Source: Geodermatophilus ruber (GTDB lineage Bacteria > Actinomycetota > Actinomycetes > Mycobacteriales > Geodermatophilaceae). From it: a stretch of DNA of 64,000 nucleotides. A program made the position numbers and the translations under genes. Below are positions 1-64,000 of this stretch, in pieces (position 1 is the first letter of the stretch; each line of letters begins with the position of its first letter). Location of the stretch: the NCBI RefSeq assembly GCF_900114385.1, contig NZ_FOSW01000006.1, positions 124,001 through 188,000 on the forward strand, in the 5' to 3' direction. The notes beneath the pieces were generated by a model that had not been told where the DNA came from, made no database searches, and worked only from the letters and a program-made list of their open reading frames with translations.

Positions 1-41
1 GAGAGCGGATCGCCGAGGAGCTGGCCGCCGAGGGCCGTCCG

Positions 42-815
42 GTGCCCGACATCGTCATCGCGCCCGACGCCGACCACCTCGCCCGGGCCGTCGCGGAGGC
101 GCTGATCACCCGCGTGGCGACCGCCCAGCACGTGCACGGCACCGCGTCGGTCGTGCTCACCGGCGGGGGGATCGGCACCGCCGTCCTCGAGCGGGTCGCC
201 GCACTGGCGGCGGACCCGCCGCGCCACCGGGTCGACTGGACCGCCGTGGACTTCTGGTGGGGCGACGAGCGCTGGCTGCCCGCCGGCGACGCGGAGCGCA
301 ACGAGACCGCCGCCCGCCGCGTGCTGCTCGACCCGGTCGGCGTCCCGGCCGGACGGGTGCACCCCGTGCCCCCGTCGGACGGGCCGTTCGCCGACCCCGA
401 GGAGGCGGCGGCCTGGTACGCCGGGGAGCTGGCCGCCGCGGCACCGGAGGGCCGTGACCTCGCGCGCTTCGACGTCCTGCTGCTCGGCGTGGGCGCCGAG
501 GGCCACGTGGCCTCGATCTTCCCGGGGTCCCCCGCCGTGCACGACCGGCGCACGGTGCTGGCGGTGCGCGACTCCCCCAAGCCGCCGCCCACCCGGATCA
601 GCCTGGGCTTTCCGGCGATCAACTCGGCCGAGGAGGTCTGGCTGCTGGCCGCCGGCTCGGAGAAGGCCCCCGCCGTCGCCGCGGCCCTGCGGGGCGACGT
701 GGGGCCCGACCAGCTGCCCGCCGCCGGGGTGCACGGGCGGCGGGCCACCCGCTGGCTGCTCGACGAGGCCGCGGCCGGGCAACTGCCCCGGTCGCCGGAG
801 CCGGCCGGCCGGTAG
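42..815 (+). CDS. pgl: 6-phosphogluconolactonase
   Basis: Hydrolyses 6-phosphogluconolactone to 6-phosphogluconate in the oxidative pentose phosphate pathway, in the cytoplasm. The 257-residue product has the usual family length. It shows the glycine-rich TGGG turn near residues 40-43 and the WGDERW signature at 73-78, followed by an SNE-like ERNET stretch and a GVGAEGHVASIFPG segment, the family's GxGxDGHxAS motif. The start is a GTG at 42. The same frame stays open to the window edge (ERIAEELAAEGRP), so the upstream gene's end or a longer N-terminus cannot be excluded. In actinobacteria pgl normally follows zwf and opcA, which would lie just outside the window. It converges on rbpA with only 3 bases between stop codons. 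Confidence 0.93.
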   Translation: MPDIVIAPDADHLARAVAEALITRVATAQHVHGTASVVLTGGGIGTAVLERVAALAADPPRHRVDWTAVDFWWGDERWLPAGDAERNETAARRVLLDPVGVPAGRVHPVPPSDGPFADPEEAAAWYAGELAAAAPEGRDLARFDVLLLGVGAEGHVASIFPGSPAVHDRRTVLAVRDSPKPPPTRISLGFPAINSAEEVWLLAAGSEKAPAVAAALRGDVGPDQLPAAGVHGRRATRWLLDEAAAGQLPRSPEPAGR

Positions 816-818
816 CCG

Positions 819-1160
819 TCAGGCGCCGCGGCGCGCCCGCAGCTTGCTCAGGGCCTCCTCGAGCAGCGCGTCGCCGTCGGCGTCGCTGCGTCGCTCGCGG
901 ACGTAGGCCAGGTGGGTCTTGTAGGGCTCGCTCCGGGGGGCCGGCGGCGGTGCGGCGTGGTCCTGCCCCGCGGGCAGCCCGCATCGGGGGCAGTCCCACG
1001 TCTCGGGCGCCTCGGCCTCGGAGGCGAAGGCCACCCGGGTCTCGTGTCCCTGCGAGCACCAGAAGGCGACGCGGCGCCGCGGCGCGGACTCACCGCGTTC
1101 GGCCTCCCCCATCGGCCCTGCGCCTACCCGCGTCCCCCGGATCGCGTTGCCACCAGCCAC
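819..1160 (-). CDS. rbpA: RNA polymerase-binding protein RbpA
   Basis: Small actinobacterial transcription factor that binds RNA polymerase together with group 1/2 sigma factors and stabilises the open promoter complex. The 113-residue product begins with the family-typical AGGNAIRGTRVGAGPMGEAE and has a central zinc-type domain with FWCSQGH and CPRC, ending in a basic helix. The start is a GTG at 1160, preceded by GGGAG at suitable spacing. A longer frame runs upstream of it, but RbpA proteins begin exactly at this conserved N-terminus. It is a stand-alone gene downstream of secG on the same strand. RbpA is restricted to Actinobacteria and is one of the best lineage markers in the window. 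Confidence 0.95.
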   Translation of the reverse strand: MAGGNAIRGTRVGAGPMGEAERGESAPRRRVAFWCSQGHETRVAFASEAEAPETWDCPRCGLPAGQDHAAPPPAPRSEPYKTHLAYVRERRSDADGDALLEEALSKLRARRGA

Positions 1161-1259
1161 GTGCGCTCCCTGCGGTCGGAGAGTGTGCGCGGCCTGGTGT
1201 GGCCGCGCCGCGCGCAGTCTAGGGCCTGAGGAGTGAGATTTCGGGCACGTCCGTCGCGA

Positions 1260-1277
1260 CGGAACAGGGCTGTTCCG
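1260..1277 (-). terminator. hairpin just after secG
   Basis: A short inverted repeat, CGGAACAG and CTGTTCCG around two bases, begins 3 bases after the secG stop codon. It is probably the end of the gap-pgk-tpiA-SBP-secG transcript. No T-run follows, which is usual in high-GC actinobacteria. The alternative reading is an operator for rbpA. Confidence 0.45.
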
Positions 1278-1279
1278 GA

Positions 1280-1510
1280 TCAGACCTTCAGCAGGATGCC
1301 CAGCCCGACGACGCAGACGGCCCAGATGAGCGCCGTGAAGATCGTCAGCCGGTTGAGGTTCTTCTCGACGACGGAGGACCCGGACAGCTGCGAGGAGACC
1401 GCGCCGCCGAACATCGAGGACAGGCCCCCGCCCTTGCCCCGGTGCAGCAGGATCAGCACCACGAGGAGCACGCTGGTGAGCACCAGCAGCACGTTGAGGA
1501 CCAGTTCCAT
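1280..1510 (-). CDS. secG: protein translocase subunit SecG
   Basis: Non-essential SecYEG channel subunit that assists preprotein export. The 76-residue protein has two hydrophobic membrane helices (about 3-22 and 53-74) joined by the conserved HRGKGGGLSSMFGG loop, which is diagnostic for SecG. Start ATG at 1510. In most actinobacteria secG directly follows tpiA; here a solute-binding protein gene lies between them. A hairpin follows the stop codon. Confidence 0.95.
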   Translation of the reverse strand: MELVLNVLLVLTSVLLVVLILLHRGKGGGLSSMFGGAVSSQLSGSSVVEKNLNRLTIFTALIWAVCVVGLGILLKV

Positions 1511-1561
1511 GCGTCGAGCGTAACCGACCCGCTCCGCCGGCCCGGCCGACGCGGCCGAGGG

Positions 1562-3352
1562 TCAGCGGACGCCGGCGGTCGCCAGGTCGTACCCGGTGAA
1601 CGGGGTCATCACCACGCCGTTGCGCAGCCGCTGGCCGGCGAGCAGCTGCACCCGGGTCTCGGTCAGCGGCACGTACGCGCCGGTGTCCCCGGCCGCCGCG
1701 GCGACCTCCTGCCACGCGGACCGCGCCGCCGCCGGATCACCGGCCGCCCGGGCGGCGTCGATCAGCCCGTCGATCGCCGGATCGGCCAGGCGGGCGAAGT
1801 TGGTGTTCCCGACCGGGCTCACCGAGCGCCCGTCGACCAGCGGCACCAGGAAGGAGCCGGGGGTCGGGAAGTCGGCGGTCCAGGTGGCCAGGACGATGCC
1901 GAAGCCGTTGGCGGCCACGTTGTCCGGGTTGCCCACGTCGGTCGCGTAGAAGCTGGGCGCGGCCAGCGGGCGAACCTCGGCCCGGATGCCGATCTCGGCC
2001 AGCTGACCGGCGATCTCCTCGGCCACGGTCACGCTCGTCGCCGCGTCGGGCACGGCCAGCACGGTGGCGAACCCGTCCGGCTGCCCGCAGGCGGCCAGCG
2101 ACTTCCGCGCCGCGTCCAGGTCGGGGCCGGGGTCGGGCTCGTCGGGGCCGCCGTCCAGGCCGCGGGGCCACAGCTGCGAGGTGCGGACGGCGTTCCCGGA
2201 GCCGCCCAGCACCTCCTGCACCGCCCGCCGGTCGACGGCCTGGGCCACGGCGGCGCGGCAGTCGGCGTTGTCGGTGGGGGCCACGTTCGTCGGCAGCGCG
2301 AGCAGCCGGACCACACCGCTGGTCACCTCGTCGACCCGGTCGCGCAGCGGCGCCCCGCCCTCGACGTCCCCGGTGAGCCGGGCGGTCGTCGGCGTCTGGA
2401 TGCCGGTGCCGGAGATGTCGACGTCCGCCGAGCCGGCGAGCAGCGCCTGGTCCCGCTCGACGCCGGTCAGCCCGGTACGGACGATCACCTGGTCGGGCAG
2501 CGCCGTGCGCACGTCGTCGGTCGCCGGGTCCCACTGCGGGTTGCGGTCGAGCACGATGCCGGTGACCGCGTCGACCGAGGTGACCGCGTAGGGGCCGGTG
2601 GAGACCGGGTCCCCGCCGTAGCCGCCGCCGGTGTCGTTCTCGATCGGGACCGGGCTGCTGGAGGGCAGGGCCATGACGTACGGGAAGTCCGGCGACGGCG
2701 CGCGCAGCCGGAAGACGACCGTCCGGTCGTCGGGGGTCTCCACCGCGGCCAGGCCCAGCTTGTCCGCCGCCTCGTCCTGGTACGGACCGGCGTACGGGTT
2801 CTCCGGGTCGTCGAGGAGCTCCACGACGTGCGTGGGCCCCCCGACGACGACGTCGGAGGCGAACGAGCGCTCGATGCCGTACTTGACGTCCCGCGAGGTG
2901 ATCGCCCGGCCGTTCTCGAACCGGACGCCGTCCCGGAGCGTGAAGGTCCAGGTCGTGCCGCCGTCGGGCGTGGTCCCCAGGTCGGTGGCGAGGTCGGGCA
3001 CCAGGTCGCCGGTGCGGCCGGGTTCGGTGGAGTAGGTGACCAGCGTCCGGGCGTAGAGCCGCATCAGGTTCCACACGCCGGGCAGGTAGGACCGCTGCGG
3101 GTCGAGGCTGTCGACCTCCCCGGTCACCACCCGCAGCACCCCGCCGGCCTGGTCGGACGGGGCGCGCACGCCGGTCAGCCCGGCGTCGGCCGCCCCGTCC
3201 TGGACCGGCACGCCCGTGCCGTCGTCCCCGGTGCCGCTGCAGCTGACCGCCAGGACGACCACCAGGAGCACGGCGACCGCGATCCCGGCGACCCGGCCGC
3301 GGGTACCGCGCACCCACGCCGGGCGCCGGTCCGCCAGTCGCTCGATGTCCAC
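1562..3352 (-). CDS. family 5 solute-binding lipoprotein (peptide/nickel ABC type)
   Basis: Extracellular substrate-binding lipoprotein of the DppA/OppA (SBP_bac_5) class. The N-terminus has a basic stretch, a hydrophobic segment at about 21-36 and a lipobox LAVSC with Cys38 as the lipidation site. The remainder has the two-lobed SBP_5 pattern, including SLDPQRSYLPGVWNLMR near the start, a TWTFTLRDGVRFENGR stretch and GYDLATAGVR at the end. At 596 residues the length is normal. No permease or ATPase gene is nearby, so it is an orphan receptor or serves a distant transporter. It sits between tpiA and secG, an unusual place. The ligand cannot be inferred; peptides are most likely from family knowledge. 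Confidence 0.85.
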   Translation of the reverse strand: MDIERLADRRPAWVRGTRGRVAGIAVAVLLVVVLAVSCSGTGDDGTGVPVQDGAADAGLTGVRAPSDQAGGVLRVVTGEVDSLDPQRSYLPGVWNLMRLYARTLVTYSTEPGRTGDLVPDLATDLGTTPDGGTTWTFTLRDGVRFENGRAITSRDVKYGIERSFASDVVVGGPTHVVELLDDPENPYAGPYQDEAADKLGLAAVETPDDRTVVFRLRAPSPDFPYVMALPSSSPVPIENDTGGGYGGDPVSTGPYAVTSVDAVTGIVLDRNPQWDPATDDVRTALPDQVIVRTGLTGVERDQALLAGSADVDISGTGIQTPTTARLTGDVEGGAPLRDRVDEVTSGVVRLLALPTNVAPTDNADCRAAVAQAVDRRAVQEVLGGSGNAVRTSQLWPRGLDGGPDEPDPGPDLDAARKSLAACGQPDGFATVLAVPDAATSVTVAEEIAGQLAEIGIRAEVRPLAAPSFYATDVGNPDNVAANGFGIVLATWTADFPTPGSFLVPLVDGRSVSPVGNTNFARLADPAIDGLIDAARAAGDPAAARSAWQEVAAAAGDTGAYVPLTETRVQLLAGQRLRNGVVMTPFTGYDLATAGVR

Positions 3353-3387
3353 CTGCTCCGCTCTCCGCCCCGGGCCGGCGGCAGCGG

Positions 3388-4197
3388 TCAGCCGCCGTCG
3401 GCGGCTGTCCGACAGATCTGCGCGAACTCGTCGGCGTCCAGGCTGGCACCACCGACGAGCGCGCCGTCGACGTCCGGCCCGGCCAGGATCCCGGCCGTGT
3501 TGGCGGCCTTCACCGACCCGCCGTAGAGGATACGGACGACGGCGGCCGTCTCCGCTCCGAAACGCTCGGCGAGCCGGGCGCGCAGCGCCCCGCAGACCTC
3601 CTGCGCGTCCTCGGGGGTGGCCACCTCGCCGGTGCCGATCGCCCAGACCGGCTCGTAGGCGATCACCAGCCCGGCCACCTGCTCGGCGGGGAGCCCCTCC
3701 AGCGCGGCGTCGAGCTGGCCGGTGGTGTGGGCGATGTGCCGCCCGGCCTGCCGCACCTCGAGCCCCTCCCCCACGCAGAGGATCGGGGTGAGCCCGTGCC
3801 GCAGCGCCGCCTGCACCTTGGCGTTCACCACCGCGTCGTCCTCGTGGTGGTAGGCCCGCCGCTCGGAGTGGCCGACGACCACGTAGCGACAGTTCAGCGC
3901 GGCGAGCATCACACCGCTGACGTCACCGGTGTAGGCGCCGGAATCGTGCTGGCTGAGGTCCTGCGCGCCGTAGCCGATCTCCAGCTTGTCACCGGTGACG
4001 AGGGTCTGGACGCTGCGCAGCGCGGTGAACGGCGGCAGCACGACGACCTCGGCGGCGTCGAGCTCGGCCTCCTTGAGCGAGAAGACGACCTTCTGCACCA
4101 GGCCGATGGCCTCCAGGTGGGTCAGGTGCATCTTCCAGTTGCCGGCGATGAGCGGCCGGCGCCCCTCGCGGCGCGCCGGGGTGTCCTTGCGTGCCAT
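3388..4197 (-). CDS. tpiA: triosephosphate isomerase
   Basis: Interconverts dihydroxyacetone phosphate and glyceraldehyde-3-phosphate in glycolysis. The 269-residue TIM barrel contains AGNWKMH with Lys22, the electrophile VVVGHSERR with His110, and the catalytic Glu182 in [11 protein letters not shown]; the phosphate-binding YGGSV motif is near the C-terminus. The ATG at 4197 is chosen over a 66-codon longer open frame because homologous sequence begins at [20 protein letters not shown]. It lies 10 bases downstream of pgk and forms the end of the gap-pgk-tpi glycolytic operon. Confidence 0.97.
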
Positions 4198-4207
4198 GTC
4201 CGTCCCC

Positions 4208-5400
4208 TCAGTCGGCCAGCACCGCGAGGCCCGGCAGCTCCCGGCCCTCGAGGTACTCCAGCGACGCCCCGCCGCCGGTGCTGATGTGCCCGTAGGCGGC
4301 CTCGTCCAGGCCCAGCTGCCGCACCGCGGCCGCCGAGTCCCCGCCCCCCACGACCGACAGCCCGTCGACCGCGGCGACCGCCTGGGCCACGCCACGGGTG
4401 CCGGCCTGGAAGGGCGGCAGCTCGAAGACGCCCATGGGACCGTTCCAGAACACGGTCCGGGCCCTACCGAGCTCGGCGCCGAACACCTCGACCGTGCGGG
4501 GGCCCACGTCCAGCCCCATGAGGCCGTCCGGGATCGCGTCCGCCGGCGTCACGCTGGTCTCGGCGTCGGCGGCGAACTTGTCGGCGCAGACGATGTCGAC
4601 CGGCAGCACGATCCGGTCGCCCGCCTCGGCCAGCAGCCGCCGGCACGTGTCGACCTGGTCGGCCTCGAGGAGCGAGCCGCCGACGCCGTGCCCCTGCGCG
4701 GCCAGGAACGTGAAGCACATGCCGCCGCCGATCAGGAGTCGGTCGACCTTGGGCAGCAGCGCCTCGATGACGGCCAGCTTGTCGCTCACCTTGGAGCCGC
4801 CCAGGACGACCACGTAGGGCCGGTCGGGGGCGGTGGTCAGCCGGGTGAGCACGTCGAGCTCCTGGGCGACCAGGCGGCCGGCCGCGTGCGGCAGCCGCCG
4901 GGCGACGTCGTAGACCGAGGCGTGCTTGCGGTGCACCGCACCGAACGCGTCGTCGACGTACAGCTCCGCGAGCGCAGCCAGCCGGTCGGCCAGCTCCCCG
5001 CGCTCGGCATCGTCCTTGGCCGTCTCGGCGGCCTCGAAGCGGACGTTCTCCAGCAGCAGCACGTCGCCGTCGGCGAGGGCGTCGGCCTTCGCGCGGGCGT
5101 CGTCGCCGGCCACGTCGTCCGCCAGCGGGACGTCGGTACCCAGCAGCTCCCCCAGCCGCGCCGCGACCGGCGCGAGCGAGTACTGCGGGTCGGGTGCGCC
5201 CTTGGGCCGGCCGAGGTGCGCGGCCACGATCACGCGGGCGCCGGCGTTCCGGAGGGCCTGCAGGGTGGGCAGGCTGGCCCGGATCCGGCCGTCGTCGGTG
5301 ATCTCGCCCGTGCCCTTGTCCAGCGGGACGTTCAGGTCGGCGCGCACGAGCACGCGCCGACCCGAGACGCCCTCGGCGAGGAGGTCGTCGAGGCTGCGCA

Positions 5401-5401
<1 letters not shown>
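4208..5401 (-). CDS. pgk: phosphoglycerate kinase
   Basis: Transfers phosphate from 1,3-bisphosphoglycerate to ADP in glycolysis. The 397-residue protein has the RADLNVPLD signature near the N-terminus, AHLGRPKG, the hinge-region GGSKVSDK, and the nucleotide-site motifs [10 protein letters not shown] and GGGDSAAA. Its ATG at 5401 shares one base with the gap stop codon (TGATG), which indicates translational coupling. This overlap fixes the start and excludes the longer open frame upstream. Confidence 0.97.
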
Positions 5402-6489
<1,088 letters not shown>

Positions 6490-6498
6490 TCAGCCGCC

Positions 6499-6534
6499 GC
6501 GGCCCGGGCCGCCCGAACGGGCGACCCGGGCCGC
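6499..6534 (-). terminator. hairpin terminator after whiA
   Basis: Outer arms GCGGCCCGGG/CCCGGGCCGC enclose a two-base internal loop and an inner GCCCG-AA-CGGGC stem. It begins 20 bases past the whiA stop codon and precedes the gap ribosome-binding site. It therefore probably ends the uvrC-rapZ-yvcK-whiA transcript. Confidence 0.7.
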
Positions 6535-6553
6535 GGGCCGGGAGTGAGATCGG

Positions 6554-7534
6554 CTACTGGGCGAGCATGTCGTCGGTGACGACCGACTCGGTGTCGGGGA
6601 TGCCGAGGTCCTTCGCCCGCTTGTCGGCCATGGCCAGCAGGCGGCGGATGCGGCCGGCCACCGCGTCCTTGGTCATCGGCGGGTCGGCCCGCTGGCCGAG
6701 CTCCTCCAGCGAGGCCTGGCCGTGCTCCAGCCGCAGCCGGCCGGCGACCAGCAGGTGCTCGGGAGCGTCGCCGTTGAGGATCTCCAGGGCGCGCTCCACC
6801 CGGGCGCTGGCGGCCACCGCGGCGCGCGCCGAGCGGCGCAGGTTGGCGTCGTCGAAGTTGGCCAGCCGGTTCGCCGTGGCCCGGACCTCGCGGCGCATCC
6901 GCCGCTCCTCCCAGGCCAGGACGGCGTCGTGGGCGCCCATGCGGGTCAGCAGCGCGCTGATCGCGTCCCCGTCGCGGACCACGACCCGGTCGGCGCCGCG
7001 CACCTCGCGCGCCTTGGCCGCGATGCCGAGCCGCCGGGCGGCACCCACCAGCGCCATGGCCGCCTCGGGCCCGGGGCAGGTGACCTCCAGCGAGGAGGAG
7101 CGACCGGGCTCGGTGAGCGATCCGTGAGCGAGGAAGGCGCCCCGCCAGGCGGCCTCGGCGTCGTTGATGCCCCCGGAGACCACCGACGGCGGCAGCCCGC
7201 GCACCGGCCGGCCCCGCTGGTCCACCAGGCCGGTCTGGCGGGCCAGGCCCTCGCCGTGCTTGGCGATGCGGACCAGGTAGCGCACCCCCCGGCGGATGTT
7301 GCCACCGGCGAGCACGCTCACACCGCTGGTGTAGCCGTACACCTCGCTGATGTCGCGGCGCAGCCGCCGCGCCACCGACCCGGTGTCCAGCTCGGCCTCG
7401 ATGACCACCCGCCCACCGACGATGTGCAGGCCGCCGCTGAACCGGAGGAGCGCCGTGACCTCGGCCTTGCGCTCGGAGGTCTTCGTGCACTCCACCCGGG
7501 ACAGCTCGTCCTTCACCATGGCCGTCATCGCCAT
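6554..7534 (-). CDS. whiA: sporulation/cell-division regulator WhiA
   Basis: DNA-binding protein with a LAGLIDADG-like fold plus a C-terminal helix-turn-helix. In Streptomyces it works with WhiB to control division and sporulation genes; it is conserved in Gram-positives. The 326-residue product starts [14 protein letters not shown], the typical N-terminus, contains [16 protein letters not shown] [16 protein letters not shown], and ends with the HTH segment [24 protein letters not shown]. The ATG at 7534 is chosen because homology begins here; an 84-codon extension is spurious. It is the last gene of the conserved uvrC-rapZ-yvcK-whiA block, 116 bases after yvcK. Confidence 0.96.
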
Positions 7535-7650
7535 GCCATCCACCCCCACGTCCCCCCGGGGTAACCAAGCCCCATGTGCCGCGTCTCCTCTTCCCCCTCG
7601 ACCGGCTCGGTACCGCATGCTTCCGGTACTCCGCCGGGAATTTCCATGCT

Positions 7651-8637
7651 TCAGCGCGCCGCGACCGCAGATCCCAGTGCCGCCGCGAGGCGGACGGGGT
7701 CGTGTCGCGGTGCGCCGTCGAGCTCGGCCACCGGAGCCAGGACGAGCTCGGCACCGCATTCCCGCACCGCTGACAGCAGACCACAACGGTCAACCACCGA
7801 ATCAACATCGGCGATCACCCAGTGCAGCGCCACTCCGCCCAGATGTGCCCGCAGGACCGCGAGGTGCTCCTCCGGGGAGAACCCGTCGGTCTCCCCCGGC
7901 TGCGGTTCGAGGTTGAGCACCACGACCACCCGGGCGGAGCTGGCGGCGAGCGCGGCCCGCAGCCGGGGCACCAGCAGGTGCGGCAGCACGGAGGTGTACC
8001 AGGACCCCGGCCCGAGGGAGATGACATCGGCCGCGGCGATCGCCTCGAGGACGGCGGGGTGCACCGGCGGATCGGGGGGCGAGACGATGATGTCGCGCAC
8101 CCGGCCGGGCGTGGTGGCGATGGCCACCTGCCCGCGGATGGTGCGGGTCCGCGCCGGATCGTCCGGATCGGTGCTCTCCACGCGCGCCACCAGGTCGAGC
8201 GGGGCGTCGGCCATGGGGAGCACCCGGCCGCGGGCGCCCAGCAGCCGGCACAGGTCGTCCAGGGCCCGCACGGTGTCACCGCCGTGCATCTCGACCAGCC
8301 CGGTCAGCATCAGGTTCCCCACCGGGTGACCGGCGAGCACCCCGGTGCCGCCCAGCCGGTGCTGCAGCAGCGCGGCCATCTGCCGGGTGTCGGCGCCGTC
8401 GTCGGCCAGCGCGGTCAGCGCCATGCGCAGGTCGCCCGGGGGCAGCACCGGCATCTCCCGCCGGATCCGGCCGGAGGAGCCGCCGTCGTCGGCCACGGTG
8501 ACCACCGCGGTGAGGTCAGGCGTGAGCCGGCGCCAGGCGGCCAGGGCGGCGGCGAGCCCGTGGCCGCCGCCGAAGGCGACCACGCGCAAGGGTCTGTCCA
8601 CCGCCGGGGCCGGGGGCCCCGCGTGCAGCGCCCCCAC
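7651..8637 (-). CDS. yvcK: YvcK/CofD-like gluconeogenesis factor
   Basis: Member of the YvcK (GlmR, CofD-like) family, which binds UDP-sugars and links central carbon metabolism to cell-wall precursor synthesis in other Gram-positives. The 328-residue protein has the nucleotide-binding start [15 protein letters not shown], the signature [15 protein letters not shown], and PPGDLRMAL, all diagnostic. The GTG at 8637 shares one base with the rapZ stop (TAGTG), so it is translationally coupled. Any enzymatic CofD activity is doubtful because the fold is shared but this branch is regulatory. Confidence 0.92.
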
Positions 8638-9626
8638 TACTCGCGGCCCAGGTCGCGGTGCTGGGCGGTGGCGGCGACGCCGTCGGCGGACAGCCGGCGG
8701 GCGAACTCCTCGGCGATCGCCACGCTGCGGTGCTTGCCGCCGGTGCAGCCGACCGCGAGCGTCAGGTACCGCTTGCCCTCGCGCCGGTAGCCGGGGACGA
8801 GCAGCCGCAGCACGTCGGTGTACCGGTCGAGGAACGCTTCGGCGTCCTCCTGACCCAGCACGTAGTCGCGGACGGCGGGGTCCTGGCCGGTCCGCGGCCG
8901 CAGCTCCGGGACCCAGTGCGGGTTGGGCAGGAACCGGGCGTCGACGACGAGGTCGGCGTCCAGCGGGAGGCCGTACTTGAAGCCGAAGCTGAGCACGGTG
9001 GCGGTCAGCGGCGGGGTCTGGCCCTCGCGCACGAAGGCGTTCTCCAGCGTCGCGCGCAGCTGGTGGATGTTCAGGTCGCTGGTGTCGACCCACAGGTCCG
9101 CCTCGCCGGCGATCCCGGTCAGCAGCTCCCGCTCCGCGCCGATGCCGTCGATCAGCCGCCCCGAGCCCTGCAGGGGGTGCTCGCGGCGGACGGACTCGTA
9201 GCGCCGGATCAGGACGTCGTCCCGGGCGTGGACGTACACCACGCGCGGGCGGTGGCCGGCCTCGGCGAGTACCCGGATCGCCTCCTGCAGGTCGCTGGAG
9301 AAGGCCCGGCTGCGGACGTCGACGACGGCGGCGAAGCGGCGGATGTCGCCGCGCGCGCCGAGCTCCACCATGGGCAGCAGCAGTGCGGGCGGCAGGTTGT
9401 CGACGACGAACCAGCCGAGGTCTTCCAGCACCCGCCCGGCGCTGAGCTTTCCCGCCCCGGAGAGCCCCGTGACGACCACGACCTCGAGCGGCTGCGCCTC
9501 GGTCGTCGTGGGGGCCAGCGGCGGCGGGACGTCGCTGTGCGGGCCGGCCGGGCCCTCCGCCGCCCGGCGGCCGCGACCGCGGCCGTCGCGGCCGGGCCCA
9601 CGGTGCTCCAGGCCGGCCTCGCTCAT
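8637..9626 (-). CDS. rapZ: RapZ family nucleotide-binding adaptor
   Basis: RapZ/YvcJ P-loop protein; in E. coli RapZ directs degradation of the GlmZ sRNA, while in actinobacteria the role is unsettled. The 329-residue product has an about 45-residue low-complexity N-terminus, a P-loop [11 protein letters not shown], the [12 protein letters not shown] motif, and the conserved C-terminal [16 protein letters not shown]. The P-loop is irregular: the Ser/Thr expected after the Lys is Leu, with Ser one residue later. The ATG at 9626 overlaps the uvrC stop (ATGA), and its own stop overlaps yvcK. Confidence 0.93.
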
Positions 9627-11671
9627 AGGGCCACCCGGCCGACCTCGGCGATGTCGCCGGCCCCGGGTTCGGGGGTACCGCGCTCGGCCGGACCGCACGG
9701 CGCGAGCGTCGTCTCCACGACCTCGCCGGCCGGCTCCTCCACCGGTGCGTCCACCGCTGCTGCGGGCACGGCCACGGCCGCCTGGACCGCCTCCGCCGTC
9801 CGCCGGCCGATGCCGGGAACGGCCATCAGCTCCTCGACCGTCGCGGCCCGGAGCCGCTTGAGGGACCCGAACTGCTTCATCAGCGCCTTCCGCCGCGTCT
9901 CCCCGAGGCCGGGGACGTCGTCCAACAGGGAGACCAGCATGCTCGTCGAGCGCTTCTGCCGGTGGTAGGTGATGGCGAACCGGTGGGCCTCGTCGCGGAC
10001 CCGCTGCAGCAGATAGAGCGCCTCGGAGGTGCGGGGCAGGATCACCGGGTCGCTCTCCCCCGGCAGCCACACCTCCTCCATCCGCTTGGCCAGCCCGCAG
10101 ACGGCGACGTCGACCACGCCGAGCTCGTCGAGGGACCGGGCGGCCGCGGCGACCTGCGGGGCGCCGCCGTCGACGACCAGCAGGTTCGGCGGGTAGGCGA
10201 ACCGGCGCGGCCGGCCCTCCTCGGCCGCGATGCCCTGCTCGTCCTTCCGGTCGGCCTCCTCCTTGAGATGCCGGGCGAACCGCCGCCGGACCACCTCGGC
10301 CATCGCCGCGGTGTCGTCGGTTCCGTTCGTGACGCTGAACCGCCGGTAGTCGGACTTCTTCGCCAGGCCGTCCTCGAACACCACCATGGAGGCCACCACG
10401 TTGGTGCCCTGCACGTGGCTGATGTCGATGCACTCGATCCGCAGCGGGGCCTCGGGCAGCTCGAGGGCCTCCTGCAGCTCCGCGAGCGCCAGCGAGCGGG
10501 CGGTGAGGTCGCTGGCCCGCTTCACCCGGTGCCGGGCGAAGGCCTCCTTGGCGTTGCGCTCCACGGTCTCGAGCAGGGCCCGCTTGTCGCCGCGCTGCGG
10601 CACCCGCAACGACACCCGGGAGCCGCGCAGCTCGCTCAGCAGCTCGGCGTAGACCTCGGCGTCCTCGGGCAGCTCGGGCACCAGCACCTCGCGCGGCACC
10701 GCCTCGCCGACCTCGCCGGCGCCGGTCTGCTCGTCGACGCCGCCGTAGACCTGCAGCAGGAACTGCTCCACGAGCTCGCCGGTGGTGACCGCCTCGACCT
10801 TGTCGACGATCCAGCCGCGCTGGCCGCGCACCCGCCCGCCCCGGACGTGGAAGACCTGGACCGAGGCCTCCAGCTCGTCCTGCGCGAAGGCCACGACGTC
10901 GGCGTCGGTGCCGTCGCCGAGGACGACGGCCTGCTTCTCCAGCGCCCGCCGCAGCGCCCCCAGGTCGTCGCGCAGCCGGGCGGCCTTCTCGAACTCCAGC
11001 GCCTCGGCGGCCGCGGTCATCTCGCGCTCGAGCCGCTTGACCATCAGGTCGGTGCGGCCGGCCATGAACTCGACGAAGTCCTCGACGATCGCGCGGTGCT
11101 CCTCGGCGTCGACCCGGCCGATGCAGGGGGCCGAGCACTTGCCGATGTAGCCCAGCAGGCAGGGGCGGCCGATCTGGCCGGCCCGCTTGAACACCCCGTT
11201 GGAGCAGGTGCGGGCCGGGAAGACGCGGGTGAGTGTGTCGAGGGTCTCGCGGATGGCCCACGCGTGCGCGTAGGGGCCGAAGTAGCGGACGCCCTTCTTC
11301 TTCGGCCCGCGCATCACCTGCAGCCGGGGGTACTCCTCGTTCAGCGTCACGGCGAGGCTCGGGTAGCTCTTGTCGTCGCGGTAGCGGACGTTGAACCGCG
11401 GGTCGTACTCCTTGATCCAGTTGTACTCGAGCTGGAGCGCCTCGACCTCGGTGCCGACCACGGTCCACTCGACGCCGGCCGCCGTCGTCACCATCTGCCG
11501 GGTCCGCGGGTGCAGGCCGGCGATGTCGGCGAAGTAGCTGTTCAGCCGCTGCCGGAGGTTCTTGGCCTTGCCGACGTAGATGACCCGACCGTGGGGGTCG
11601 CGGAACTTGTAGACCCCCGGGTCCTCCGGGATGCTGCCGACCGCCGGTCGGTAGGTGGACGGGTCGGGCAT
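9623..11671 (-). CDS. uvrC: excinuclease ABC subunit C
   Basis: Dual-incision nuclease of nucleotide excision repair. The 682-residue protein has an N-terminal GIY-YIG domain ([20 protein letters not shown], about 18-37), a cysteine cluster ([23 protein letters not shown]), a UVR domain near [15 protein letters not shown], the RNase H-like half with [12 protein letters not shown], and C-terminal helix-hairpin-helices ([24 protein letters not shown]). The ATG at 11671 precedes the conserved PDPSTYRP start; the longer frame is non-coding. First gene of the uvrC-rapZ-yvcK-whiA block. Confidence 0.97.
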
Positions 11672-11843
11672 GGCTCCCAGATTAGGTGCGGGGGACGACG
11701 CTCCGCCGTCCGCGGTACCCGCCCGGCCCTCGGGGACGACATCTGTGTGATTCCGGCCGCGCGGGGTGCGCGAGGGCGTTGACAGGCCCACCGCGGCGGC
11801 ACGAGCCTCGGTGGGTAGGTCGTCCTCCGCCCGGGGGTGCGCG

Positions 11844-13202
11844 ATGAGCTCCACCCAGGACCCGGCCAGCCCGACCCGGACCGCCGGCATCCCGGTGGCG
11901 CGCGGCGAGCCCTCGGCGCCCGAGCTGGCCGACCCGCTGGCCGACCTCGCCACCTTCCCGCTGGTGGAGGCGCTGTTCGGGCGGCGGTCCCGGCGGTTCG
12001 CGCTGGGCGACGAGATCCCGGACGGCCCGCTGGCCTACCGGTCGCGGCACGCGCCGCAGCCGCTCACCGAGCTGGAGCGGATGCTCGTGCTCAGCGCCAT
12101 GGGCGGCACGACGGGGTGGCACTACTCGATCACCCGCAACCCCCGCTACGCGCCGCACCCGGCGAACTACGCGGGCAGCGCGACCGGGCGGACCTTCCCG
12201 TCCGCGGCCGGCTTCCACACCGCCGAGCTGTTCTTCACCGACGACTCCGGCGTCTGGTTCTTCCCGACCCGGGACGCCGGCACGCTGGTCGACCCCGCCA
12301 CCGAGCAGGTGACGGCCGAGCTCATGGTCGAGCGGCACCGGGGGCGGGTGCGGCAGCTCGCCGACCAGCGGCTGCACCTGCCGGCCGAGGAGCCCTACCT
12401 GGAGGGGCACAACACCTGGTGCGTCAACGTGCCCGGCTCGCTGCTGGTGGTGCCGGTAGCCGACATCGCCCAGCACATGCTCGCGATCCTCTGCTTCTTC
12501 ACGCAGAACGGGTACGCGATCTTCGACGACGTGAACGGGCGCGAGATCCCCGGCCTGGAGCGGTTCCGCGACCGGGTGGACGTCGACGCGCCGTTCCCGC
12601 TCACGTTCAGCGAGCAGTACGCGCTCACCGAGGCCACCGCCGAGCTGGCCACCAGCTGCTACGCCGGCGTGCTCATGCTCCAGGCGATGGGGCTGGGCGG
12701 GTGGATGTTCGACGGCATCGACCGGTTCAGCGTGCTGGGGGCCTCCGGGAACCCCGACGTCCCCGGCCTCGGGTTCCGCTACGACCGGGACGAGCGCTGG
12801 GCGGTGCCCAACCCCACCGGCCTGCCCGGGGTCTTCGAGGCGTTCTGCCCACCCCACCACGCGGACATGGCTGCGGCGGTCGCGGCCTTCACCGAGCGGA
12901 AGTTCGGCGCCGGCGGCCCGTTCCACCCGCGGACACCCGGCGCGTGGTCCGACAGCCCGGGGTTCCGCGGCGCCGCCGAGCCGCACGACGAGGAGTTCCA
13001 GGCCTGCGTCGCCCTGCAGGCGCAGTACATCCTCGACACCTTCGGCAAGTTCCCGGGCACGGTGCCGACCCTGTTCATCCTCAACTACGTGCAGGCCCAC
13101 CACCTGGATCTGGAGTTCTACGACCGCTTCTTCCAGCCCGGCGCCTACCTGCGGACACACGCGGAGCACCGGGAGCGATGGCACTCCCCGGAGGGGGCCT
13201 GA
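11844..13202 (+). CDS. nitroreductase-like conserved protein
   Basis: No family name is certain. The 452-residue product has [13 protein letters not shown] followed by [23 protein letters not shown] (about 46-100), which resembles the FMN-contacting N-terminus of nitroreductase-fold proteins (RRSxR, then a helix ending before a small-residue-rich turn). The rest is rich in aromatic residues and has no transmembrane or signal segment. The ATG at 11844 is chosen over a 26-codon upstream extension. It is followed after two bases by an alpha/beta hydrolase, so the two are probably co-transcribed and may act on one small-molecule substrate. The oxidoreductase role is an inference. Confidence 0.6.
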
Positions 13203-13204
13203 CG

Positions 13205-14068
13205 ATGGGCCGGCACGTGCGCGTGGCGAACCTGGAGGTCTGGACCGAGCAGGTCGGCGCGGGGCCCGACGTCCTGCTGGTCGGTGGCGCCGGCGACACC
13301 GTCGAGTCCTGGCAGTTCCAGCTGGACGGGCTGGCCGACCGCTACCGGCTGACCGCGTTGGACAACCGCGGCACCGGGCGCACGGCGATGCCCGACGGGC
13401 CGGTGACCGTGGCGGTCATGGCCGACGACGCCGCCGGGGTGCTCGACGCCCTCGGCGTCGGGGCGGCGCACGTGGCGGGGTTCTCCGGCGGCAGCATCGT
13501 GGCCCAGGAGCTGGCGGTGCGCCGTCCCGACCTGGTCCGCAGCCTGGTGCTGCAGAGCACGTGGGCGCTGCCGGACGTCTACCTCCGGTCGTGGCTCCGG
13601 TTCGTCCAGTGGCTGGTCGCCGTCGCCCCGAGCGAGCGGGCGTTCCTGGAGGGCTTCTTCCTCGACATCTACACCGCCCGGGCGCACGAGGACGGCACCG
13701 TGGCCGCGTTCGTCGAGGAGATGCTGGCCTTCCCCCACAAGCAGACCGCGGAGGACCTGCAGCGCTACCTGGACGCGTTCCTCGACGACGGGACGCCGGA
13801 CCGCCCGGCGCGGATCGCGGTGCCGGCGCTGGTGCTGGCCGGCGGGGTCGACTCCACCGCCCGCCCGGTGCTGGGCCGGGCCGTCGCCGAGGCGATCCCC
13901 GGAGCGCAGTTCGAGGCGTGGCCGACCGAGTGCCACCAGCCGTTCCAGGAGGTGCCCGGCCGCTGGAACACCCGTGTCGACGCGTTCTGGCAGCAGGTCG
14001 AGGCGGGCGCCACCCCGAGGCCCCGGGAGGCTCCCGACCGTCCCGCCGAGCCGGCCGGACGCGGATGA
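13205..14068 (+). CDS. alpha/beta hydrolase
   Basis: Serine hydrolase of the alpha/beta fold, 287 residues, with the normal order of catalytic elements: oxyanion region LLVGGAGDTVESW (25-36), LDNRGTGRT (52-60), nucleophile elbow GFSGGS with Ser94, an Asp in VLAGGVDSTARP and a His in TECHQPFQE. A four-helix lid occupies about 115-200. Substrate unknown. It follows the nitroreductase-like gene by two bases (stop TGA, then ATG), implying an operon. The C-terminal tail of about 25 residues is proline/arginine-rich and disordered. Confidence 0.85.
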   Translation: MGRHVRVANLEVWTEQVGAGPDVLLVGGAGDTVESWQFQLDGLADRYRLTALDNRGTGRTAMPDGPVTVAVMADDAAGVLDALGVGAAHVAGFSGGSIVAQELAVRRPDLVRSLVLQSTWALPDVYLRSWLRFVQWLVAVAPSERAFLEGFFLDIYTARAHEDGTVAAFVEEMLAFPHKQTAEDLQRYLDAFLDDGTPDRPARIAVPALVLAGGVDSTARPVLGRAVAEAIPGAQFEAWPTECHQPFQEVPGRWNTRVDAFWQQVEAGATPRPREAPDRPAEPAGRG

Positions 14069-14071
14069 GGC

Positions 14072-14329
14072 TCAGCCCGCGAGCCGGGCCCGGCGGGCCA
14101 TCCGGACCGCGCGGCGCACCAGAGCCAGCGCGGACACGAGGGCGACCCCGCCGGCGAGGACGGCCACGACGCCCGGCACCGCCGCACCACCGAGGACGAG
14201 CAGGGACGCGGCGAGCGCGGCGAGCAGCACCAGGGTGGTCCGCACCCGTGGAGGACCGCTGGCCCCGCCGCCGAGCGGGGAACCGCAGATCGACAGGTCC
14301 GGGTCGCAGTCGGGCGTGAGCGCGCTCAT
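14072..14329 (-). CDS. small two-helix membrane protein
   Basis: An 85-residue protein of unknown function. Residues 1-28 are hydrophilic (SALTPDCDPDLSICGSP), followed by two adjacent membrane helices (about 32-50 and 53-69) and a basic C-terminus RRAVRMARRARLAG, which suggests a cytoplasmic tail. The ATG at 14329 is preferred; an upstream start at 14458 would add 43 unlike residues and overlap the uvrA terminator. It converges with the hydrolase gene, 3 bases between stops. Confidence 0.55.
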   Translation of the reverse strand: MSALTPDCDPDLSICGSPLGGGASGPPRVRTTLVLLAALAASLLVLGGAAVPGVVAVLAGGVALVSALALVRRAVRMARRARLAG

Positions 14330-14438
14330 CGCCGGCTGCCGGTCTGGTGCAGGACAGCGCCCATGCGCAGCTCCTCCTCGGCGGACCCCGATCACACCGA
14401 CGGCGTCGGCGTGACCCTCGTCACACCGACGGTACGGC

Positions 14439-14475
14439 GACGGCCACTCCCCGTACAAGTGCGGGAGTGGCCGTC
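14439..14475 (-). terminator. uvrA terminator hairpin
   Basis: A 13-bp perfect stem, GACGGCCACTCCC with GGGAGTGGCCGTC, and an 11-base loop, starting 15 bases after the uvrA stop. It separates uvrA from the small membrane protein gene. Confidence 0.75.
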
Positions 14476-14489
14476 GTCGGTGCGTCGCG

Positions 14490-17381
<2,892 letters not shown>

Positions 17382-17525
17382 GTGTTCCCTGTCGGTCGAG
17401 TGCTCGGTGGAGGCCAAGCCGTGAGGTCAGGCCGTGCGGTCATGCCGTGTGGTGCTGCGTGTGCGGGGCGGCGCCGGCCCGGGCGCGCCGTGCACCGGCC
17501 GCGGCGGTACCGGTGCCGGCGCTGC

Positions 17526-19001
17526 TCAGGCGGGTACGGGGGCCGGCTGTGCGGTGGGGTCGAAGACCGGCGCGTACCGGCGCCATGGCCGCCGCCGCTC
17601 CAGTTCTCCTGCGATCCAGAGTAGTCGCTCCTCGGCACCCGGGCCCCCGACGAACTGGACGGCCAGGGGGTGCCCCTCGCGCCGGGTGCCCGCGGGCAGC
17701 ACCAGGGCCGGCAATCCGGCCAGGTTCCAGGCCGCGGTCCACGGCGCCCAGCGGGCGTTGGCGGTGACGTTGGCCAGGAAGGACCGCTCGTGCCAGGGGC
17801 GCGCCGGCAGCGGCGGCCCCGTGGTCACCGGGGTGAGCAGCAGATCAAGGACCTCCCCGCCCCCCACTCCTCGCACGCTCGGAGCGGAACCCTGCGGGGA
17901 GGCCGAACTGGCTCCTGCGAAGAAGGCGACCATGCGCTCCCGGAAGCGCTCGGCGGTGCGCGGCCGCACCAGGCCGGCCGCGCGGACCGCACGCCCGATG
18001 CGGGCGTGGGTGCGGCTGCGGGGCTGCAGGTCGTGCAGGGCGATCCCGAGGTGCTCGGCGTCGTCGGCGGCGCCGGCCATCCAGCGGGTGAGCGCCCCGG
18101 CCGCCGCGCCGGGGGTGATCGGCGGATCACGCCGGACGACGGTGTGCCCGGCGGCGGCCAGCGTGGCGGCCACGGCGTCCACCGCGGCCCGCGCCGGGCC
18201 GTCGGCCCGCACCCCGGGCACCGGCGAGCGGGTCGAGACGGCGATGCGCAGCGGCCGCCCGGGCGGGGCCGGCGCCGCCGGTTCCTGCCCGGCCAGGAGC
18301 GCGTGGGCCAGCGCCAGATCGGCGACGGTGGTGGCCAGTGCACCGTTCACCGCCATGCCGGACCAGTCGTCGGCGCCGATCCCCGCCGGCACGACGCCGC
18401 GCCCGGGCTTGAGGGTGACCAGCCCGCAGGCGGCGGCCGGCAGGCGCAGGGAGCCCATGCCGTCGTTGCCGTGCGCGAGCGGGACCGCCCCGGAGGCCAC
18501 CGCCGCGGCGCTGCCGCCGGAGCTGCCCGCCGGGGAGCGGGCGGTGTCCCACGGGTTGCGGCTCACCGCGCCCGGGCCGTCGGTGGCGGCGTACAGGCAC
18601 AGCTCGGGAGCGCGGGTGATGCCGACGACGACCGCGCCGGCGGCGCGCAGCCGGGCGACCACGGCGTGGTCCTCGCTCGCCACCCGGCTCGGGCAGGCCG
18701 GCGAGCCGTCGGTGCAGACCTCCCCGGCCACGTCGACGTTGTCCTTGACCGCGATCGGCACCCCGGCCAGCGGCAGCGCGGCGCGGTCGGGGGCGGCGTC
18801 GACGGCGGCGGCCTCTTCCAGCGCGGCCTCGCGGCGCACGACACGGAAGGCGCCGATCCGGGCCTCCACCGCGTCGATGTGCGCGAGGTGCGCGCGCACC
18901 ACCTCGACCGCCGTCAGCTCCCCCGCGCGCACCCGCGCGGCCAGCTCCGTCGCGGGGAGGCCGACGATCTGACCGGCTGCGGCACCTCCGCTAGCGTCCA
19001 T
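17526..19001 (-). CDS. amidase signature family enzyme
   Basis: Ser-cisSer-Lys hydrolase of the amidase signature family, 491 residues. The triad can be placed as Lys86 (AVKDNVDV), Ser160 in PAGSSGGSAAAVASG, and Ser184 in GMGSLRLPAA, with the family's usual spacing. The substrate is not evident; it could be an aryl or alkyl amide. No gatA/C partner genes are nearby, so it is not the GatCAB subunit. Near residues 367-383 the coding sequence contains a 51-bp palindromic repeat also found in the fadB-like gene. It lies divergent from the metallo-beta-lactamase-fold gene. Confidence 0.88.
   Translation of the reverse strand: MDASGGAAAGQIVGLPATELAARVRAGELTAVEVVRAHLAHIDAVEARIGAFRVVRREAALEEAAAVDAAPDRAALPLAGVPIAVKDNVDVAGEVCTDGSPACPSRVASEDHAVVARLRAAGAVVVGITRAPELCLYAATDGPGAVSRNPWDTARSPAGSSGGSAAAVASGAVPLAHGNDGMGSLRLPAAACGLVTLKPGRGVVPAGIGADDWSGMAVNGALATTVADLALAHALLAGQEPAAPAPPGRPLRIAVSTRSPVPGVRADGPARAAVDAVAATLAAAGHTVVRRDPPITPGAAAGALTRWMAGAADDAEHLGIALHDLQPRSRTHARIGRAVRAAGLVRPRTAERFRERMVAFFAGASSASPQGSAPSVRGVGGGEVLDLLLTPVTTGPPLPARPWHERSFLANVTANARWAPWTAAWNLAGLPALVLPAGTRREGHPLAVQFVGGPGAEERLLWIAGELERRRPWRRYAPVFDPTAQPAPVPA
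17852..17902 (-). repeat. dispersed hairpin repeat, copy 1 (inside amidase)
   Basis: A 51-base element read on the minus strand, with terminal arms CCTCCCCGC and GCGGGGAGG, an inner stem CCGCTC/GAGTGG and the loop CGAGCGTGCGAG. It closely matches the element at 58723-58769: 27 of 33 core bases are identical, and most differences keep the pairing. It is 17 codons long here and does not disturb the frame. Its coding translation (about ASPQGSAPSVRGVGGGEV) looks like linker sequence, not amidase fold. Confidence 0.75.
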
Positions 19002-19050
19002 GCCTGGACCGTAACCGCGGCTGCCGACACATCTCGAACGGAGGCTCAGG

Positions 19051-19719
19051 ATGAGCGCGGGAACCTACACCGGCGACGTCGAGGTGGGTGGCCCCGCCGA
19101 CGTCCGGGAGCTGCCGGGGCTGATCATCAGCAAGCTGGCGGTCAGCGACATGGCCAACAACGCCTACCTGCTGCAGTGCACGGCGACCGGGGAGGCGCTG
19201 CTCGTCGATGCGGCGGCCGACCCCGCGGCCCTGCGCGGCCTGATCGGCGACGCCGACCTGCGCACGGTCGTCACCACCCACGGGCACTGGGACCACCACC
19301 GGGCCCTCCCCGACGTGGTGACCGCGACCGGCGCGACGACCGTCGCCCACCCTGCGGACGCCGGCGACCTGCCGGTCCCCGTCCAGCGGCCGGTGGAGCA
19401 CGGGGACACCGTGACCGTCGGCGAGCAGACCCTCGAGGTCATCCACCTGCGCGGGCACACGCCGGGCAGCATCGCGCTGGTCTGGCGCGGGCCGGGCGAC
19501 GCGGGCACGCACGTGTTCACCGGCGACAGCCTGTTCCCCGGCGGCGTCGGCAACACCCAGCAGGACCCGCAGCGCTTCGCCAGCCTCGTCGACGACGTCG
19601 AGGCCCGCTTGTTCGGCGCCCTGCCGGACGACACCTGGGTCTACCCCGGCCACGGCAAGGACACCACGCTCGGCACCGAGCGCCCGCACCTCGGGGAGTG
19701 GCGCGCCCGGGGCTGGTGA
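19051..19719 (+). CDS. metallo-beta-lactamase-fold hydrolase
   Basis: A glyoxalase II-like metal hydrolase of 222 residues. The metal motif is THGHWDHH with His77, His79, Asp81 and His82; further ligands are in LRGHTPGS, FTGDSLF and the C-terminal YPGHGKDT. Start ATG at 19051 is preceded by CGGAGG. The substrate is unknown: glyoxalase II, persulfide dioxygenase or other thioester hydrolase roles are all possible. Single gene, divergent from the amidase. Confidence 0.87.
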   Translation: MSAGTYTGDVEVGGPADVRELPGLIISKLAVSDMANNAYLLQCTATGEALLVDAAADPAALRGLIGDADLRTVVTTHGHWDHHRALPDVVTATGATTVAHPADAGDLPVPVQRPVEHGDTVTVGEQTLEVIHLRGHTPGSIALVWRGPGDAGTHVFTGDSLFPGGVGNTQQDPQRFASLVDDVEARLFGALPDDTWVYPGHGKDTTLGTERPHLGEWRARGW

Positions 19720-19783
19720 GCCGGCCCCGGGGTGACGTCGGCGCGCCGGCCCCCGGCGGGGTGCGCGCCGTAGCCTCCGGGAC

Positions 19784-20977
19784 GTGCGCCCCGGGCTCGT
19801 GTGCATCGGCACCGCGGTCGCGCTGCTGGCCGGCTGCACATCCGGGCAGACCGGGCACGCGCAGCACGCCGGGCCCTCCGGCACCACCGCACCCACGGCC
19901 GCACCGCCGTCCGCGGAGGGGGCGGTGCCCGGCGCCGCCGGGGACGATCTGCCCGGCATGCCCCCGGTGACCGATCCCGGCAACGTCTACGCCGCCGCCG
20001 GCGCCGGGATGCTGGCGCCGACCGCCCGGGCGGCCCGCCCGCTGGTCTACGTGCCGCACAACAGCGGGGAGGTCTGGGTCATCGACCCGGCGACGTTCGC
20101 CGTCGTGGACCGGTTCCCGGCCGGCGACGAGGTCCAGCACGTCGTGCCCTCCTACGACATGCGGACGCTGTACGCCACCGACGACGTCGGCGACACCGTC
20201 ACGCCGATCGACCCCCGCACCGGCCGGCCGGGCGCGCGGATCCCGGTCGTCGACCCGTACAACATGTACTTCACGCCCGACGGCGGCGCGGCGATCTCCG
20301 TGGCGTGGGACCACCGGGCGCTGGTCTTCTACGACCCGCACAGCTGGGCCGAGCAGGGCCGTCTGGCGGTGCCCGACTGCGCCGGGGTGGACCACGCGGA
20401 CTTCACCCTCGACGGCCGGATCGGCGTCTTCACCTGCGAACGGGCCGGCAGCGTGGCCGTGGTCGACGTCGCCGCCCGCACCCTGCTCCGCATGATCGAC
20501 ATGCCGGTGCGCCACACGCACATGGGCCCGCAGGACGTCAGGCTGGCGCCGGACGGCTCGCGCTTCTACGTCGCGGACTCCGACCAGGGCGGCCTCTGGG
20601 TCCTCGACGGCGCGGCCACCCGGGTCATCGGCGAGATCCCCACCGGTGCCGGGGCGCACGGGCTGTACCTCAGCCGCGACGCCGGGCAGCTCTACGTGTC
20701 CAACCGGCTGGACCACAGCGTGAGCGTGCTCGACGCCCGGACCGGGGCGGAGATCACCCGGTGGCCCGTCCCCGGCGGGAGCCCCGACATGGGCGGGGTC
20801 ACCGCCGACGGCAGCCAACTGTGGCTCTCGGGGCGCTACGACAGCGAGGTGTACGTGCTCTCCACCGTCGACGGGCGGCTGCTCGCCCGCATCCCGGTCG
20901 CCGAGGGCCCGCACGGGTTGTGCGTGTGGCCCCAGCCCGGGCGGTACTCCCTCGGGCACACCGGGAACACCCGCTGA
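19784..20977 (+). CDS. YVTN beta-propeller lipoprotein
   Basis: Secreted lipoprotein with lipobox LLAGC (Cys18) and a threonine/alanine-rich linker to about residue 60, followed by a seven-bladed propeller of the YVTN/cytochrome cd1-like type. Blade repeats are visible as VYVPHNSGEVWVIDPATFAVVDRF-type strands, TLYATDDVGDTVTPID, FYVADSDQGGLWVLD, LYVSNRLDHSVSVLDARTG and LWLSGRYDSEVYVL. 397 residues. The GTG start lies 7 bases after a TAGCCT -10-like box, so the mRNA may be leaderless. Function unknown; such propellers bind proteins or act in periplasmic electron-transfer contexts. Confidence 0.8.
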   Translation: MRPGLVCIGTAVALLAGCTSGQTGHAQHAGPSGTTAPTAAPPSAEGAVPGAAGDDLPGMPPVTDPGNVYAAAGAGMLAPTARAARPLVYVPHNSGEVWVIDPATFAVVDRFPAGDEVQHVVPSYDMRTLYATDDVGDTVTPIDPRTGRPGARIPVVDPYNMYFTPDGGAAISVAWDHRALVFYDPHSWAEQGRLAVPDCAGVDHADFTLDGRIGVFTCERAGSVAVVDVAARTLLRMIDMPVRHTHMGPQDVRLAPDGSRFYVADSDQGGLWVLDGAATRVIGEIPTGAGAHGLYLSRDAGQLYVSNRLDHSVSVLDARTGAEITRWPVPGGSPDMGGVTADGSQLWLSGRYDSEVYVLSTVDGRLLARIPVAEGPHGLCVWPQPGRYSLGHTGNTR

Positions 20978-21004
20978 CCCGGGCCGCCGCCCGACGACAC
21001 GGCC

Positions 21005-21286
21005 CTACTCCTCCTCGAACAGCGCCACCAGCTCCTCGGCCGTCCCCGGCACGTACAGCGGGACCACCGACACCGCCCACCCCGGACGGCGCTCGTCGAT
21101 GCTGACCGCCAGGTCCCACGCGGCCCGGGCGGTGAGCGGGCCGAAGCAGCCGTCCTCGCCGTCCTCGCTCACGGCCACCTCGACCAGCCACTGGTCGGAG
21201 AGGTCAGCGGCGAGCTCGGCGAAGTCGGGGTCCGCGTCGTCCTCCGGCTCGGGCGAGTCGGCCTGGATGGGATAGATGAGCGCCAT
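21005..21286 (-). CDS. small acidic protein, unknown
   Basis: A 93-residue hypothetical protein, very acidic at both ends (PEPEDDADPDFAELAADLSD and ELVALFEEE), with a mixed alpha/beta centre WLVEVAVSEDGEDGCFGPL. No signal or membrane segment. The ATG at 21286 has a TAGCGT -10-like box six bases upstream (21293-21298) and no Shine-Dalgarno sequence, which fits a leaderless transcript. It converges on the YVTN gene. I do not recognise a family. Confidence 0.65.
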   Translation of the reverse strand: MALIYPIQADSPEPEDDADPDFAELAADLSDQWLVEVAVSEDGEDGCFGPLTARAAWDLAVSIDERRPGWAVSVVPLYVPGTAEELVALFEEE

Positions 21287-21348
21287 GAGCGAACGCTAGG
21301 GGGCCCCGGTGCGCCGGACCAGATCCCGGCCGGCCGGAGCCGGGCCGA

Positions 21349-22110
21349 TCAGAGCTGGATCCCGCGGGTCAGGGCGCCGTCCACCACCAGGTTCGTGCCG
21401 GTCGTGAAGCTGGAGACCGGGCTGGCGAGGAAGACGACGGCGCGGGCCATCTCCTCGGGCAGGCCCATGCGGCCGGTGGGGTTGAGGCCCAGCGCGGTCT
21501 CGTACAGCTCGGGGTCGCCCTGCTGGATCTGCTGCCAGACACCGCCCTCGAAGAAGGTGTTCCCCGGCGAGACCGTGTTGGCCCGCACGCCGCGGGGGGC
21601 GAGCTGGAGCGCCAGCCCCTGGATGTAGCCGACGACCGCCGTCTTCATGGTCCCGTAGGGCCCGGAGGCGAAGTCGGCCTCGCGGCCGGAGACGCTCGAG
21701 ATCGCGGTGATCGACCCCCTTCCGCCGGCCTCCAGATGCGGGAGCGCGGCCGTCGCGAGCCGCACCGTGTGCATGAGGTCGACCTCGAAGGAGCGCCGCC
21801 AGTTCTCCTCGGTGTCCGGGATCGCCAGCGCGCTGACGTTCGCGACGACGGCGTCGAGGCCGCCGAGCCGCCCGGCGGCCTCGGCCACCCAGGCGGTGAG
21901 CGCGGGGCCGTCGGCGACGTCCAGCCGGACGCCGGTGGCCCGCCCGCCCCGCTCGGCGATCGCCTTCTCGGTCGCCTCGATCTCCGCGGCGTCCCGGGCG
22001 CAGAACTCGACGACGGCGCCCTCGTCGACGAATGCCTCGACGATCGCCCGGCCGATGCCGCGGGTGCCGCCGGTGACCAGCACGCGGGAGCCGGTGAGCT
22101 GCAGGTCCAT
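21349..22110 (-). CDS. short-chain dehydrogenase/reductase
   Basis: Classical SDR oxidoreductase of 253 residues. It has the cofactor motif TGGTRGIG (14-21), the LDVAD acidic residue, an active-site region ISSVSG and the catalytic YGTMK, then PGNTFFEG. The usual NNAG motif is replaced by ANVSALA, still a plausible strand. Cofactor is probably NADP-preferring (ARDAAE after strand 2), but this is inference. Good GGAGG upstream of the ATG at 22110. It is 19 bases downstream of the acetamidase/formamidase gene, suggesting a two-gene operon of unknown pathway. Confidence 0.9.
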   Translation of the reverse strand: MDLQLTGSRVLVTGGTRGIGRAIVEAFVDEGAVVEFCARDAAEIEATEKAIAERGGRATGVRLDVADGPALTAWVAEAAGRLGGLDAVVANVSALAIPDTEENWRRSFEVDLMHTVRLATAALPHLEAGGRGSITAISSVSGREADFASGPYGTMKTAVVGYIQGLALQLAPRGVRANTVSPGNTFFEGGVWQQIQQGDPELYETALGLNPTGRMGLPEEMARAVVFLASPVSSFTTGTNLVVDGALTRGIQL

Positions 22111-22129
22111 GGGAGTTCCTCCGGGTCGG

Positions 22130-23131
22130 TCAGAGCAGGGTCGCGGCGCGGCGGCGCAGGTCGTCGTGCAGCCCGCCGAAGGCCGTGGCCGGCGGGAGCA
22201 GCGACTTCCGGGCCTTGACCACCGCGCTGTAGTTGGCGTCGACGACGTTGGCGATCGGCACCTCGGTGATCTGGCTGAGCAGCTGGTAGGCGTCCATGGG
22301 GTGCAGGCCGTAGAGCTCGCCGAACCAGCGCACGAGCTCCACCTGGCCGATCCGCCAGGCGTCCTCCAGCGGCCGGCTGGAGCCCACGGTCATCCAGTGG
22401 GTGTCGTCCTCGATCCGCGGCCACAGCGGCGCCCCGCCCTTGATCAGCTCGACGATCAGGGTGGTCGTCATCGCGCCCTCGACGGCGGTGCCGCAGGCCT
22501 CACCCTCGCCCTGGCGGTAGTGCCCGTCCCCCACGGAGAACAGCGCGCCCTCGACGTTGACGCCGAGGAAGCAGGTGGCGCCGGGGCGCATCTGCGGGGT
22601 GTCCATGTTGCCGCCGAACCGCTCAGGCACCAGCGAGCTGCGCACCTCCCCGCCGGGCGGGGCGACGCCGACCGTCCCCAGCATCGGCGACACCGGCAGG
22701 TCGATCTGCAGGTCGGTGTGCTGCGCGACGAAGGTGACCGTGTTGCGGGCCCGGTCCAGCTCGTAGATCCAGGTGGTGTCCGGCAGCGGGTCCTGCAGGG
22801 TCGCCACCCGGTCGGTGCCGGTCAGCCCGCCGAAGAACGGGATCGCCGCGGAGGCGCCCCAGTCCCGCGCCGGCGTCATGGCGACGAAGTGCAGCGCGAG
22901 GGTGTCACCGGGCTCGGCGCCCTCGACGTAGAAGGGTCCGGTCTGCGGGTTGACGAAGCGCAGGTCGACCTTCTCGCTGGAGAGGTCGGTGGTCTTCTGC
23001 AGCGCGCCGCAGAACGCGTCGTCGGACCACACCCGCAGCGCCGTCCCCGGCCGGACCCGCCCGAGCGGGGCCACGCCCCCGAAGGTGAAGGCGTACTGCT
23101 CGAAGGTGGGCACGACCTCGACGACGTCCAT
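22130..23131 (-). CDS. acetamidase/formamidase family protein
   Basis: Member of the FmdA/AmdA family, which hydrolyses short amides. The 333-residue product shows the family's beta-rich pattern with AEPGDTLALHFV, SPMLGTVGVAPPGGEV, FGGNMDTPQMRPGATCFLGVNVEGALFSVGDGHYRQGEGE and a C-terminal LLSQITEVPIANVV. The GDxH and EGE segments are the likely metal/active-site residues. The ATG at 23131 sits five bases after a TAGGGT -10 box, so the mRNA is probably leaderless. It leads an operon with the SDR gene. Substrate unproven. Confidence 0.87.
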   Translation of the reverse strand: MDVVEVVPTFEQYAFTFGGVAPLGRVRPGTALRVWSDDAFCGALQKTTDLSSEKVDLRFVNPQTGPFYVEGAEPGDTLALHFVAMTPARDWGASAAIPFFGGLTGTDRVATLQDPLPDTTWIYELDRARNTVTFVAQHTDLQIDLPVSPMLGTVGVAPPGGEVRSSLVPERFGGNMDTPQMRPGATCFLGVNVEGALFSVGDGHYRQGEGEACGTAVEGAMTTTLIVELIKGGAPLWPRIEDDTHWMTVGSSRPLEDAWRIGQVELVRWFGELYGLHPMDAYQLLSQITEVPIANVVDANYSAVVKARKSLLPPATAFGGLHDDLRRRAATLL

Positions 23132-23136
23132 GCCGC

Positions 23137-23165
23137 ACCCTAGGAACCCCCCGGTCCGGGAGCAA
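23137..23165 (-). promoter_or_regulatory. leaderless promoter of acetamidase operon
   Basis: Minus-strand TTGCTC (-35), a 17-base spacer and TAGGGT (-10), then GCGGC and the ATG. The start codon therefore falls at the expected transcription start. This is the clearest leaderless promoter in the window. Confidence 0.6.
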
Positions 23166-23189
23166 TGGGCCGGTGGACGGCCGCCCGCG

Positions 23190-24404
23190 TCAGCCCCGCA
23201 GCCGGACCCGGTCCGGCGTCAGCTCCGCGACCGACGGGACGCCGAGCAGCTGCAGCGTCCGGGCGATCTCGCCGGCCAGGATGTCGGCGACCCGCTGCAC
23301 GCCCCGCTCGCCGCCGGCCATGAGCCCGTAGAGGTAGGCCCGGCCGACCAGGCAGCCGCGGGCGCCGCAGGCCACCGCGGCGACGACGTCCGCCCCGTCG
23401 AGGATGCCGCCGTCCAGGTAGACCTCCGCCCGCTCCCCCACGGCCCGGACCACGGCGGGCAGCTCCTCCAGCGGTGTGGGCGCGCGGTCGAGCTGGCGGC
23501 CGCCGTGGTTGGAGACGACGACGGCGTCCGCGCCGGCGTCCACGACCGCCCGGGCGTCGTCCGCCGTCTGCACGCCCTTGACGACCAGCGCGCCCGGCCA
23601 GGTCTCGCGCAGCGCCGAGACGTCGGCCAGGGTCGCCGCGGGCTCGAAGACCCGGTCCGCGAGCTCGGCCACGGTGCCGCCCCAGGAGCGGAGGGAGGCG
23701 AACTCCAGCGGCTCCGTGGTGAGCAGGTCGATCCACCAGCGCGGGTGGACGGCGGCGTTGGTCACGGTGCGCAGGGTGAGCGCCGGCGGGATGGTGAACC
23801 CGTTGCGGACGTCGCGCAGCCGCGGGCCGGCCACCGGGGTGTCGACGGTCAGCACGAGGGCCTCGTACCCGGCCTTCGCCGCCCGCTCGACGAGCGCGGC
23901 GCTGGCCTCGCGGTCCCGCCACAGGTAGAGCTGGAACCACCGGCGGCCCATCGGGGCCGCCTCCGCGAGCGCCTCGATCGTCGTGGTGCCCATGGTGGAC
24001 AGCGCGTGCGGGATGCCGATCCGCTCCGCCACCCGCCCGACCCCGACCTCGCCGTCGGCGTGCATGAGCCGGGTGAAGCCGGTGGGCGCGAACACCAGCG
24101 GCAGCGCCGACGGGCGGCCGAGCAGCCGCGTCGTGGGGTCGACGACGGAGACGTCGCGCAGGACGCTGGGGCGGAACTCGACCCGCGCGAAGGCCTCCCG
24201 CGACCGCCGCAGGCTGATCTCCGCACCGGCCGCGCCGTCGGTGTAGTCGAACACCGCCCGCGGGACGCGCGTCCGGGCGATCTCCCGGAGGTCCCCGACG
24301 GTGGCCGCCCGGGCCAGCCGGCGGTCCGTCGCGTCCCCGGGGAGGCGACGCGGGCGGACCAGCTCGCGCAGCTCCGGCCAGCGGGGCATCCGACGCTCGG
24401 CCAC
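23190..24404 (-). CDS. FMN-dependent alpha-hydroxy acid dehydrogenase
   Basis: Lactate/glycolate-type flavoenzyme of 404 residues. It carries the family signature SNHGGRQLD with the catalytic His and FMN-binding Arg, the N-terminal RRVPRAVFDYTDGAAGAE-like region, PLVFAPTGFTRLMHADGE, FQLYLWRDRE and LTVDTPVAGPRLRDVRNG. It is most like L-lactate dehydrogenase (quinone, LldD), though the long N-terminal segment and the hydroxyacid specificity are uncertain. No lactate permease is nearby, and there are no mycofactocin genes that would suggest MftD. Confidence 0.85.
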   Translation of the reverse strand: MAERRMPRWPELRELVRPRRLPGDATDRRLARAATVGDLREIARTRVPRAVFDYTDGAAGAEISLRRSREAFARVEFRPSVLRDVSVVDPTTRLLGRPSALPLVFAPTGFTRLMHADGEVGVGRVAERIGIPHALSTMGTTTIEALAEAAPMGRRWFQLYLWRDREASAALVERAAKAGYEALVLTVDTPVAGPRLRDVRNGFTIPPALTLRTVTNAAVHPRWWIDLLTTEPLEFASLRSWGGTVAELADRVFEPAATLADVSALRETWPGALVVKGVQTADDARAVVDAGADAVVVSNHGGRQLDRAPTPLEELPAVVRAVGERAEVYLDGGILDGADVVAAVACGARGCLVGRAYLYGLMAGGERGVQRVADILAGEIARTLQLLGVPSVAELTPDRVRLRG

Positions 24405-24472
24405 GGGGGCCTCCCTCCATCCGGCTGGGCGTCACCCTGCCAGCCCCGGCGGCTCGCGGGAACCGCCGGCGT

Positions 24473-26506
24473 TCAGCCCTCGAGCCGGACGGCGCGGACG
24501 GTGAGCGGCTCGGGGTGCGGGTCCGCCTCCGGCAGCTCGGCCATCCCCGGGCCGGGGTTCTGCGGCGTGGGCAGCCACCGGGCCCACCAGCGCAACAGGT
24601 GCTCGAACCGGGCGAGCCGATGCCGCGGCCGCCCGGAACGGGAGAGCTCGTGCCCCTCGCCGGGGAACAGCAGCAGCTCGCTGGGGACGCCGCGGCGCTT
24701 GAGCTCCACGTAGAGCCGCGCCCCCTGTTCGACCGGGCAGCGCCGGTCCTGCTCGGAGTGGATGACCAGCGTGGGGGTGGTGATCGTGGCGGCCTCCGCC
24801 AGCGGGCTCTGCGCCGCGAGCCGCCCGAGGTCCTCGCCCAGGTACTGGTCGGCGAAGTACCACCCGATGTCGGAGGAGCCGACGAAGCTGACCGGGTCGG
24901 TGAACGCCCGCTCGGCGACCGCGGCGGCGAAGCGTGTCGTCCGGCCGATGAGCAGCGCGGTGAGGAACCCGCCGTAGGAGCCGCCCATGATGCCCACCCG
25001 GTCGGCGTCCAGCGCGGGGTCCTCCAGGGCGGCCTCCAGGAAGGCCAGGACGTCGTCGGCGTCCACGCCGCCCCAGCCGCCCCTGACCGCCCGGCCGTGC
25101 GCCTCGCCGTAGCCGGAGGAGCCGCGCGGGTTGCACTGGAGGACGGCGTACCCGGCCGACACGTGCACCTGGACCTCGTCGAGCAGGCTCCAGCCGTGCT
25201 GGGTGAACGGCCCGCCGTGCACGATCAGCAGCACCGGGTGCGGCCCGGGCCCCGCAGGCAGGGTCACCCAGCCGTGCACCGGGGTGCCGTCGGGGGCCTG
25301 CGCCGTCCGCTCCCGCACCCGGTGCAGCCGGCCGGTGGCCCCCAGCCGGCGGCCGAAGGCGGTGAGCAGCCGGCGCCGGCCGGGGGTGATCGCGATCAGC
25401 TCCCCCGCCGACCGGTCGTGCGCCACGGTGGCCACGACCACGCCGCCGCCGGCGGCGACGCCGCGGACGGTGAACGGGCCGTCGACCAGGGCCTCGGTCG
25501 CCCCGCCGTCGAGCGGCACCCGCAGCAGCTCCACCGCGCCGCGGCGCTGCACCCCGACGAGCACCCCCTCCGGGGTCACGACCGTGCCCGGGTTCTCGTC
25601 GCCGCGATGGGTCTCCCGCGGGCCCAGCAGCGGCTCCAGCTCTCCTCCGGCGGCCGGTACCCGGCACAGCGTGCGGCCGCGGCCGGCGAAGTCCAGGCCG
25701 TCCGGGCCCAGGTCCGGGACCGCCGTCACGTAGAGGTACCGCCCGCCCGGGTCGTAGGCCGGCCGGCTGCACTGGGCACGCGACCCGGTGATCTGCCGCA
25801 GCCCGGTGCCGTCGGGGCTGATGGCGAACACGTCCTGCACCAGGTCGCGGTCGGCCCGGGGGTGCCGGGCGGAGACGAACGCCAGCTCGGTGCCCTCCGG
25901 GTGCCAGACGACCTCGGCGGCGTCGGCGTCGGCGGAGGTGACCTGCAGCGGCTCGGGCAGCGGCACGCCGTCGTCCTCGAGGTCCTCGGGCAGGTCCAGG
26001 ACGAAGACCTGGCTGCGCTGGTCGCCGACGAAGCCCACGTCGTCGAGCCGGTACTTCAGGGTGGTGATCAGTCGGGGCGGTTCCGCCTCGGGCCCCACCC
26101 CCTCGACGGTGCCGTAGCGGCCGTGCTCGGGGACGCGGGCGGTGTAGGCCAGCCGCCGCGAGTCCGGGCTCCACACCGGGACGCCGGCGCCCAGGTGGTG
26201 GGCGGTGAGCCGGCGCGGCGCCCCGCCGGACGTGGGCAGCACGTGCAGCTGCGGCCGGCCCGGCTCCTCCGCCCGCAGGAAGGCCAGCCAGCGCCCGTCC
26301 GGGGAGAACGCGGGGGCGCTGTCCCGGGCGCCGGAAGTGAGCGGCCGGGCCGGTGCCGACCCGTCGGTCGGGACCGCCCACAGCTGGCCGGCGTAGGTGT
26401 CGGCCTCGAGGTCGGGGCGGGCGACGGCCACGACCGCCATGCGGCCGTCCGGGGAGACGGTGGGGACGCCCGGCGTGCGGAGCAGTGCGAGATCGGTCGG
26501 GCGCAT
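24473..26506 (-). CDS. S9 family (prolyl oligopeptidase) peptidase
   Basis: Serine peptidase with an N-terminal seven-bladed propeller (WD/TolB-like blades such as SPDGRMAVVAVARPD, FSPDGRWLAFLRAEE) and a C-terminal alpha/beta catalytic domain. The nucleophile is Ser510 in GGSYGGFLTA, with an Asp in IHSEQDRRCP and a His in FPGEGHELSRSG. 677 residues, cytoplasmic (no signal peptide). Similar to acylaminoacyl-peptidase/dipeptidyl peptidase IV-like S9C enzymes. The ATG at 26506 follows a TAGCGT -10-like box by eight bases. Confidence 0.9.
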   Translation of the reverse strand: MRPTDLALLRTPGVPTVSPDGRMAVVAVARPDLEADTYAGQLWAVPTDGSAPARPLTSGARDSAPAFSPDGRWLAFLRAEEPGRPQLHVLPTSGGAPRRLTAHHLGAGVPVWSPDSRRLAYTARVPEHGRYGTVEGVGPEAEPPRLITTLKYRLDDVGFVGDQRSQVFVLDLPEDLEDDGVPLPEPLQVTSADADAAEVVWHPEGTELAFVSARHPRADRDLVQDVFAISPDGTGLRQITGSRAQCSRPAYDPGGRYLYVTAVPDLGPDGLDFAGRGRTLCRVPAAGGELEPLLGPRETHRGDENPGTVVTPEGVLVGVQRRGAVELLRVPLDGGATEALVDGPFTVRGVAAGGGVVVATVAHDRSAGELIAITPGRRRLLTAFGRRLGATGRLHRVRERTAQAPDGTPVHGWVTLPAGPGPHPVLLIVHGGPFTQHGWSLLDEVQVHVSAGYAVLQCNPRGSSGYGEAHGRAVRGGWGGVDADDVLAFLEAALEDPALDADRVGIMGGSYGGFLTALLIGRTTRFAAAVAERAFTDPVSFVGSSDIGWYFADQYLGEDLGRLAAQSPLAEAATITTPTLVIHSEQDRRCPVEQGARLYVELKRRGVPSELLLFPGEGHELSRSGRPRHRLARFEHLLRWWARWLPTPQNPGPGMAELPEADPHPEPLTVRAVRLEG

Positions 26507-26552
26507 GATGAGCGACGCTAACCCAGCGGGACGCGCCCGCCGGGTTGCCGCC

Positions 26553-27656
26553 TCAGGGGCGGCTGCGCTCCTGGTCGCTCGTCCGCTCGTCGCCCCGCTG
26601 CTCGGCGCGGCGCTCGGCCTCGGCCAGCGCCTCCGGCCCCTGGGCGCCGACGGTCCCGGCGACCCCGGCCTCCGCGGGCGAGGGCTCGGGGGCCTGGCCG
26701 CGGGTCTTCAGCAGGCTGGCGATCGTGGCGATCGCGAGGACGCCGACGATGACGGTGAGCGACAGCCAGATCGGGATGGTCGGGACGGCGGCGATGTGCT
26801 CGCCCCCGTTGATGAACGGCACGGTGTTCTCGTGCAGCGCCTCCAGGACCAGCTTCACGCCGATGAAGGCGAGGATCACGGCCAGGCCGATCGAGAGGTA
26901 CACCAGCCGCTTGAGCAGCCCGCCGAGCATGAAGTACAGCTGGCGCAGGCCCATCAGCGCGAAGACGTTCGCGGTGAAGACGATGAACGGCTCCCGGGTG
27001 AGCCCGAAGATCGCCGGGATGCTGTCGAGGGCGAAGATGAGGTCCGTCGTCCCGAGGGCGAGGAAGACGACGATCATCGGCGTCCACAGCTTGCGGCCGC
27101 CCTCGAGGACGCGGATCTTGCTGCCCTGGAAGTCCGGGGTCATGGGCAGGACCCGGCGCATCCGCCGGATCAGCGCGTTCTCCTCGTAGTTCTCGTCCTC
27201 GCCGCGGTGCCGCAGCAGGTTGATCGCGGTGTACACGAGGAAGGCGCCGAAGAAGTAGAAGACCCAGGTGAACCGCGAGATCAGCGCGGCGCCGGCGAGG
27301 ATGAAGACCCCGCGCAGCACCAGCGCGATGATGATCCCGACCATCAGGACCTCCTGCTGCAGGTGCCGCGGCACCCGGAAGCGGGCCATGATGATCACGA
27401 ACACGAACAGGTTGTCCACCGAGAGGCTGTACTCGGTGAGCCAGCCGGCGTAGAACTCCGTCGCGTACGTGCCGTTGGTGACGGCGAAGAGCACGACACC
27501 GAAGACGAGCGCCAGCGCCACGTAGAAGCTGACCCAGAGGCTCGCCTCCTTGAAGGAGGGCTCGTGGGGACGGCGCGCGACGATGGCGAGGTCCGCGATC
27601 AGCAGGACCGTGAGCCCCACGAACGTCGCGATCTCGAACCAGACGGGGAGCTCCAC
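26553..27656 (-). CDS. TerC family membrane protein, copy 2
   Basis: Integral membrane protein of the TerC/MntP-like superfamily, implicated in metal (often manganese) export or metalation. 367 residues with about eight helices. Key motifs are SVDNLFVFVIIM (about 77-88) and LDSIPAIFGLTREPFIVFTANVFALMGLRQLYF. The two aspartates are likely metal ligands. The C-terminal 50 residues are a charged disordered tail. It is a tandem paralogue of the following gene, separated by a strong hairpin, and it lacks a visible riboswitch. Confidence 0.88.
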   Translation of the reverse strand: MELPVWFEIATFVGLTVLLIADLAIVARRPHEPSFKEASLWVSFYVALALVFGVVLFAVTNGTYATEFYAGWLTEYSLSVDNLFVFVIIMARFRVPRHLQQEVLMVGIIIALVLRGVFILAGAALISRFTWVFYFFGAFLVYTAINLLRHRGEDENYEENALIRRMRRVLPMTPDFQGSKIRVLEGGRKLWTPMIVVFLALGTTDLIFALDSIPAIFGLTREPFIVFTANVFALMGLRQLYFMLGGLLKRLVYLSIGLAVILAFIGVKLVLEALHENTVPFINGGEHIAAVPTIPIWLSLTVIVGVLAIATIASLLKTRGQAPEPSPAEAGVAGTVGAQGPEALAEAERRAEQRGDERTSDQERSRP

Positions 27657-27707
27657 GGAGCCCGACTCTACGGGCCGTCCTCGGCCGCTGCCGCGCAGCC
27701 CGGGGGC

Positions 27708-27745
27708 GCGCCGGACCCGCCCCGGTGAGGGGTCGGGTCCGGCGC
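27708..27745 (-). terminator. hairpin between the two terC genes
   Basis: A 12-bp perfect stem, GCGCCGGACCCG with CGGGTCCGGCGC, enclosing a second CCCC/GGGG stem. It lies 7 bases downstream of the first terC stop. It probably limits read-through from the riboswitch-controlled copy into the second. Confidence 0.7.
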
Positions 27746-27752
27746 GGACGGA

Positions 27753-28865
27753 TCAGCCGGGCCGGTGCGCGGAGCCGCCGCGCGCGGCCGGCGGCGCGTC
27801 GGAGCCCTGCTCGGCGGGCCCCTCGGCAGCGGTGGCCGCACCGCCACCGGCAGGCGCGTCGCCGGCGCCGGTGGCCGCCTCGGCCCCGCGGGCCGCGTGC
27901 CGACGGTTCTTGGCCAGGCTGGCCACCGTCGTCACGACCAGGGTCACCAGGATGACCGCCAGCGACAGCACGGTGGGCACCTCGGGGATCACGGTCACGG
28001 GCTCGCCACCGTTGAGGAACGGCAGCTCGTTCTTGTGCAGCGCGTGGATGAGCAGCTTCACGCCGATGAAGCCGAGGATGACCGCGAGGCCGTAGGAGAG
28101 GTACACGAGCCGGTCGAGCAGGCCGTCGATGAGGAAGAACAGCTGCCGCAGGCCCAGCAGGGCGAAGGCGTTGGCGGTGAAGACCAGGTAGGTCTCCTGG
28201 GTCAGGCCGAAGATCGCCGGGATCGAGTCGACGGCGAACAGGATGTCGGCGCTGGCGATGGCGACCAGCGCGATCGCCAGCGGCGTGAGGTACCGCTTGC
28301 CCGCCAGTTTCACGACCAGCTTGTCCGAGTGGTAGTCCTCGGTGGTCGGCACGACCCGGCGGGTGAGCCGGAGGACGCTGTTCTCCTTGAACTCCTCGTC
28401 GTGCGAGTGGCCACCGCTCCTGGCCTGCGCCCACGCGGTCCAGATGAGGAAGCCGCCGAAGAGGTAGAAGATCCAGCTGAAGTTCTCGATGGCCGCGGCG
28501 CCGACGAGGATGAAGATCGTCCGCAGCACCAGGGCGAAGGCGATGCCGAGGAGCAGCACCTTCTGCTGCAGCTCCCGGGGTATCGCGAAGCTCGCCATGA
28601 TGAGGACGAAGACGAACAGGTTGTCCACCGAGAGGCTCTTCTCGGTGATGAAGCCCGCGAAGTACTCGCCGCCGTACTGGGGGCCCCAGACCCACAGCAC
28701 GATGAGCCCGAAGAGCACGGCGAGCCCGACGTAGACCGCCGACCACATGCCGGACTCACGGATGGTGGGCGCGTGGGGCGTGCGCACGTGGCCGACGAAG
28801 TCGAACACGAGCATGCCCACGATCGCGGCGATCGTCAGGGCCCACACCCAGAAGGGGACGTCCAT
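27753..28865 (-). CDS. TerC family membrane protein, copy 1 (riboswitch-controlled)
   Basis: 370-residue integral membrane protein with the same motifs as its neighbour: SLSVDNLFVFVLIM and VDSIPAIFGLTQETYLVFTANAFALLGLRQLFF. It has about eight helices and a disordered alanine-rich tail. The ATG at 28865 has GGAGG nine bases upstream. A yybP-ykoY type manganese riboswitch occupies its leader, which strongly supports a manganese-related role (efflux or exoenzyme metalation) for this gene. Upstream in-frame codons to 29018 belong to the riboswitch and are not protein. Confidence 0.92.
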   Translation of the reverse strand: MDVPFWVWALTIAAIVGMLVFDFVGHVRTPHAPTIRESGMWSAVYVGLAVLFGLIVLWVWGPQYGGEYFAGFITEKSLSVDNLFVFVLIMASFAIPRELQQKVLLLGIAFALVLRTIFILVGAAAIENFSWIFYLFGGFLIWTAWAQARSGGHSHDEEFKENSVLRLTRRVVPTTEDYHSDKLVVKLAGKRYLTPLAIALVAIASADILFAVDSIPAIFGLTQETYLVFTANAFALLGLRQLFFLIDGLLDRLVYLSYGLAVILGFIGVKLLIHALHKNELPFLNGGEPVTVIPEVPTVLSLAVILVTLVVTTVASLAKNRRHAARGAEAATGAGDAPAGGGAATAAEGPAEQGSDAPPAARGGSAHRPG

Positions 28866-28873
28866 GCAGGGAT

Positions 28874-29016
28874 ACCTCCGGAGACTGGCGAGCGTCAGTG
28901 ACCGGAGGTCTCTCCCACCGTGGACCGCTGGGTCCACGACCGGCAGGGCCGGAGGCGACCGACCGATCGGTCGGACCTCGTGCTGACGACCCTGCCGCGG
29001 GGGGATACTCCCCTCC
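28874..29016 (-). promoter_or_regulatory. yybP-ykoY manganese riboswitch
   Basis: Read on the minus strand, the leader contains GGAGGGGAGTATCC (29016 down), then GTCGTCAGCACGAGG, and closes with GGAGAGACCTCC ending at 28904. The conserved motifs GGGGAGTA, CGTCANNNCG and AGACC are in the family's order, and P1 forms as GGAGG/CCTCC. The 3' P1 strand ACCTCCGG (28909-28902) is exactly complementary to the Shine-Dalgarno region CCGGAGGT (28881-28874). Ligand-stabilised P1 should therefore free the ribosome-binding site and turn terC on when Mn2+ is high. Confidence 0.85.
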
Positions 29017-29162
29017 ACTCCGAGCCACCGGGGCGCGGGGTGTGCGTCATCGCACCGTCGCGACCGGCGGTCTCGGACACTCTGACGTTCGGGACACCCC
29101 GACCGTTCCCAGCCGCCGGGTGATCCACGCCATGTTCAGTCCGGTGTCCACGCCGGGGGTCG

Positions 29163-31280
29163 TCAGGCGTGCGCGGCGTCGAGCTGCCGCAGCTCCTTCT
29201 TCAGCTCGGCGAGCTCGTCGCGCAGCCGGGCGGCCACCTCGAACTGCAGCTCGCGGGCGGCGGCCAGCATCTGCTCGTTGAGCTGCCCGATGAGGTCGGC
29301 GAGCTCGTTGCGCGGCAGCCCCTGCACGTCGATCGCCCCGGCCTTGCCCGCCTTCTTCGACGACAGCCCCGGCACCGGCGCCTTGCCGCGGGACTGCTGG
29401 CGACCGGACCCACCGATCAGCTCGGTCGTCGCCTCGGCGTCCTCGGCCTCGCGGTAGATGCCGTCGAGGATGTCGACGATCTTCTTCCGCAGCGGCTGCG
29501 GGTCGATCCCGCGCTCCTTGTTGTAGGCCATCTGCTTCTCGCGCCGCCGGGCGGTCTCCTCGATCGCCTGGGCCATCGACGGGGTGACCTTGTCGGCGTA
29601 CATGTGCACCTGACCGGAGACGTTGCGCGCCGCGCGGCCGATCGTCTGGATCAGCGAGGTGCCCGACCGGAGGAAGCCCTCCTTGTCGGCGTCGAGGATC
29701 GCGACCAGGGACACCTCGGGCAGGTCGAGGCCCTCGCGCAGCAGGTTGATGCCGACGAGCACGTCGTACTCGCCCTGACGCAGCTCGCGCAGCAGCTCGA
29801 CCCGGCGCAGGGTGTCGACCTCCGAGTGCAGGTAGCGCACCTTGATGCCGAGCTCGAGCAGGTAGTCGGTGAGGTCCTCGGCCATCTTCTTGGTCAGCGT
29901 GGTGACCAGGACCCGCTCGTCGCGCTCGGTGCGCACCCGGATCTCGTGCACCAGGTCGTCGATCTGGCCCTTGGTGGGCTTGACCACGACCTCGGGGTCG
30001 ATCAGGCCGGTCGGCCGGATGACCTGCTCGACGACGTCGCCCTGCACGCGCCCCAGCTCGTAGGGGCCGGGGGTGGCCGACAGGTAGACCGTCTGTCCGA
30101 TCCGGTCGGTGAACTCCTCCCACTTCAGCGGGCGGTTGTCGACCGCCGACGGCAGTCGGAACCCGTGCTCGACCAGCGTGCGCTTGCGGCTCATGTCGCC
30201 CTCGTACATGCCGCCGATCTGTGGCACGGTCACGTGCGACTCGTCGATGACCAGCAGGAAGTCGTCGGGGAAGTAGTCGATGAGGCACGCCCCGGCCGAG
30301 CCGGCGGGGCGCCCGTCGATGTGCCGGGAGTAGTTCTCGATGCCGGAGCAGAAGCCGACCTGGCGCATCATCTCGATGTCGTAGGTGGTGCGCATGCGCA
30401 GCCGCTGCGCCTCCAGCAGCTTGCCCTGCCGCTCCAGCTCGGCCAGGCGCTCCTCGAGCTCGGCCTCGATGGACGCGATCGCCCGCTCCATCCGCTCCGG
30501 GCCGGCGACGTAGTGGGTGGCCGGGAAGACGAACAGCTCGTCGACCTCCCGGACCACCTCGCCGGTGAGCGGGTGCAGGTAGTACAGCCGCTCCACCTCA
30601 TCGCCGAACATCTCGATCCGGACGGCCAGCTCCTCGTAGACCGGGAAGACCTCGATGGTGTCGCCGCGGACCCGGAAGGTGCCGCGGGTGAAGGCGAGGT
30701 CGTTGCGGGTGTACTGCTCGGTGACCAGCGTGCGCAGCAGCTCGTCGCGGTCGTGCTCCTCCCCCACCTTGATCTTCAGCGCCCGGTCGACGTACTCCTC
30801 GGGCGTGCCCAGGCCGTAGATGCAGGAGACCGTGGACACCACGATCACGTCGCGGCGGGTGAGCAGGCTGTTCGTCGCCGAGTGCCGCAGCCGCTCGACC
30901 TCCTCGTTGATCGAGGAGTCCTTCTCGATGTAGGTGTCGGTCTGCGGGACGTAGGCCTCGGGCTGGTAGTAGTCGTAGTACGAGACGAAGTACTCGACCG
31001 CGGCGTCGGGCATCAGCTCGCGGAACTCGTTGGCCAGCTGGGCGGCCAGGGTCTTGTTCGGCGCCATGACCAGCGTCGGCCGCTGCACCTGCTCGATCAG
31101 CCAGGCCGTGGTCGCCGACTTGCCGGTGCCGGTGGCGCCGAGCAGGACGACGTCCTGCTCGCCGGCCTTGACGCGCTGGGCGAGGGCGGCGATGGCGGCC
31201 GGCTGGTCGCCGGAGGGCTCGAACTCGCTGACGACGCGGAAGCGCCCACGAGTGGGCCGGAGGTCGCTGGTCGTGCGCAC
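29163..31280 (-). CDS. uvrB: excinuclease ABC subunit B
   Basis: Helicase-like damage-verification subunit of nucleotide excision repair. The 705-residue protein has Walker [16 protein letters not shown], the beta-hairpin region [21 protein letters not shown], motif [19 protein letters not shown], motif [11 protein letters not shown], and a C-terminal UVR domain ([20 protein letters not shown]). The GTG start at 31280 follows a TACCGT -10-like box by seven bases, consistent with a leaderless mRNA. It lies 12-18 kb from uvrA and uvrC. Confidence 0.97.
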
Positions 31281-31374
31281 GTCCTCGACGGTACGACGGG
31301 GATGTGACAGAACCGCGCCCCTGCGACTTCCGGGTACCTGCGGGGCGCACGGGACGGACGAGGCCGCCCGGTGC

Positions 31375-31404
31375 TTGCCCCGCGGCGACCGGCACCCCTA
31401 GCGT
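31375..31404 (+). promoter_or_regulatory. candidate promoter of an orphan transcript
   Basis: TTGCCC, 18 bases, TAGCGT on the plus strand, in the 478-base gap between divergent uvrB and glgX. The hexamers fit the actinobacterial housekeeping consensus. A strong hairpin follows about 100 bases downstream, with no convincing reading frame between. The remainder of the gap (31281-31374 and 31543-31758) shows nothing recognisable except the glgX ribosome-binding site. Confidence 0.4.
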
Positions 31405-31504
31405 CCCCGGTCGCAGGAGCGGTCAGCGCCGAGGACCAGCGCCACCCGGGCAGGCGCCCGGGCGAGGTCGGACCCCGGCGCCGCTGCCCCGGCCGGACCT
31501 GCGC

Positions 31505-31542
31505 ACGACGCCCCCCGCGGTCTTCTCCGCGGGGGGCGTCGT
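31505..31542 (+). terminator. 16-bp hairpin upstream of glgX
   Basis: Arms ACGACGCCCCCCGCGG and CCGCGGGGGGCGTCGT pair perfectly around a TCTTCT loop. It lies 217 bases before glgX, in a divergent region where a terminator is not expected. It is either the end of a small RNA starting near 31410 or an attenuator in the glgX leader. Confidence 0.6.
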
Positions 31543-31758
31543 CGTCGCGGGCAGTCCTCGGACCGCCGGCCCGGGACGGCGCACGGGCACAATGGGTGAG
31601 CGACATCTCCGTCCCCGCCGTCCGCGGGAGGGTTGGACGGCTGCGGCGTCGGGCAACGGGCCTGGCAGCACGTGCCCCGGCCCCCTGCCGACGCCCCGCG
31701 GCGCGGAGGCCACCGGCCCCCGCCCCGCGGGGGCGCCGAGCAGGAGGACTCCCCCCAG

Positions 31759-33869
<2,111 letters not shown>

Positions 33870-33873
<4 letters not shown>

Positions 33874-36236
33874 CCGGGGCACCGAACGGGGGCCGCCGGC
33901 GGGAGGTGCCGAGCGCTACCTACCGGCTGCAGATCACCGCGGAGTTCCCCCTGGACGCGGCGGCGTCGGTGGCCGGGTACCTGGCCGACCTCGGGGTGAG
34001 CCACGCGTACTCCTCGCCGCTGCTGCGCGCGGCCGAGGGCAGCACCCACGGGTACGACACCGTCGACCACGCGCACATCGACGAGGCACGCGGCGGCCGG
34101 CCCGGGTTCGACCGCTTCGTCGCGGCGCTGCACGCGCGCGGGCTCGGCCTCGTGCTGGATCTGGTGCCCAACCACATGGGCGTCGCCGACCCGGCCGCGG
34201 CGCCGTGGTGGTGGGACGTGCTGGCGCACGGCCGGGGCAGCGCCCACGCCGACGCGTTCGACATCGACTGGGAGTCCGGCGGCGGGAGGGTCCGCATCCC
34301 GGTGCTGGGCTCGGCCGAGGACGTCGAGAAGCTCGAGGTGGTCACCGGCGGGGAGGGTGGGGACGGCGCAGCCGAGCTGCGCTACTACGACAACCGCTTC
34401 CCGATCGCCCCCGGCACGGGCGGCGGCACGCCGCAGGAGGTGCACGCCCGCCAGCACTACGAGCTGGTCGACTGGCGGCGCGCGGACACCGACCTCAACT
34501 ACCGCCGGTTCTTCGCGATCAACACCCTCGCCGGCCTGCGCGTGGAGGATCCCGCGATCTTCGACGCCACGCACGAGCTGGTGCTGCGTCTGGTGGCCGA
34601 GGGCGCCGTCGACGGGCTCCGGATCGACCACCCGGACGGCCTGGCCGACCCCAAGGGCTATCTCGACCGGCTGGCCGAGGCCTCCGGCGGCCGGTGGACG
34701 GTGGTGGAGAAGATCCTCGAGCCCGGCGAGGACCTGCCGGAGTCGTGGCGGACCGCCGGCACCACCGGCTACGACGCCCTCGCCGAGGTGGACGACGTCC
34801 TCGTCGACCCGGCCGGCGAGCCGGCGCTGACCGCGCTGGACACCGAGCTCAGCGGCGCTCCGGTCGACTACGCGCGGCTGGTGCACACCGGTAAGCGCGA
34901 GGTCACCGACGGCATGCTCGGCTCGGAGGTGGCCCGGCTGGTCCGCGTCATCGGCGAGCTGCCCGGCGTGCCGGCCGCGGAGCAGACCGAGGCGCTGGCC
35001 GAGCTGCTGGCGAGCTTCCCGGTCTACCGCAGCTACCTGCCCGACGGCCGCGAGCACCTCGATGCCACCGTGGCCGCGGTGCGCGCGCACCGTCCGGACC
35101 TGGCGGCGGCCCTGGACGCGCTGCACCCGGTGCTCTCCCAGGCGGGCACCGAGGCGGCGACCCGCTTCGAGCAGACCAGCGGCCCGGTGATGGCCAAGGG
35201 GGTCGAGGACACCGCCTACTACCGGTGGGCGCGGTTCGTCGCGCTCAACGAGGTGGGCGGCGACCCGGCGCGCTTCGGCACGACCGTCGAGGAGTTCCAC
35301 GCGGCGCAGCAGCGCCGGCTGGAGCGCCGGCCCGCGTCGATGACCACGCTGTCCACGCACGACACCAAGCGCAGCGAGGACGTGCGCGCCCGGCTCGCCG
35401 TGCTCGCCGAGATCCCGACCGAGTGGGCGCGGCTGCTGCGCGGGTGGCTGGACCGGCACCCGCTGGCCGACCGCCCGCTGGCCCACCTGGTGTGGCAGAA
35501 CCTGGTCGGCGCCTGGCCGCTGTCCCGGGAGCGGGCGCACGCCTACGCGGAGAAGGCCGCCCGGGAGGCCGGCACGGCGACGACGTGGACCGACCCGGAC
35601 GAGCAGTTCGAGGGCCGGCTGCACGCGCTGGTCGACGCCGCGTTCGACGACGAGCGGACCCACGGCGAGATCGAGGCGTTCGTGGCCCGGATCGCCCCCG
35701 CCGGGCGGTCGAACTCGCTGGCGCAGAAGCTGCTGCAGCTGACGATGCCCGGCGTCCCGGACGTGTACCAGGGCGCCGAGCTGTGGGACCTCTCCCTCGT
35801 GGATCCGGACAACCGGCGTCCGGTGGACTACGAGCGGCGCCGCCGGCTGCTGGCCCGCCTCGACGAGGGGTGGGTGCCACCGGTGGACGAGGAGGGTGCG
35901 GCCAAGCTGCTGGTCGTCTCCCGAACGCTGCGCGCCCGCCGCGACCACCCCGAGTGGTACGCCGGGTACGCGCCGGTGACGGCGACCGGCGGCGCCGCCG
36001 AGCACGTGGTCGCCTTCGACCGGAGCGGACCGGGGGCCGGCGGCGCGGTGGCCGTGGCGACCCGGCTCCCGGTCGGCCTGGCCGGCGCCGGCGGCTGGGG
36101 CGACACCGCGCTGCAGCTGCCCACCGGCGCCTGGCGGGACCTGCTCACCGGGCGGCGGCACGTCTCCGACGCCGGGGGCCTGCCCGTGGCTCCGCTGCTG
36201 GACCGGCTGCCCGTCGCCCTGCTGGTGCGCGACTGA
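33870..36236 (+). CDS. treY: maltooligosyl trehalose synthase
   Basis: Isomerises the reducing-end bond of maltooligosaccharides to form maltooligosyl trehalose. The 788-residue GH13 enzyme shows the typical TYRLQ start, [24 protein letters not shown], the catalytic region [22 protein letters not shown], and the family-specific [14 protein letters not shown] and [15 protein letters not shown] motifs. GTG start overlaps the glgX stop. treZ, its functional partner, is 1.9 kb downstream, beyond two rpf genes. A terminator follows the stop. Confidence 0.96.
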
Positions 36237-36255
36237 CCGGCTGACCAGCCCGCTT

Positions 36256-36297
36256 ACCGGCCCCCCGACCGCTGCCCCGCGCGGTCGGGGGGCCGGT
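36256..36297 (+). terminator. glgX-treY terminator
   Basis: A 17-bp perfect stem, ACCGGCCCCCCGACCGC with GCGGTCGGGGGGCCGGT, and an 8-base loop, 20 bases after the treY stop. It separates the operon from the first rpf leader. Confidence 0.8.
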
Positions 36298-36312
36298 GCG
36301 AACAGACCGTGA

Positions 36313-38007
<1,695 letters not shown>

Positions 38008-38025
38008 CGGAGTGCCGCACCCGAT

Positions 38026-38059
38026 CCGGGGCCCGGTCGACGCGTCGGCCGGGCCCCGG
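38026..38059 (+). terminator. terminator between second rpf and treZ
   Basis: Perfect 11-bp stem, CCGGGGCCCGG with CCGGGCCCCGG, and a 12-base loop, 18 bases after the rpf stop. Confidence 0.7.
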
Positions 38060-38141
38060 CGTCCCTCGGGTTCAGCCGCCGGCGGGGCGGGCATGATCGA
38101 CCCCGTTCGCCGGCCCGATCCCCCGCCTGGAGGCGCGCTGC

Positions 38142-39893
38142 ATGACCGCACCCGTGAACTTCTCCGTCTGGGCGCCGCTGCCCGAGCGCGTGCGCCTGCA
38201 GGTCGACGGCGCCGTCCACGACATGCGCCGGGACCAGGACGGCTGGTGGCGGGCGACGGTGGAAGCAGGGCCGGAGGCCGACTACGGCTTCCTCCTGGAC
38301 GACGACGACACCCCCCGGCCGGATCCGCGCTCGCGGCGCCAGCCCGCGGGCGTGCACGGGCCCTCCCGCCGGTTCGATCCCGGCGCCCACGCGTGGGGCG
38401 ACGCCGCGTGGACCGGGCGGCCGCTGGCCGGTGGCGTGGTCTACGAGCTGCACGTCGGCACCTTCACGCCCGAGGGCACCCTCGACGCCGCGATCGGGAA
38501 GCTGGACCACCTGGTGGAGCTGGGGGTCGACTTCGTCGAGCTCCTGCCGGTCAACGGCTTCAACGGCACGCACAACTGGGGCTACGACGGCGTCCTCTGG
38601 TACACGGTGCAGGAGGACTACGGCGGCCCGGCGGCCTACCAGCGGTTCGTCGACGCCGCCCACCAGCGGGGCCTGGGCGTGATCCAGGACGTCGTCTACA
38701 ACCACCTCGGCCCCTCGGGGAACTACCTCCCGCAGTTCTTCCCGGTCTTCGCCGCCGGCAGCAACGCCTGGGGCAGCTCGATCAACCTGTCCGGGCCGGA
38801 CTCCGACGAGGTGCGCCGGTACGTCATCGACAACGCGCTGATGTGGCTGCGCGACATGCACGTGGACGGGCTGCGGCTGGACGCCGTCCACGCGCTGGTC
38901 GACGAGCGCGCCACGCACGTGCTCGAGGAGCTCGCCCAGGAGGTCGACCGGCTCGCGGTCGCCGAGGGCCGGCCGCTGACACTGATCGCCGAGAGCGACC
39001 TCAACGACCCCCGCCTGGTCACCCCGCGCGCGGCCGGCGGCACCGGGCTGACCGCGCAGTGGAGCGACGACTTCCACCACGCCCTGCACGCGGTGCTCAC
39101 CGGCGAGGGCCAGGGCTACTACGCCGACTTCGCCGCCGCCGGGCTGGCGGGCCTGGCCAAGACGCTGACCGGGGCGTTCTTCCACGACGGCACCTGGTCG
39201 AGCTTCCGGCGGCGGCACCACGGCCGGCGGGTCGACACCGCCGGGCTGCCGGGCTGGAAGTTCCTCGGCTACCTGCAGGACCACGACCAGATCGGCAACC
39301 GCGCCGTCGGCGACCGGATCGCCGCGTCCCTCTCCCCCGGCCTGCTCGCCGTCGGCGCCACCCTGGTGCTGACCAGCCCGTTCACGCCGATGCTGTTCAT
39401 GGGCGAGGAGTGGGGCGCGAGCACCCCCTGGCAGTTCTTCACCAGCCACCCCGAGCCGGAGCTGGGGCGGGCCACCGCGGAGGGGCGGATCGGCGAGTTC
39501 GCCGAGCACGGGTGGGACGCCGACGTGGTGCCCGACCCGCAGGACCCGGAGACGTTCACCCGGTCGAAGCTGGACTGGGGCGAGCTCTCGAAGGAGCCGC
39601 ACGAGCGGCTGCTCGCCGTCCACCGGTCGTTGCTGGCCCTACGCCGCGCCCACCCGGACCTCGTCGACCCCGACCTCTCGGCGGTGCAGGTCTCCTGGGA
39701 CGACGCCGACCGCTGGCTGGTCGTGCACCGCGGAACACTCCGCGTCGTGGTGAACCTCGCCGACCAGCCGCGGGGCATCGACCTGGACCGTCGGGTGGCC
39801 GACATCCTCTTCACCACCGGCGAGCTCCCAGTGGTGGACGGCGCGACCGTGACCATGCCGGCCGAGAGCGCCGCCGTGCTCGGCATCCGCTGA
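38142..39893 (+). CDS. treZ: malto-oligosyltrehalose trehalohydrolase
   Basis: Releases trehalose from the maltooligosyl trehalose made by TreY. The 583-residue GH13 enzyme has an N-terminal CBM48-like domain ([15 protein letters not shown]), [13 protein letters not shown], the nucleophile region [12 protein letters not shown], acid/base in [11 protein letters not shown], and the loop [16 protein letters not shown] LQDHDQIGN. The ATG at 38142 has TGGAGG upstream. It stands apart from treY because of the two rpf genes. A GTG-starting reductase gene follows after a single base. Confidence 0.96.
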
Positions 39894-39894
39894 C

Positions 39895-40611
39895 GTGCGG
39901 CGGCTGCACCCCGACCCGGCGGACCTCGACGACGCCGGCCTGGTCGAGGCCTACCGGCTGCCCCCCGGGCGCTCGCTGCGGGTGAACTTCGTGACCTCCC
40001 TGGACGGCGCCATCAGCGTTGGCGGGAAGAGCGCCGGGCTGGGCTCGCCGGGCGACAAGCGGGTGTTCCGGATCCTGCGCGCCCTGGCCGACGTGGTGCT
40101 CGTCGGGCACGGGACGGCGGCGGCCGAGGGCTACCGGCCGATGGCCGCGGACGCGGAGGTGGGCCGGCTGCGGACGGCACTGGGCCGGCCGGCCACGGCG
40201 CCCATCGCGGTGGTGTCGCGCCGGGCGTCGCTCTCCCCCGGCGACCGGCTGGCGGTGCCGTCGACGATCTGCGTGACCTGCGAGTCCGCCGATCCCGCCC
40301 GCCGCGCCGCGCTCGTCGACGCCGGGGTGGACGTGCTGGTCTGCGGCGAGGACGACGTGGACCTGCCGTCGGCCGTCGACCGGCTGGCCGACCGCGGGCT
40401 CGGCCAGGTGCTCTGCGAGGGGGGTCCGGCGCTGCTGCGGTCGGCGCTGGCCGCCGGTGTGGTCGACGAGCTCGACCTCACGCTCGCGCCGGCGCTCGTC
40501 GGTGGCGAGGCCCGGCTGCTGGGCGCGGCGCTGCCGGACGTCGTCCGGCCACGGCTGGTGCAGCTGCTGGAGGAGGACGGGAACCTGTTCACCCGCTGGT
40601 CGATCGGCTGA
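39895..40611 (+). CDS. RibD C-terminal domain reductase
   Basis: NADPH-dependent reductase of the RibD-C/dihydrofolate reductase-like family, 238 residues. Conserved pieces are FVTSLDGAISVGGKSAGLGSPGD, DVVLVGHGTAAAEGYRP and LCEGGPALLRSALAAGVVDELDLTLAPALVGGEARL. There is no deaminase domain, so it is a stand-alone reductase; mycobacterial homologues act as minor dihydrofolate reductases or pyrimidine reductases. GTG start at 39895, one base after the treZ stop, suggests co-transcription with treZ. Confidence 0.85.
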   Translation: MRRLHPDPADLDDAGLVEAYRLPPGRSLRVNFVTSLDGAISVGGKSAGLGSPGDKRVFRILRALADVVLVGHGTAAAEGYRPMAADAEVGRLRTALGRPATAPIAVVSRRASLSPGDRLAVPSTICVTCESADPARRAALVDAGVDVLVCGEDDVDLPSAVDRLADRGLGQVLCEGGPALLRSALAAGVVDELDLTLAPALVGGEARLLGAALPDVVRPRLVQLLEEDGNLFTRWSIG

Positions 40612-40713
40612 CCGGGCTCATCCCCTGCTGCCCACGCCGGTGTCCCGCGCGCGGGCGACGCCCGGGTGGTCCGTCGATGGCCCGCGTCGCCCCCTGCTGA
40701 TCTACTGCCCGGC

Positions 40714-41793
40714 ATGGACCTGCCCGTGCTGCCGCCGGTGAAGCCGATGCTGGCCAAGGCGACGACCACCCTGCCGACCGCCGAGGGCCTCTACTACGAG
40801 CCCAAGTGGGACGGCTTCCGCTGCATCGTCTTCCGCGACGGCGACGAGGTGGAGCTGGGCAGCCGCAACGAGCGCCCGCTGACCCGCTACTTCCCCGAGG
40901 TGGTGGAGGCGGTGAAGGCGGCGCTGCCGGAGCGGTGCGTCATCGACGGCGAGATCGTCATCCCCCAGGGCGACCGGCTGCACTTCGAGTCGCTGCTGCA
41001 GCGGATCCACCCCGCGAAGTCCCGGGTCGACCTGCTCGCCGAGCAGACCCCGGCCACGTTCGTCGCCTTCGACCTGCTGGCGCTGGGCGACGAGTCGCTG
41101 ATGGAGCTGCCCTTCGCCCAGCGGCAGGCCCGGCTGCGGGAGGTGATCGGCGCCGGCACGGAGTCGGTGCACGCCACCGCGATCACCCGGGACGCGGCGA
41201 CCGCGCGGCGCTGGTTCGAGGAGTTCGAGGGCGCCGGCCTGGACGGCGTGGTCGCCAAGCCGGCCGACCTGCCCTACGGCCCCGACCAGCGGCTGATGAC
41301 CAAGGTGAAGCACACCCGCACCGCCGACTGCGTGGTGGCCGGCTTCCGCTGGCACAAGAGCGGGCCGGTCGTCGGGTCGCTGCTGCTCGGGCTCTACGAC
41401 GACGAGGGCGACCTGCAGTTCATCGGCGTCGCCGCCTCCTTCCCGATGAAGCGGCGGGCGGAGCTGGTGGAGGAGCTGGCCCCCTACCGGGCCGACGCCC
41501 TCGACGGGCACCCCTGGCAGGACTGGGCGAACGCCGAGACCAACGGCAACGGCAACGGTGAGCACCGGATGCCGGGCGCGCAGAGCCGCTGGAACGCGAA
41601 GAAGGACCTCTCCTGGGTCCCGCTGCGCCCCGAGCGGGTCGTCGAGATCAAGTACGACCAGCTCGAGGGCCGTCGTCTTCGTCACACCGGCCAGTTCCTC
41701 CGCTGGCGCCCCGACCGGGACCCGCGCAGCTGCACGTACGACCAGCTCGACGTGCCGGTGCACTACGACCTGGCCGAGGTGTTCGCCGGCTGA
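40714..41793 (+). CDS. ligC: ATP-dependent DNA ligase, LigC type
   Basis: Single-strand break ligase. 359 residues: adenylation domain with motif I EPKWDGFR (nucleophile Lys31), motif III-like FVAFDLLAL, motif IV GLDGVVAKP, motif V LMTKVKHTRTAD, and an OB-fold with RPERVVEIKYDQLEGRRLRHT near the C-terminus. No polymerase or nuclease domain is fused, unlike LigD. In mycobacteria LigC works with Prim-PolC, which is encoded 1.7 kb downstream here. The ATG at 40714 is chosen because family sequence starts there. Confidence 0.92.
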   Translation: MDLPVLPPVKPMLAKATTTLPTAEGLYYEPKWDGFRCIVFRDGDEVELGSRNERPLTRYFPEVVEAVKAALPERCVIDGEIVIPQGDRLHFESLLQRIHPAKSRVDLLAEQTPATFVAFDLLALGDESLMELPFAQRQARLREVIGAGTESVHATAITRDAATARRWFEEFEGAGLDGVVAKPADLPYGPDQRLMTKVKHTRTADCVVAGFRWHKSGPVVGSLLLGLYDDEGDLQFIGVAASFPMKRRAELVEELAPYRADALDGHPWQDWANAETNGNGNGEHRMPGAQSRWNAKKDLSWVPLRPERVVEIKYDQLEGRRLRHTGQFLRWRPDRDPRSCTYDQLDVPVHYDLAEVFAG

Positions 41794-41887
41794 CGGGCGC
41801 GAGCCGGCGGAGGGCCTCGGGGCTGAGCGCCCTCCGCTCGGGGCACGGCTTCTGCGGCGCGCCGCGCGGGCTCATACGCTCGTGATC

Positions 41888-43435
41888 ATGCGCGTGTCCC
41901 GCGGCCTGCTCGCCGCTGTCTCCGGCCTTCTCGTGGCGGTCTCCGGCTGCACCTCCTCCTCGGAACCGGCCCCGGAGGAGGAGACCGCGGCCACGACGGT
42001 GGCGGAGCCGCAGGCCGCGGAGATCGCGTGGAGCGACTGCAACGAGCAGATCCGGCCGCTGATCGCCGGGAGCCCCGGCAGCGACCGGAACCTCTCCTTC
42101 GAATGCGGCCGCACCGAGGTCCCGATCAGCTACGACGAGCCGGGCGGCGCCACGCTGCCGCTGTTCCTCGTCCGCGCGGTGTTCGGCGAGCAGGTCGACC
42201 GGATCGGCTCCCTCATGATCAACCCCGGTGGCCCGGGGGCCTCCGGCACCGATGCGGCGATCCAGATGGCGCTCACCCTGCCCGAGGACGTGCTGCGCCG
42301 GTTCGACCTGGTCGGCTTCGACCCCCGCGGGGTGGGGCTGTCCACCCCCGTCGAGTGCATCCCCGACGACCTCAAGGACCAGTTCGTCGCCGCCGAGCCG
42401 CGCCCGACCACCGACGAGCAGTTCGACGCCCGGTTCGCCCTGACCGACGAGATGGCCGACGGCTGCGCCAAGGAGTACGGCGACGCCCTGGGCACGTTCA
42501 ACACCGTCGACACCGCCCGCGACATGGACCTGCTGCGCGAGGGGCTGGGCGAGGAGCAGCTCACCTTCCTCGGCTACTCCTACGGCACCACGCTCGGCTC
42601 CACCTACGCCGAGCTCTTCCCCGAGCAGGTGCGGGCGATGGTGCTCGACGCGGCGGTGGACCCCGACGGCGAGACGCAGGCCGAGACCGAGGCCCAGGCC
42701 GCCGGTCTGGAGGCCGGGTTCGACGCCTTCGCGGCCAACTGCACCCAGCTGATCGCCGGCTGCCCCATCGGCCAGGACCCGCGGCGCTTCGTCGAGGACC
42801 TCCTGGCCAAAGCCGCCCAGGCGCCGATCCCCAGCGCGAAGGAGGGCGAGACCCGCCAGGCGACCCCTGGCGTGGTGCACACCGCCATCACCGCCGGCCT
42901 GTACAGCCCCGCGGCCTGGCCCCAGCTGGCCCAGGGCCTGGCCGCCGCGGCGGCGGGCGACTCCCAGCAACTGTTCTCCCTCGCCGACAGCTACTACCGG
43001 CGGCTGCAGGACGGCACCTACAGCAACCTGCTGGACGCCAACATCACGATCAACTGCGCCGACACCGACGACGAGTTCGACGAGCAGACCGTCCGCGACC
43101 TCGCCGTCGAGTGGGGCCAGCGCTACCCGCTCTTCGGCGCCGACTCGGCGGTCGACCTCTACACCTGCACCCCGTGGGAGGCCGAGGTCACCCCGCTGCC
43201 GGAACGGGACGCGGAGGGCAGCGCCCCGATCCTCGTCGTCGGCAACTCCGGTGACCCGGTCACCCCGCTGCCGGGCGCCGTCGACATGGCCGAGGAACTC
43301 ACCTCCGGCGTGCTGCTGACCTGGCAGGGCCAGGGGCACACCGCCTACCCGCGGGACGAGTGCGTGACGGCCGCCGTCAACAGCTACCTGATCGATCTGG
43401 CGGTGCCGCAGGACGGGCTGACGTGCCCGGCCTGA
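41888..43435 (+). CDS. exported TAP-like alpha/beta hydrolase lipoprotein
   Basis: Tripeptidyl-aminopeptidase-like serine hydrolase. 515 residues with a lipoprotein signal (lipobox near VAVSGC, Cys about 19), an acidic linker, the oxyanion motif NPGGPGASG, FDPRGVGLS, nucleophile elbow GYSYGT, the AMVLDAAVDP region, a helical cap, and a C-terminal TAP domain (ILVVGNSGDPVTPLPGA with Asp, and QGQGHTAYPRDECV with His). The ATG follows a TACGCT -10-like box by seven bases. It separates ligC from prim-polC and has no obvious link to DNA repair. Confidence 0.9.
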   Translation: MRVSRGLLAAVSGLLVAVSGCTSSSEPAPEEETAATTVAEPQAAEIAWSDCNEQIRPLIAGSPGSDRNLSFECGRTEVPISYDEPGGATLPLFLVRAVFGEQVDRIGSLMINPGGPGASGTDAAIQMALTLPEDVLRRFDLVGFDPRGVGLSTPVECIPDDLKDQFVAAEPRPTTDEQFDARFALTDEMADGCAKEYGDALGTFNTVDTARDMDLLREGLGEEQLTFLGYSYGTTLGSTYAELFPEQVRAMVLDAAVDPDGETQAETEAQAAGLEAGFDAFAANCTQLIAGCPIGQDPRRFVEDLLAKAAQAPIPSAKEGETRQATPGVVHTAITAGLYSPAAWPQLAQGLAAAAAGDSQQLFSLADSYYRRLQDGTYSNLLDANITINCADTDDEFDEQTVRDLAVEWGQRYPLFGADSAVDLYTCTPWEAEVTPLPERDAEGSAPILVVGNSGDPVTPLPGAVDMAEELTSGVLLTWQGQGHTAYPRDECVTAAVNSYLIDLAVPQDGLTCPA

Positions 43436-43459
43436 CCCTCCGGGCCTAGGGTTCGCCGC

Positions 43460-43489
43460 ATGGGTCGCGGCGACGGGTGCGGTGCGTGA
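43460..43489 (+). CDS. nine-codon leaderless upstream ORF
   Basis: An ATG seven bases after TAGGGT (43447-43452) opens a 9-codon frame (MGRGDGCGA). Its TGA overlaps the ATG of the Prim-PolC gene in TGATG. The arrangement predicts a leaderless transcript whose first start codon is this small ORF, with translation of the polymerase coupled to its termination. Short frames arise by chance, so this is a candidate only. Confidence 0.4.
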   Translation: MGRGDGCGA

Positions 43490-44556
43490 TGGCGGCGTCG
43501 AAGGACGCCGTCGTTCTCGAGGTCGACGGCCACGAGGTGCGGATCTCCAACCCGGAGAAGCCGTACTTCCCGGAGCGCGGCATCCGCAAGATCGACGTCG
43601 TGGAGTACTTCCTCGCCGTGGGCGATGGGATCCTGAACGCGCTCCGGGACCGGCCGACGACGCTGGAGCGGTGGCCCGGCGGGGTCTTCGAGGGCGCCCG
43701 CATCTCCACCCGGGTCGACAACAGCGGCGACGCGTTCTACCAGAAGCGGGTGCCGAAGAACGCCCCCGCGTGGGTGCCGACGGCGCACATCACCTTCCCC
43801 AGCGGCCGCACGGCCGACGAGATCGCGCCGGACTCGCTGGCCGTCGTGGCCTGGTGCGCCAACCTCGGCACGCTCACCTTCCACCCGTGGCCGGTGACCA
43901 AGCACGACGTCGACTCCCCCGACCAGATCCGCATCGACCTCGATCCGCAGCCGGGGACCGACTTCGCCCACGCCGTCCGGGTGGCGCCGCACGTGCGCGC
44001 GCTGCTCGCCGAGTTCGGCATGGAGGGCTGGCCGAAGACCTCCGGCGGGCGCGGGGTGCACGTCTACGTGCCGATCCAGCCGCGATGGACGTTCCGGGAG
44101 GTGCGCCGCGCGGTGATCGCCTTCGGCCGGGAGCTGGAACGGCGGCTGCCCGACCAGGTGACCATGGCGTGGTGGAAGGAGGAGCGCGGCGAGAAGATCT
44201 TCATCGACTACAACCAGATGGCCCGGGACCGCACGATCGCCTCGGCCTACTCGATCCGGGCCAAGCCGCACGCGCCGGTCTCCGCGCCCGTGGACTGGGA
44301 CGAGCTGCCCGACGTGCGCCCCACCGACTTCGACGTGCTCTCCATGCCGGCGCGGTTCAAGGAGGTCGGCGACAAGCACGCCGCCCTGGCCGACCACGCC
44401 TTCGGCATCGAGCCGCTGCTGGAGCTGGCCGACCGCCAGGAGCAGGACCAGGGGCTGGGCGACCTGCCCTATCCCCCCGACTACCCGAAGATGCCGGGCG
44501 AACCGATGCGGGTGCAGCCCAGCCGCGCGCGTCGTCCGCACGGCACGAACCCGTGA
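43489..44556 (+). CDS. primase-polymerase Prim-PolC (LigD-polymerase-like AEP)
   Basis: Archaeo-eukaryotic primase superfamily polymerase of 355 residues. Catalytic metal ligands are Asp150 and Asp152 in RIDLDPQPG, with FHPWP (His132), the nucleotide-binding TSGGRGVHVYVP, and DYNQMARDRTIASAYSIRA. It is a stand-alone polymerase with no ligase or phosphoesterase domains. In mycobacteria such enzymes fill short gaps with ribonucleotides during excision repair together with LigC. The ATG at 43489 overlaps the stop of a 9-codon ORF; a GTG four codons earlier is an alternative. Confidence 0.9.
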   Translation: MAASKDAVVLEVDGHEVRISNPEKPYFPERGIRKIDVVEYFLAVGDGILNALRDRPTTLERWPGGVFEGARISTRVDNSGDAFYQKRVPKNAPAWVPTAHITFPSGRTADEIAPDSLAVVAWCANLGTLTFHPWPVTKHDVDSPDQIRIDLDPQPGTDFAHAVRVAPHVRALLAEFGMEGWPKTSGGRGVHVYVPIQPRWTFREVRRAVIAFGRELERRLPDQVTMAWWKEERGEKIFIDYNQMARDRTIASAYSIRAKPHAPVSAPVDWDELPDVRPTDFDVLSMPARFKEVGDKHAALADHAFGIEPLLELADRQEQDQGLGDLPYPPDYPKMPGEPMRVQPSRARRPHGTNP

Positions 44557-44586
44557 GGTAGCCCGCCGGCTGTCTCACGGGGCGCC

Positions 44587-45054
44587 TCACGCCTGGAGCC
44601 GGCGCCGGCGCCGGCGCCGACCCAGCGCGGCGTCCACCGACCAGGTACCGGCCCCGGTGAAGGCCAGGACGACGCCGAGGAGGGCGAGCAGCAGGGCGGC
44701 CTCCCCGTCGAACCCCTGGCCCCAGACGAACCCCAGCGGCGCGTGGACGGTGATCCACACCAGGCCCATCATCACCGCGAGCAGCGCGCCGGCGATCCGG
44801 GTGAGCAGGCCGAGCAGGATCAGGAGGCCCAGGCCCACCTCCCCGAGGATCTCCAGCCACCCGGCCACCTGCGGCAGCGGCACCCCCAGTCCCTCGACGG
44901 TGGCGAGGAACCCCGACGGGTCGGTGAGCTTCGGCAGCCCGTGCTCGAGCAGCAGCAGCCCCACGGCCAGCCGCAGGATCAGCAGGCCGGTGGACACGCT
45001 GCCCAGCCGCCCGATCCGCGCTGCGGCGAACGGGTCCGCATCGGTGATGTTCAT
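44587..45054 (-). CDS. DoxX family membrane protein
   Basis: 155-residue protein with four predicted membrane helices: LILRLAVGLLLLEHGLPKL, a second around VAGWLEILGEVGLGLLILLG, a third LLAVMMGLVWIT, and a fourth LLLALLGVVLAFTGAG. The EHGLPKL motif is typical of DoxX-like proteins, which are linked to quinone or thiol redox processes. The ATG at 45054 has GGGGGAG six bases upstream. C-terminal run of arginines suggests a cytoplasmic end. Function in this organism is unknown. Confidence 0.8.
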   Translation of the reverse strand: MNITDADPFAAARIGRLGSVSTGLLILRLAVGLLLLEHGLPKLTDPSGFLATVEGLGVPLPQVAGWLEILGEVGLGLLILLGLLTRIAGALLAVMMGLVWITVHAPLGFVWGQGFDGEAALLLALLGVVLAFTGAGTWSVDAALGRRRRRRRLQA

Positions 45055-45334
45055 GTCGGCTCCCCCTCGATCCGGTGCACGCGCCCCCGTCTGACGCAAT
45101 ACGGATCCGATCCAACCGAATCTTGAGAGGTCAAGCAGGGCGGGGGACGACTCACCGACAGGCCCGATGGGCCTGACGCCGAGTAGGCGGACCCACGCGG
45201 ACGGGCGCGGGCGCCGGGCCGGACGCCGCCGGGCTCCCCCGCAGGGGTGAGCGCCGTCCCGGCGATCGCTCCCCCGGCTCCAGCCGGGGCAGGCCGTGGT
45301 CGATGCAGCAGTCGACCACTACGGAGGAGTCGGG

Positions 45335-45724
45335 ATGCGGGTGTCGTTCTTGGTGTACGGCGTGCTGTACGTCGTCATCGAGATGGTCGGCCACCAGCTC
45401 GCGCTCGTCGGCTGGCCGCAGCTCACCCCGCTGGACGTGGCGAGCGCGGTGGCCGATGCCGGCCTCACCGTCGCCGTCGGTGTCGCCGTGCTCGTCGCGC
45501 TCGACGTCGGCGGCCGGAGGTGGCGAGGCTCCGTGCAGGCGTGGCGGGAGGAGCAGGCCCGGCGGGCCGAGGAGTTCTGGGCGCAGCCGCCGCTCGACGT
45601 CCCCTCCTGGCGGCCGGCACCCCTGGCCCTGCCCGCGGGACCGTCCGCGGCCCCGCCCCCGGCCGACTACGCCGCGCCGTCGGCCGCGCGCCCCTTCCCC
45701 GAGGAACCGGGGCGACTGCTCTGA
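45335..45724 (+). CDS. two-helix membrane protein, unknown
   Basis: 129-residue hypothetical protein. Two hydrophobic segments (SFLVYGVLYVVIEMVGHQLA and a second around AVADAGLTVAVGVAVLVALD) precede a charged stretch (RRWRGSVQAWREEQARRAEEFW) and a proline-rich tail. The start at 45335 follows GGAGGAG. Divergent from doxX; the 280-base gap between them contains a CTTGA-GAGG-TCAAG inverted repeat and nothing else I recognise. Confidence 0.6.
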   Translation: MRVSFLVYGVLYVVIEMVGHQLALVGWPQLTPLDVASAVADAGLTVAVGVAVLVALDVGGRRWRGSVQAWREEQARRAEEFWAQPPLDVPSWRPAPLALPAGPSAAPPPADYAAPSAARPFPEEPGRLL

Positions 45725-45732
45725 GGCGCGGC

Positions 45733-45966
45733 TCAGCCGGCGAGGATCGCCGCCCCGGGCCCGAGGGCGTGCACCGCGCCGGCGGCCGCGCCGCCCCGCC
45801 GGATGGCCCGGGCCAGGGCGACCGCGTCGGCCGGGCCGGGACGCTCGCCCCGGGCGGCCTCCTCGAGCCGCTCGGCCAGGTCGGCCTCGCGGTCGGCCTC
45901 GGCGAGATCGTCGATGTCGGTCAGGACGATCAGGGCGGCGGGCTGCGGGGCGAGTGCGGTGGGCAT
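45733..45966 (-). CDS. small hypothetical protein
   Basis: 77 residues, rich in alanine, with an acidic middle (LTDIDDLAEADREADLAERLEEAARGE) and a hydrophobic end (GAVHALGPGAAILAG). No family recognised. The ATG at 45966 is preceded by GAGAGA. It converges on the membrane-protein gene with 8 bases between stops. Codon pattern fits coding sequence, but without homology the call is moderate. Confidence 0.45.
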   Translation of the reverse strand: MPTALAPQPAALIVLTDIDDLAEADREADLAERLEEAARGERPGPADAVALARAIRRGGAAAGAVHALGPGAAILAG

Positions 45967-46215
45967 GGCGATCTCTCTCGTCTCGGGACGCCGGATTCCT
46001 CCCGGCCCCCGGGACTCTTCCGCCCGTTCCGCAGCCGTCCGCCGAGGAAAGCGCAGGAACAGCGCAAGGCTCCGGGCGACGCCCCGGACACCCGGAACAC
46101 GCGATTCCGGGCTCCCACCGTCCCGCACCCGGCGATCGACGGCTAAGGTCGTGACGTCGGGAAGGCCCCGCGCTATGGCAGGACCCCGATGCACTACCTC
46201 AGCTAGGAGCGAGCA

Positions 46216-46419
46216 ATGCCCGAAGGAACAGTGAAGTGGTTCAACGCGGAGAAGGGGTTCGGCTTCGCCACCCCTGACGGCGGCGGACCGGATGTGTTCG
46301 TCCACTACTCGGCCATCCAGTCCAGCGGGTACCGCTCGCTCGACGAAGGCCAGCGGATCGCGTTCGACATCGAGCAGGGCCAGAAGGGCCCGCAGGCTGC
46401 GAACGTCACCCCGCTCTGA
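46216..46419 (+). CDS. cold-shock protein
   Basis: 67-residue CspA-type nucleic-acid chaperone. RNP1 is KGFGFATP and RNP2 is VFVHYSAI, with the typical [11 protein letters not shown] start and [21 protein letters not shown]. The ATG has TAGGAGCGAGC upstream. A terminator follows closely. Single-gene unit; no cold-box element is visible in its short leader. Confidence 0.95.
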
Positions 46420-46436
46420 TCTTCTGATCAGCACGT

Positions 46437-46468
46437 GCGCCCCCGTCCGGTTCTCCGGGCGGGGGCGC
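46437..46468 (+). terminator. cold-shock gene terminator
   Basis: A 14-bp stem with one G-T pair, GCGCCCCCGTCCGG with CCGGGCGGGGGCGC, and a TTCT loop, 17 bases after the stop. Confidence 0.8.
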
Positions 46469-46485
46469 TGTCGTCGGAGGCCCGG

Positions 46486-46950
46486 TCAGCGGGCCCGGGG
46501 CACGTACCCGCCGATGAGCGCGGACATGAGGAGCGCGCCGTCGTCCGGGCCGACGGCGACCGCGGCGTCGGCGAAGGCCCGCCAGCGGGCCCGCTCCACG
46601 TCGGTCGGCGCGTTCTCCGCCCGGGCGGTCAGCTGCTCGACCAGCCGGTCCCACTCCCCCTGGGGCGTCGGCCAGAGCCCGGCCAGCCGCCGCGCCTCGC
46701 CGGAGATCGCGGTGATCCGGACGATGTCGCCGGCGTGATTGGTCAGCGGCTCGATGTAGCCCGCCGACGCCAGCGCCTTCGCCGCCGCGATTACCTCCGC
46801 CTTGGGCAGCCCGCTCGCGGGCACGACCGACCCGAGCAGGTAGGGCGCGCCGCCGTGCTTGGGCTCGTCGACCAGCCGGGCGATGGCCCGCAGGACCGGC
46901 AGGTCGCGGGTGAACCAGACATCGGGCAGGGGCTGACCAGGGGTGCTCAC
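46486..46950 (-). CDS. putative winged-helix protein, unknown
   Basis: 154 residues. The segment LPVLRAIARLVDEPKHGGAPYLLGSVV to KALASAGYIEPL resembles a winged helix-turn-helix, with SGLPKAEVIAAAKALASAGYIE as the likely recognition unit. No ligand domain is visible. The GTG at 46950 is six bases after GAGACT, a possible leaderless start; a GTG at 46968 gives six more residues. A regulatory role is an inference. Confidence 0.5.
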   Translation of the reverse strand: MSTPGQPLPDVWFTRDLPVLRAIARLVDEPKHGGAPYLLGSVVPASGLPKAEVIAAAKALASAGYIEPLTNHAGDIVRITAISGEARRLAGLWPTPQGEWDRLVEQLTARAENAPTDVERARWRAFADAAVAVGPDDGALLMSALIGGYVPRAR

Positions 46951-47017
46951 TCCCCCAGTCTCCGGCACGCCGGAGCCCCGCCTCCCGGTCGGGAGGCGGG
47001 GCGCCGGACGGCCTGTC

Positions 47018-47662
47018 TCACCGGGCGACGGTCAGCTCCGGGCGCCGGGCCAGGATCACGCCGAGGGCGACGTAGCCGATCAGCAGGTGCGCACCGGCCA
47101 CGTACTGCCCGACCGCGGGCAGCGTCACCGCGATCGGGACGCAGACCGGGGCCCAGCTCTCGGCGACGAGCGGCCAGAAGCGGGCGGCCCCCCGCCAGCG
47201 GCCGGCGATGGCGATCCGGACGCCGATCGCGGCCATGCCCAGCATCGACAGCGGCCAGAAGACGTCCAGGGCCAGGTACCAGGCGGTGTCGTGGTACTCG
47301 CGCAGGAACATCGAGGTGAACGTGGCGGCGATGGCGAGGCCCAGCAGGACGTGCTCGGCGTGCAGGAAGCCGCGGGCCAGCCGACCGGTGCCCGTGGCGC
47401 CGGTGCGCAACTGCAGGGTGACCAGGCCGACCAGGCCGAGCTGGAACAGCAGCGCGCTCGCCTCGTACACGTAGTGCTGCCAGGTGCCGTCGGTCGGGCT
47501 GTTGCTGAACGCCAGCATGGCGGCCGACCACGCGGCCGACCCCGCGGCGACGCCGATACCGACGCGGCGCGCCAGCCGGGTGCCGGCCTGGGAAGCGGTA
47601 CTGGTGCTGCCCGGCACCGCGACGTCGGTGCGGGCCGGGGCGGGGGTGGTGCTCAGAGACAT
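47018..47662 (-). CDS. multi-pass membrane protein, unknown
   Basis: 214 residues with a hydrophilic Thr/Ala-rich N-terminus and about six membrane helices, including GIGVAAGSAAWSAAMLAFSN, YEASALLFQLGLVGLVTLQL, ATFTSMFLREYHDT and AGAHLLIGYVALGVILA. ATG at 47662 has GGAGGACG upstream. It is divergent from the sensor kinase gene across a 175-base gap containing a clear palindrome, so it is a plausible target of that two-component system. No family recognised with confidence. Confidence 0.65.
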   Translation of the reverse strand: MSLSTTPAPARTDVAVPGSTSTASQAGTRLARRVGIGVAAGSAAWSAAMLAFSNSPTDGTWQHYVYEASALLFQLGLVGLVTLQLRTGATGTGRLARGFLHAEHVLLGLAIAATFTSMFLREYHDTAWYLALDVFWPLSMLGMAAIGVRIAIAGRWRGAARFWPLVAESWAPVCVPIAVTLPAVGQYVAGAHLLIGYVALGVILARRPELTVAR

Positions 47663-47771
47663 CTCGTCCTCCGTGGTCGATCCCGGTGCGCGGTGCACCG
47701 GCTGACCTGAACCTTCGGGGGACGGCGTCCCGGGCACCCAGGGCCCGGCGCCATCGATCGCGTCCTCGAAC

Positions 47772-47794
47772 GTGTCCCGGGTGACACGGGACAC
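47772..47794. promoter_or_regulatory. palindromic operator candidate
   Basis: GTGTCCCG and CGGGACAC form a perfect 8-bp inverted repeat around GGTGACA in the divergent gap between the membrane protein and the histidine kinase. Position and symmetry suit a dimeric regulator. It also argues that the kinase does not start at the in-frame GTG inside this site (47772). Confidence 0.5.
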
Positions 47795-47837
47795 CTGCCT
47801 CGTTCCCCTCGGGACGCCCGCAGGCGAAGATCCCCCG

Positions 47838-49976
47838 GTGCAGGCGCAGGCTCCTCCCATCGGCCGGGACGTCGCGGGCTCCGCAGCCGCGGTGGACCCG
47901 GCCCACGGGGCGCCGCCGTCCCGCCGACGCCGTCTGGTGGCCTGGGGCTCGTTCGCGGTGACGCTGCTGGCCGCTGTGGCCTCCGCCGTCCTCGACGCCG
48001 TCACGCCCGAGGCCGCGCGGGCCGCCGCGGACGCGACGACCGGCTGGATCGTCGGCCTGCCCGGCGTCGCCCTGGCCCTTCCCGGCGCGCTGCTGCTGCA
48101 GCGGGCCCCGCGCAACGCCGTGTCCTGGGTGCTGGCCGGAACCGGCCTGCTGTGGGCGGCCGATGGCCTGGCCCAGTCGTGGCTGGTGCACGCGGTGCAG
48201 AGCGACCCGCCGCTGCCGGGGGCGGCGTTCTCCTTCTGGTTCGTCCAGCGCTTCGGCGCCACCCTGCTCCTGGGGCTGCCGCTGCTGTTGCTGCTCTACC
48301 CCGACGGCCGCCTGCCGTCGGGCCGGTGGCGGCCGCTGGCCGTCCTCAGCCTCGCCTCCACCGCCGCGCTGCCGGTGCTGCTGACCGTCGTGCCGTCGGA
48401 GATCGCGATCGCGCGGGCCGGCGAGCCACTGCCCGAGGTGCTCGGGCGCATCGACGTCGACCCGATCAGCCTGCCGCTGCCCGAGTCGCTGGCCCTCCCG
48501 CTGCTGCGCATCGCCTTCCCCGCCGCCGTCCTCGGGGTGCTCGTCCCGGTCGCCAGCGTGGTGGCCCGGCTGCGGCGGGCGGAGGGCGAAGACCGCCGGC
48601 GGATGCGGTGGCTGCTGTGGGCCGGGCTCGCCGACGTGCTGGTCATGGCCGGCGCCCTGCTGGTGCCCGGCGACGAGAGCTCGGCTGCGCTCTCGCTGGC
48701 GGTGGCGCTCACGGGGGCCGCCGTGGCCTTCGGCATCCTGCGGCCGCGGGCGGTCGACATCGACCGACTGCTCGGCGGCACCGTCGTCTACGGCCTGCTC
48801 GGGGTCGGTGCCGTGCTGCTCGACCTGGCGGTGGTCGCCGGCGCCGGGGCTCTGCTGGGCGACCGGTTCGGCGAGCGGGACGCCACGCTGCTCACCCTCC
48901 TGGTCGTCGCGGCCGTCTACCTGCCGCTGCGGGCGCCGCTGTGGCGGCTCGTCCGCCGCTGGGTGCTCGGCGAGCGGGAGGACCCCTACCGCGTGGTGTC
49001 CGGTCTGGCCGAACGGCTCGAGCGCTCCGACGGCGCCGAGGAACAGCTCATGGCCGTCGCCGCCGCGGTCGCCGAGGCCTTCCGCTCCCCCTACGTCGGC
49101 GTGGAGGTGGAGCAGGTCGGCGGCGGCTGGCTGACCGCCGAGCACGGCCGCCGGCCGGCCGCGGCGCAGTCGCTGCCGATCGCCTACCGCGGCGAGCAGG
49201 TCGGCAGGTTGCTGCTGCCGCGCGACGGCGTCCGCGCCCAGCTGGTCACGCGCGACGAGCGCCTGCTGGCCGACGTCGTCCGGCAGGCCGCTGCCGCCGC
49301 GCGGGCGTCGTCCCTGGCCGCGCAACTGCAGACCGGCCGCGAGCAACTGGTGAGCGCCCGCGAGGAGGAGCGCCGCCGGCTGCGCCGCGACCTGCACGAC
49401 GGGCTCGGACCGGTGCTGGGTGCCGTCGTGCTGCGCATCGACACCGCGCGCAACCTCGCGGCGGCCAAGCCCGAGGAGGCCGACCGGCTGCTGCGCCAGG
49501 CTCGCGACGACGTCGCCGCGGCGCTGGCCGACGTCCGCCGGCTCGTGCACGACCTGCGGCCGCCGGCGCTGGACGACCTCGGGTTGGCCGGAGCCGTCCG
49601 GCAGCAGGCCGAGCGGCTGCTCGCGCCGCGCACGGCGGTGACCGTCGAGTCCGGTCCGGACGCCGACGACCTGCCCGCCGCGGTCGAGGTGGCTGCCTAC
49701 CGGATCGCGTCGGAGGCGCTGGCCAACGTCGCGCGGCACGCGCGCGCCTCGAGCTGCCGGGTCGAACTCGCGCGCCACGCCGACCGGGCGCTCGTCGTGA
49801 CCGTGACCGACGACGGCGTGGGCATCGCTCCCGGTGCACCGGCGGGGGTCGGGTTGGTCTCGCTGCGGGAGCGGGCCGCGGAGCTGGGCGGCCGCTGTTC
49901 GGTGCAGTGCCCCGCGGACGGCGGCACGGTGCTGCGGGCGATCTTGCCCGTCGACGGAGGAGGAGCGCGTGATTGA
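47838..49976 (+). CDS. sensor histidine kinase, NarL/DesK class
   Basis: 712-residue membrane kinase. The N-terminal 300 residues hold about eight membrane helices, followed by a GAF-like region (EDPYRVVSGLAERLERSDGAEEQ onward), a HisKA_3 dimerisation segment RRRLRRDLHDGLGP with phospho-acceptor His520, and a HATPase_c domain (YRIASEALANVARHA as N-box, VTDDGVGIAPG, GVGLVSLRERA). The GTG at 47838 is chosen because the longer frame begins inside a palindrome. It overlaps the response regulator by 8 bases. The stimulus is unknown. Confidence 0.9.
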   Translation: MQAQAPPIGRDVAGSAAAVDPAHGAPPSRRRRLVAWGSFAVTLLAAVASAVLDAVTPEAARAAADATTGWIVGLPGVALALPGALLLQRAPRNAVSWVLAGTGLLWAADGLAQSWLVHAVQSDPPLPGAAFSFWFVQRFGATLLLGLPLLLLLYPDGRLPSGRWRPLAVLSLASTAALPVLLTVVPSEIAIARAGEPLPEVLGRIDVDPISLPLPESLALPLLRIAFPAAVLGVLVPVASVVARLRRAEGEDRRRMRWLLWAGLADVLVMAGALLVPGDESSAALSLAVALTGAAVAFGILRPRAVDIDRLLGGTVVYGLLGVGAVLLDLAVVAGAGALLGDRFGERDATLLTLLVVAAVYLPLRAPLWRLVRRWVLGEREDPYRVVSGLAERLERSDGAEEQLMAVAAAVAEAFRSPYVGVEVEQVGGGWLTAEHGRRPAAAQSLPIAYRGEQVGRLLLPRDGVRAQLVTRDERLLADVVRQAAAAARASSLAAQLQTGREQLVSAREEERRRLRRDLHDGLGPVLGAVVLRIDTARNLAAAKPEEADRLLRQARDDVAAALADVRRLVHDLRPPALDDLGLAGAVRQQAERLLAPRTAVTVESGPDADDLPAAVEVAAYRIASEALANVARHARASSCRVELARHADRALVVTVTDDGVGIAPGAPAGVGLVSLRERAAELGGRCSVQCPADGGTVLRAILPVDGGGARD

Positions 49977-50631
49977 GCCTGTCGATGACGGACCGCTGCG
50001 TCTGGTGGTGGCCGACGACCACCCTGTCTACCGGGACGGGCTGGCCATGCTGCTCGGGTCGGTGGCCGGCCTGACGGTGGTCGGCACCGCCGCCGACGGT
50101 GCGGAGGCGGTCGCGCTGGCCCGGGAGGAGCAGCCCGACGTCATCGTCATGGACGTGCAGATGCCGGTGCTGGACGGCATCGAGGCCACCCGCCGGATCG
50201 CCGCCGAGTCTCCGTCCGTGGGCGTCGTGGTGCTGACCATGAGCGAGGACGACGGCACCGTGTTCGCCGCCGTCCGCGCCGGTGCCCGGGGTTACCTGCT
50301 GAAGGGCGCCGACCAGGAGGAGGTGGTCCGGGCGATCACCACGGTCGCCAACGGAGGAGCGGTGTTCGGGGCGGCGCTGGCCCGGCGGATCGCCGAGTTC
50401 TTCGCCGCGGGACCGACGGGCCCGGAGGCGGCCTTCCCGCAGCTCACCGCCCGCGAGCGGGAGGTGCTCGACCTGGTCGCCGCCGGCCGGTCCAACGCAC
50501 AGATCGCGGCGACGCTGTACCTGTCGCCGAAGACCGTGCGGAACAACGTGTCGAACGTGCTCACCAAACTGCAGGTGACCGATCGGTCGCAGGCGATCGT
50601 GCGGGCCCGGGAGGCGGGGTTCGGTCGCTGA
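49969..50631 (+). CDS. LuxR/NarL-type response regulator
   Basis: 220-residue partner of the overlapping kinase. Receiver domain with acidic pocket [11 protein letters not shown], phospho-acceptor Asp62 in [13 protein letters not shown], and Lys112 in YLLKGADQ; C-terminal LuxR HTH with [42 protein letters not shown] at 49969 preceded by GGAGGAGC. Likely regulates its own divergent region through the nearby palindrome, which is an inference. Confidence 0.93.
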
Positions 50632-50685
50632 TCCGGTGGCAGGACTCGGCCACTGGACGTGGCGTGCCAGCCGTACCGTGGAGGC

Positions 50686-51102
50686 ATGACCACGCACGCA
50701 TCGCAGCAGCCCCCGGTCGTCAAGAGTGACGAGGAGTGGCGCGCCCAGCTGTCGCCCGAGGAGTACGCGGTCCTGCGCCAGGCGGGCACCGAGCGGCCGT
50801 GGACCGGTGAGTACGTCGACACCAAGACCCAGGGGGTCTACACCTGCCGGGCCTGCGGCGCGGACCTGTTCCGCTCCGAGACCAAGTTCGACTCGCACTG
50901 CGGCTGGCCCTCGTTCTACGAGCCGTCCGCAGCCGACAACGTGATCCTCCGCGAGGACCGCAGCCACGGGATGATCCGCACCGAGGTGCTCTGCGGCAGC
51001 TGCCACAGCCACCTCGGTCACGTCTTCGCCGACGCCCCGCAGACCCCGACCGGCGACCGCTACTGCATCAACAGCGTCTCGATCCGCCTCGCGGAGGCCT
51101 GA
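50686..51102 (+). CDS. msrB: peptide-methionine (R)-S-oxide reductase
   Basis: Reduces methionine-R-sulfoxide in proteins. The 138-residue protein has zinc-binding pairs Cys54/Cys57 (TCRACG) and Cys103/Cys106 (LCGSCH), HCGWPSF with Cys72, and the catalytic Cys127 in DRYCINSVS. The ATG has GGAGGC directly upstream; the start fits family length. It converges with hemQ across a shared bidirectional terminator. Confidence 0.96.
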
Positions 51103-51103
51103 C

Positions 51104-51144
51104 CGGAGTCGCTGGAGCGCGGTGCCCGCGCTCCAGCGACTCCG
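51104..51144. terminator. bidirectional terminator msrB/hemQ
   Basis: A 19-bp perfect stem (51104-51122 with 51126-51144) with a TGC loop fills the 46-base gap between two convergent stop codons. It can serve both strands. Confidence 0.85.
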
Positions 51145-51148
51145 CAGG

Positions 51149-51865
51149 TCACGGCAGGTCGGCGATCAGCTCGCGTACGGGCTTGCGGACGCCGGTGTAG
51201 AACGGCACCTCCTCGCGGACGTGCCGCCGGGCCGTCGAGGCCCGCAGCTCCCGCATGAGGTCGACGATGCGGTGCAGCTCGTCGGCCTCGAAGGCGAGCA
51301 TCCACTCGTAGTCGCCGAGGGCGAACGAGGCGACGGTGTTCGCGCGGACGTCGGGGTACCCGCGGGCCATCTGCCCGTGCTCGGCGAGCATCGCGCGGCG
51401 TTCCTCGTCGGGCAGCAGGTACCACTCGTAGGAGCGCACGAACGGGTAGACGCAGACGTACCGGCGCGGCTCCTCGTCGGCGAGGAACGCCGGGATGTGG
51501 CTGCGGTTGAACTCCGCCGGCCGGTGCAGCGCCATCTGCGACCAGACCGGGTCCAGGTGCCGGCCGAGCGTGGTGCGGCGCAGCCGGGTGTAGGCCTCCT
51601 GCAGCGCCTCGGCGGTCGAGGAGTGCCACCAGACCATCAGGTCGGCGTCGGCGCGCAGCCCGGCGACGTCGTACACCCCGCGGACGACGACGTCCTTGCC
51701 GGCCAGCTCGTCGAGCAGGCCCTGCACCTCCTCGGCGGCCGCGGGCCGCTGCTCGTCACCGAGCGGGCGGGCCAGCCGGAACACCGACCACATCGTGTAG
51801 CGGATGGTGGCGTTGAGTTCGTTGGCCCGCTTGCCGATGCTGCGCTGGTCGGTCTGCTCGCTCAT
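51149..51865 (-). CDS. hemQ: coproheme decarboxylase HemQ (ChdC)
   Basis: Converts coproheme to heme b in the coproporphyrin-dependent pathway of Gram-positives. The 238-residue chlorite dismutase-like protein shows the N-terminal [31 protein letters not shown], the catalytic-Tyr region [17 protein letters not shown] and the proximal His163 in [13 protein letters not shown], and [13 protein letters not shown]. It has the actinobacterial pattern. Start ATG at 51865, preceded by a GACAAT box six bases upstream, may be leaderless. Next gene upstream is hemG. Confidence 0.95.
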
Positions 51866-51965
51866 GCCCCCATTGTCGCCCGCTGCCCCGCCGGGCCGAC
51901 CCCGGGTGCGGGGTCACGGTGAGGGCGGTGGCCGGGCGCCGCGCTGCGCATCGGCGACACGGGGC

Positions 51966-53354
51966 TCAGAGCAGCGCGTCGAGGGCGTGGTGGGCGTCGC
52001 GGATGCAGGCGGCCACGCCCACGCCCCGGAACGCGGCCCCGGCGATCGCCAGGCCGGGGACCTCGCTCACCGCGGCGCGGACGGCGTCCACCCGCTGCTG
52101 GTGGCCGACCAGGTACTGCGGCAGACCGCCGCCCCAGCGCACCACCCGGGTCGCCACCGGCTCGGGCCGCTCGAGCTGCAGCAGGTCGGCCACGTCGGCG
52201 ACGACGGCGGCGGCGAGGTCCTCGTCGGAGCGCTGCAGCTGCGCCTCGTCGCGGAACCGGCCGACCGAGGACCGGACCAGCAGGTGTTCCCCGGCCAGGT
52301 GCGGCCACTTCGCCGACGACACCGTCACGCCCTTGACCAGCCGGCCGGTCACCGGCGGCACGAGCAGCCCCGAGCCGGCCGCCACCGGCTGGGCCGGGAA
52401 GGCCATCGCGACCACGGCCATCGACGCGTACGGGATGCCCTCCAGCGGCGCGACCGCGCCCGGCGCCACCTCGGTCAGCAGCCGCGCGGCCTTGGGGGCC
52501 GGGGCGGTGACGAGGACGGCGTCGGCGGTCAGCCGCTCGGGCGCGGCCGCCGGGCCGATCCAGAGCTCGAAGCCGGCCGCCGTCCGGGTCAGGGCGTGCG
52601 CGGGGGTCCGCAGCCGGACGTCGGCGCCCGAGGCGGCGACCAGCGCCGCCGGCAGCGCGCCGATGCCGTCGGCGACCGTGACGAACACCGGCCCGCCGGC
52701 GTCGAACCGGCTGCGCGCGCCCGCGTCCCGGGCGGCGGCCGCGGCGGCCAGCACCGACCCGGCGGCGGGCAGCTGCGCGGCCAGCGCCGGCATCGTCGCC
52801 ACCAGGGACAGCTCGTCGGCCCGGCCGGCGTAGACCCCGCCGAGCAGCGGCTCGACCAGCCGGTCGACCACCTCGTCGCCGAGCCGGTCGCGCAGCAGGG
52901 CGCCGACGGCGACATCGCCGCCGAGGTGGGGGCACCTCCCGCTTGCGGGGGACAGCGGCGGCAGCTCCGCCTCGGCGGCCACCCGCGCGACCCCGGCCGG
53001 GGTGAGGATGCCGTCGAGGCCTTCGGCCGAGGCGGGGACGCCGAGCACGGTGCCGGCCGGCAGCCGGTGCCGCCCGTCGGGCAGGACGACCGACGCCTGC
53101 GTGGTGGCCGGCGCGACCAGCCGGTCGGCCAGGCCGAGCCGCTCGACCAGCTGCACCGCCTCGGGCACCCGGGCCAGCATCGCCTCGGGCCCGGTGTCGT
53201 ACCAGTGCCCGGCCAGCTCGATCCGGCCCAGCTTGCCGCCGACCCGGTCCCCGGCCTCGAGGACGACGATCTCGTCGGCGGGACGCCGTCGGCGCCACTC
53301 GAACGCGGCGGCCAGGCCGGTGATCCCGGCGCCGACGACGACCAGGCGGCTCAT
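51966..53354 (-). CDS. hemG: coproporphyrinogen III/protoporphyrinogen oxidase
   Basis: FAD enzyme (HemY/CgoX type) of the heme pathway, 462 residues. N-terminal Rossmann [26 protein letters not shown], and C-terminal [18 protein letters not shown] are diagnostic. With HemQ present, it most likely oxidises coproporphyrinogen III. Residues about 134-145 ([10 protein letters not shown]) look inserted relative to the conserved GDVAVGALL that follows, and correspond to a palindromic DNA element. ATG at 53354 overlaps the hemE stop (ATGA). Confidence 0.92.
52923..52951. repeat. double-hairpin insertion in hemG
   Basis: GAGGTG-GGGG-CACCTC followed directly by CCCGC-TT-GCGGG. It encodes the extra PASGRCPHL peptide in an otherwise conserved protein. 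I believe similar short palindromes recur in other actinobacterial genomes, from general familiarity only. Confidence 0.6.
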
Positions 53355-54406
53355 CGTGCGGACAGCTCGTGCACCAGCTCGACGACGTGGGTCAGCACGC
53401 CGGGGTCGGTGTCGGGCAGCACGCCGTGGCCGAGGTTGAACACGTGCCCGCGGGCGGCGCGGCCCTGCTCCACGACCCGGCGCACCTCGCGGTCCACCGT
53501 CTCCCGGTCGGCGAGCAGGACGGCGGGGTCGAGGTTGCCCTGCAGCGAGCGCTGCGGCCCGACCCGGCGGGCGGCCTCGTCCAGGGGCACCCGCCAGTCG
53601 ACGCCCACGGTGTCGGCCCCGGCGTCGCCGATCAGCGGGAGCAGCTCCCCGGTGCCGACACCGAAGTGGATGCGCGGCACGTCGCGATCGCCGAGGCCGT
53701 CGAACACCGCCCGCGAGTGCGGCAGCACCCGCTCGCCGTAGTCGGCGGCCGAGAGCACGCCGGCCCAGGAGTCGAACAGCTGGACCGCCGACGCCCCGGC
53801 GTCCACCTGGGCGCGCAGGAAGGTCGCTGCCGAGATCGCCAGCCGGTCGAGCAGCCGGCCCCACGCCGCGGGCTCGGCGTACATGAACGCCTTGGTGCGG
53901 GCGTGCTCCTTGGAGGGCCCGCCCTCGATCAGGTAGGTGGCGAGGGTGAACGGCGCCCCGGCGAAGCCGATCAGCGGGGTGGGCCCGAGCTCGGCGACCA
54001 GCTGCCGGACCGCCGTCTGCAGGAACGCCAGCCGCTCGGGCTCGAGGTCGGGCAGCGCGTCGACGTCGGCGACGGTGCGCACCGGGTCGGCGACCACCGG
54101 GCCCACACCGGGCTTGATCTCGATGTCCACGCCGGCCACGACCAGCGGCAGCACGATGTCGGAGAAGAGGATCGCGGCGTCCACCCCGTGCCGGCGCACC
54201 GGCTGCAGGGTGATCTCGGTGACCAGGTCCGGGTCCTGGCAGGCCTCGAGCATCCGGGTGCCGGCGCGCAGCGCGCGGTACTCCGGCAAGGAGCGGCCGG
54301 CCTGGCGCATGAACCACACGGGGGTGCGGGCCACCGGCAGCCCTCGGGCAGCCCGGACCAGGTCCGAGTCGGCGGGGGACGGGGCGGTGCCGGGAACGGA
54401 CGTCAC
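53351..54406 (-). CDS. hemE: uroporphyrinogen decarboxylase
   Basis: Decarboxylates uroporphyrinogen III to coproporphyrinogen III. 351 residues with the family signatures [19 protein letters not shown] near the N-terminus and [19 protein letters not shown], plus LFSDIVLPL and a C-terminal [13 protein letters not shown] start at 54406, with GAGGA upstream; a 14-codon extension is less likely. Overlaps hemG by four bases, so hemE-hemG form an operon, with hemQ close behind. Confidence 0.97.
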
Positions 54407-54477
54407 GGGCGGCAATCCTCCCAGAGCGGCGCGGCGCGTCGGCCGCACGGGGGCCGTGGGCGACCTACCCTGCCGGG

Positions 54478-55107
54478 GTGGAGCCTTCCAGCCCGGCCGG
54501 CGGCGGGCACGGTCCGGGGAACCCGGCGGGCGGCGACCCCCCCGCCGAGTTCCGCGCTGCCCTCGCCGCGCTGGCCGGCGTGCAGGTCCGGCCGGAGATC
54601 GTCCTCGAGCACATCCCCGCGCCGCAGCGGCTGGCGCCCTACGCGCACGCCGTGGGCGCGCTGGTCACCGAGCGGGACGGCGAGGAGGACGTCGAGATCG
54701 CCAGCGGGCGGTTCATCGTCCTGCACGACCCGGCCGGTCACGAGGCCTGGGCCGGCACCACCCGGTGCGTCGGCTACCTGTCGGCGGCCACCGACGAGCA
54801 CCTGGTCGACGACGCGATGTTCTCCGAGGTCGCCTGGAGCTGGCTGACCGACGCCCTGGCCGACGCCGGCGCCGCCCACCACGCGATGGGCGGCACGGTG
54901 ACCCGCACCGCCTCCACCCGCTTCGGCGAGCTGGCCGGCCCGGAGCACTCGGTGGACGTGGAGATCCGCGCCTCCTGGACGGCGGAGGACACCGCCCTCG
55001 ACCGCCACCTCGCCGCCTGGCTCGAGGTGCTCGGCAACGCCGCGGGGCTACCGCCGCCCGGCGTCCGGCTCCTGGGTCCCGGACCGGCCGGGAGCGAGAC
55101 TCTCTAA
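54478..55107 (+). CDS. DUF3000 family protein
   Basis: 209-residue actinobacterial protein of unknown function, commonly located between hemE and RNase D, as here. The sequence [34 protein letters not shown] and the [33 protein letters not shown] block are typical. No catalytic motif is evident. GTG start is six bases after TACCCT, a possible leaderless start. It is divergent from hemE. Confidence 0.85.
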
Positions 55108-55242
55108 CATCGCAGCGTGGAGGGCACGAGCCCCCCTGCGCCGGACGCTCTTCCTTCCCGGCCTCCAGCGGTCCCCCGCGCCGCGGAGCCAGGCGACCGG
55201 CGTGTGCCACGCTGACCAGACGGGCGAGAAGGTGGACGGCAA

Positions 55243-56481
55243 CTGAGCACCGAGCCCATCTCCACGCCGGAGGAGGACACCCCTCCCCCGGCCGTCCCGC
55301 TCCTCGCCCCCCGCGACGGGCTGCCCCCGGTCATCGAGACCTCCACGGCCCTGGTCGACTACGCCGCGGCACTGCGCGAGGGCACCGGCCCGGTGGCCGT
55401 CGACGCCGAGCGGGCGTCGGGCTACCGCTACGGCCAGCGCGCCTACCTGGTGCAGCTGCGCCGCAACGGCTCGGGCACCGGCCTCATCGACCCGGTTCCC
55501 CTCCCCGACCTCTCCGTCGTCCAGGACGCCATCGGCGACACCGAGTGGGTGCTGCACGCGGCCAACCAGGACCTGCCCTGCCTGGCCGAGATCGGCCTGA
55601 CCCCGGAGCGGATCTTCGACACCGAGCTGGCCGCGCGGCTGGCCGGGCTGCCGCGGGTCGGGCTCGGCGCGGTGGTCGAGTCGCTGCTGGGCTACTCGCT
55701 GCAGAAGGGGCACTCGGCCGCCGACTGGAGCACCCGGCCGCTGCCGGAGGAGTGGCTGGTCTACGCCGCCCTCGACGTCGAGGTGCTCGTCGACCTGCGG
55801 GACGCGCTGGCCGCGATCCTTCAGGAGCAGGGCAAGACCGAGTGGGCCCGCCAGGAGTTCGAGGCGATCCTCGCCGCCGGGCCGCCGCCGCCCCGCTCCG
55901 ACCCCTGGCGGCGCACCTCCGGCGTGCACGGGCTGCGCAGCCGCCGGCAGCTGGGCATGCTGCGGTCGCTGTGGCAGGCCCGCGACGAGCTGGCCCGCCG
56001 CCGCGACGTCGCCCCGGGGCGGGTGCTGCCCGACGCCGCCCTGGTGTCCGCCGTGCAGGCCGACCCGCGCACGGAGGGGGCGCTGCTGGAGCTGCCGGTG
56101 TTCCGCGGCCGGGCCAACCGGAAGCTGGTGGGCACCTGGTTCGGTGCGCTCGCCCGCGGCCGGGAGCTGCCGGAGTCCGAGCTGCCCATGCACAGCCGGT
56201 CCGGGGACGGCCCGCCGCCGGTCAACCGCTGGGCCGACCGCGACCCCGCCGCCGCGACCCGGCTGCAGGTGGCCCGCGCCGGGCTGGCCGAGCTGGCGGA
56301 GAGGCATACGGTCCCGGTGGAGAACCTGCTCTCGCCCGACCTGGTGCGCCGGCTGATGTGGAGCCCGCCCCAGCCCCGGGACGCCGAGACCGTCGCCGCC
56401 GCCCTGCGTGCCGGCGGGGCCCGGGAATGGCAGATCGACCTGACCCGGGAGCTGCTCACCGACGCGGCCAACCGGGCCTGA
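55243..56481 (+). CDS. rnd: ribonuclease D-like 3'-5' exonuclease with HRDC domain
   Basis: DEDD-family exoribonuclease, about 412 residues. Acidic ligands are in VAVDAERASG, HAANQDLPCL and YAALDVEVLVDLR; the C-terminal HRDC-like helical domain runs from about 215. No ATG/GTG/TTG exists between the upstream in-frame TGA at 55213 and residue 50 of conserved sequence, and the GTG at 55393 would cut off conserved N-terminal residues. A CTG at 55243, seven bases after GAAGGTGG, is the best start. Involved in tRNA/RNA 3' maturation. Confidence 0.85.
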   Translation: MSTEPISTPEEDTPPPAVPLLAPRDGLPPVIETSTALVDYAAALREGTGPVAVDAERASGYRYGQRAYLVQLRRNGSGTGLIDPVPLPDLSVVQDAIGDTEWVLHAANQDLPCLAEIGLTPERIFDTELAARLAGLPRVGLGAVVESLLGYSLQKGHSAADWSTRPLPEEWLVYAALDVEVLVDLRDALAAILQEQGKTEWARQEFEAILAAGPPPPRSDPWRRTSGVHGLRSRRQLGMLRSLWQARDELARRRDVAPGRVLPDAALVSAVQADPRTEGALLELPVFRGRANRKLVGTWFGALARGRELPESELPMHSRSGDGPPPVNRWADRDPAAATRLQVARAGLAELAERHTVPVENLLSPDLVRRLMWSPPQPRDAETVAAALRAGGAREWQIDLTRELLTDAANRA

Positions 56482-56521
56482 ACGCCGATCCTCGTCCGGT
56501 CGGGGCCGGCTCTCCTCCGGT

Positions 56522-56580
56522 CGAGATCGCGCGATCTCGTACGCGGCGAGGCCCGTGGCCGTGCGAGATCCCGGGATCTC
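56522..56580. repeat. nested palindromic intergenic repeat
   Basis: Two perfect palindromes, CGAGATCGCGCGATCTCG (56522-56539) and GAGATCCCGGGATCTC (56565-56580), flank 25 bases. Each half resembles the other in inverted orientation (GAGATCNNNNGATCTCG), so the unit folds as one larger hairpin as well as two small ones. It lies between rnd and fadA; probably a REP-like element, and may also end rnd transcription. Confidence 0.6.
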
Positions 56581-56622
56581 CCCCGAGTTCGCCGGCGACA
56601 GCCCGGACGGGTCGCCGCCGCT

Positions 56623-56638
56623 GTTACCGGCGGGTAAC
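56623..56638. promoter_or_regulatory. GTTACC-N4-GGTAAC operator candidate
   Basis: A perfect 6-bp inverted repeat spaced by GGCG, 54 bases before the fadA start. Its size and position suit a TetR- or GntR-type fatty-acid regulator controlling the fadA-fadB operon. The regulator is not in the window. Confidence 0.45.
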
Positions 56639-56691
56639 TTGTCGGGTGCCGGGCCCGGACCGGGCCGGCTCCGATCTGTTGCGGAGGTCCC

Positions 56692-57894
56692 ATGTCCCGC
56701 TCGCTGCGTGAGGTCGTCTTCGTCGACGGCGTGCGCACCCCCTTCGGCAAGGCCGGCCCGAAGGGCATCTACGCCGAGACCCGCGCCGACGACCTCGTCG
56801 TCCGCGTCATCCGCGAACTGCTGCGCCGCAACCCGGCGCTGCCGGCCGAGCGCGTCGACGAGGTGGCCATCGCCGCGACCACCCAGGTCGGCGACCAGGG
56901 TCTGACCCTCGGCCGGACCGCCGCTCTGCTGGCCGGACTGCCGAAGTCCGTGCCCGGCTACTCGATCGACCGCATGTGCGCCGGCGCGATGACCGCGGTC
57001 ACCACGACGGCGTCGGGCATCGCCTTCGGCGCCTACGACGTCGCCATCGCCGGCGGTGTGGAGCACATGGGCCGCCACCCGATGGGCGAGGGCGCCGACC
57101 CGAACCCCCGGTTCTTCAGCGAGAAGCTGGTCGACGAGTCCGCGCTGGTCATGGGCGCGACGGCGGAGAACCTGCACGACCGCTTCCCGCACCTCACCAG
57201 GGAGCGCGCCGACGCCTTCGCGCTGGCCAGCCAGCAGAAGTACGCCAAGGCCGTCGCCACCGGCCAGATCGGGCCCGAACTGATCACCATGGCCACCCGC
57301 TCGGCCGAGCAGGGCTGGGGCGTGGCCACCGGCGACGAGCCGCCGCGGCCGAACACCACCCTCGACGGCCTCGCCACGCTGAAGACGCCGTTCCGGCCGC
57401 ACGGGAACGTGACCGCCGGCAACGCGGCCGGTCTCAACGACGGCGCCACCGGGTGCCTGCTGGCCGCCGAGGAGGTCGCGCTCGAGCTCGGCCTGAACGT
57501 CGGCATGCGGCTGGTCGGCTACGGCTTCGTCGGCGTCGAGCCCGAGGTCATGGGTGTGGGTCCGGTGCCCGCTACCGAGAAGGCGCTGGCCCGCACCGGC
57601 CTGTCGATCGAGGACATCGGGCTGTTCGAGCTGAACGAGGCCTTCGCCGTCCAGGTGCTGGCCTTCCTCGACCACTTCGGCATCGCCGACGACGACGAGC
57701 GGGTCAACCCGTGGGGCGGCGCCATCGCCGTCGGGCACCCGCTGGCCTCCTCGGGCGTGCGGCTGATGACGCAGCTGTCCCGCCAGTTCGCCGAGCGACC
57801 CGACGTCCGGTACGGCCTGACCGCCATGTGCGTGGGCCTGGGCATGGGCGCCACCGTGATCTGGGAGAACCCGAACTGGGAGGGCGACAAGTGA
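56692..57894 (+). CDS. fadA: acetyl-CoA C-acyltransferase (thiolase)
   Basis: Thiolytic cleavage of 3-ketoacyl-CoA in beta-oxidation. 400 residues; nucleophile Cys96 in DRMCAGAM, NEAFAVQ, GHPLASSG with active-site His, and the second Cys in AMCVGLGMGA. Family motif GGVEHMGRHPMGEG is present. ATG with GGAGG four bases upstream. Ends with GTGA overlap into the fadB-like gene, forming the usual beta-oxidation pair. Function as a degradative rather than biosynthetic thiolase is inferred from the partner. Confidence 0.95.
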   Translation: MSRSLREVVFVDGVRTPFGKAGPKGIYAETRADDLVVRVIRELLRRNPALPAERVDEVAIAATTQVGDQGLTLGRTAALLAGLPKSVPGYSIDRMCAGAMTAVTTTASGIAFGAYDVAIAGGVEHMGRHPMGEGADPNPRFFSEKLVDESALVMGATAENLHDRFPHLTRERADAFALASQQKYAKAVATGQIGPELITMATRSAEQGWGVATGDEPPRPNTTLDGLATLKTPFRPHGNVTAGNAAGLNDGATGCLLAAEEVALELGLNVGMRLVGYGFVGVEPEVMGVGPVPATEKALARTGLSIEDIGLFELNEAFAVQVLAFLDHFGIADDDERVNPWGGAIAVGHPLASSGVRLMTQLSRQFAERPDVRYGLTAMCVGLGMGATVIWENPNWEGDK

Positions 57895-60038
57895 CCGCGG
57901 TGTTCGAGGACGAGGTCGTCACCACGGCGCTGGTCCGGTACCTGCGGGTGCCCGGCCTGGCCGGTGAGCTGGCGCTGATCACGCTGGACAACGGGCACGA
58001 CCACACCCGCCCGTCCACCTTCGGGCCGGGCGGGCTGGCCTCGCTGGACGCCGCGCTCGACGAGATCGCGGCCCACTCTCCCGCCCCGGCGGCGATCGCG
58101 GTGACCGGCAAGCCGTTCATCTTCGCCGTCGGTGCGGACCTCTCCGGCGTCCCGTCGGTCACCGATGCGGCCGCCGCGCGGGAGATCGCCGAGACCGGGC
58201 ACCGGGTGTTCCGCCGGCTGAAGGACTCGACGGTCCCGACGTTCGCCTTCGTCAACGGCGCCGCGCTCGGCGGCGGCCTGGAGCTGGCGCTGCACTGCCA
58301 CTACCGCACCATCGCCACGACGTCCGTGGTCGCCTTCCCCGAGGCGTTCCTCGGCCTGGTGCCCGGCTGGGGCGGCACGCAGCTGCTGCCGAACCTGATC
58401 GGCATCGACGCGGCGGTCACCGTGATCGTCGAGAACGCCCTGGCGCAGAACAAGATGACGCCGGGCCCCAAGGCCGCCAAGCTCGGCATCGCCGACGCGG
58501 TGTTCGAGCCGGCCGACTTCCTCGAGCGCTCGCTGGAGTGGGCGGCCGGCGTGCTGGGCGGCGACGTCGCCGTGTCGCGTCCCGAGGTGGACCGCGGGGC
58601 GTGGGACGCCGCGATCGGCCGGGCGAAGGCCATCGTGGCCGGCCGCACCCGCAACGCCTCTCCCGGCGCCGTGCGGACCGTCGAGCTGCTCGACCTCGCC
58701 CGCAACGGGGTCGACGGCGACGCCTCTGCAGGGTCCCGCCGCGAGCTTGCGAGTGGTGGGGAGCAGAGGGGTCCTTTCTCGGTGGGCACCGCGGCGGAGG
58801 ACGACGCCCTCACCGAGCTGCTTCTCAGCGACCCGCTCCGGGCGAGCCTCTACTCCTTCGACCTGGTCAACAAGCGGGCCAAGCGGCCGGCCGGCGCGCC
58901 CGACAAGTCGCTGGCGCGCAAGGTCACCAAGGTCGGCGTCGTGGGCGCGGGCCTGATGGCCAGCCAGCTGGCGATGCTGTTCGTCCGGCGGCTCGAGGTG
59001 CCCGTCGTCCTCACCGACATCGACCAGGCGCGCGTGGACAAGGGCGTCGGGTACGTGCACGCCGAGCTGGACAAGCTGGCCGCCCGCGGCCGGCTGTCGC
59101 AGGACAAGCTCAACCGGCTCAAGGGCCTGGTCACCGGCTCGCTGTCCAAGGACGTCTTCGCCGACGCCGACCTCGTCATCGAGGCCGTCTTCGAGGAGAT
59201 GTCGGTCAAGCAGCAGGTGTTCGCCGAGGTCGAGGCGGTGGTGTCCGACACGTGCGTGCTGGCCACCAACACGTCGGCGCTGTCGGTCACCGAGATGGCC
59301 AGCAAGCTCGAGCACCCGGAGCGGGTCGTCGGGCTGCACTTCTTCAACCCGGTGGCCGTCCTGCCCCTGCTCGAGGTCGTGCGCGCCGAGCAGACCGATG
59401 ACGCGTCGCTCGCCACGGCCTTCGCCGTCGGCAAGTCGCTGAAGAAGTCGTGCGTGCTCGTGGCCGACGCCCCGGCGTTCGTGGTCAACCGGCTGCTCAC
59501 CCGCTTCCTGGGCGAGGTCACCGCGTCGGTGGAGCAGGGGACGCCGGTGGCCGTGGCCGACCGCGCGCTGGACCCGCTGGGCCTGCCGATGACGCCGTTC
59601 GAGCTGCTGACGCTCGTCGGCCCCCCGGTGGCGCTGCACGTGGCCGAGCGGATGCACGAGGCCTTCCCCGACCGGTTCCACGTCGGCGAGGGCCTGCGGA
59701 AGATGGTCGAGCTCGGCAAGTCCTCGGTGTACTCGGAGCCCGGCGTCGTCGACCCCGACCTCGCGGGCATCGGCTATGGCTCCCCCGCCCACCCAACGCC
59801 GCTCACCGAGGAGCAGGTGCGGGAGCGGGCCGAGCGGGCGCTGGCCGAGGAGATCCGGCTGATGCTCGACGAGGGCGTCGTCCAGGCGGTGCAGGACATC
59901 GACCTGTGCATGCTCCTGGGTGCCGGCTGGCCGTTCTGGCTGGGCGGCATCTCCGCCTACCTGGACCGCATCGGGGTCTCCGAGGCGGTCACGGGCAAGC
60001 GGTTCCTGCCGAAGGGCGTGGCATCGCTCCCCGCCTGA
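57891..60038 (+). CDS. fadB: fatty-acid oxidation multifunctional enzyme (enoyl-CoA hydratase/3-hydroxyacyl-CoA dehydrogenase)
   Basis: 715 residues. N-terminal crotonase domain (about 1-230) with FAVGADLSG, ALGGGLELALHCHY and PEAFLGLVPGWGGTQL; then a 3-hydroxyacyl-CoA dehydrogenase Rossmann domain from about 345 (GVVGAGLMASQ, TDIDQARVDKG, ATNTSALSVTEMA, GLHFFNPVAVLPLLEVV) and its C-terminal helical domain. The linker (about residues 278-293) contains the 47-bp hairpin repeat shared with the amidase. GTG start overlaps the fadA stop by four bases. The GAGLMA motif lacks the common second glycine. Confidence 0.93.
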   Translation: MTAVFEDEVVTTALVRYLRVPGLAGELALITLDNGHDHTRPSTFGPGGLASLDAALDEIAAHSPAPAAIAVTGKPFIFAVGADLSGVPSVTDAAAAREIAETGHRVFRRLKDSTVPTFAFVNGAALGGGLELALHCHYRTIATTSVVAFPEAFLGLVPGWGGTQLLPNLIGIDAAVTVIVENALAQNKMTPGPKAAKLGIADAVFEPADFLERSLEWAAGVLGGDVAVSRPEVDRGAWDAAIGRAKAIVAGRTRNASPGAVRTVELLDLARNGVDGDASAGSRRELASGGEQRGPFSVGTAAEDDALTELLLSDPLRASLYSFDLVNKRAKRPAGAPDKSLARKVTKVGVVGAGLMASQLAMLFVRRLEVPVVLTDIDQARVDKGVGYVHAELDKLAARGRLSQDKLNRLKGLVTGSLSKDVFADADLVIEAVFEEMSVKQQVFAEVEAVVSDTCVLATNTSALSVTEMASKLEHPERVVGLHFFNPVAVLPLLEVVRAEQTDDASLATAFAVGKSLKKSCVLVADAPAFVVNRLLTRFLGEVTASVEQGTPVAVADRALDPLGLPMTPFELLTLVGPPVALHVAERMHEAFPDRFHVGEGLRKMVELGKSSVYSEPGVVDPDLAGIGYGSPAHPTPLTEEQVRERAERALAEEIRLMLDEGVVQAVQDIDLCMLLGAGWPFWLGGISAYLDRIGVSEAVTGKRFLPKGVASLPA
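58723..58769 (+). repeat. dispersed hairpin repeat, copy 2 (inside fadB)
   Basis: 47 bases with terminal arms CCTCTGC and GCAGAGG, inner stem CCGCCG/TGGTGG (with G-T pairs) and the loop CGAGCTTGCGAG. It matches copy 1 at 17852-17902. It falls in the linker between the crotonase and dehydrogenase domains and is read in a different frame from copy 1. Confidence 0.75.
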
Positions 60039-60044
60039 CGCACT

Positions 60045-60094
60045 GACGATGACGGCCCCGCACTCCGGAACAGGAGTGCGGGGCCGTCATCGTC
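60045..60094. terminator. 22-bp bidirectional terminator
   Basis: A 22-bp perfect stem (60045-60066 with 60073-60094) around GGAACA lies between convergent fadB and the thiamine-binding protein gene. It is the longest perfect hairpin I found in the window. Confidence 0.85.
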
Positions 60095-60138
60095 CTCCGG
60101 CCGGGGGCAGCGACCGGGGCGTCGGAGGAGCCCGGTGG

Positions 60139-60423
60139 TCAGCGGAACTTGGAAGTCAGGCTGTCCATGGTGCGGTTCACCGAGGCGACCTTGATGTGCG
60201 AGAGCCCGCCGGTCGCGCCCGCCGCGAGCATCGCCTCGTGCGCGGCACGCAGGGTCGCCCACACCTGATCGGCCTCGCCCTCCAGCGTGGTGCCGAGCGC
60301 CCCGACCTCGTGGCGCAGCCCCGACGCCTGGATCACCGCGATCGCCGCCTCGACGTACGCGTGCGGGTCCTCCGCGGTCCCGGGCGGCGAGGGCGCCACC
60401 TGGATCTCCGCGACGACGTTCAC
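60139..60423 (-). CDS. thiamine-binding protein (MTH1187/YkoF-like)
   Basis: 94-residue DUF77 family protein; related proteins bind thiamine and are thought to shuttle it to transport or salvage systems. Conserved features are VAEIQVAP at the start, [30 protein letters not shown], and a C-terminal [14 protein letters not shown] start at 60423 overlaps the dxs stop codon (GTGA), so it is translationally coupled to dxs, whose product is a thiamine precursor. Confidence 0.85.
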
Positions 60424-62333
60424 GGGGCGTCCTCCACCGGCTCGGCCACGCCCTCCTCGGCACGCTCGGCGAGCACCGCGGCCCACTCGGTGATCCGCCG
60501 GGCGACGTCCTGCTCGGTGAGGCCGGCGTCGGCGAGCACCTGGCCGCGGCTGCCGTGCTCGAGGAACTCCTGTGGCAGGCCCAGCGCCCGCACGGGCACG
60601 TCGCAGCCGCGGTCCTGCAGCGCCTGGGTGAGCGTGCTGCCGACCCCGCCGGCGCGGCCGCCGTCCTCGACGGTGACCACCAGCCGGTGCCCGGCGGCCA
60701 GCTCCACGAGCTCGGCGGCGACCGGCAGCACCCAGCGCGGGTCGACGACGGCTACCTCGATGCCGTGGTCGGCGGCGCGCTCGGCCGCGGCCAGGCACAT
60801 CGGCACCATCGACCCGACGGCGACCAGCAGGACGTCGTTGCGCTCGCCCCGGCGCAGGACGTCGACCGGCCCGCGCCGCTCGAGCGCGGGGATGTCCACC
60901 GGCGGGGCGCCCTTCGGGAAGCGGACGACGGTCGGCCCGTCGGTGACCGCCACCGCCTCACGCAGCGCCTCCCGCAGCGTGGGCTCGTCGCGCGGCGCGG
61001 CCAGCCGCAGGCCGGGGACGACGGAGAGGATCGACATGTCCCACACGCCGTTGTGCGAGGCACCGTCGGTGCCGGTCACCCCGGCCCGGTCGAGGACGAC
61101 GGTCACCGGCTGGCGGTGCAGCGCGACGTCCATGAGCAGCTGGTCGAAGGCCCGGTTGAGGAAGGTCGAGTAGACGGCGACGACCGGGTGCAGCCCGCCC
61201 ATCGCCAGGCCGGCGGCCGAGGTCAGCGCGTGCTGCTCGGCGATGCCGACGTCGAAGGTGCGCTCGGGGAAGCGCTCGGCGAAGGGCGCCAGGCCGGTCG
61301 GGTGCAGCATGGCCGCGGTGATCGCGACGACGTCGGAGCGCTCGGACCCGATCCGCACCAGCTCGTCGGAGAAGGCGGTCGTCCAGTCCCGGGTGGCGGC
61401 GGGGCTGGCCCCGCTGTCGGGGTCGAACACCCCGGTGGCGTGCCAGGCGTCGACCTGGTCGGTCTCCGCCGGCGGGTACCCGAAGCCCTTGGTGGTGACC
61501 GCGTGGACGAGCACCGGCCCGCCGAACGAGCGCGCCCGGCGCAGCGCGGACTCCATGGCCCGGGCGTCGTGCCCGTCGACCGGGCCGACGTACTTCAGGC
61601 CGAGGTCCTCGAACATGCCCTGCGGGGAGAGGACGTCCTTGAGGCCCTTCTTGATCGCGTGCAGCGCGTCGTAGAGCGCCGAACCGACCACCGGCGCCCG
61701 GTGCAGCGCCTGCCGGACGGCGTCCAGCACCTGCTCGTACCCCGGGCGCAGGCGCAGGGTGGCCAGCGCGTCGGCGACCCCGCCGATCGTCGGCGAGTAC
61801 GAGCGGCCGTTGTCGTTGACCACGATGACGACCGGGCGGTCCTGGGCGGCGGCGATGTTGTTCAGCGCCTCCCAGGCCATGCCGCCGGTGAGCGCGCCGT
61901 CGCCGATGACGGCGACCACCGGGCGCTTCCCCCCGCGGATCGCGAGGGCCTTGGCCAGCCCGTCGGCGTAGGACAGCGAGGTGGAGGCGTGGCTGTTCTC
62001 GACCCAGTCGTGCTCGCTCTCCGCCCGGCTCGGGTAGCCGGAGAGGCCGCCGCGCTGGCGCAGCCGCTCGAAGCCCTCGACCCGGCCGGTGAGCATCTTG
62101 TGCACGTAGCTCTGGTGGCCGGTGTCGAAGATGATCGGCTCGCGCGGGGAGTCGAAGACGCGGTGCAGCGCGATGGTCAGCTCGACCGCACCGAGGTTGG
62201 GGCCCAGGTGCCCCCCGGTGCGGGCGACGCTGGTGACCAGGACGTCGCGGATCTCTGCGGCCAGCGTCGGCAGCTGGTCGGCCGGCAGCGCACGGAGGTC
62301 GGCGGGCGTGCGGAGCGTTCGCAGGAGCGACAC
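60420..62333 (-). CDS. dxs: 1-deoxy-D-xylulose-5-phosphate synthase
   Basis: Thiamine diphosphate-dependent first enzyme of the MEP isoprenoid pathway; DXP also feeds thiamine (and in some bacteria pyridoxal) synthesis. 637 residues with [21 protein letters not shown], the ThDP motif [24 protein letters not shown]-like [24 protein letters not shown], and [18 protein letters not shown]. The GTG at 62333 matches the family start ([13 protein letters not shown]). Overlaps the downstream thiamine-binding protein. Confidence 0.96.
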
Positions 62334-62448
62334 GAGGGGGTGCGGTCCTCTCAGAGGGCGACGGGTGCACGGCAACGCGGTCGGCCGCCGATCAACTGTA
62401 ACTGCGCCTACCCGGCTCTTCCGGTCGAGCAACGGCTGTGGATGCAGC

Positions 62449-62817
62449 TCACAACCGGGGTACCCAGCGCTCGCCGCGCAGCGCCCCGGCCACCGCCTCG
62501 ACCCCGCGGGCGGCGGCGGCCAGCCGGGCGCCCTCGCGCTCGTAGGCGGTGATCGCGGCCTCCATCGCGTCGGCCGGCAGCTCGTCGGCGAGGTCGACGC
62601 GGACCGTCCGCCAGCCCGCCCGCGCGGCCTCGAGCCCGGCGCTCACGTGGTCCCGGGCGAAGCGGGCGAGCAGCACCGGGTAGCGGCGCAGTACCTCGTG
62701 CGCGCGGTAGTCCGGCGGGACGAGGTCGAACAGCCAGGCGACGGCGGACAGCTCCCAGTCCGGCGCCCCGGGCGGGCGCACGGCATCCGGCCAGGCCGGC
62801 GGCAGAGTCGGGTCCAC
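62449..62817 (-). CDS. hypothetical protein
   Basis: 122-residue protein, mixed helix with [33 protein letters not shown] and a C-terminal helix rich in Ala/Arg. No recognised domain or signal peptide. Contains several conserved-looking aromatic residues ([20 protein letters not shown]). The GTG at 62817, six bases after CAGACT, is chosen; a GTG at 62835 is an alternative. Same strand as dxs but 115 bases upstream of its start. Confidence 0.55.
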
Positions 62818-62883
62818 CGCGCCAGTCTGCCGCACGTGTCGAACATCCGTTCGACGAGGCGCGCAGGGACGGCGGCAGCTACC

Positions 62884-63114
62884 TCATGCCGAGCTCGGGC
62901 GCTTGAGCCAGAACTGCTCGAACCCCCAGGTGCCGGCACCGCTGGAGTGGTAGCTGACCAGCTCCCACCCCTCGCTGCCGAGCCGGTTGAGCACCGAGCT
63001 GGTGTCGCCGCTCTGGCGCTCCAGGGTTCCTCCGGGGAGCTTGACGCTCACCCCCGCGCGCTGCGACTCCGCATCGTTGGCCGTGATGACCGAGGCGTAC
63101 TCCCAGGTGGTCAC
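62884..63114 (-). CDS. DUF4177-like small protein
   Basis: 76 residues resembling the DUF4177/small beta-alpha-beta proteins: TTWEYASVITANDAESQ followed by LNRLGSEGWELVSYHSSGAGTWGFEQFWLKRP. The GxEGWELV motif is characteristic. Function unknown. The GTG at 63114 lies 32 bases downstream of the SGNH hydrolase stop; a TTG two codons earlier is possible. Confidence 0.65.
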   Translation of the reverse strand: MTTWEYASVITANDAESQRAGVSVKLPGGTLERQSGDTSSVLNRLGSEGWELVSYHSSGAGTWGFEQFWLKRPSSA

Positions 63115-63146
63115 GGTGAGCAACGGTAGCTCGTCCCCACAAGGGC

Positions 63147-63842
63147 TCAGCGCGCGACCAGCAGCGGGGCCAGCCGGTCGGCGATCAGCGCGTGCCCTCG
63201 GTCGTTGGGGTGGATCGGGTCGGCCCACACGCCGGGGTCGTCCGGATCGGTCCAGTTCTCCGCCGCGGGATCGACGAACGGCAGCCCGACCCGCTCCGCC
63301 GCTGCCGCGACCTCCCGGTTGACCCAGTCGATCGTCGCGTCCGGCGTCCCGGGGTTGTACGAGGCGCCCACGACGAGAATCCGGGCGGTCACCGGCGCCT
63401 CGGCCCGCAGCCGGGTGAGGGTGTCCGCCGCCGCCGACCGCAGCGCCGCGGCGGTGCTGCGGCGCTCGTTGAGGCTGCCCTGGACGACGATCACATCCGC
63501 GCCCGAGCCGGCGGCGGCAGCCACGCGATCGGCGTAGGTGCTGTCGTTCGGCCCGGGGACGCTGTACCCGCTGCCCCCGATCCCGAAGTGGAGGTAGCCC
63601 CAGCCCAGCCGCTCCGCGGTCAGCGGGGCGTAACCGCGCCCGGCCGTCGCCCCGGCGCCCCGGGTCCAGGAGTCCCCGAGGAAGGCGACCAGCGGCCGCC
63701 CCTCGACGACCGCGCCACCGCCCGACCGGTCGGCGCGGGCCGCGTCGCGCACGGACGCCCAGACCAGCGCGGCGAGGGCGACGGCGACCAGCGCACCCGC
63801 GGTGAGGAGGAGCCGCACGGAACGGCGGCGCGGGGCGGGCAC
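63147..63842 (-). CDS. SGNH/GDSL hydrolase, membrane-anchored
   Basis: 231-residue esterase/lipase-like protein with an N-terminal hydrophobic anchor (about 8-30). Block I is FLGDSWTRG (nucleophile Ser), Gly in HFGIGGSGYS, Asn in GSLNERR, and the C-terminal catalytic pair in DPIHPND. Substrate unknown; such proteins remodel cell-envelope acyl groups or act on lipids. The GTG follows TAGGGT (63849-63854) by six bases, a leaderless arrangement. Confidence 0.85.
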   Translation of the reverse strand: MPAPRRRSVRLLLTAGALVAVALAALVWASVRDAARADRSGGGAVVEGRPLVAFLGDSWTRGAGATAGRGYAPLTAERLGWGYLHFGIGGSGYSVPGPNDSTYADRVAAAAGSGADVIVVQGSLNERRSTAAALRSAAADTLTRLRAEAPVTARILVVGASYNPGTPDATIDWVNREVAAAAERVGLPFVDPAAENWTDPDDPGVWADPIHPNDRGHALIADRLAPLLVAR

Positions 63843-64000
63843 GCGCGCACCCTAGGGGCGGTTCGGGCTCCGACCCGGCACCGCGGGCCGCGGCGGGCCC
63901 CTCCGGCCACTCGGATCCCGGGAGCCACGTCGCACGGTCCAGAGGTCGCACCGTCCTGATGCAGAACTCCGGCGGCTCGTTTACCGTGAGGGCGTTCCCG
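63843..64000. other. right-end intergenic region
   Basis: Apart from the TAGGGT -10-like box of the preceding gene on the minus strand, I see no coding signal, repeat or known motif in these last 158 bases. Confidence 0.4.

Follow-up and report, generated by a model that had tools for sequence, protein, structure and literature searches.

A 59-nt palindromic element dispersed through genomes of the Geodermatophilaceae and usually placed directly behind stop codons

Two genes of unrelated function in a 64,000-nt stretch of the Geodermatophilus ruber genome (contig NZ_FOSW01000006.1, positions 124,001 to 188,000; hereafter the window) each carry a short palindrome of similar sequence within an open reading frame. 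Is the match a coincidence, conserved protein sequence or a repeat that spreads? A first-pass annotation had placed the palindromes at 17852-17902 and 58723-58769 and proposed a spreading mini-hairpin that lands in protein linkers. Both copies are present, and their real extents are a few bases wider (Table 1). A 26-base core pattern derived from copies A and B matched only these two places in the window at up to three mismatches, and none of 100 shuffles held two matches. The next-best match of the covariance model R1 in the window scored 14.7 bits, against the tabulated scores of copies A and B, which are both within the R1 training set.

Table 1. Coordinates of the features discussed, in the window unless another contig is given.
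Feature	Position	Strand	Basis
Copy A, 59-nt palindromic element (AAGGACC...GGCCG)	17847-17905	+	Covariance model R1, 80.3 bits
Copy B, 59-nt palindromic element	58718-58776	-	Covariance model R1, 76.1 bits
Host gene A, amidase (PF01425)	17526-18932	-	Gene call; frame intact
Host gene B, fadB-like enoyl-CoA hydratase / 3-hydroxyacyl-CoA dehydrogenase	57891-60038	+	Frame intact
First c-di-AMP riboswitch match	36396-36553	+	RF00379, 39.6 bits
Second c-di-AMP riboswitch match	37489-37646	+	RF00379, 55.8 bits
241-nt direct repeat, first unit	36677-36917
241-nt direct repeat, second unit	37748-37988
Tandem array L026, same genome	C23:115783-115910

Genes were called by codon usage, with a simple caller that had been trained on the window and was applied to other genera too. 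Each copy lies antisense to its host gene. Both host frames are open and their domains were matched despite the inserts; host A matched PF01425 at 1.2e-74 in its longer frame, 17526-19001. The insert of copy B lies between the ECH and 3HCDH_N domains of the fadB-like protein. That of copy A falls inside the span of the amidase Pfam domain rather than between domains. In PDB sequence searches with both hosts, the best alignments listed pass over the insert region. The two copies are translated in different frames, as the annotation had said and as the translations show. The alignment also bore out its compensatory changes: between copies A and B, pair 22-37 is T-A versus C-G, pair 23-36 is C-G versus A.C (on the opposite strand, G-U), and the outer arms have changed in concert.

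In the whole genome (4.99 Mb), 77 places matched a looser core pattern at up to three mismatches and the reversed control pattern matched none. The 77 include at least one apparent chance coding match (L086) and two repeat matches contributed by array L026. R1 was built from 30 copies of equal register out of 74 references. The covariance-model search of the genome that the first-pass annotation had suggested returned many further copies, at least 123 matches at E <= 0.1; from the 14,842 candidates of the first look 150 were scored, which makes 123 a lower bound. For the copy analyses 117 of these matches were used (weakest E 0.008), three partial matches and three that were not retrieved being dropped. 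The dispersed hairpin is thus real, but a count of two was far too low for a genome with at least 117 copies. In array L026 the element core occurs three times in tandem at a period of 51 bp, and the element is therefore able to turn into a minisatellite.

The element is about 59 nt long, with AAGGACC and GGCC(G) as its ends. Its outer stem has 11 pairs and a single bulged base, and encloses an inner stem of 8 pairs and the loop CTCGCNNGCTCG. This loop is largely conserved, in part because the search core selects for it; its exact sequence occurs in 60 of the 72 pattern-found copies and 20 of the 45 model-only copies. Terminal inverted repeats are present, with 96.6% of cells paired between outer stem columns 3-14 and 48-58. 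A GTTCCAGCACGTCACC-like downstream extension follows 9 of the 117 copies, against 1 in the control, and is also found after 14 of 37 copies in four relatives (G008, G014, G006 and G007; L262-L301). Because this stretch is conserved 3' of some copies, a longer form of the element may exist.

The stems covary. In an alignment of 30 copies (29 distinct rows) 91.3% of cells were paired over 19 pairs. Both sides had changed at 11 of these pairs, in 55 cells against a shuffled mean of 14.3; none of 500 shuffles reached these values. A measure based on further pair types was weak (26/500 shuffles). Sliding the partner by one column lowered pairing to 41-45%, in a comparison that favours the unslid register since the structure was drawn from the same 30 sequences.

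Mismatches were unevenly distributed between the strands. Across 106 R1-aligned matches (104 distinct), which are related sequences, the AAGGACC strand held 115 A.C cells and 15 G.T cells; a single column gave 67 of the 115, and without it the counts were 48 and 15. Since an A.C on one strand corresponds to a G.T (in RNA, G.U) on its complement, the fold is better kept opposite AAGGACC, and the asymmetry says that this is probably the strand whose fold is kept. Single-sequence RNA folds of three copies gave -37.5/-30.0, -34.8/-25.1 and -43.7/-38.2 kcal/mol for the opposite/AAGGACC strands. Shuffles of the opposite strand were likewise more stable, and the z-scores of the two strands lie close together (-2.67/-2.62, -1.99/-1.51 and -2.21/-1.86).

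The 117 copies were sorted by gene context into '>>' (57), '><' (32), '>?' (1), '<<' (12), '<>' (5) and inside a called gene (10). Of the 90 intergenic copies behind a co-directional gene, 79 begin at -3 to 6 nt relative to its stop codon, with 50 exactly 2 nt after it (49 TGA, 1 TAG) and 14 at exactly 0 nt (9 TGA, 5 TAG). Anchoring to the stop was alike in model-only copies (30/45) and pattern copies (49/72). A sample of named relatives was taken as 116 stretches picked by exact core match, in which 183 copies were classified and 16 near ends skipped. In this sample 106 copies were stop-anchored (-4 to 8 nt), 61 of them at 2 nt; a further 33 lay unanchored behind a sense gene, 41 were otherwise intergenic, two were well inside genes and one was at a gene edge. 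The usual place of the element is directly behind a stop codon and gene-internal copies are the exception, which corrects the earlier view of protein linkers as the landing site.

Integron attC sites also stand behind stop codons. Their core-site motif was not seen in the elements, and this identity was set aside. Stop-readthrough elements were set aside because the lengths and frames of the elements vary. A stronger competitor is a family of RNA hairpins at gene 3' ends that terminate transcription or stabilise the mRNA end; selection would maintain them, recombination among copies would spread them, and mobility would be secondary. In its favour, the elements are placed behind sense stop codons, and for 11 of the 12 '<<' copies the stop of the right-hand gene is no more than 22 nt away. 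The 115:15 asymmetry is that expected of an RNA strand using G.U, and CCTT with a tail rich in pyrimidines, though without a clean T run, comes after the hairpin on the folding strand. However, the strand that folds better runs antisense to the anchoring gene, and a convergent partner is not obviously enriched (57 '>>' against 32 '><', raw counts without a background). A consensus scan of two regions found no intrinsic terminator, in a scan made weak by its loop limit of 8. Copies in the amidase, in fadB and in the gene behind pheT, moreover, leave their frames whole. An RNA hairpin as the primary explanation was judged unlikely, and the terminator role was ranked second; it is compatible with mobility, by analogy with REPs found downstream of genes (PMC3733652, available text).

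The gene-internal copies were compared with orthologues. fadB orthologues were obtained from 11 of 16 other same-genus genomes searched and from five other-family genomes; all 16 lack the element of copy B, with a 51-nt gap in the same-genus sequences. For the amidase, 16 same-genus orthologues cover the insert site and 13 are without the insert. The G015 orthologue carries an element (71.2 bits) and that of G009 a short remnant. Relative to the L119 orthologue, the net gain in the amidase is 63 nt. The G016 amidase (L107) has one clear copy (59 bits) which, by eye, sits within a decayed older copy; its frame is open.

Only four of the 117 copies lie well inside convincing genes. Besides the two in the window, these are one copy close to the 3' end of an RlmN-like gene and one in a heavy-metal P-type ATPase gene. 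Both are antisense, which makes four of four, a number too small to interpret. The claim that the hairpin lands in genes without breaking them holds as to the frames, but protein linkers are a rare landing place (4/117 here and 2/183 in the named relatives). Two sense copies of the same genome, L068 and L019, stand near the 3' ends of a PfkB/cytidylyltransferase gene and an FAD-binding gene, and seem to lengthen the C-terminus of each.

Chance or protein conservation could be entertained only while two copies were in view. The shuffles, the 77 places against none for the control, the insert-free orthologues and the differing frames leave it hardly credible, and it was rejected. The spreading mini-hairpin of the first-pass annotation agrees with the many copies, the covarying stems and the in-frame inserts that are absent from most orthologues.

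A further in-frame site was found behind pheT, a gene that shares a few bases with the following one (GTGGCTGA or variants of it). Fifteen same-genus loci, the window's own genome included, reach the pheT stop; the truncated G012 locus was left out. Five carry an element 0-8 nt behind the stop, nine are empty and that of G015 has remnant-like sequence. In all five occupied loci the next gene, dehydrogenase-like by a TGxxxGIG motif seen by eye, reads through the element in frame as V-(about 25 residues)-VALVTG; at an empty locus it reads V-ADLSGS-VALVTG. By eye the five copies differ in subfamily, and the site has therefore been hit repeatedly or its copies have replaced one another.

Turnover was followed in two sister pairs, G008/G014 and G006/G007 (200 kb each), whose sequences around glgE are 95% and 97% identical. 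Thirty-seven copies were found and the flanks of 34 were mapped, with flank identities mostly of 90-98% (range 80-99%). The sister had no detected copy at 22 of the 34 sites; one site scored as absent, G007:132262, has a diverged hairpin below threshold in the sister, so that 22/34 is an upper bound, and a comparison of two sister sites reads the same for insertion and for deletion. The 12 occupied rows are six sites counted from both sides. At five of these the copies have the same orientation, with element identities of 0.72-0.89 between flanks that are 90-97% identical; at the sixth they are in opposite orientation.

Between glgE and treS, same-genus genomes showed element-free sites, elements in both orientations and a copy within the loop of another; some of the empty sites resemble deletion scars. 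Nesting was recognised by eye at glgE in L246 (copy in the loop) and L252 (apparently triply nested), and in the window's genome in L010, L061, L070 and L082. Four of these six loci also appear as split halves. When half-elements were paired, 228 pairs lay at the normal distance, 9 at 16-120 bases and 4 beyond 500 bases, and 24 five-prime halves were unpartnered. No target-site duplication was recognised by eye at filled and empty pairs, where boundaries are fuzzy, and no longer parental copy with the same ends was recognised in the loci retrieved, the four split pairs of more than 500 bases excepted. The element is thus dispersed and structurally conserved, turns over between sister species and is in frame when in genes.

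A first scan gave 15-312 core matches in each of 25 same-genus genomes (own included). Over the window's family, 100 of 112 genomes and 9 of 12 genera had core matches, some genomes only 1-4, and reversed-pattern controls gave 0-2 per genome. Copy-rich genomes include G015 (275) and G016 (212). In other families 2 of 16 genomes had a single match each, which is the control level. With 150 candidates scored per genome, R1 gave many matches in G003 and G015, no matches in G041 and G069, two in G057, four in G047 and five in G091, and none in four genomes of genera g22 and g23 or in three other-family genomes. An exact-core scan of 84,980 named species returned at least 80 matches; those listed are from Geodermatophilus, Blastococcus, Modestobacter and Trujillonella, all of the Geodermatophilaceae, from genomes named only to that family, and from one 'Frankiales bacterium' MAG. 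As far as searched, the element is specific to one bacterial family.

A REP-type Y1 (HUH) transposase had been suggested as mobiliser. The corresponding profile, Y1_Tnp PF01797, was found in none of the 112 family genomes, copy-rich ones included, and its control was positive in 5 of 14 genomes; this suggestion was dropped. The reverse transcriptase profile RVT_1 (PF00078) occurs in 49 of the 112. It is missing from the window's genome and from copy-rich G015 and G016, yet present in members of g21, g22 and g23, genera without core matches, and reverse transcriptase was rejected for these reasons. TnpB was rejected too, its zinc ribbon PF07282 being present in only 7 of the 112. No Rfam family matched at gathering score at the elements of the window and six further loci. 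A description of a 59-nt palindrome family was not found in the literature searched, which mostly lacked subscription papers; the available text of PMC9686282 mentions palindromic repeats only as CRISPR.

Among known systems, GTAG/CGTC-tagged REPs are 20-40 bp palindromes lying mostly downstream of coding regions and sometimes inside genes, and GTAG REP termini often supply the stop codon (PMC3733652, available text). The phyla given in that text for REPs lack Actinobacteria, and neither 'actinobacteria' nor 'geodermatophilus' appears anywhere in the paper's main text. The present element resembles them as a dispersed imperfect palindrome of high copy number, mainly extragenic and sometimes gene-internal. 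If a REP-associated transposase of the Y1 (HUH) type, since lost or overlooked, had moved the element as a classical REP family, this would account for the small size, the high copy number, the 3'-end preference and the strand asymmetry; GTAG stands directly before 9 of the 117 copies, and TAG ends 7 of 38 non-anchored 5' flanks. Unlike REPs, however, the element measures 59 nt against their typical 20-40 bp, its stop is usually a TGA two bases before the element, tetranucleotide counts of the 5' and 3' flanks show no conserved GTAG/CGTC tag, and the family lacks a Y1 transposase. A classical REP origin is very improbable on these grounds and stands refuted for PF01797-type enzymes. Neither a consistent REP tag nor a RAYT was encountered, and the element was therefore not filed as a REP.

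Rickettsia palindromic elements, of about 150 bp, likewise occur in frame within unrelated coding genes (PMC10969869, available text); they differ from the element here in length and in that its gene-internal copies are exceptional. Like the MITEs of that source, and like enterobacterial RU elements, the element is short and non-autonomous with complementary ends. Of the further MITE features, neither a parental transposon nor, by eye, a target duplication was recognised in the loci retrieved. MIRU of mycobacteria are short repeats of actinobacteria that insert at TGA sites where genes overlap, and the element resembles them in these two respects by general description rather than by sequence comparison. 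Enterobacterial RU elements also occur inside genes (PMC2759123, available text).

The element is probably a non-autonomous mobile palindrome akin to REPs and MITEs. It would represent a new, family-specific type that strongly prefers 3' ends. It would be copied through a folded single strand, of DNA or RNA, of the strand opposite AAGGACC, and this folded strand would be recognised by a putative enzyme, a mobiliser whose existence we infer. Insertion favours the 3' ends of genes, either at the stop or shortly after it, by target choice, selection or both. For a gene-internal copy to persist, the frame would have to stay intact and the protein to tolerate some 20 additional residues. A more specific version is put forward tentatively: an enzyme of a kind not yet described, distinct from Y1 HUH transposases, reverse transcriptases and TnpB, might join the folded strand opposite AAGGACC at gene 3' ends. 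If so, a stop-seeking hairpin would be rewriting the DNA behind stop codons family-wide and occasionally adding about 20 residues to an enzyme.

How REP-like palindromes spread without a RAYT is a question raised for CGTC repeats (PMC3733652, available text). The Geodermatophilaceae provide many genomes, sister sites that often differ, nested copies and a near-fixed distance behind stops, and target choice and mobiliser are therefore testable. The element family would also explain in-frame enzyme inserts and fast-changing 3' intergenic DNA in these bacteria.

Elsewhere in the window, the two c-di-AMP riboswitch matches lie 1.1 kb apart beside the 241-nt direct repeat (Table 1). Together they are perhaps a duplicated riboswitch-plus-gene unit.
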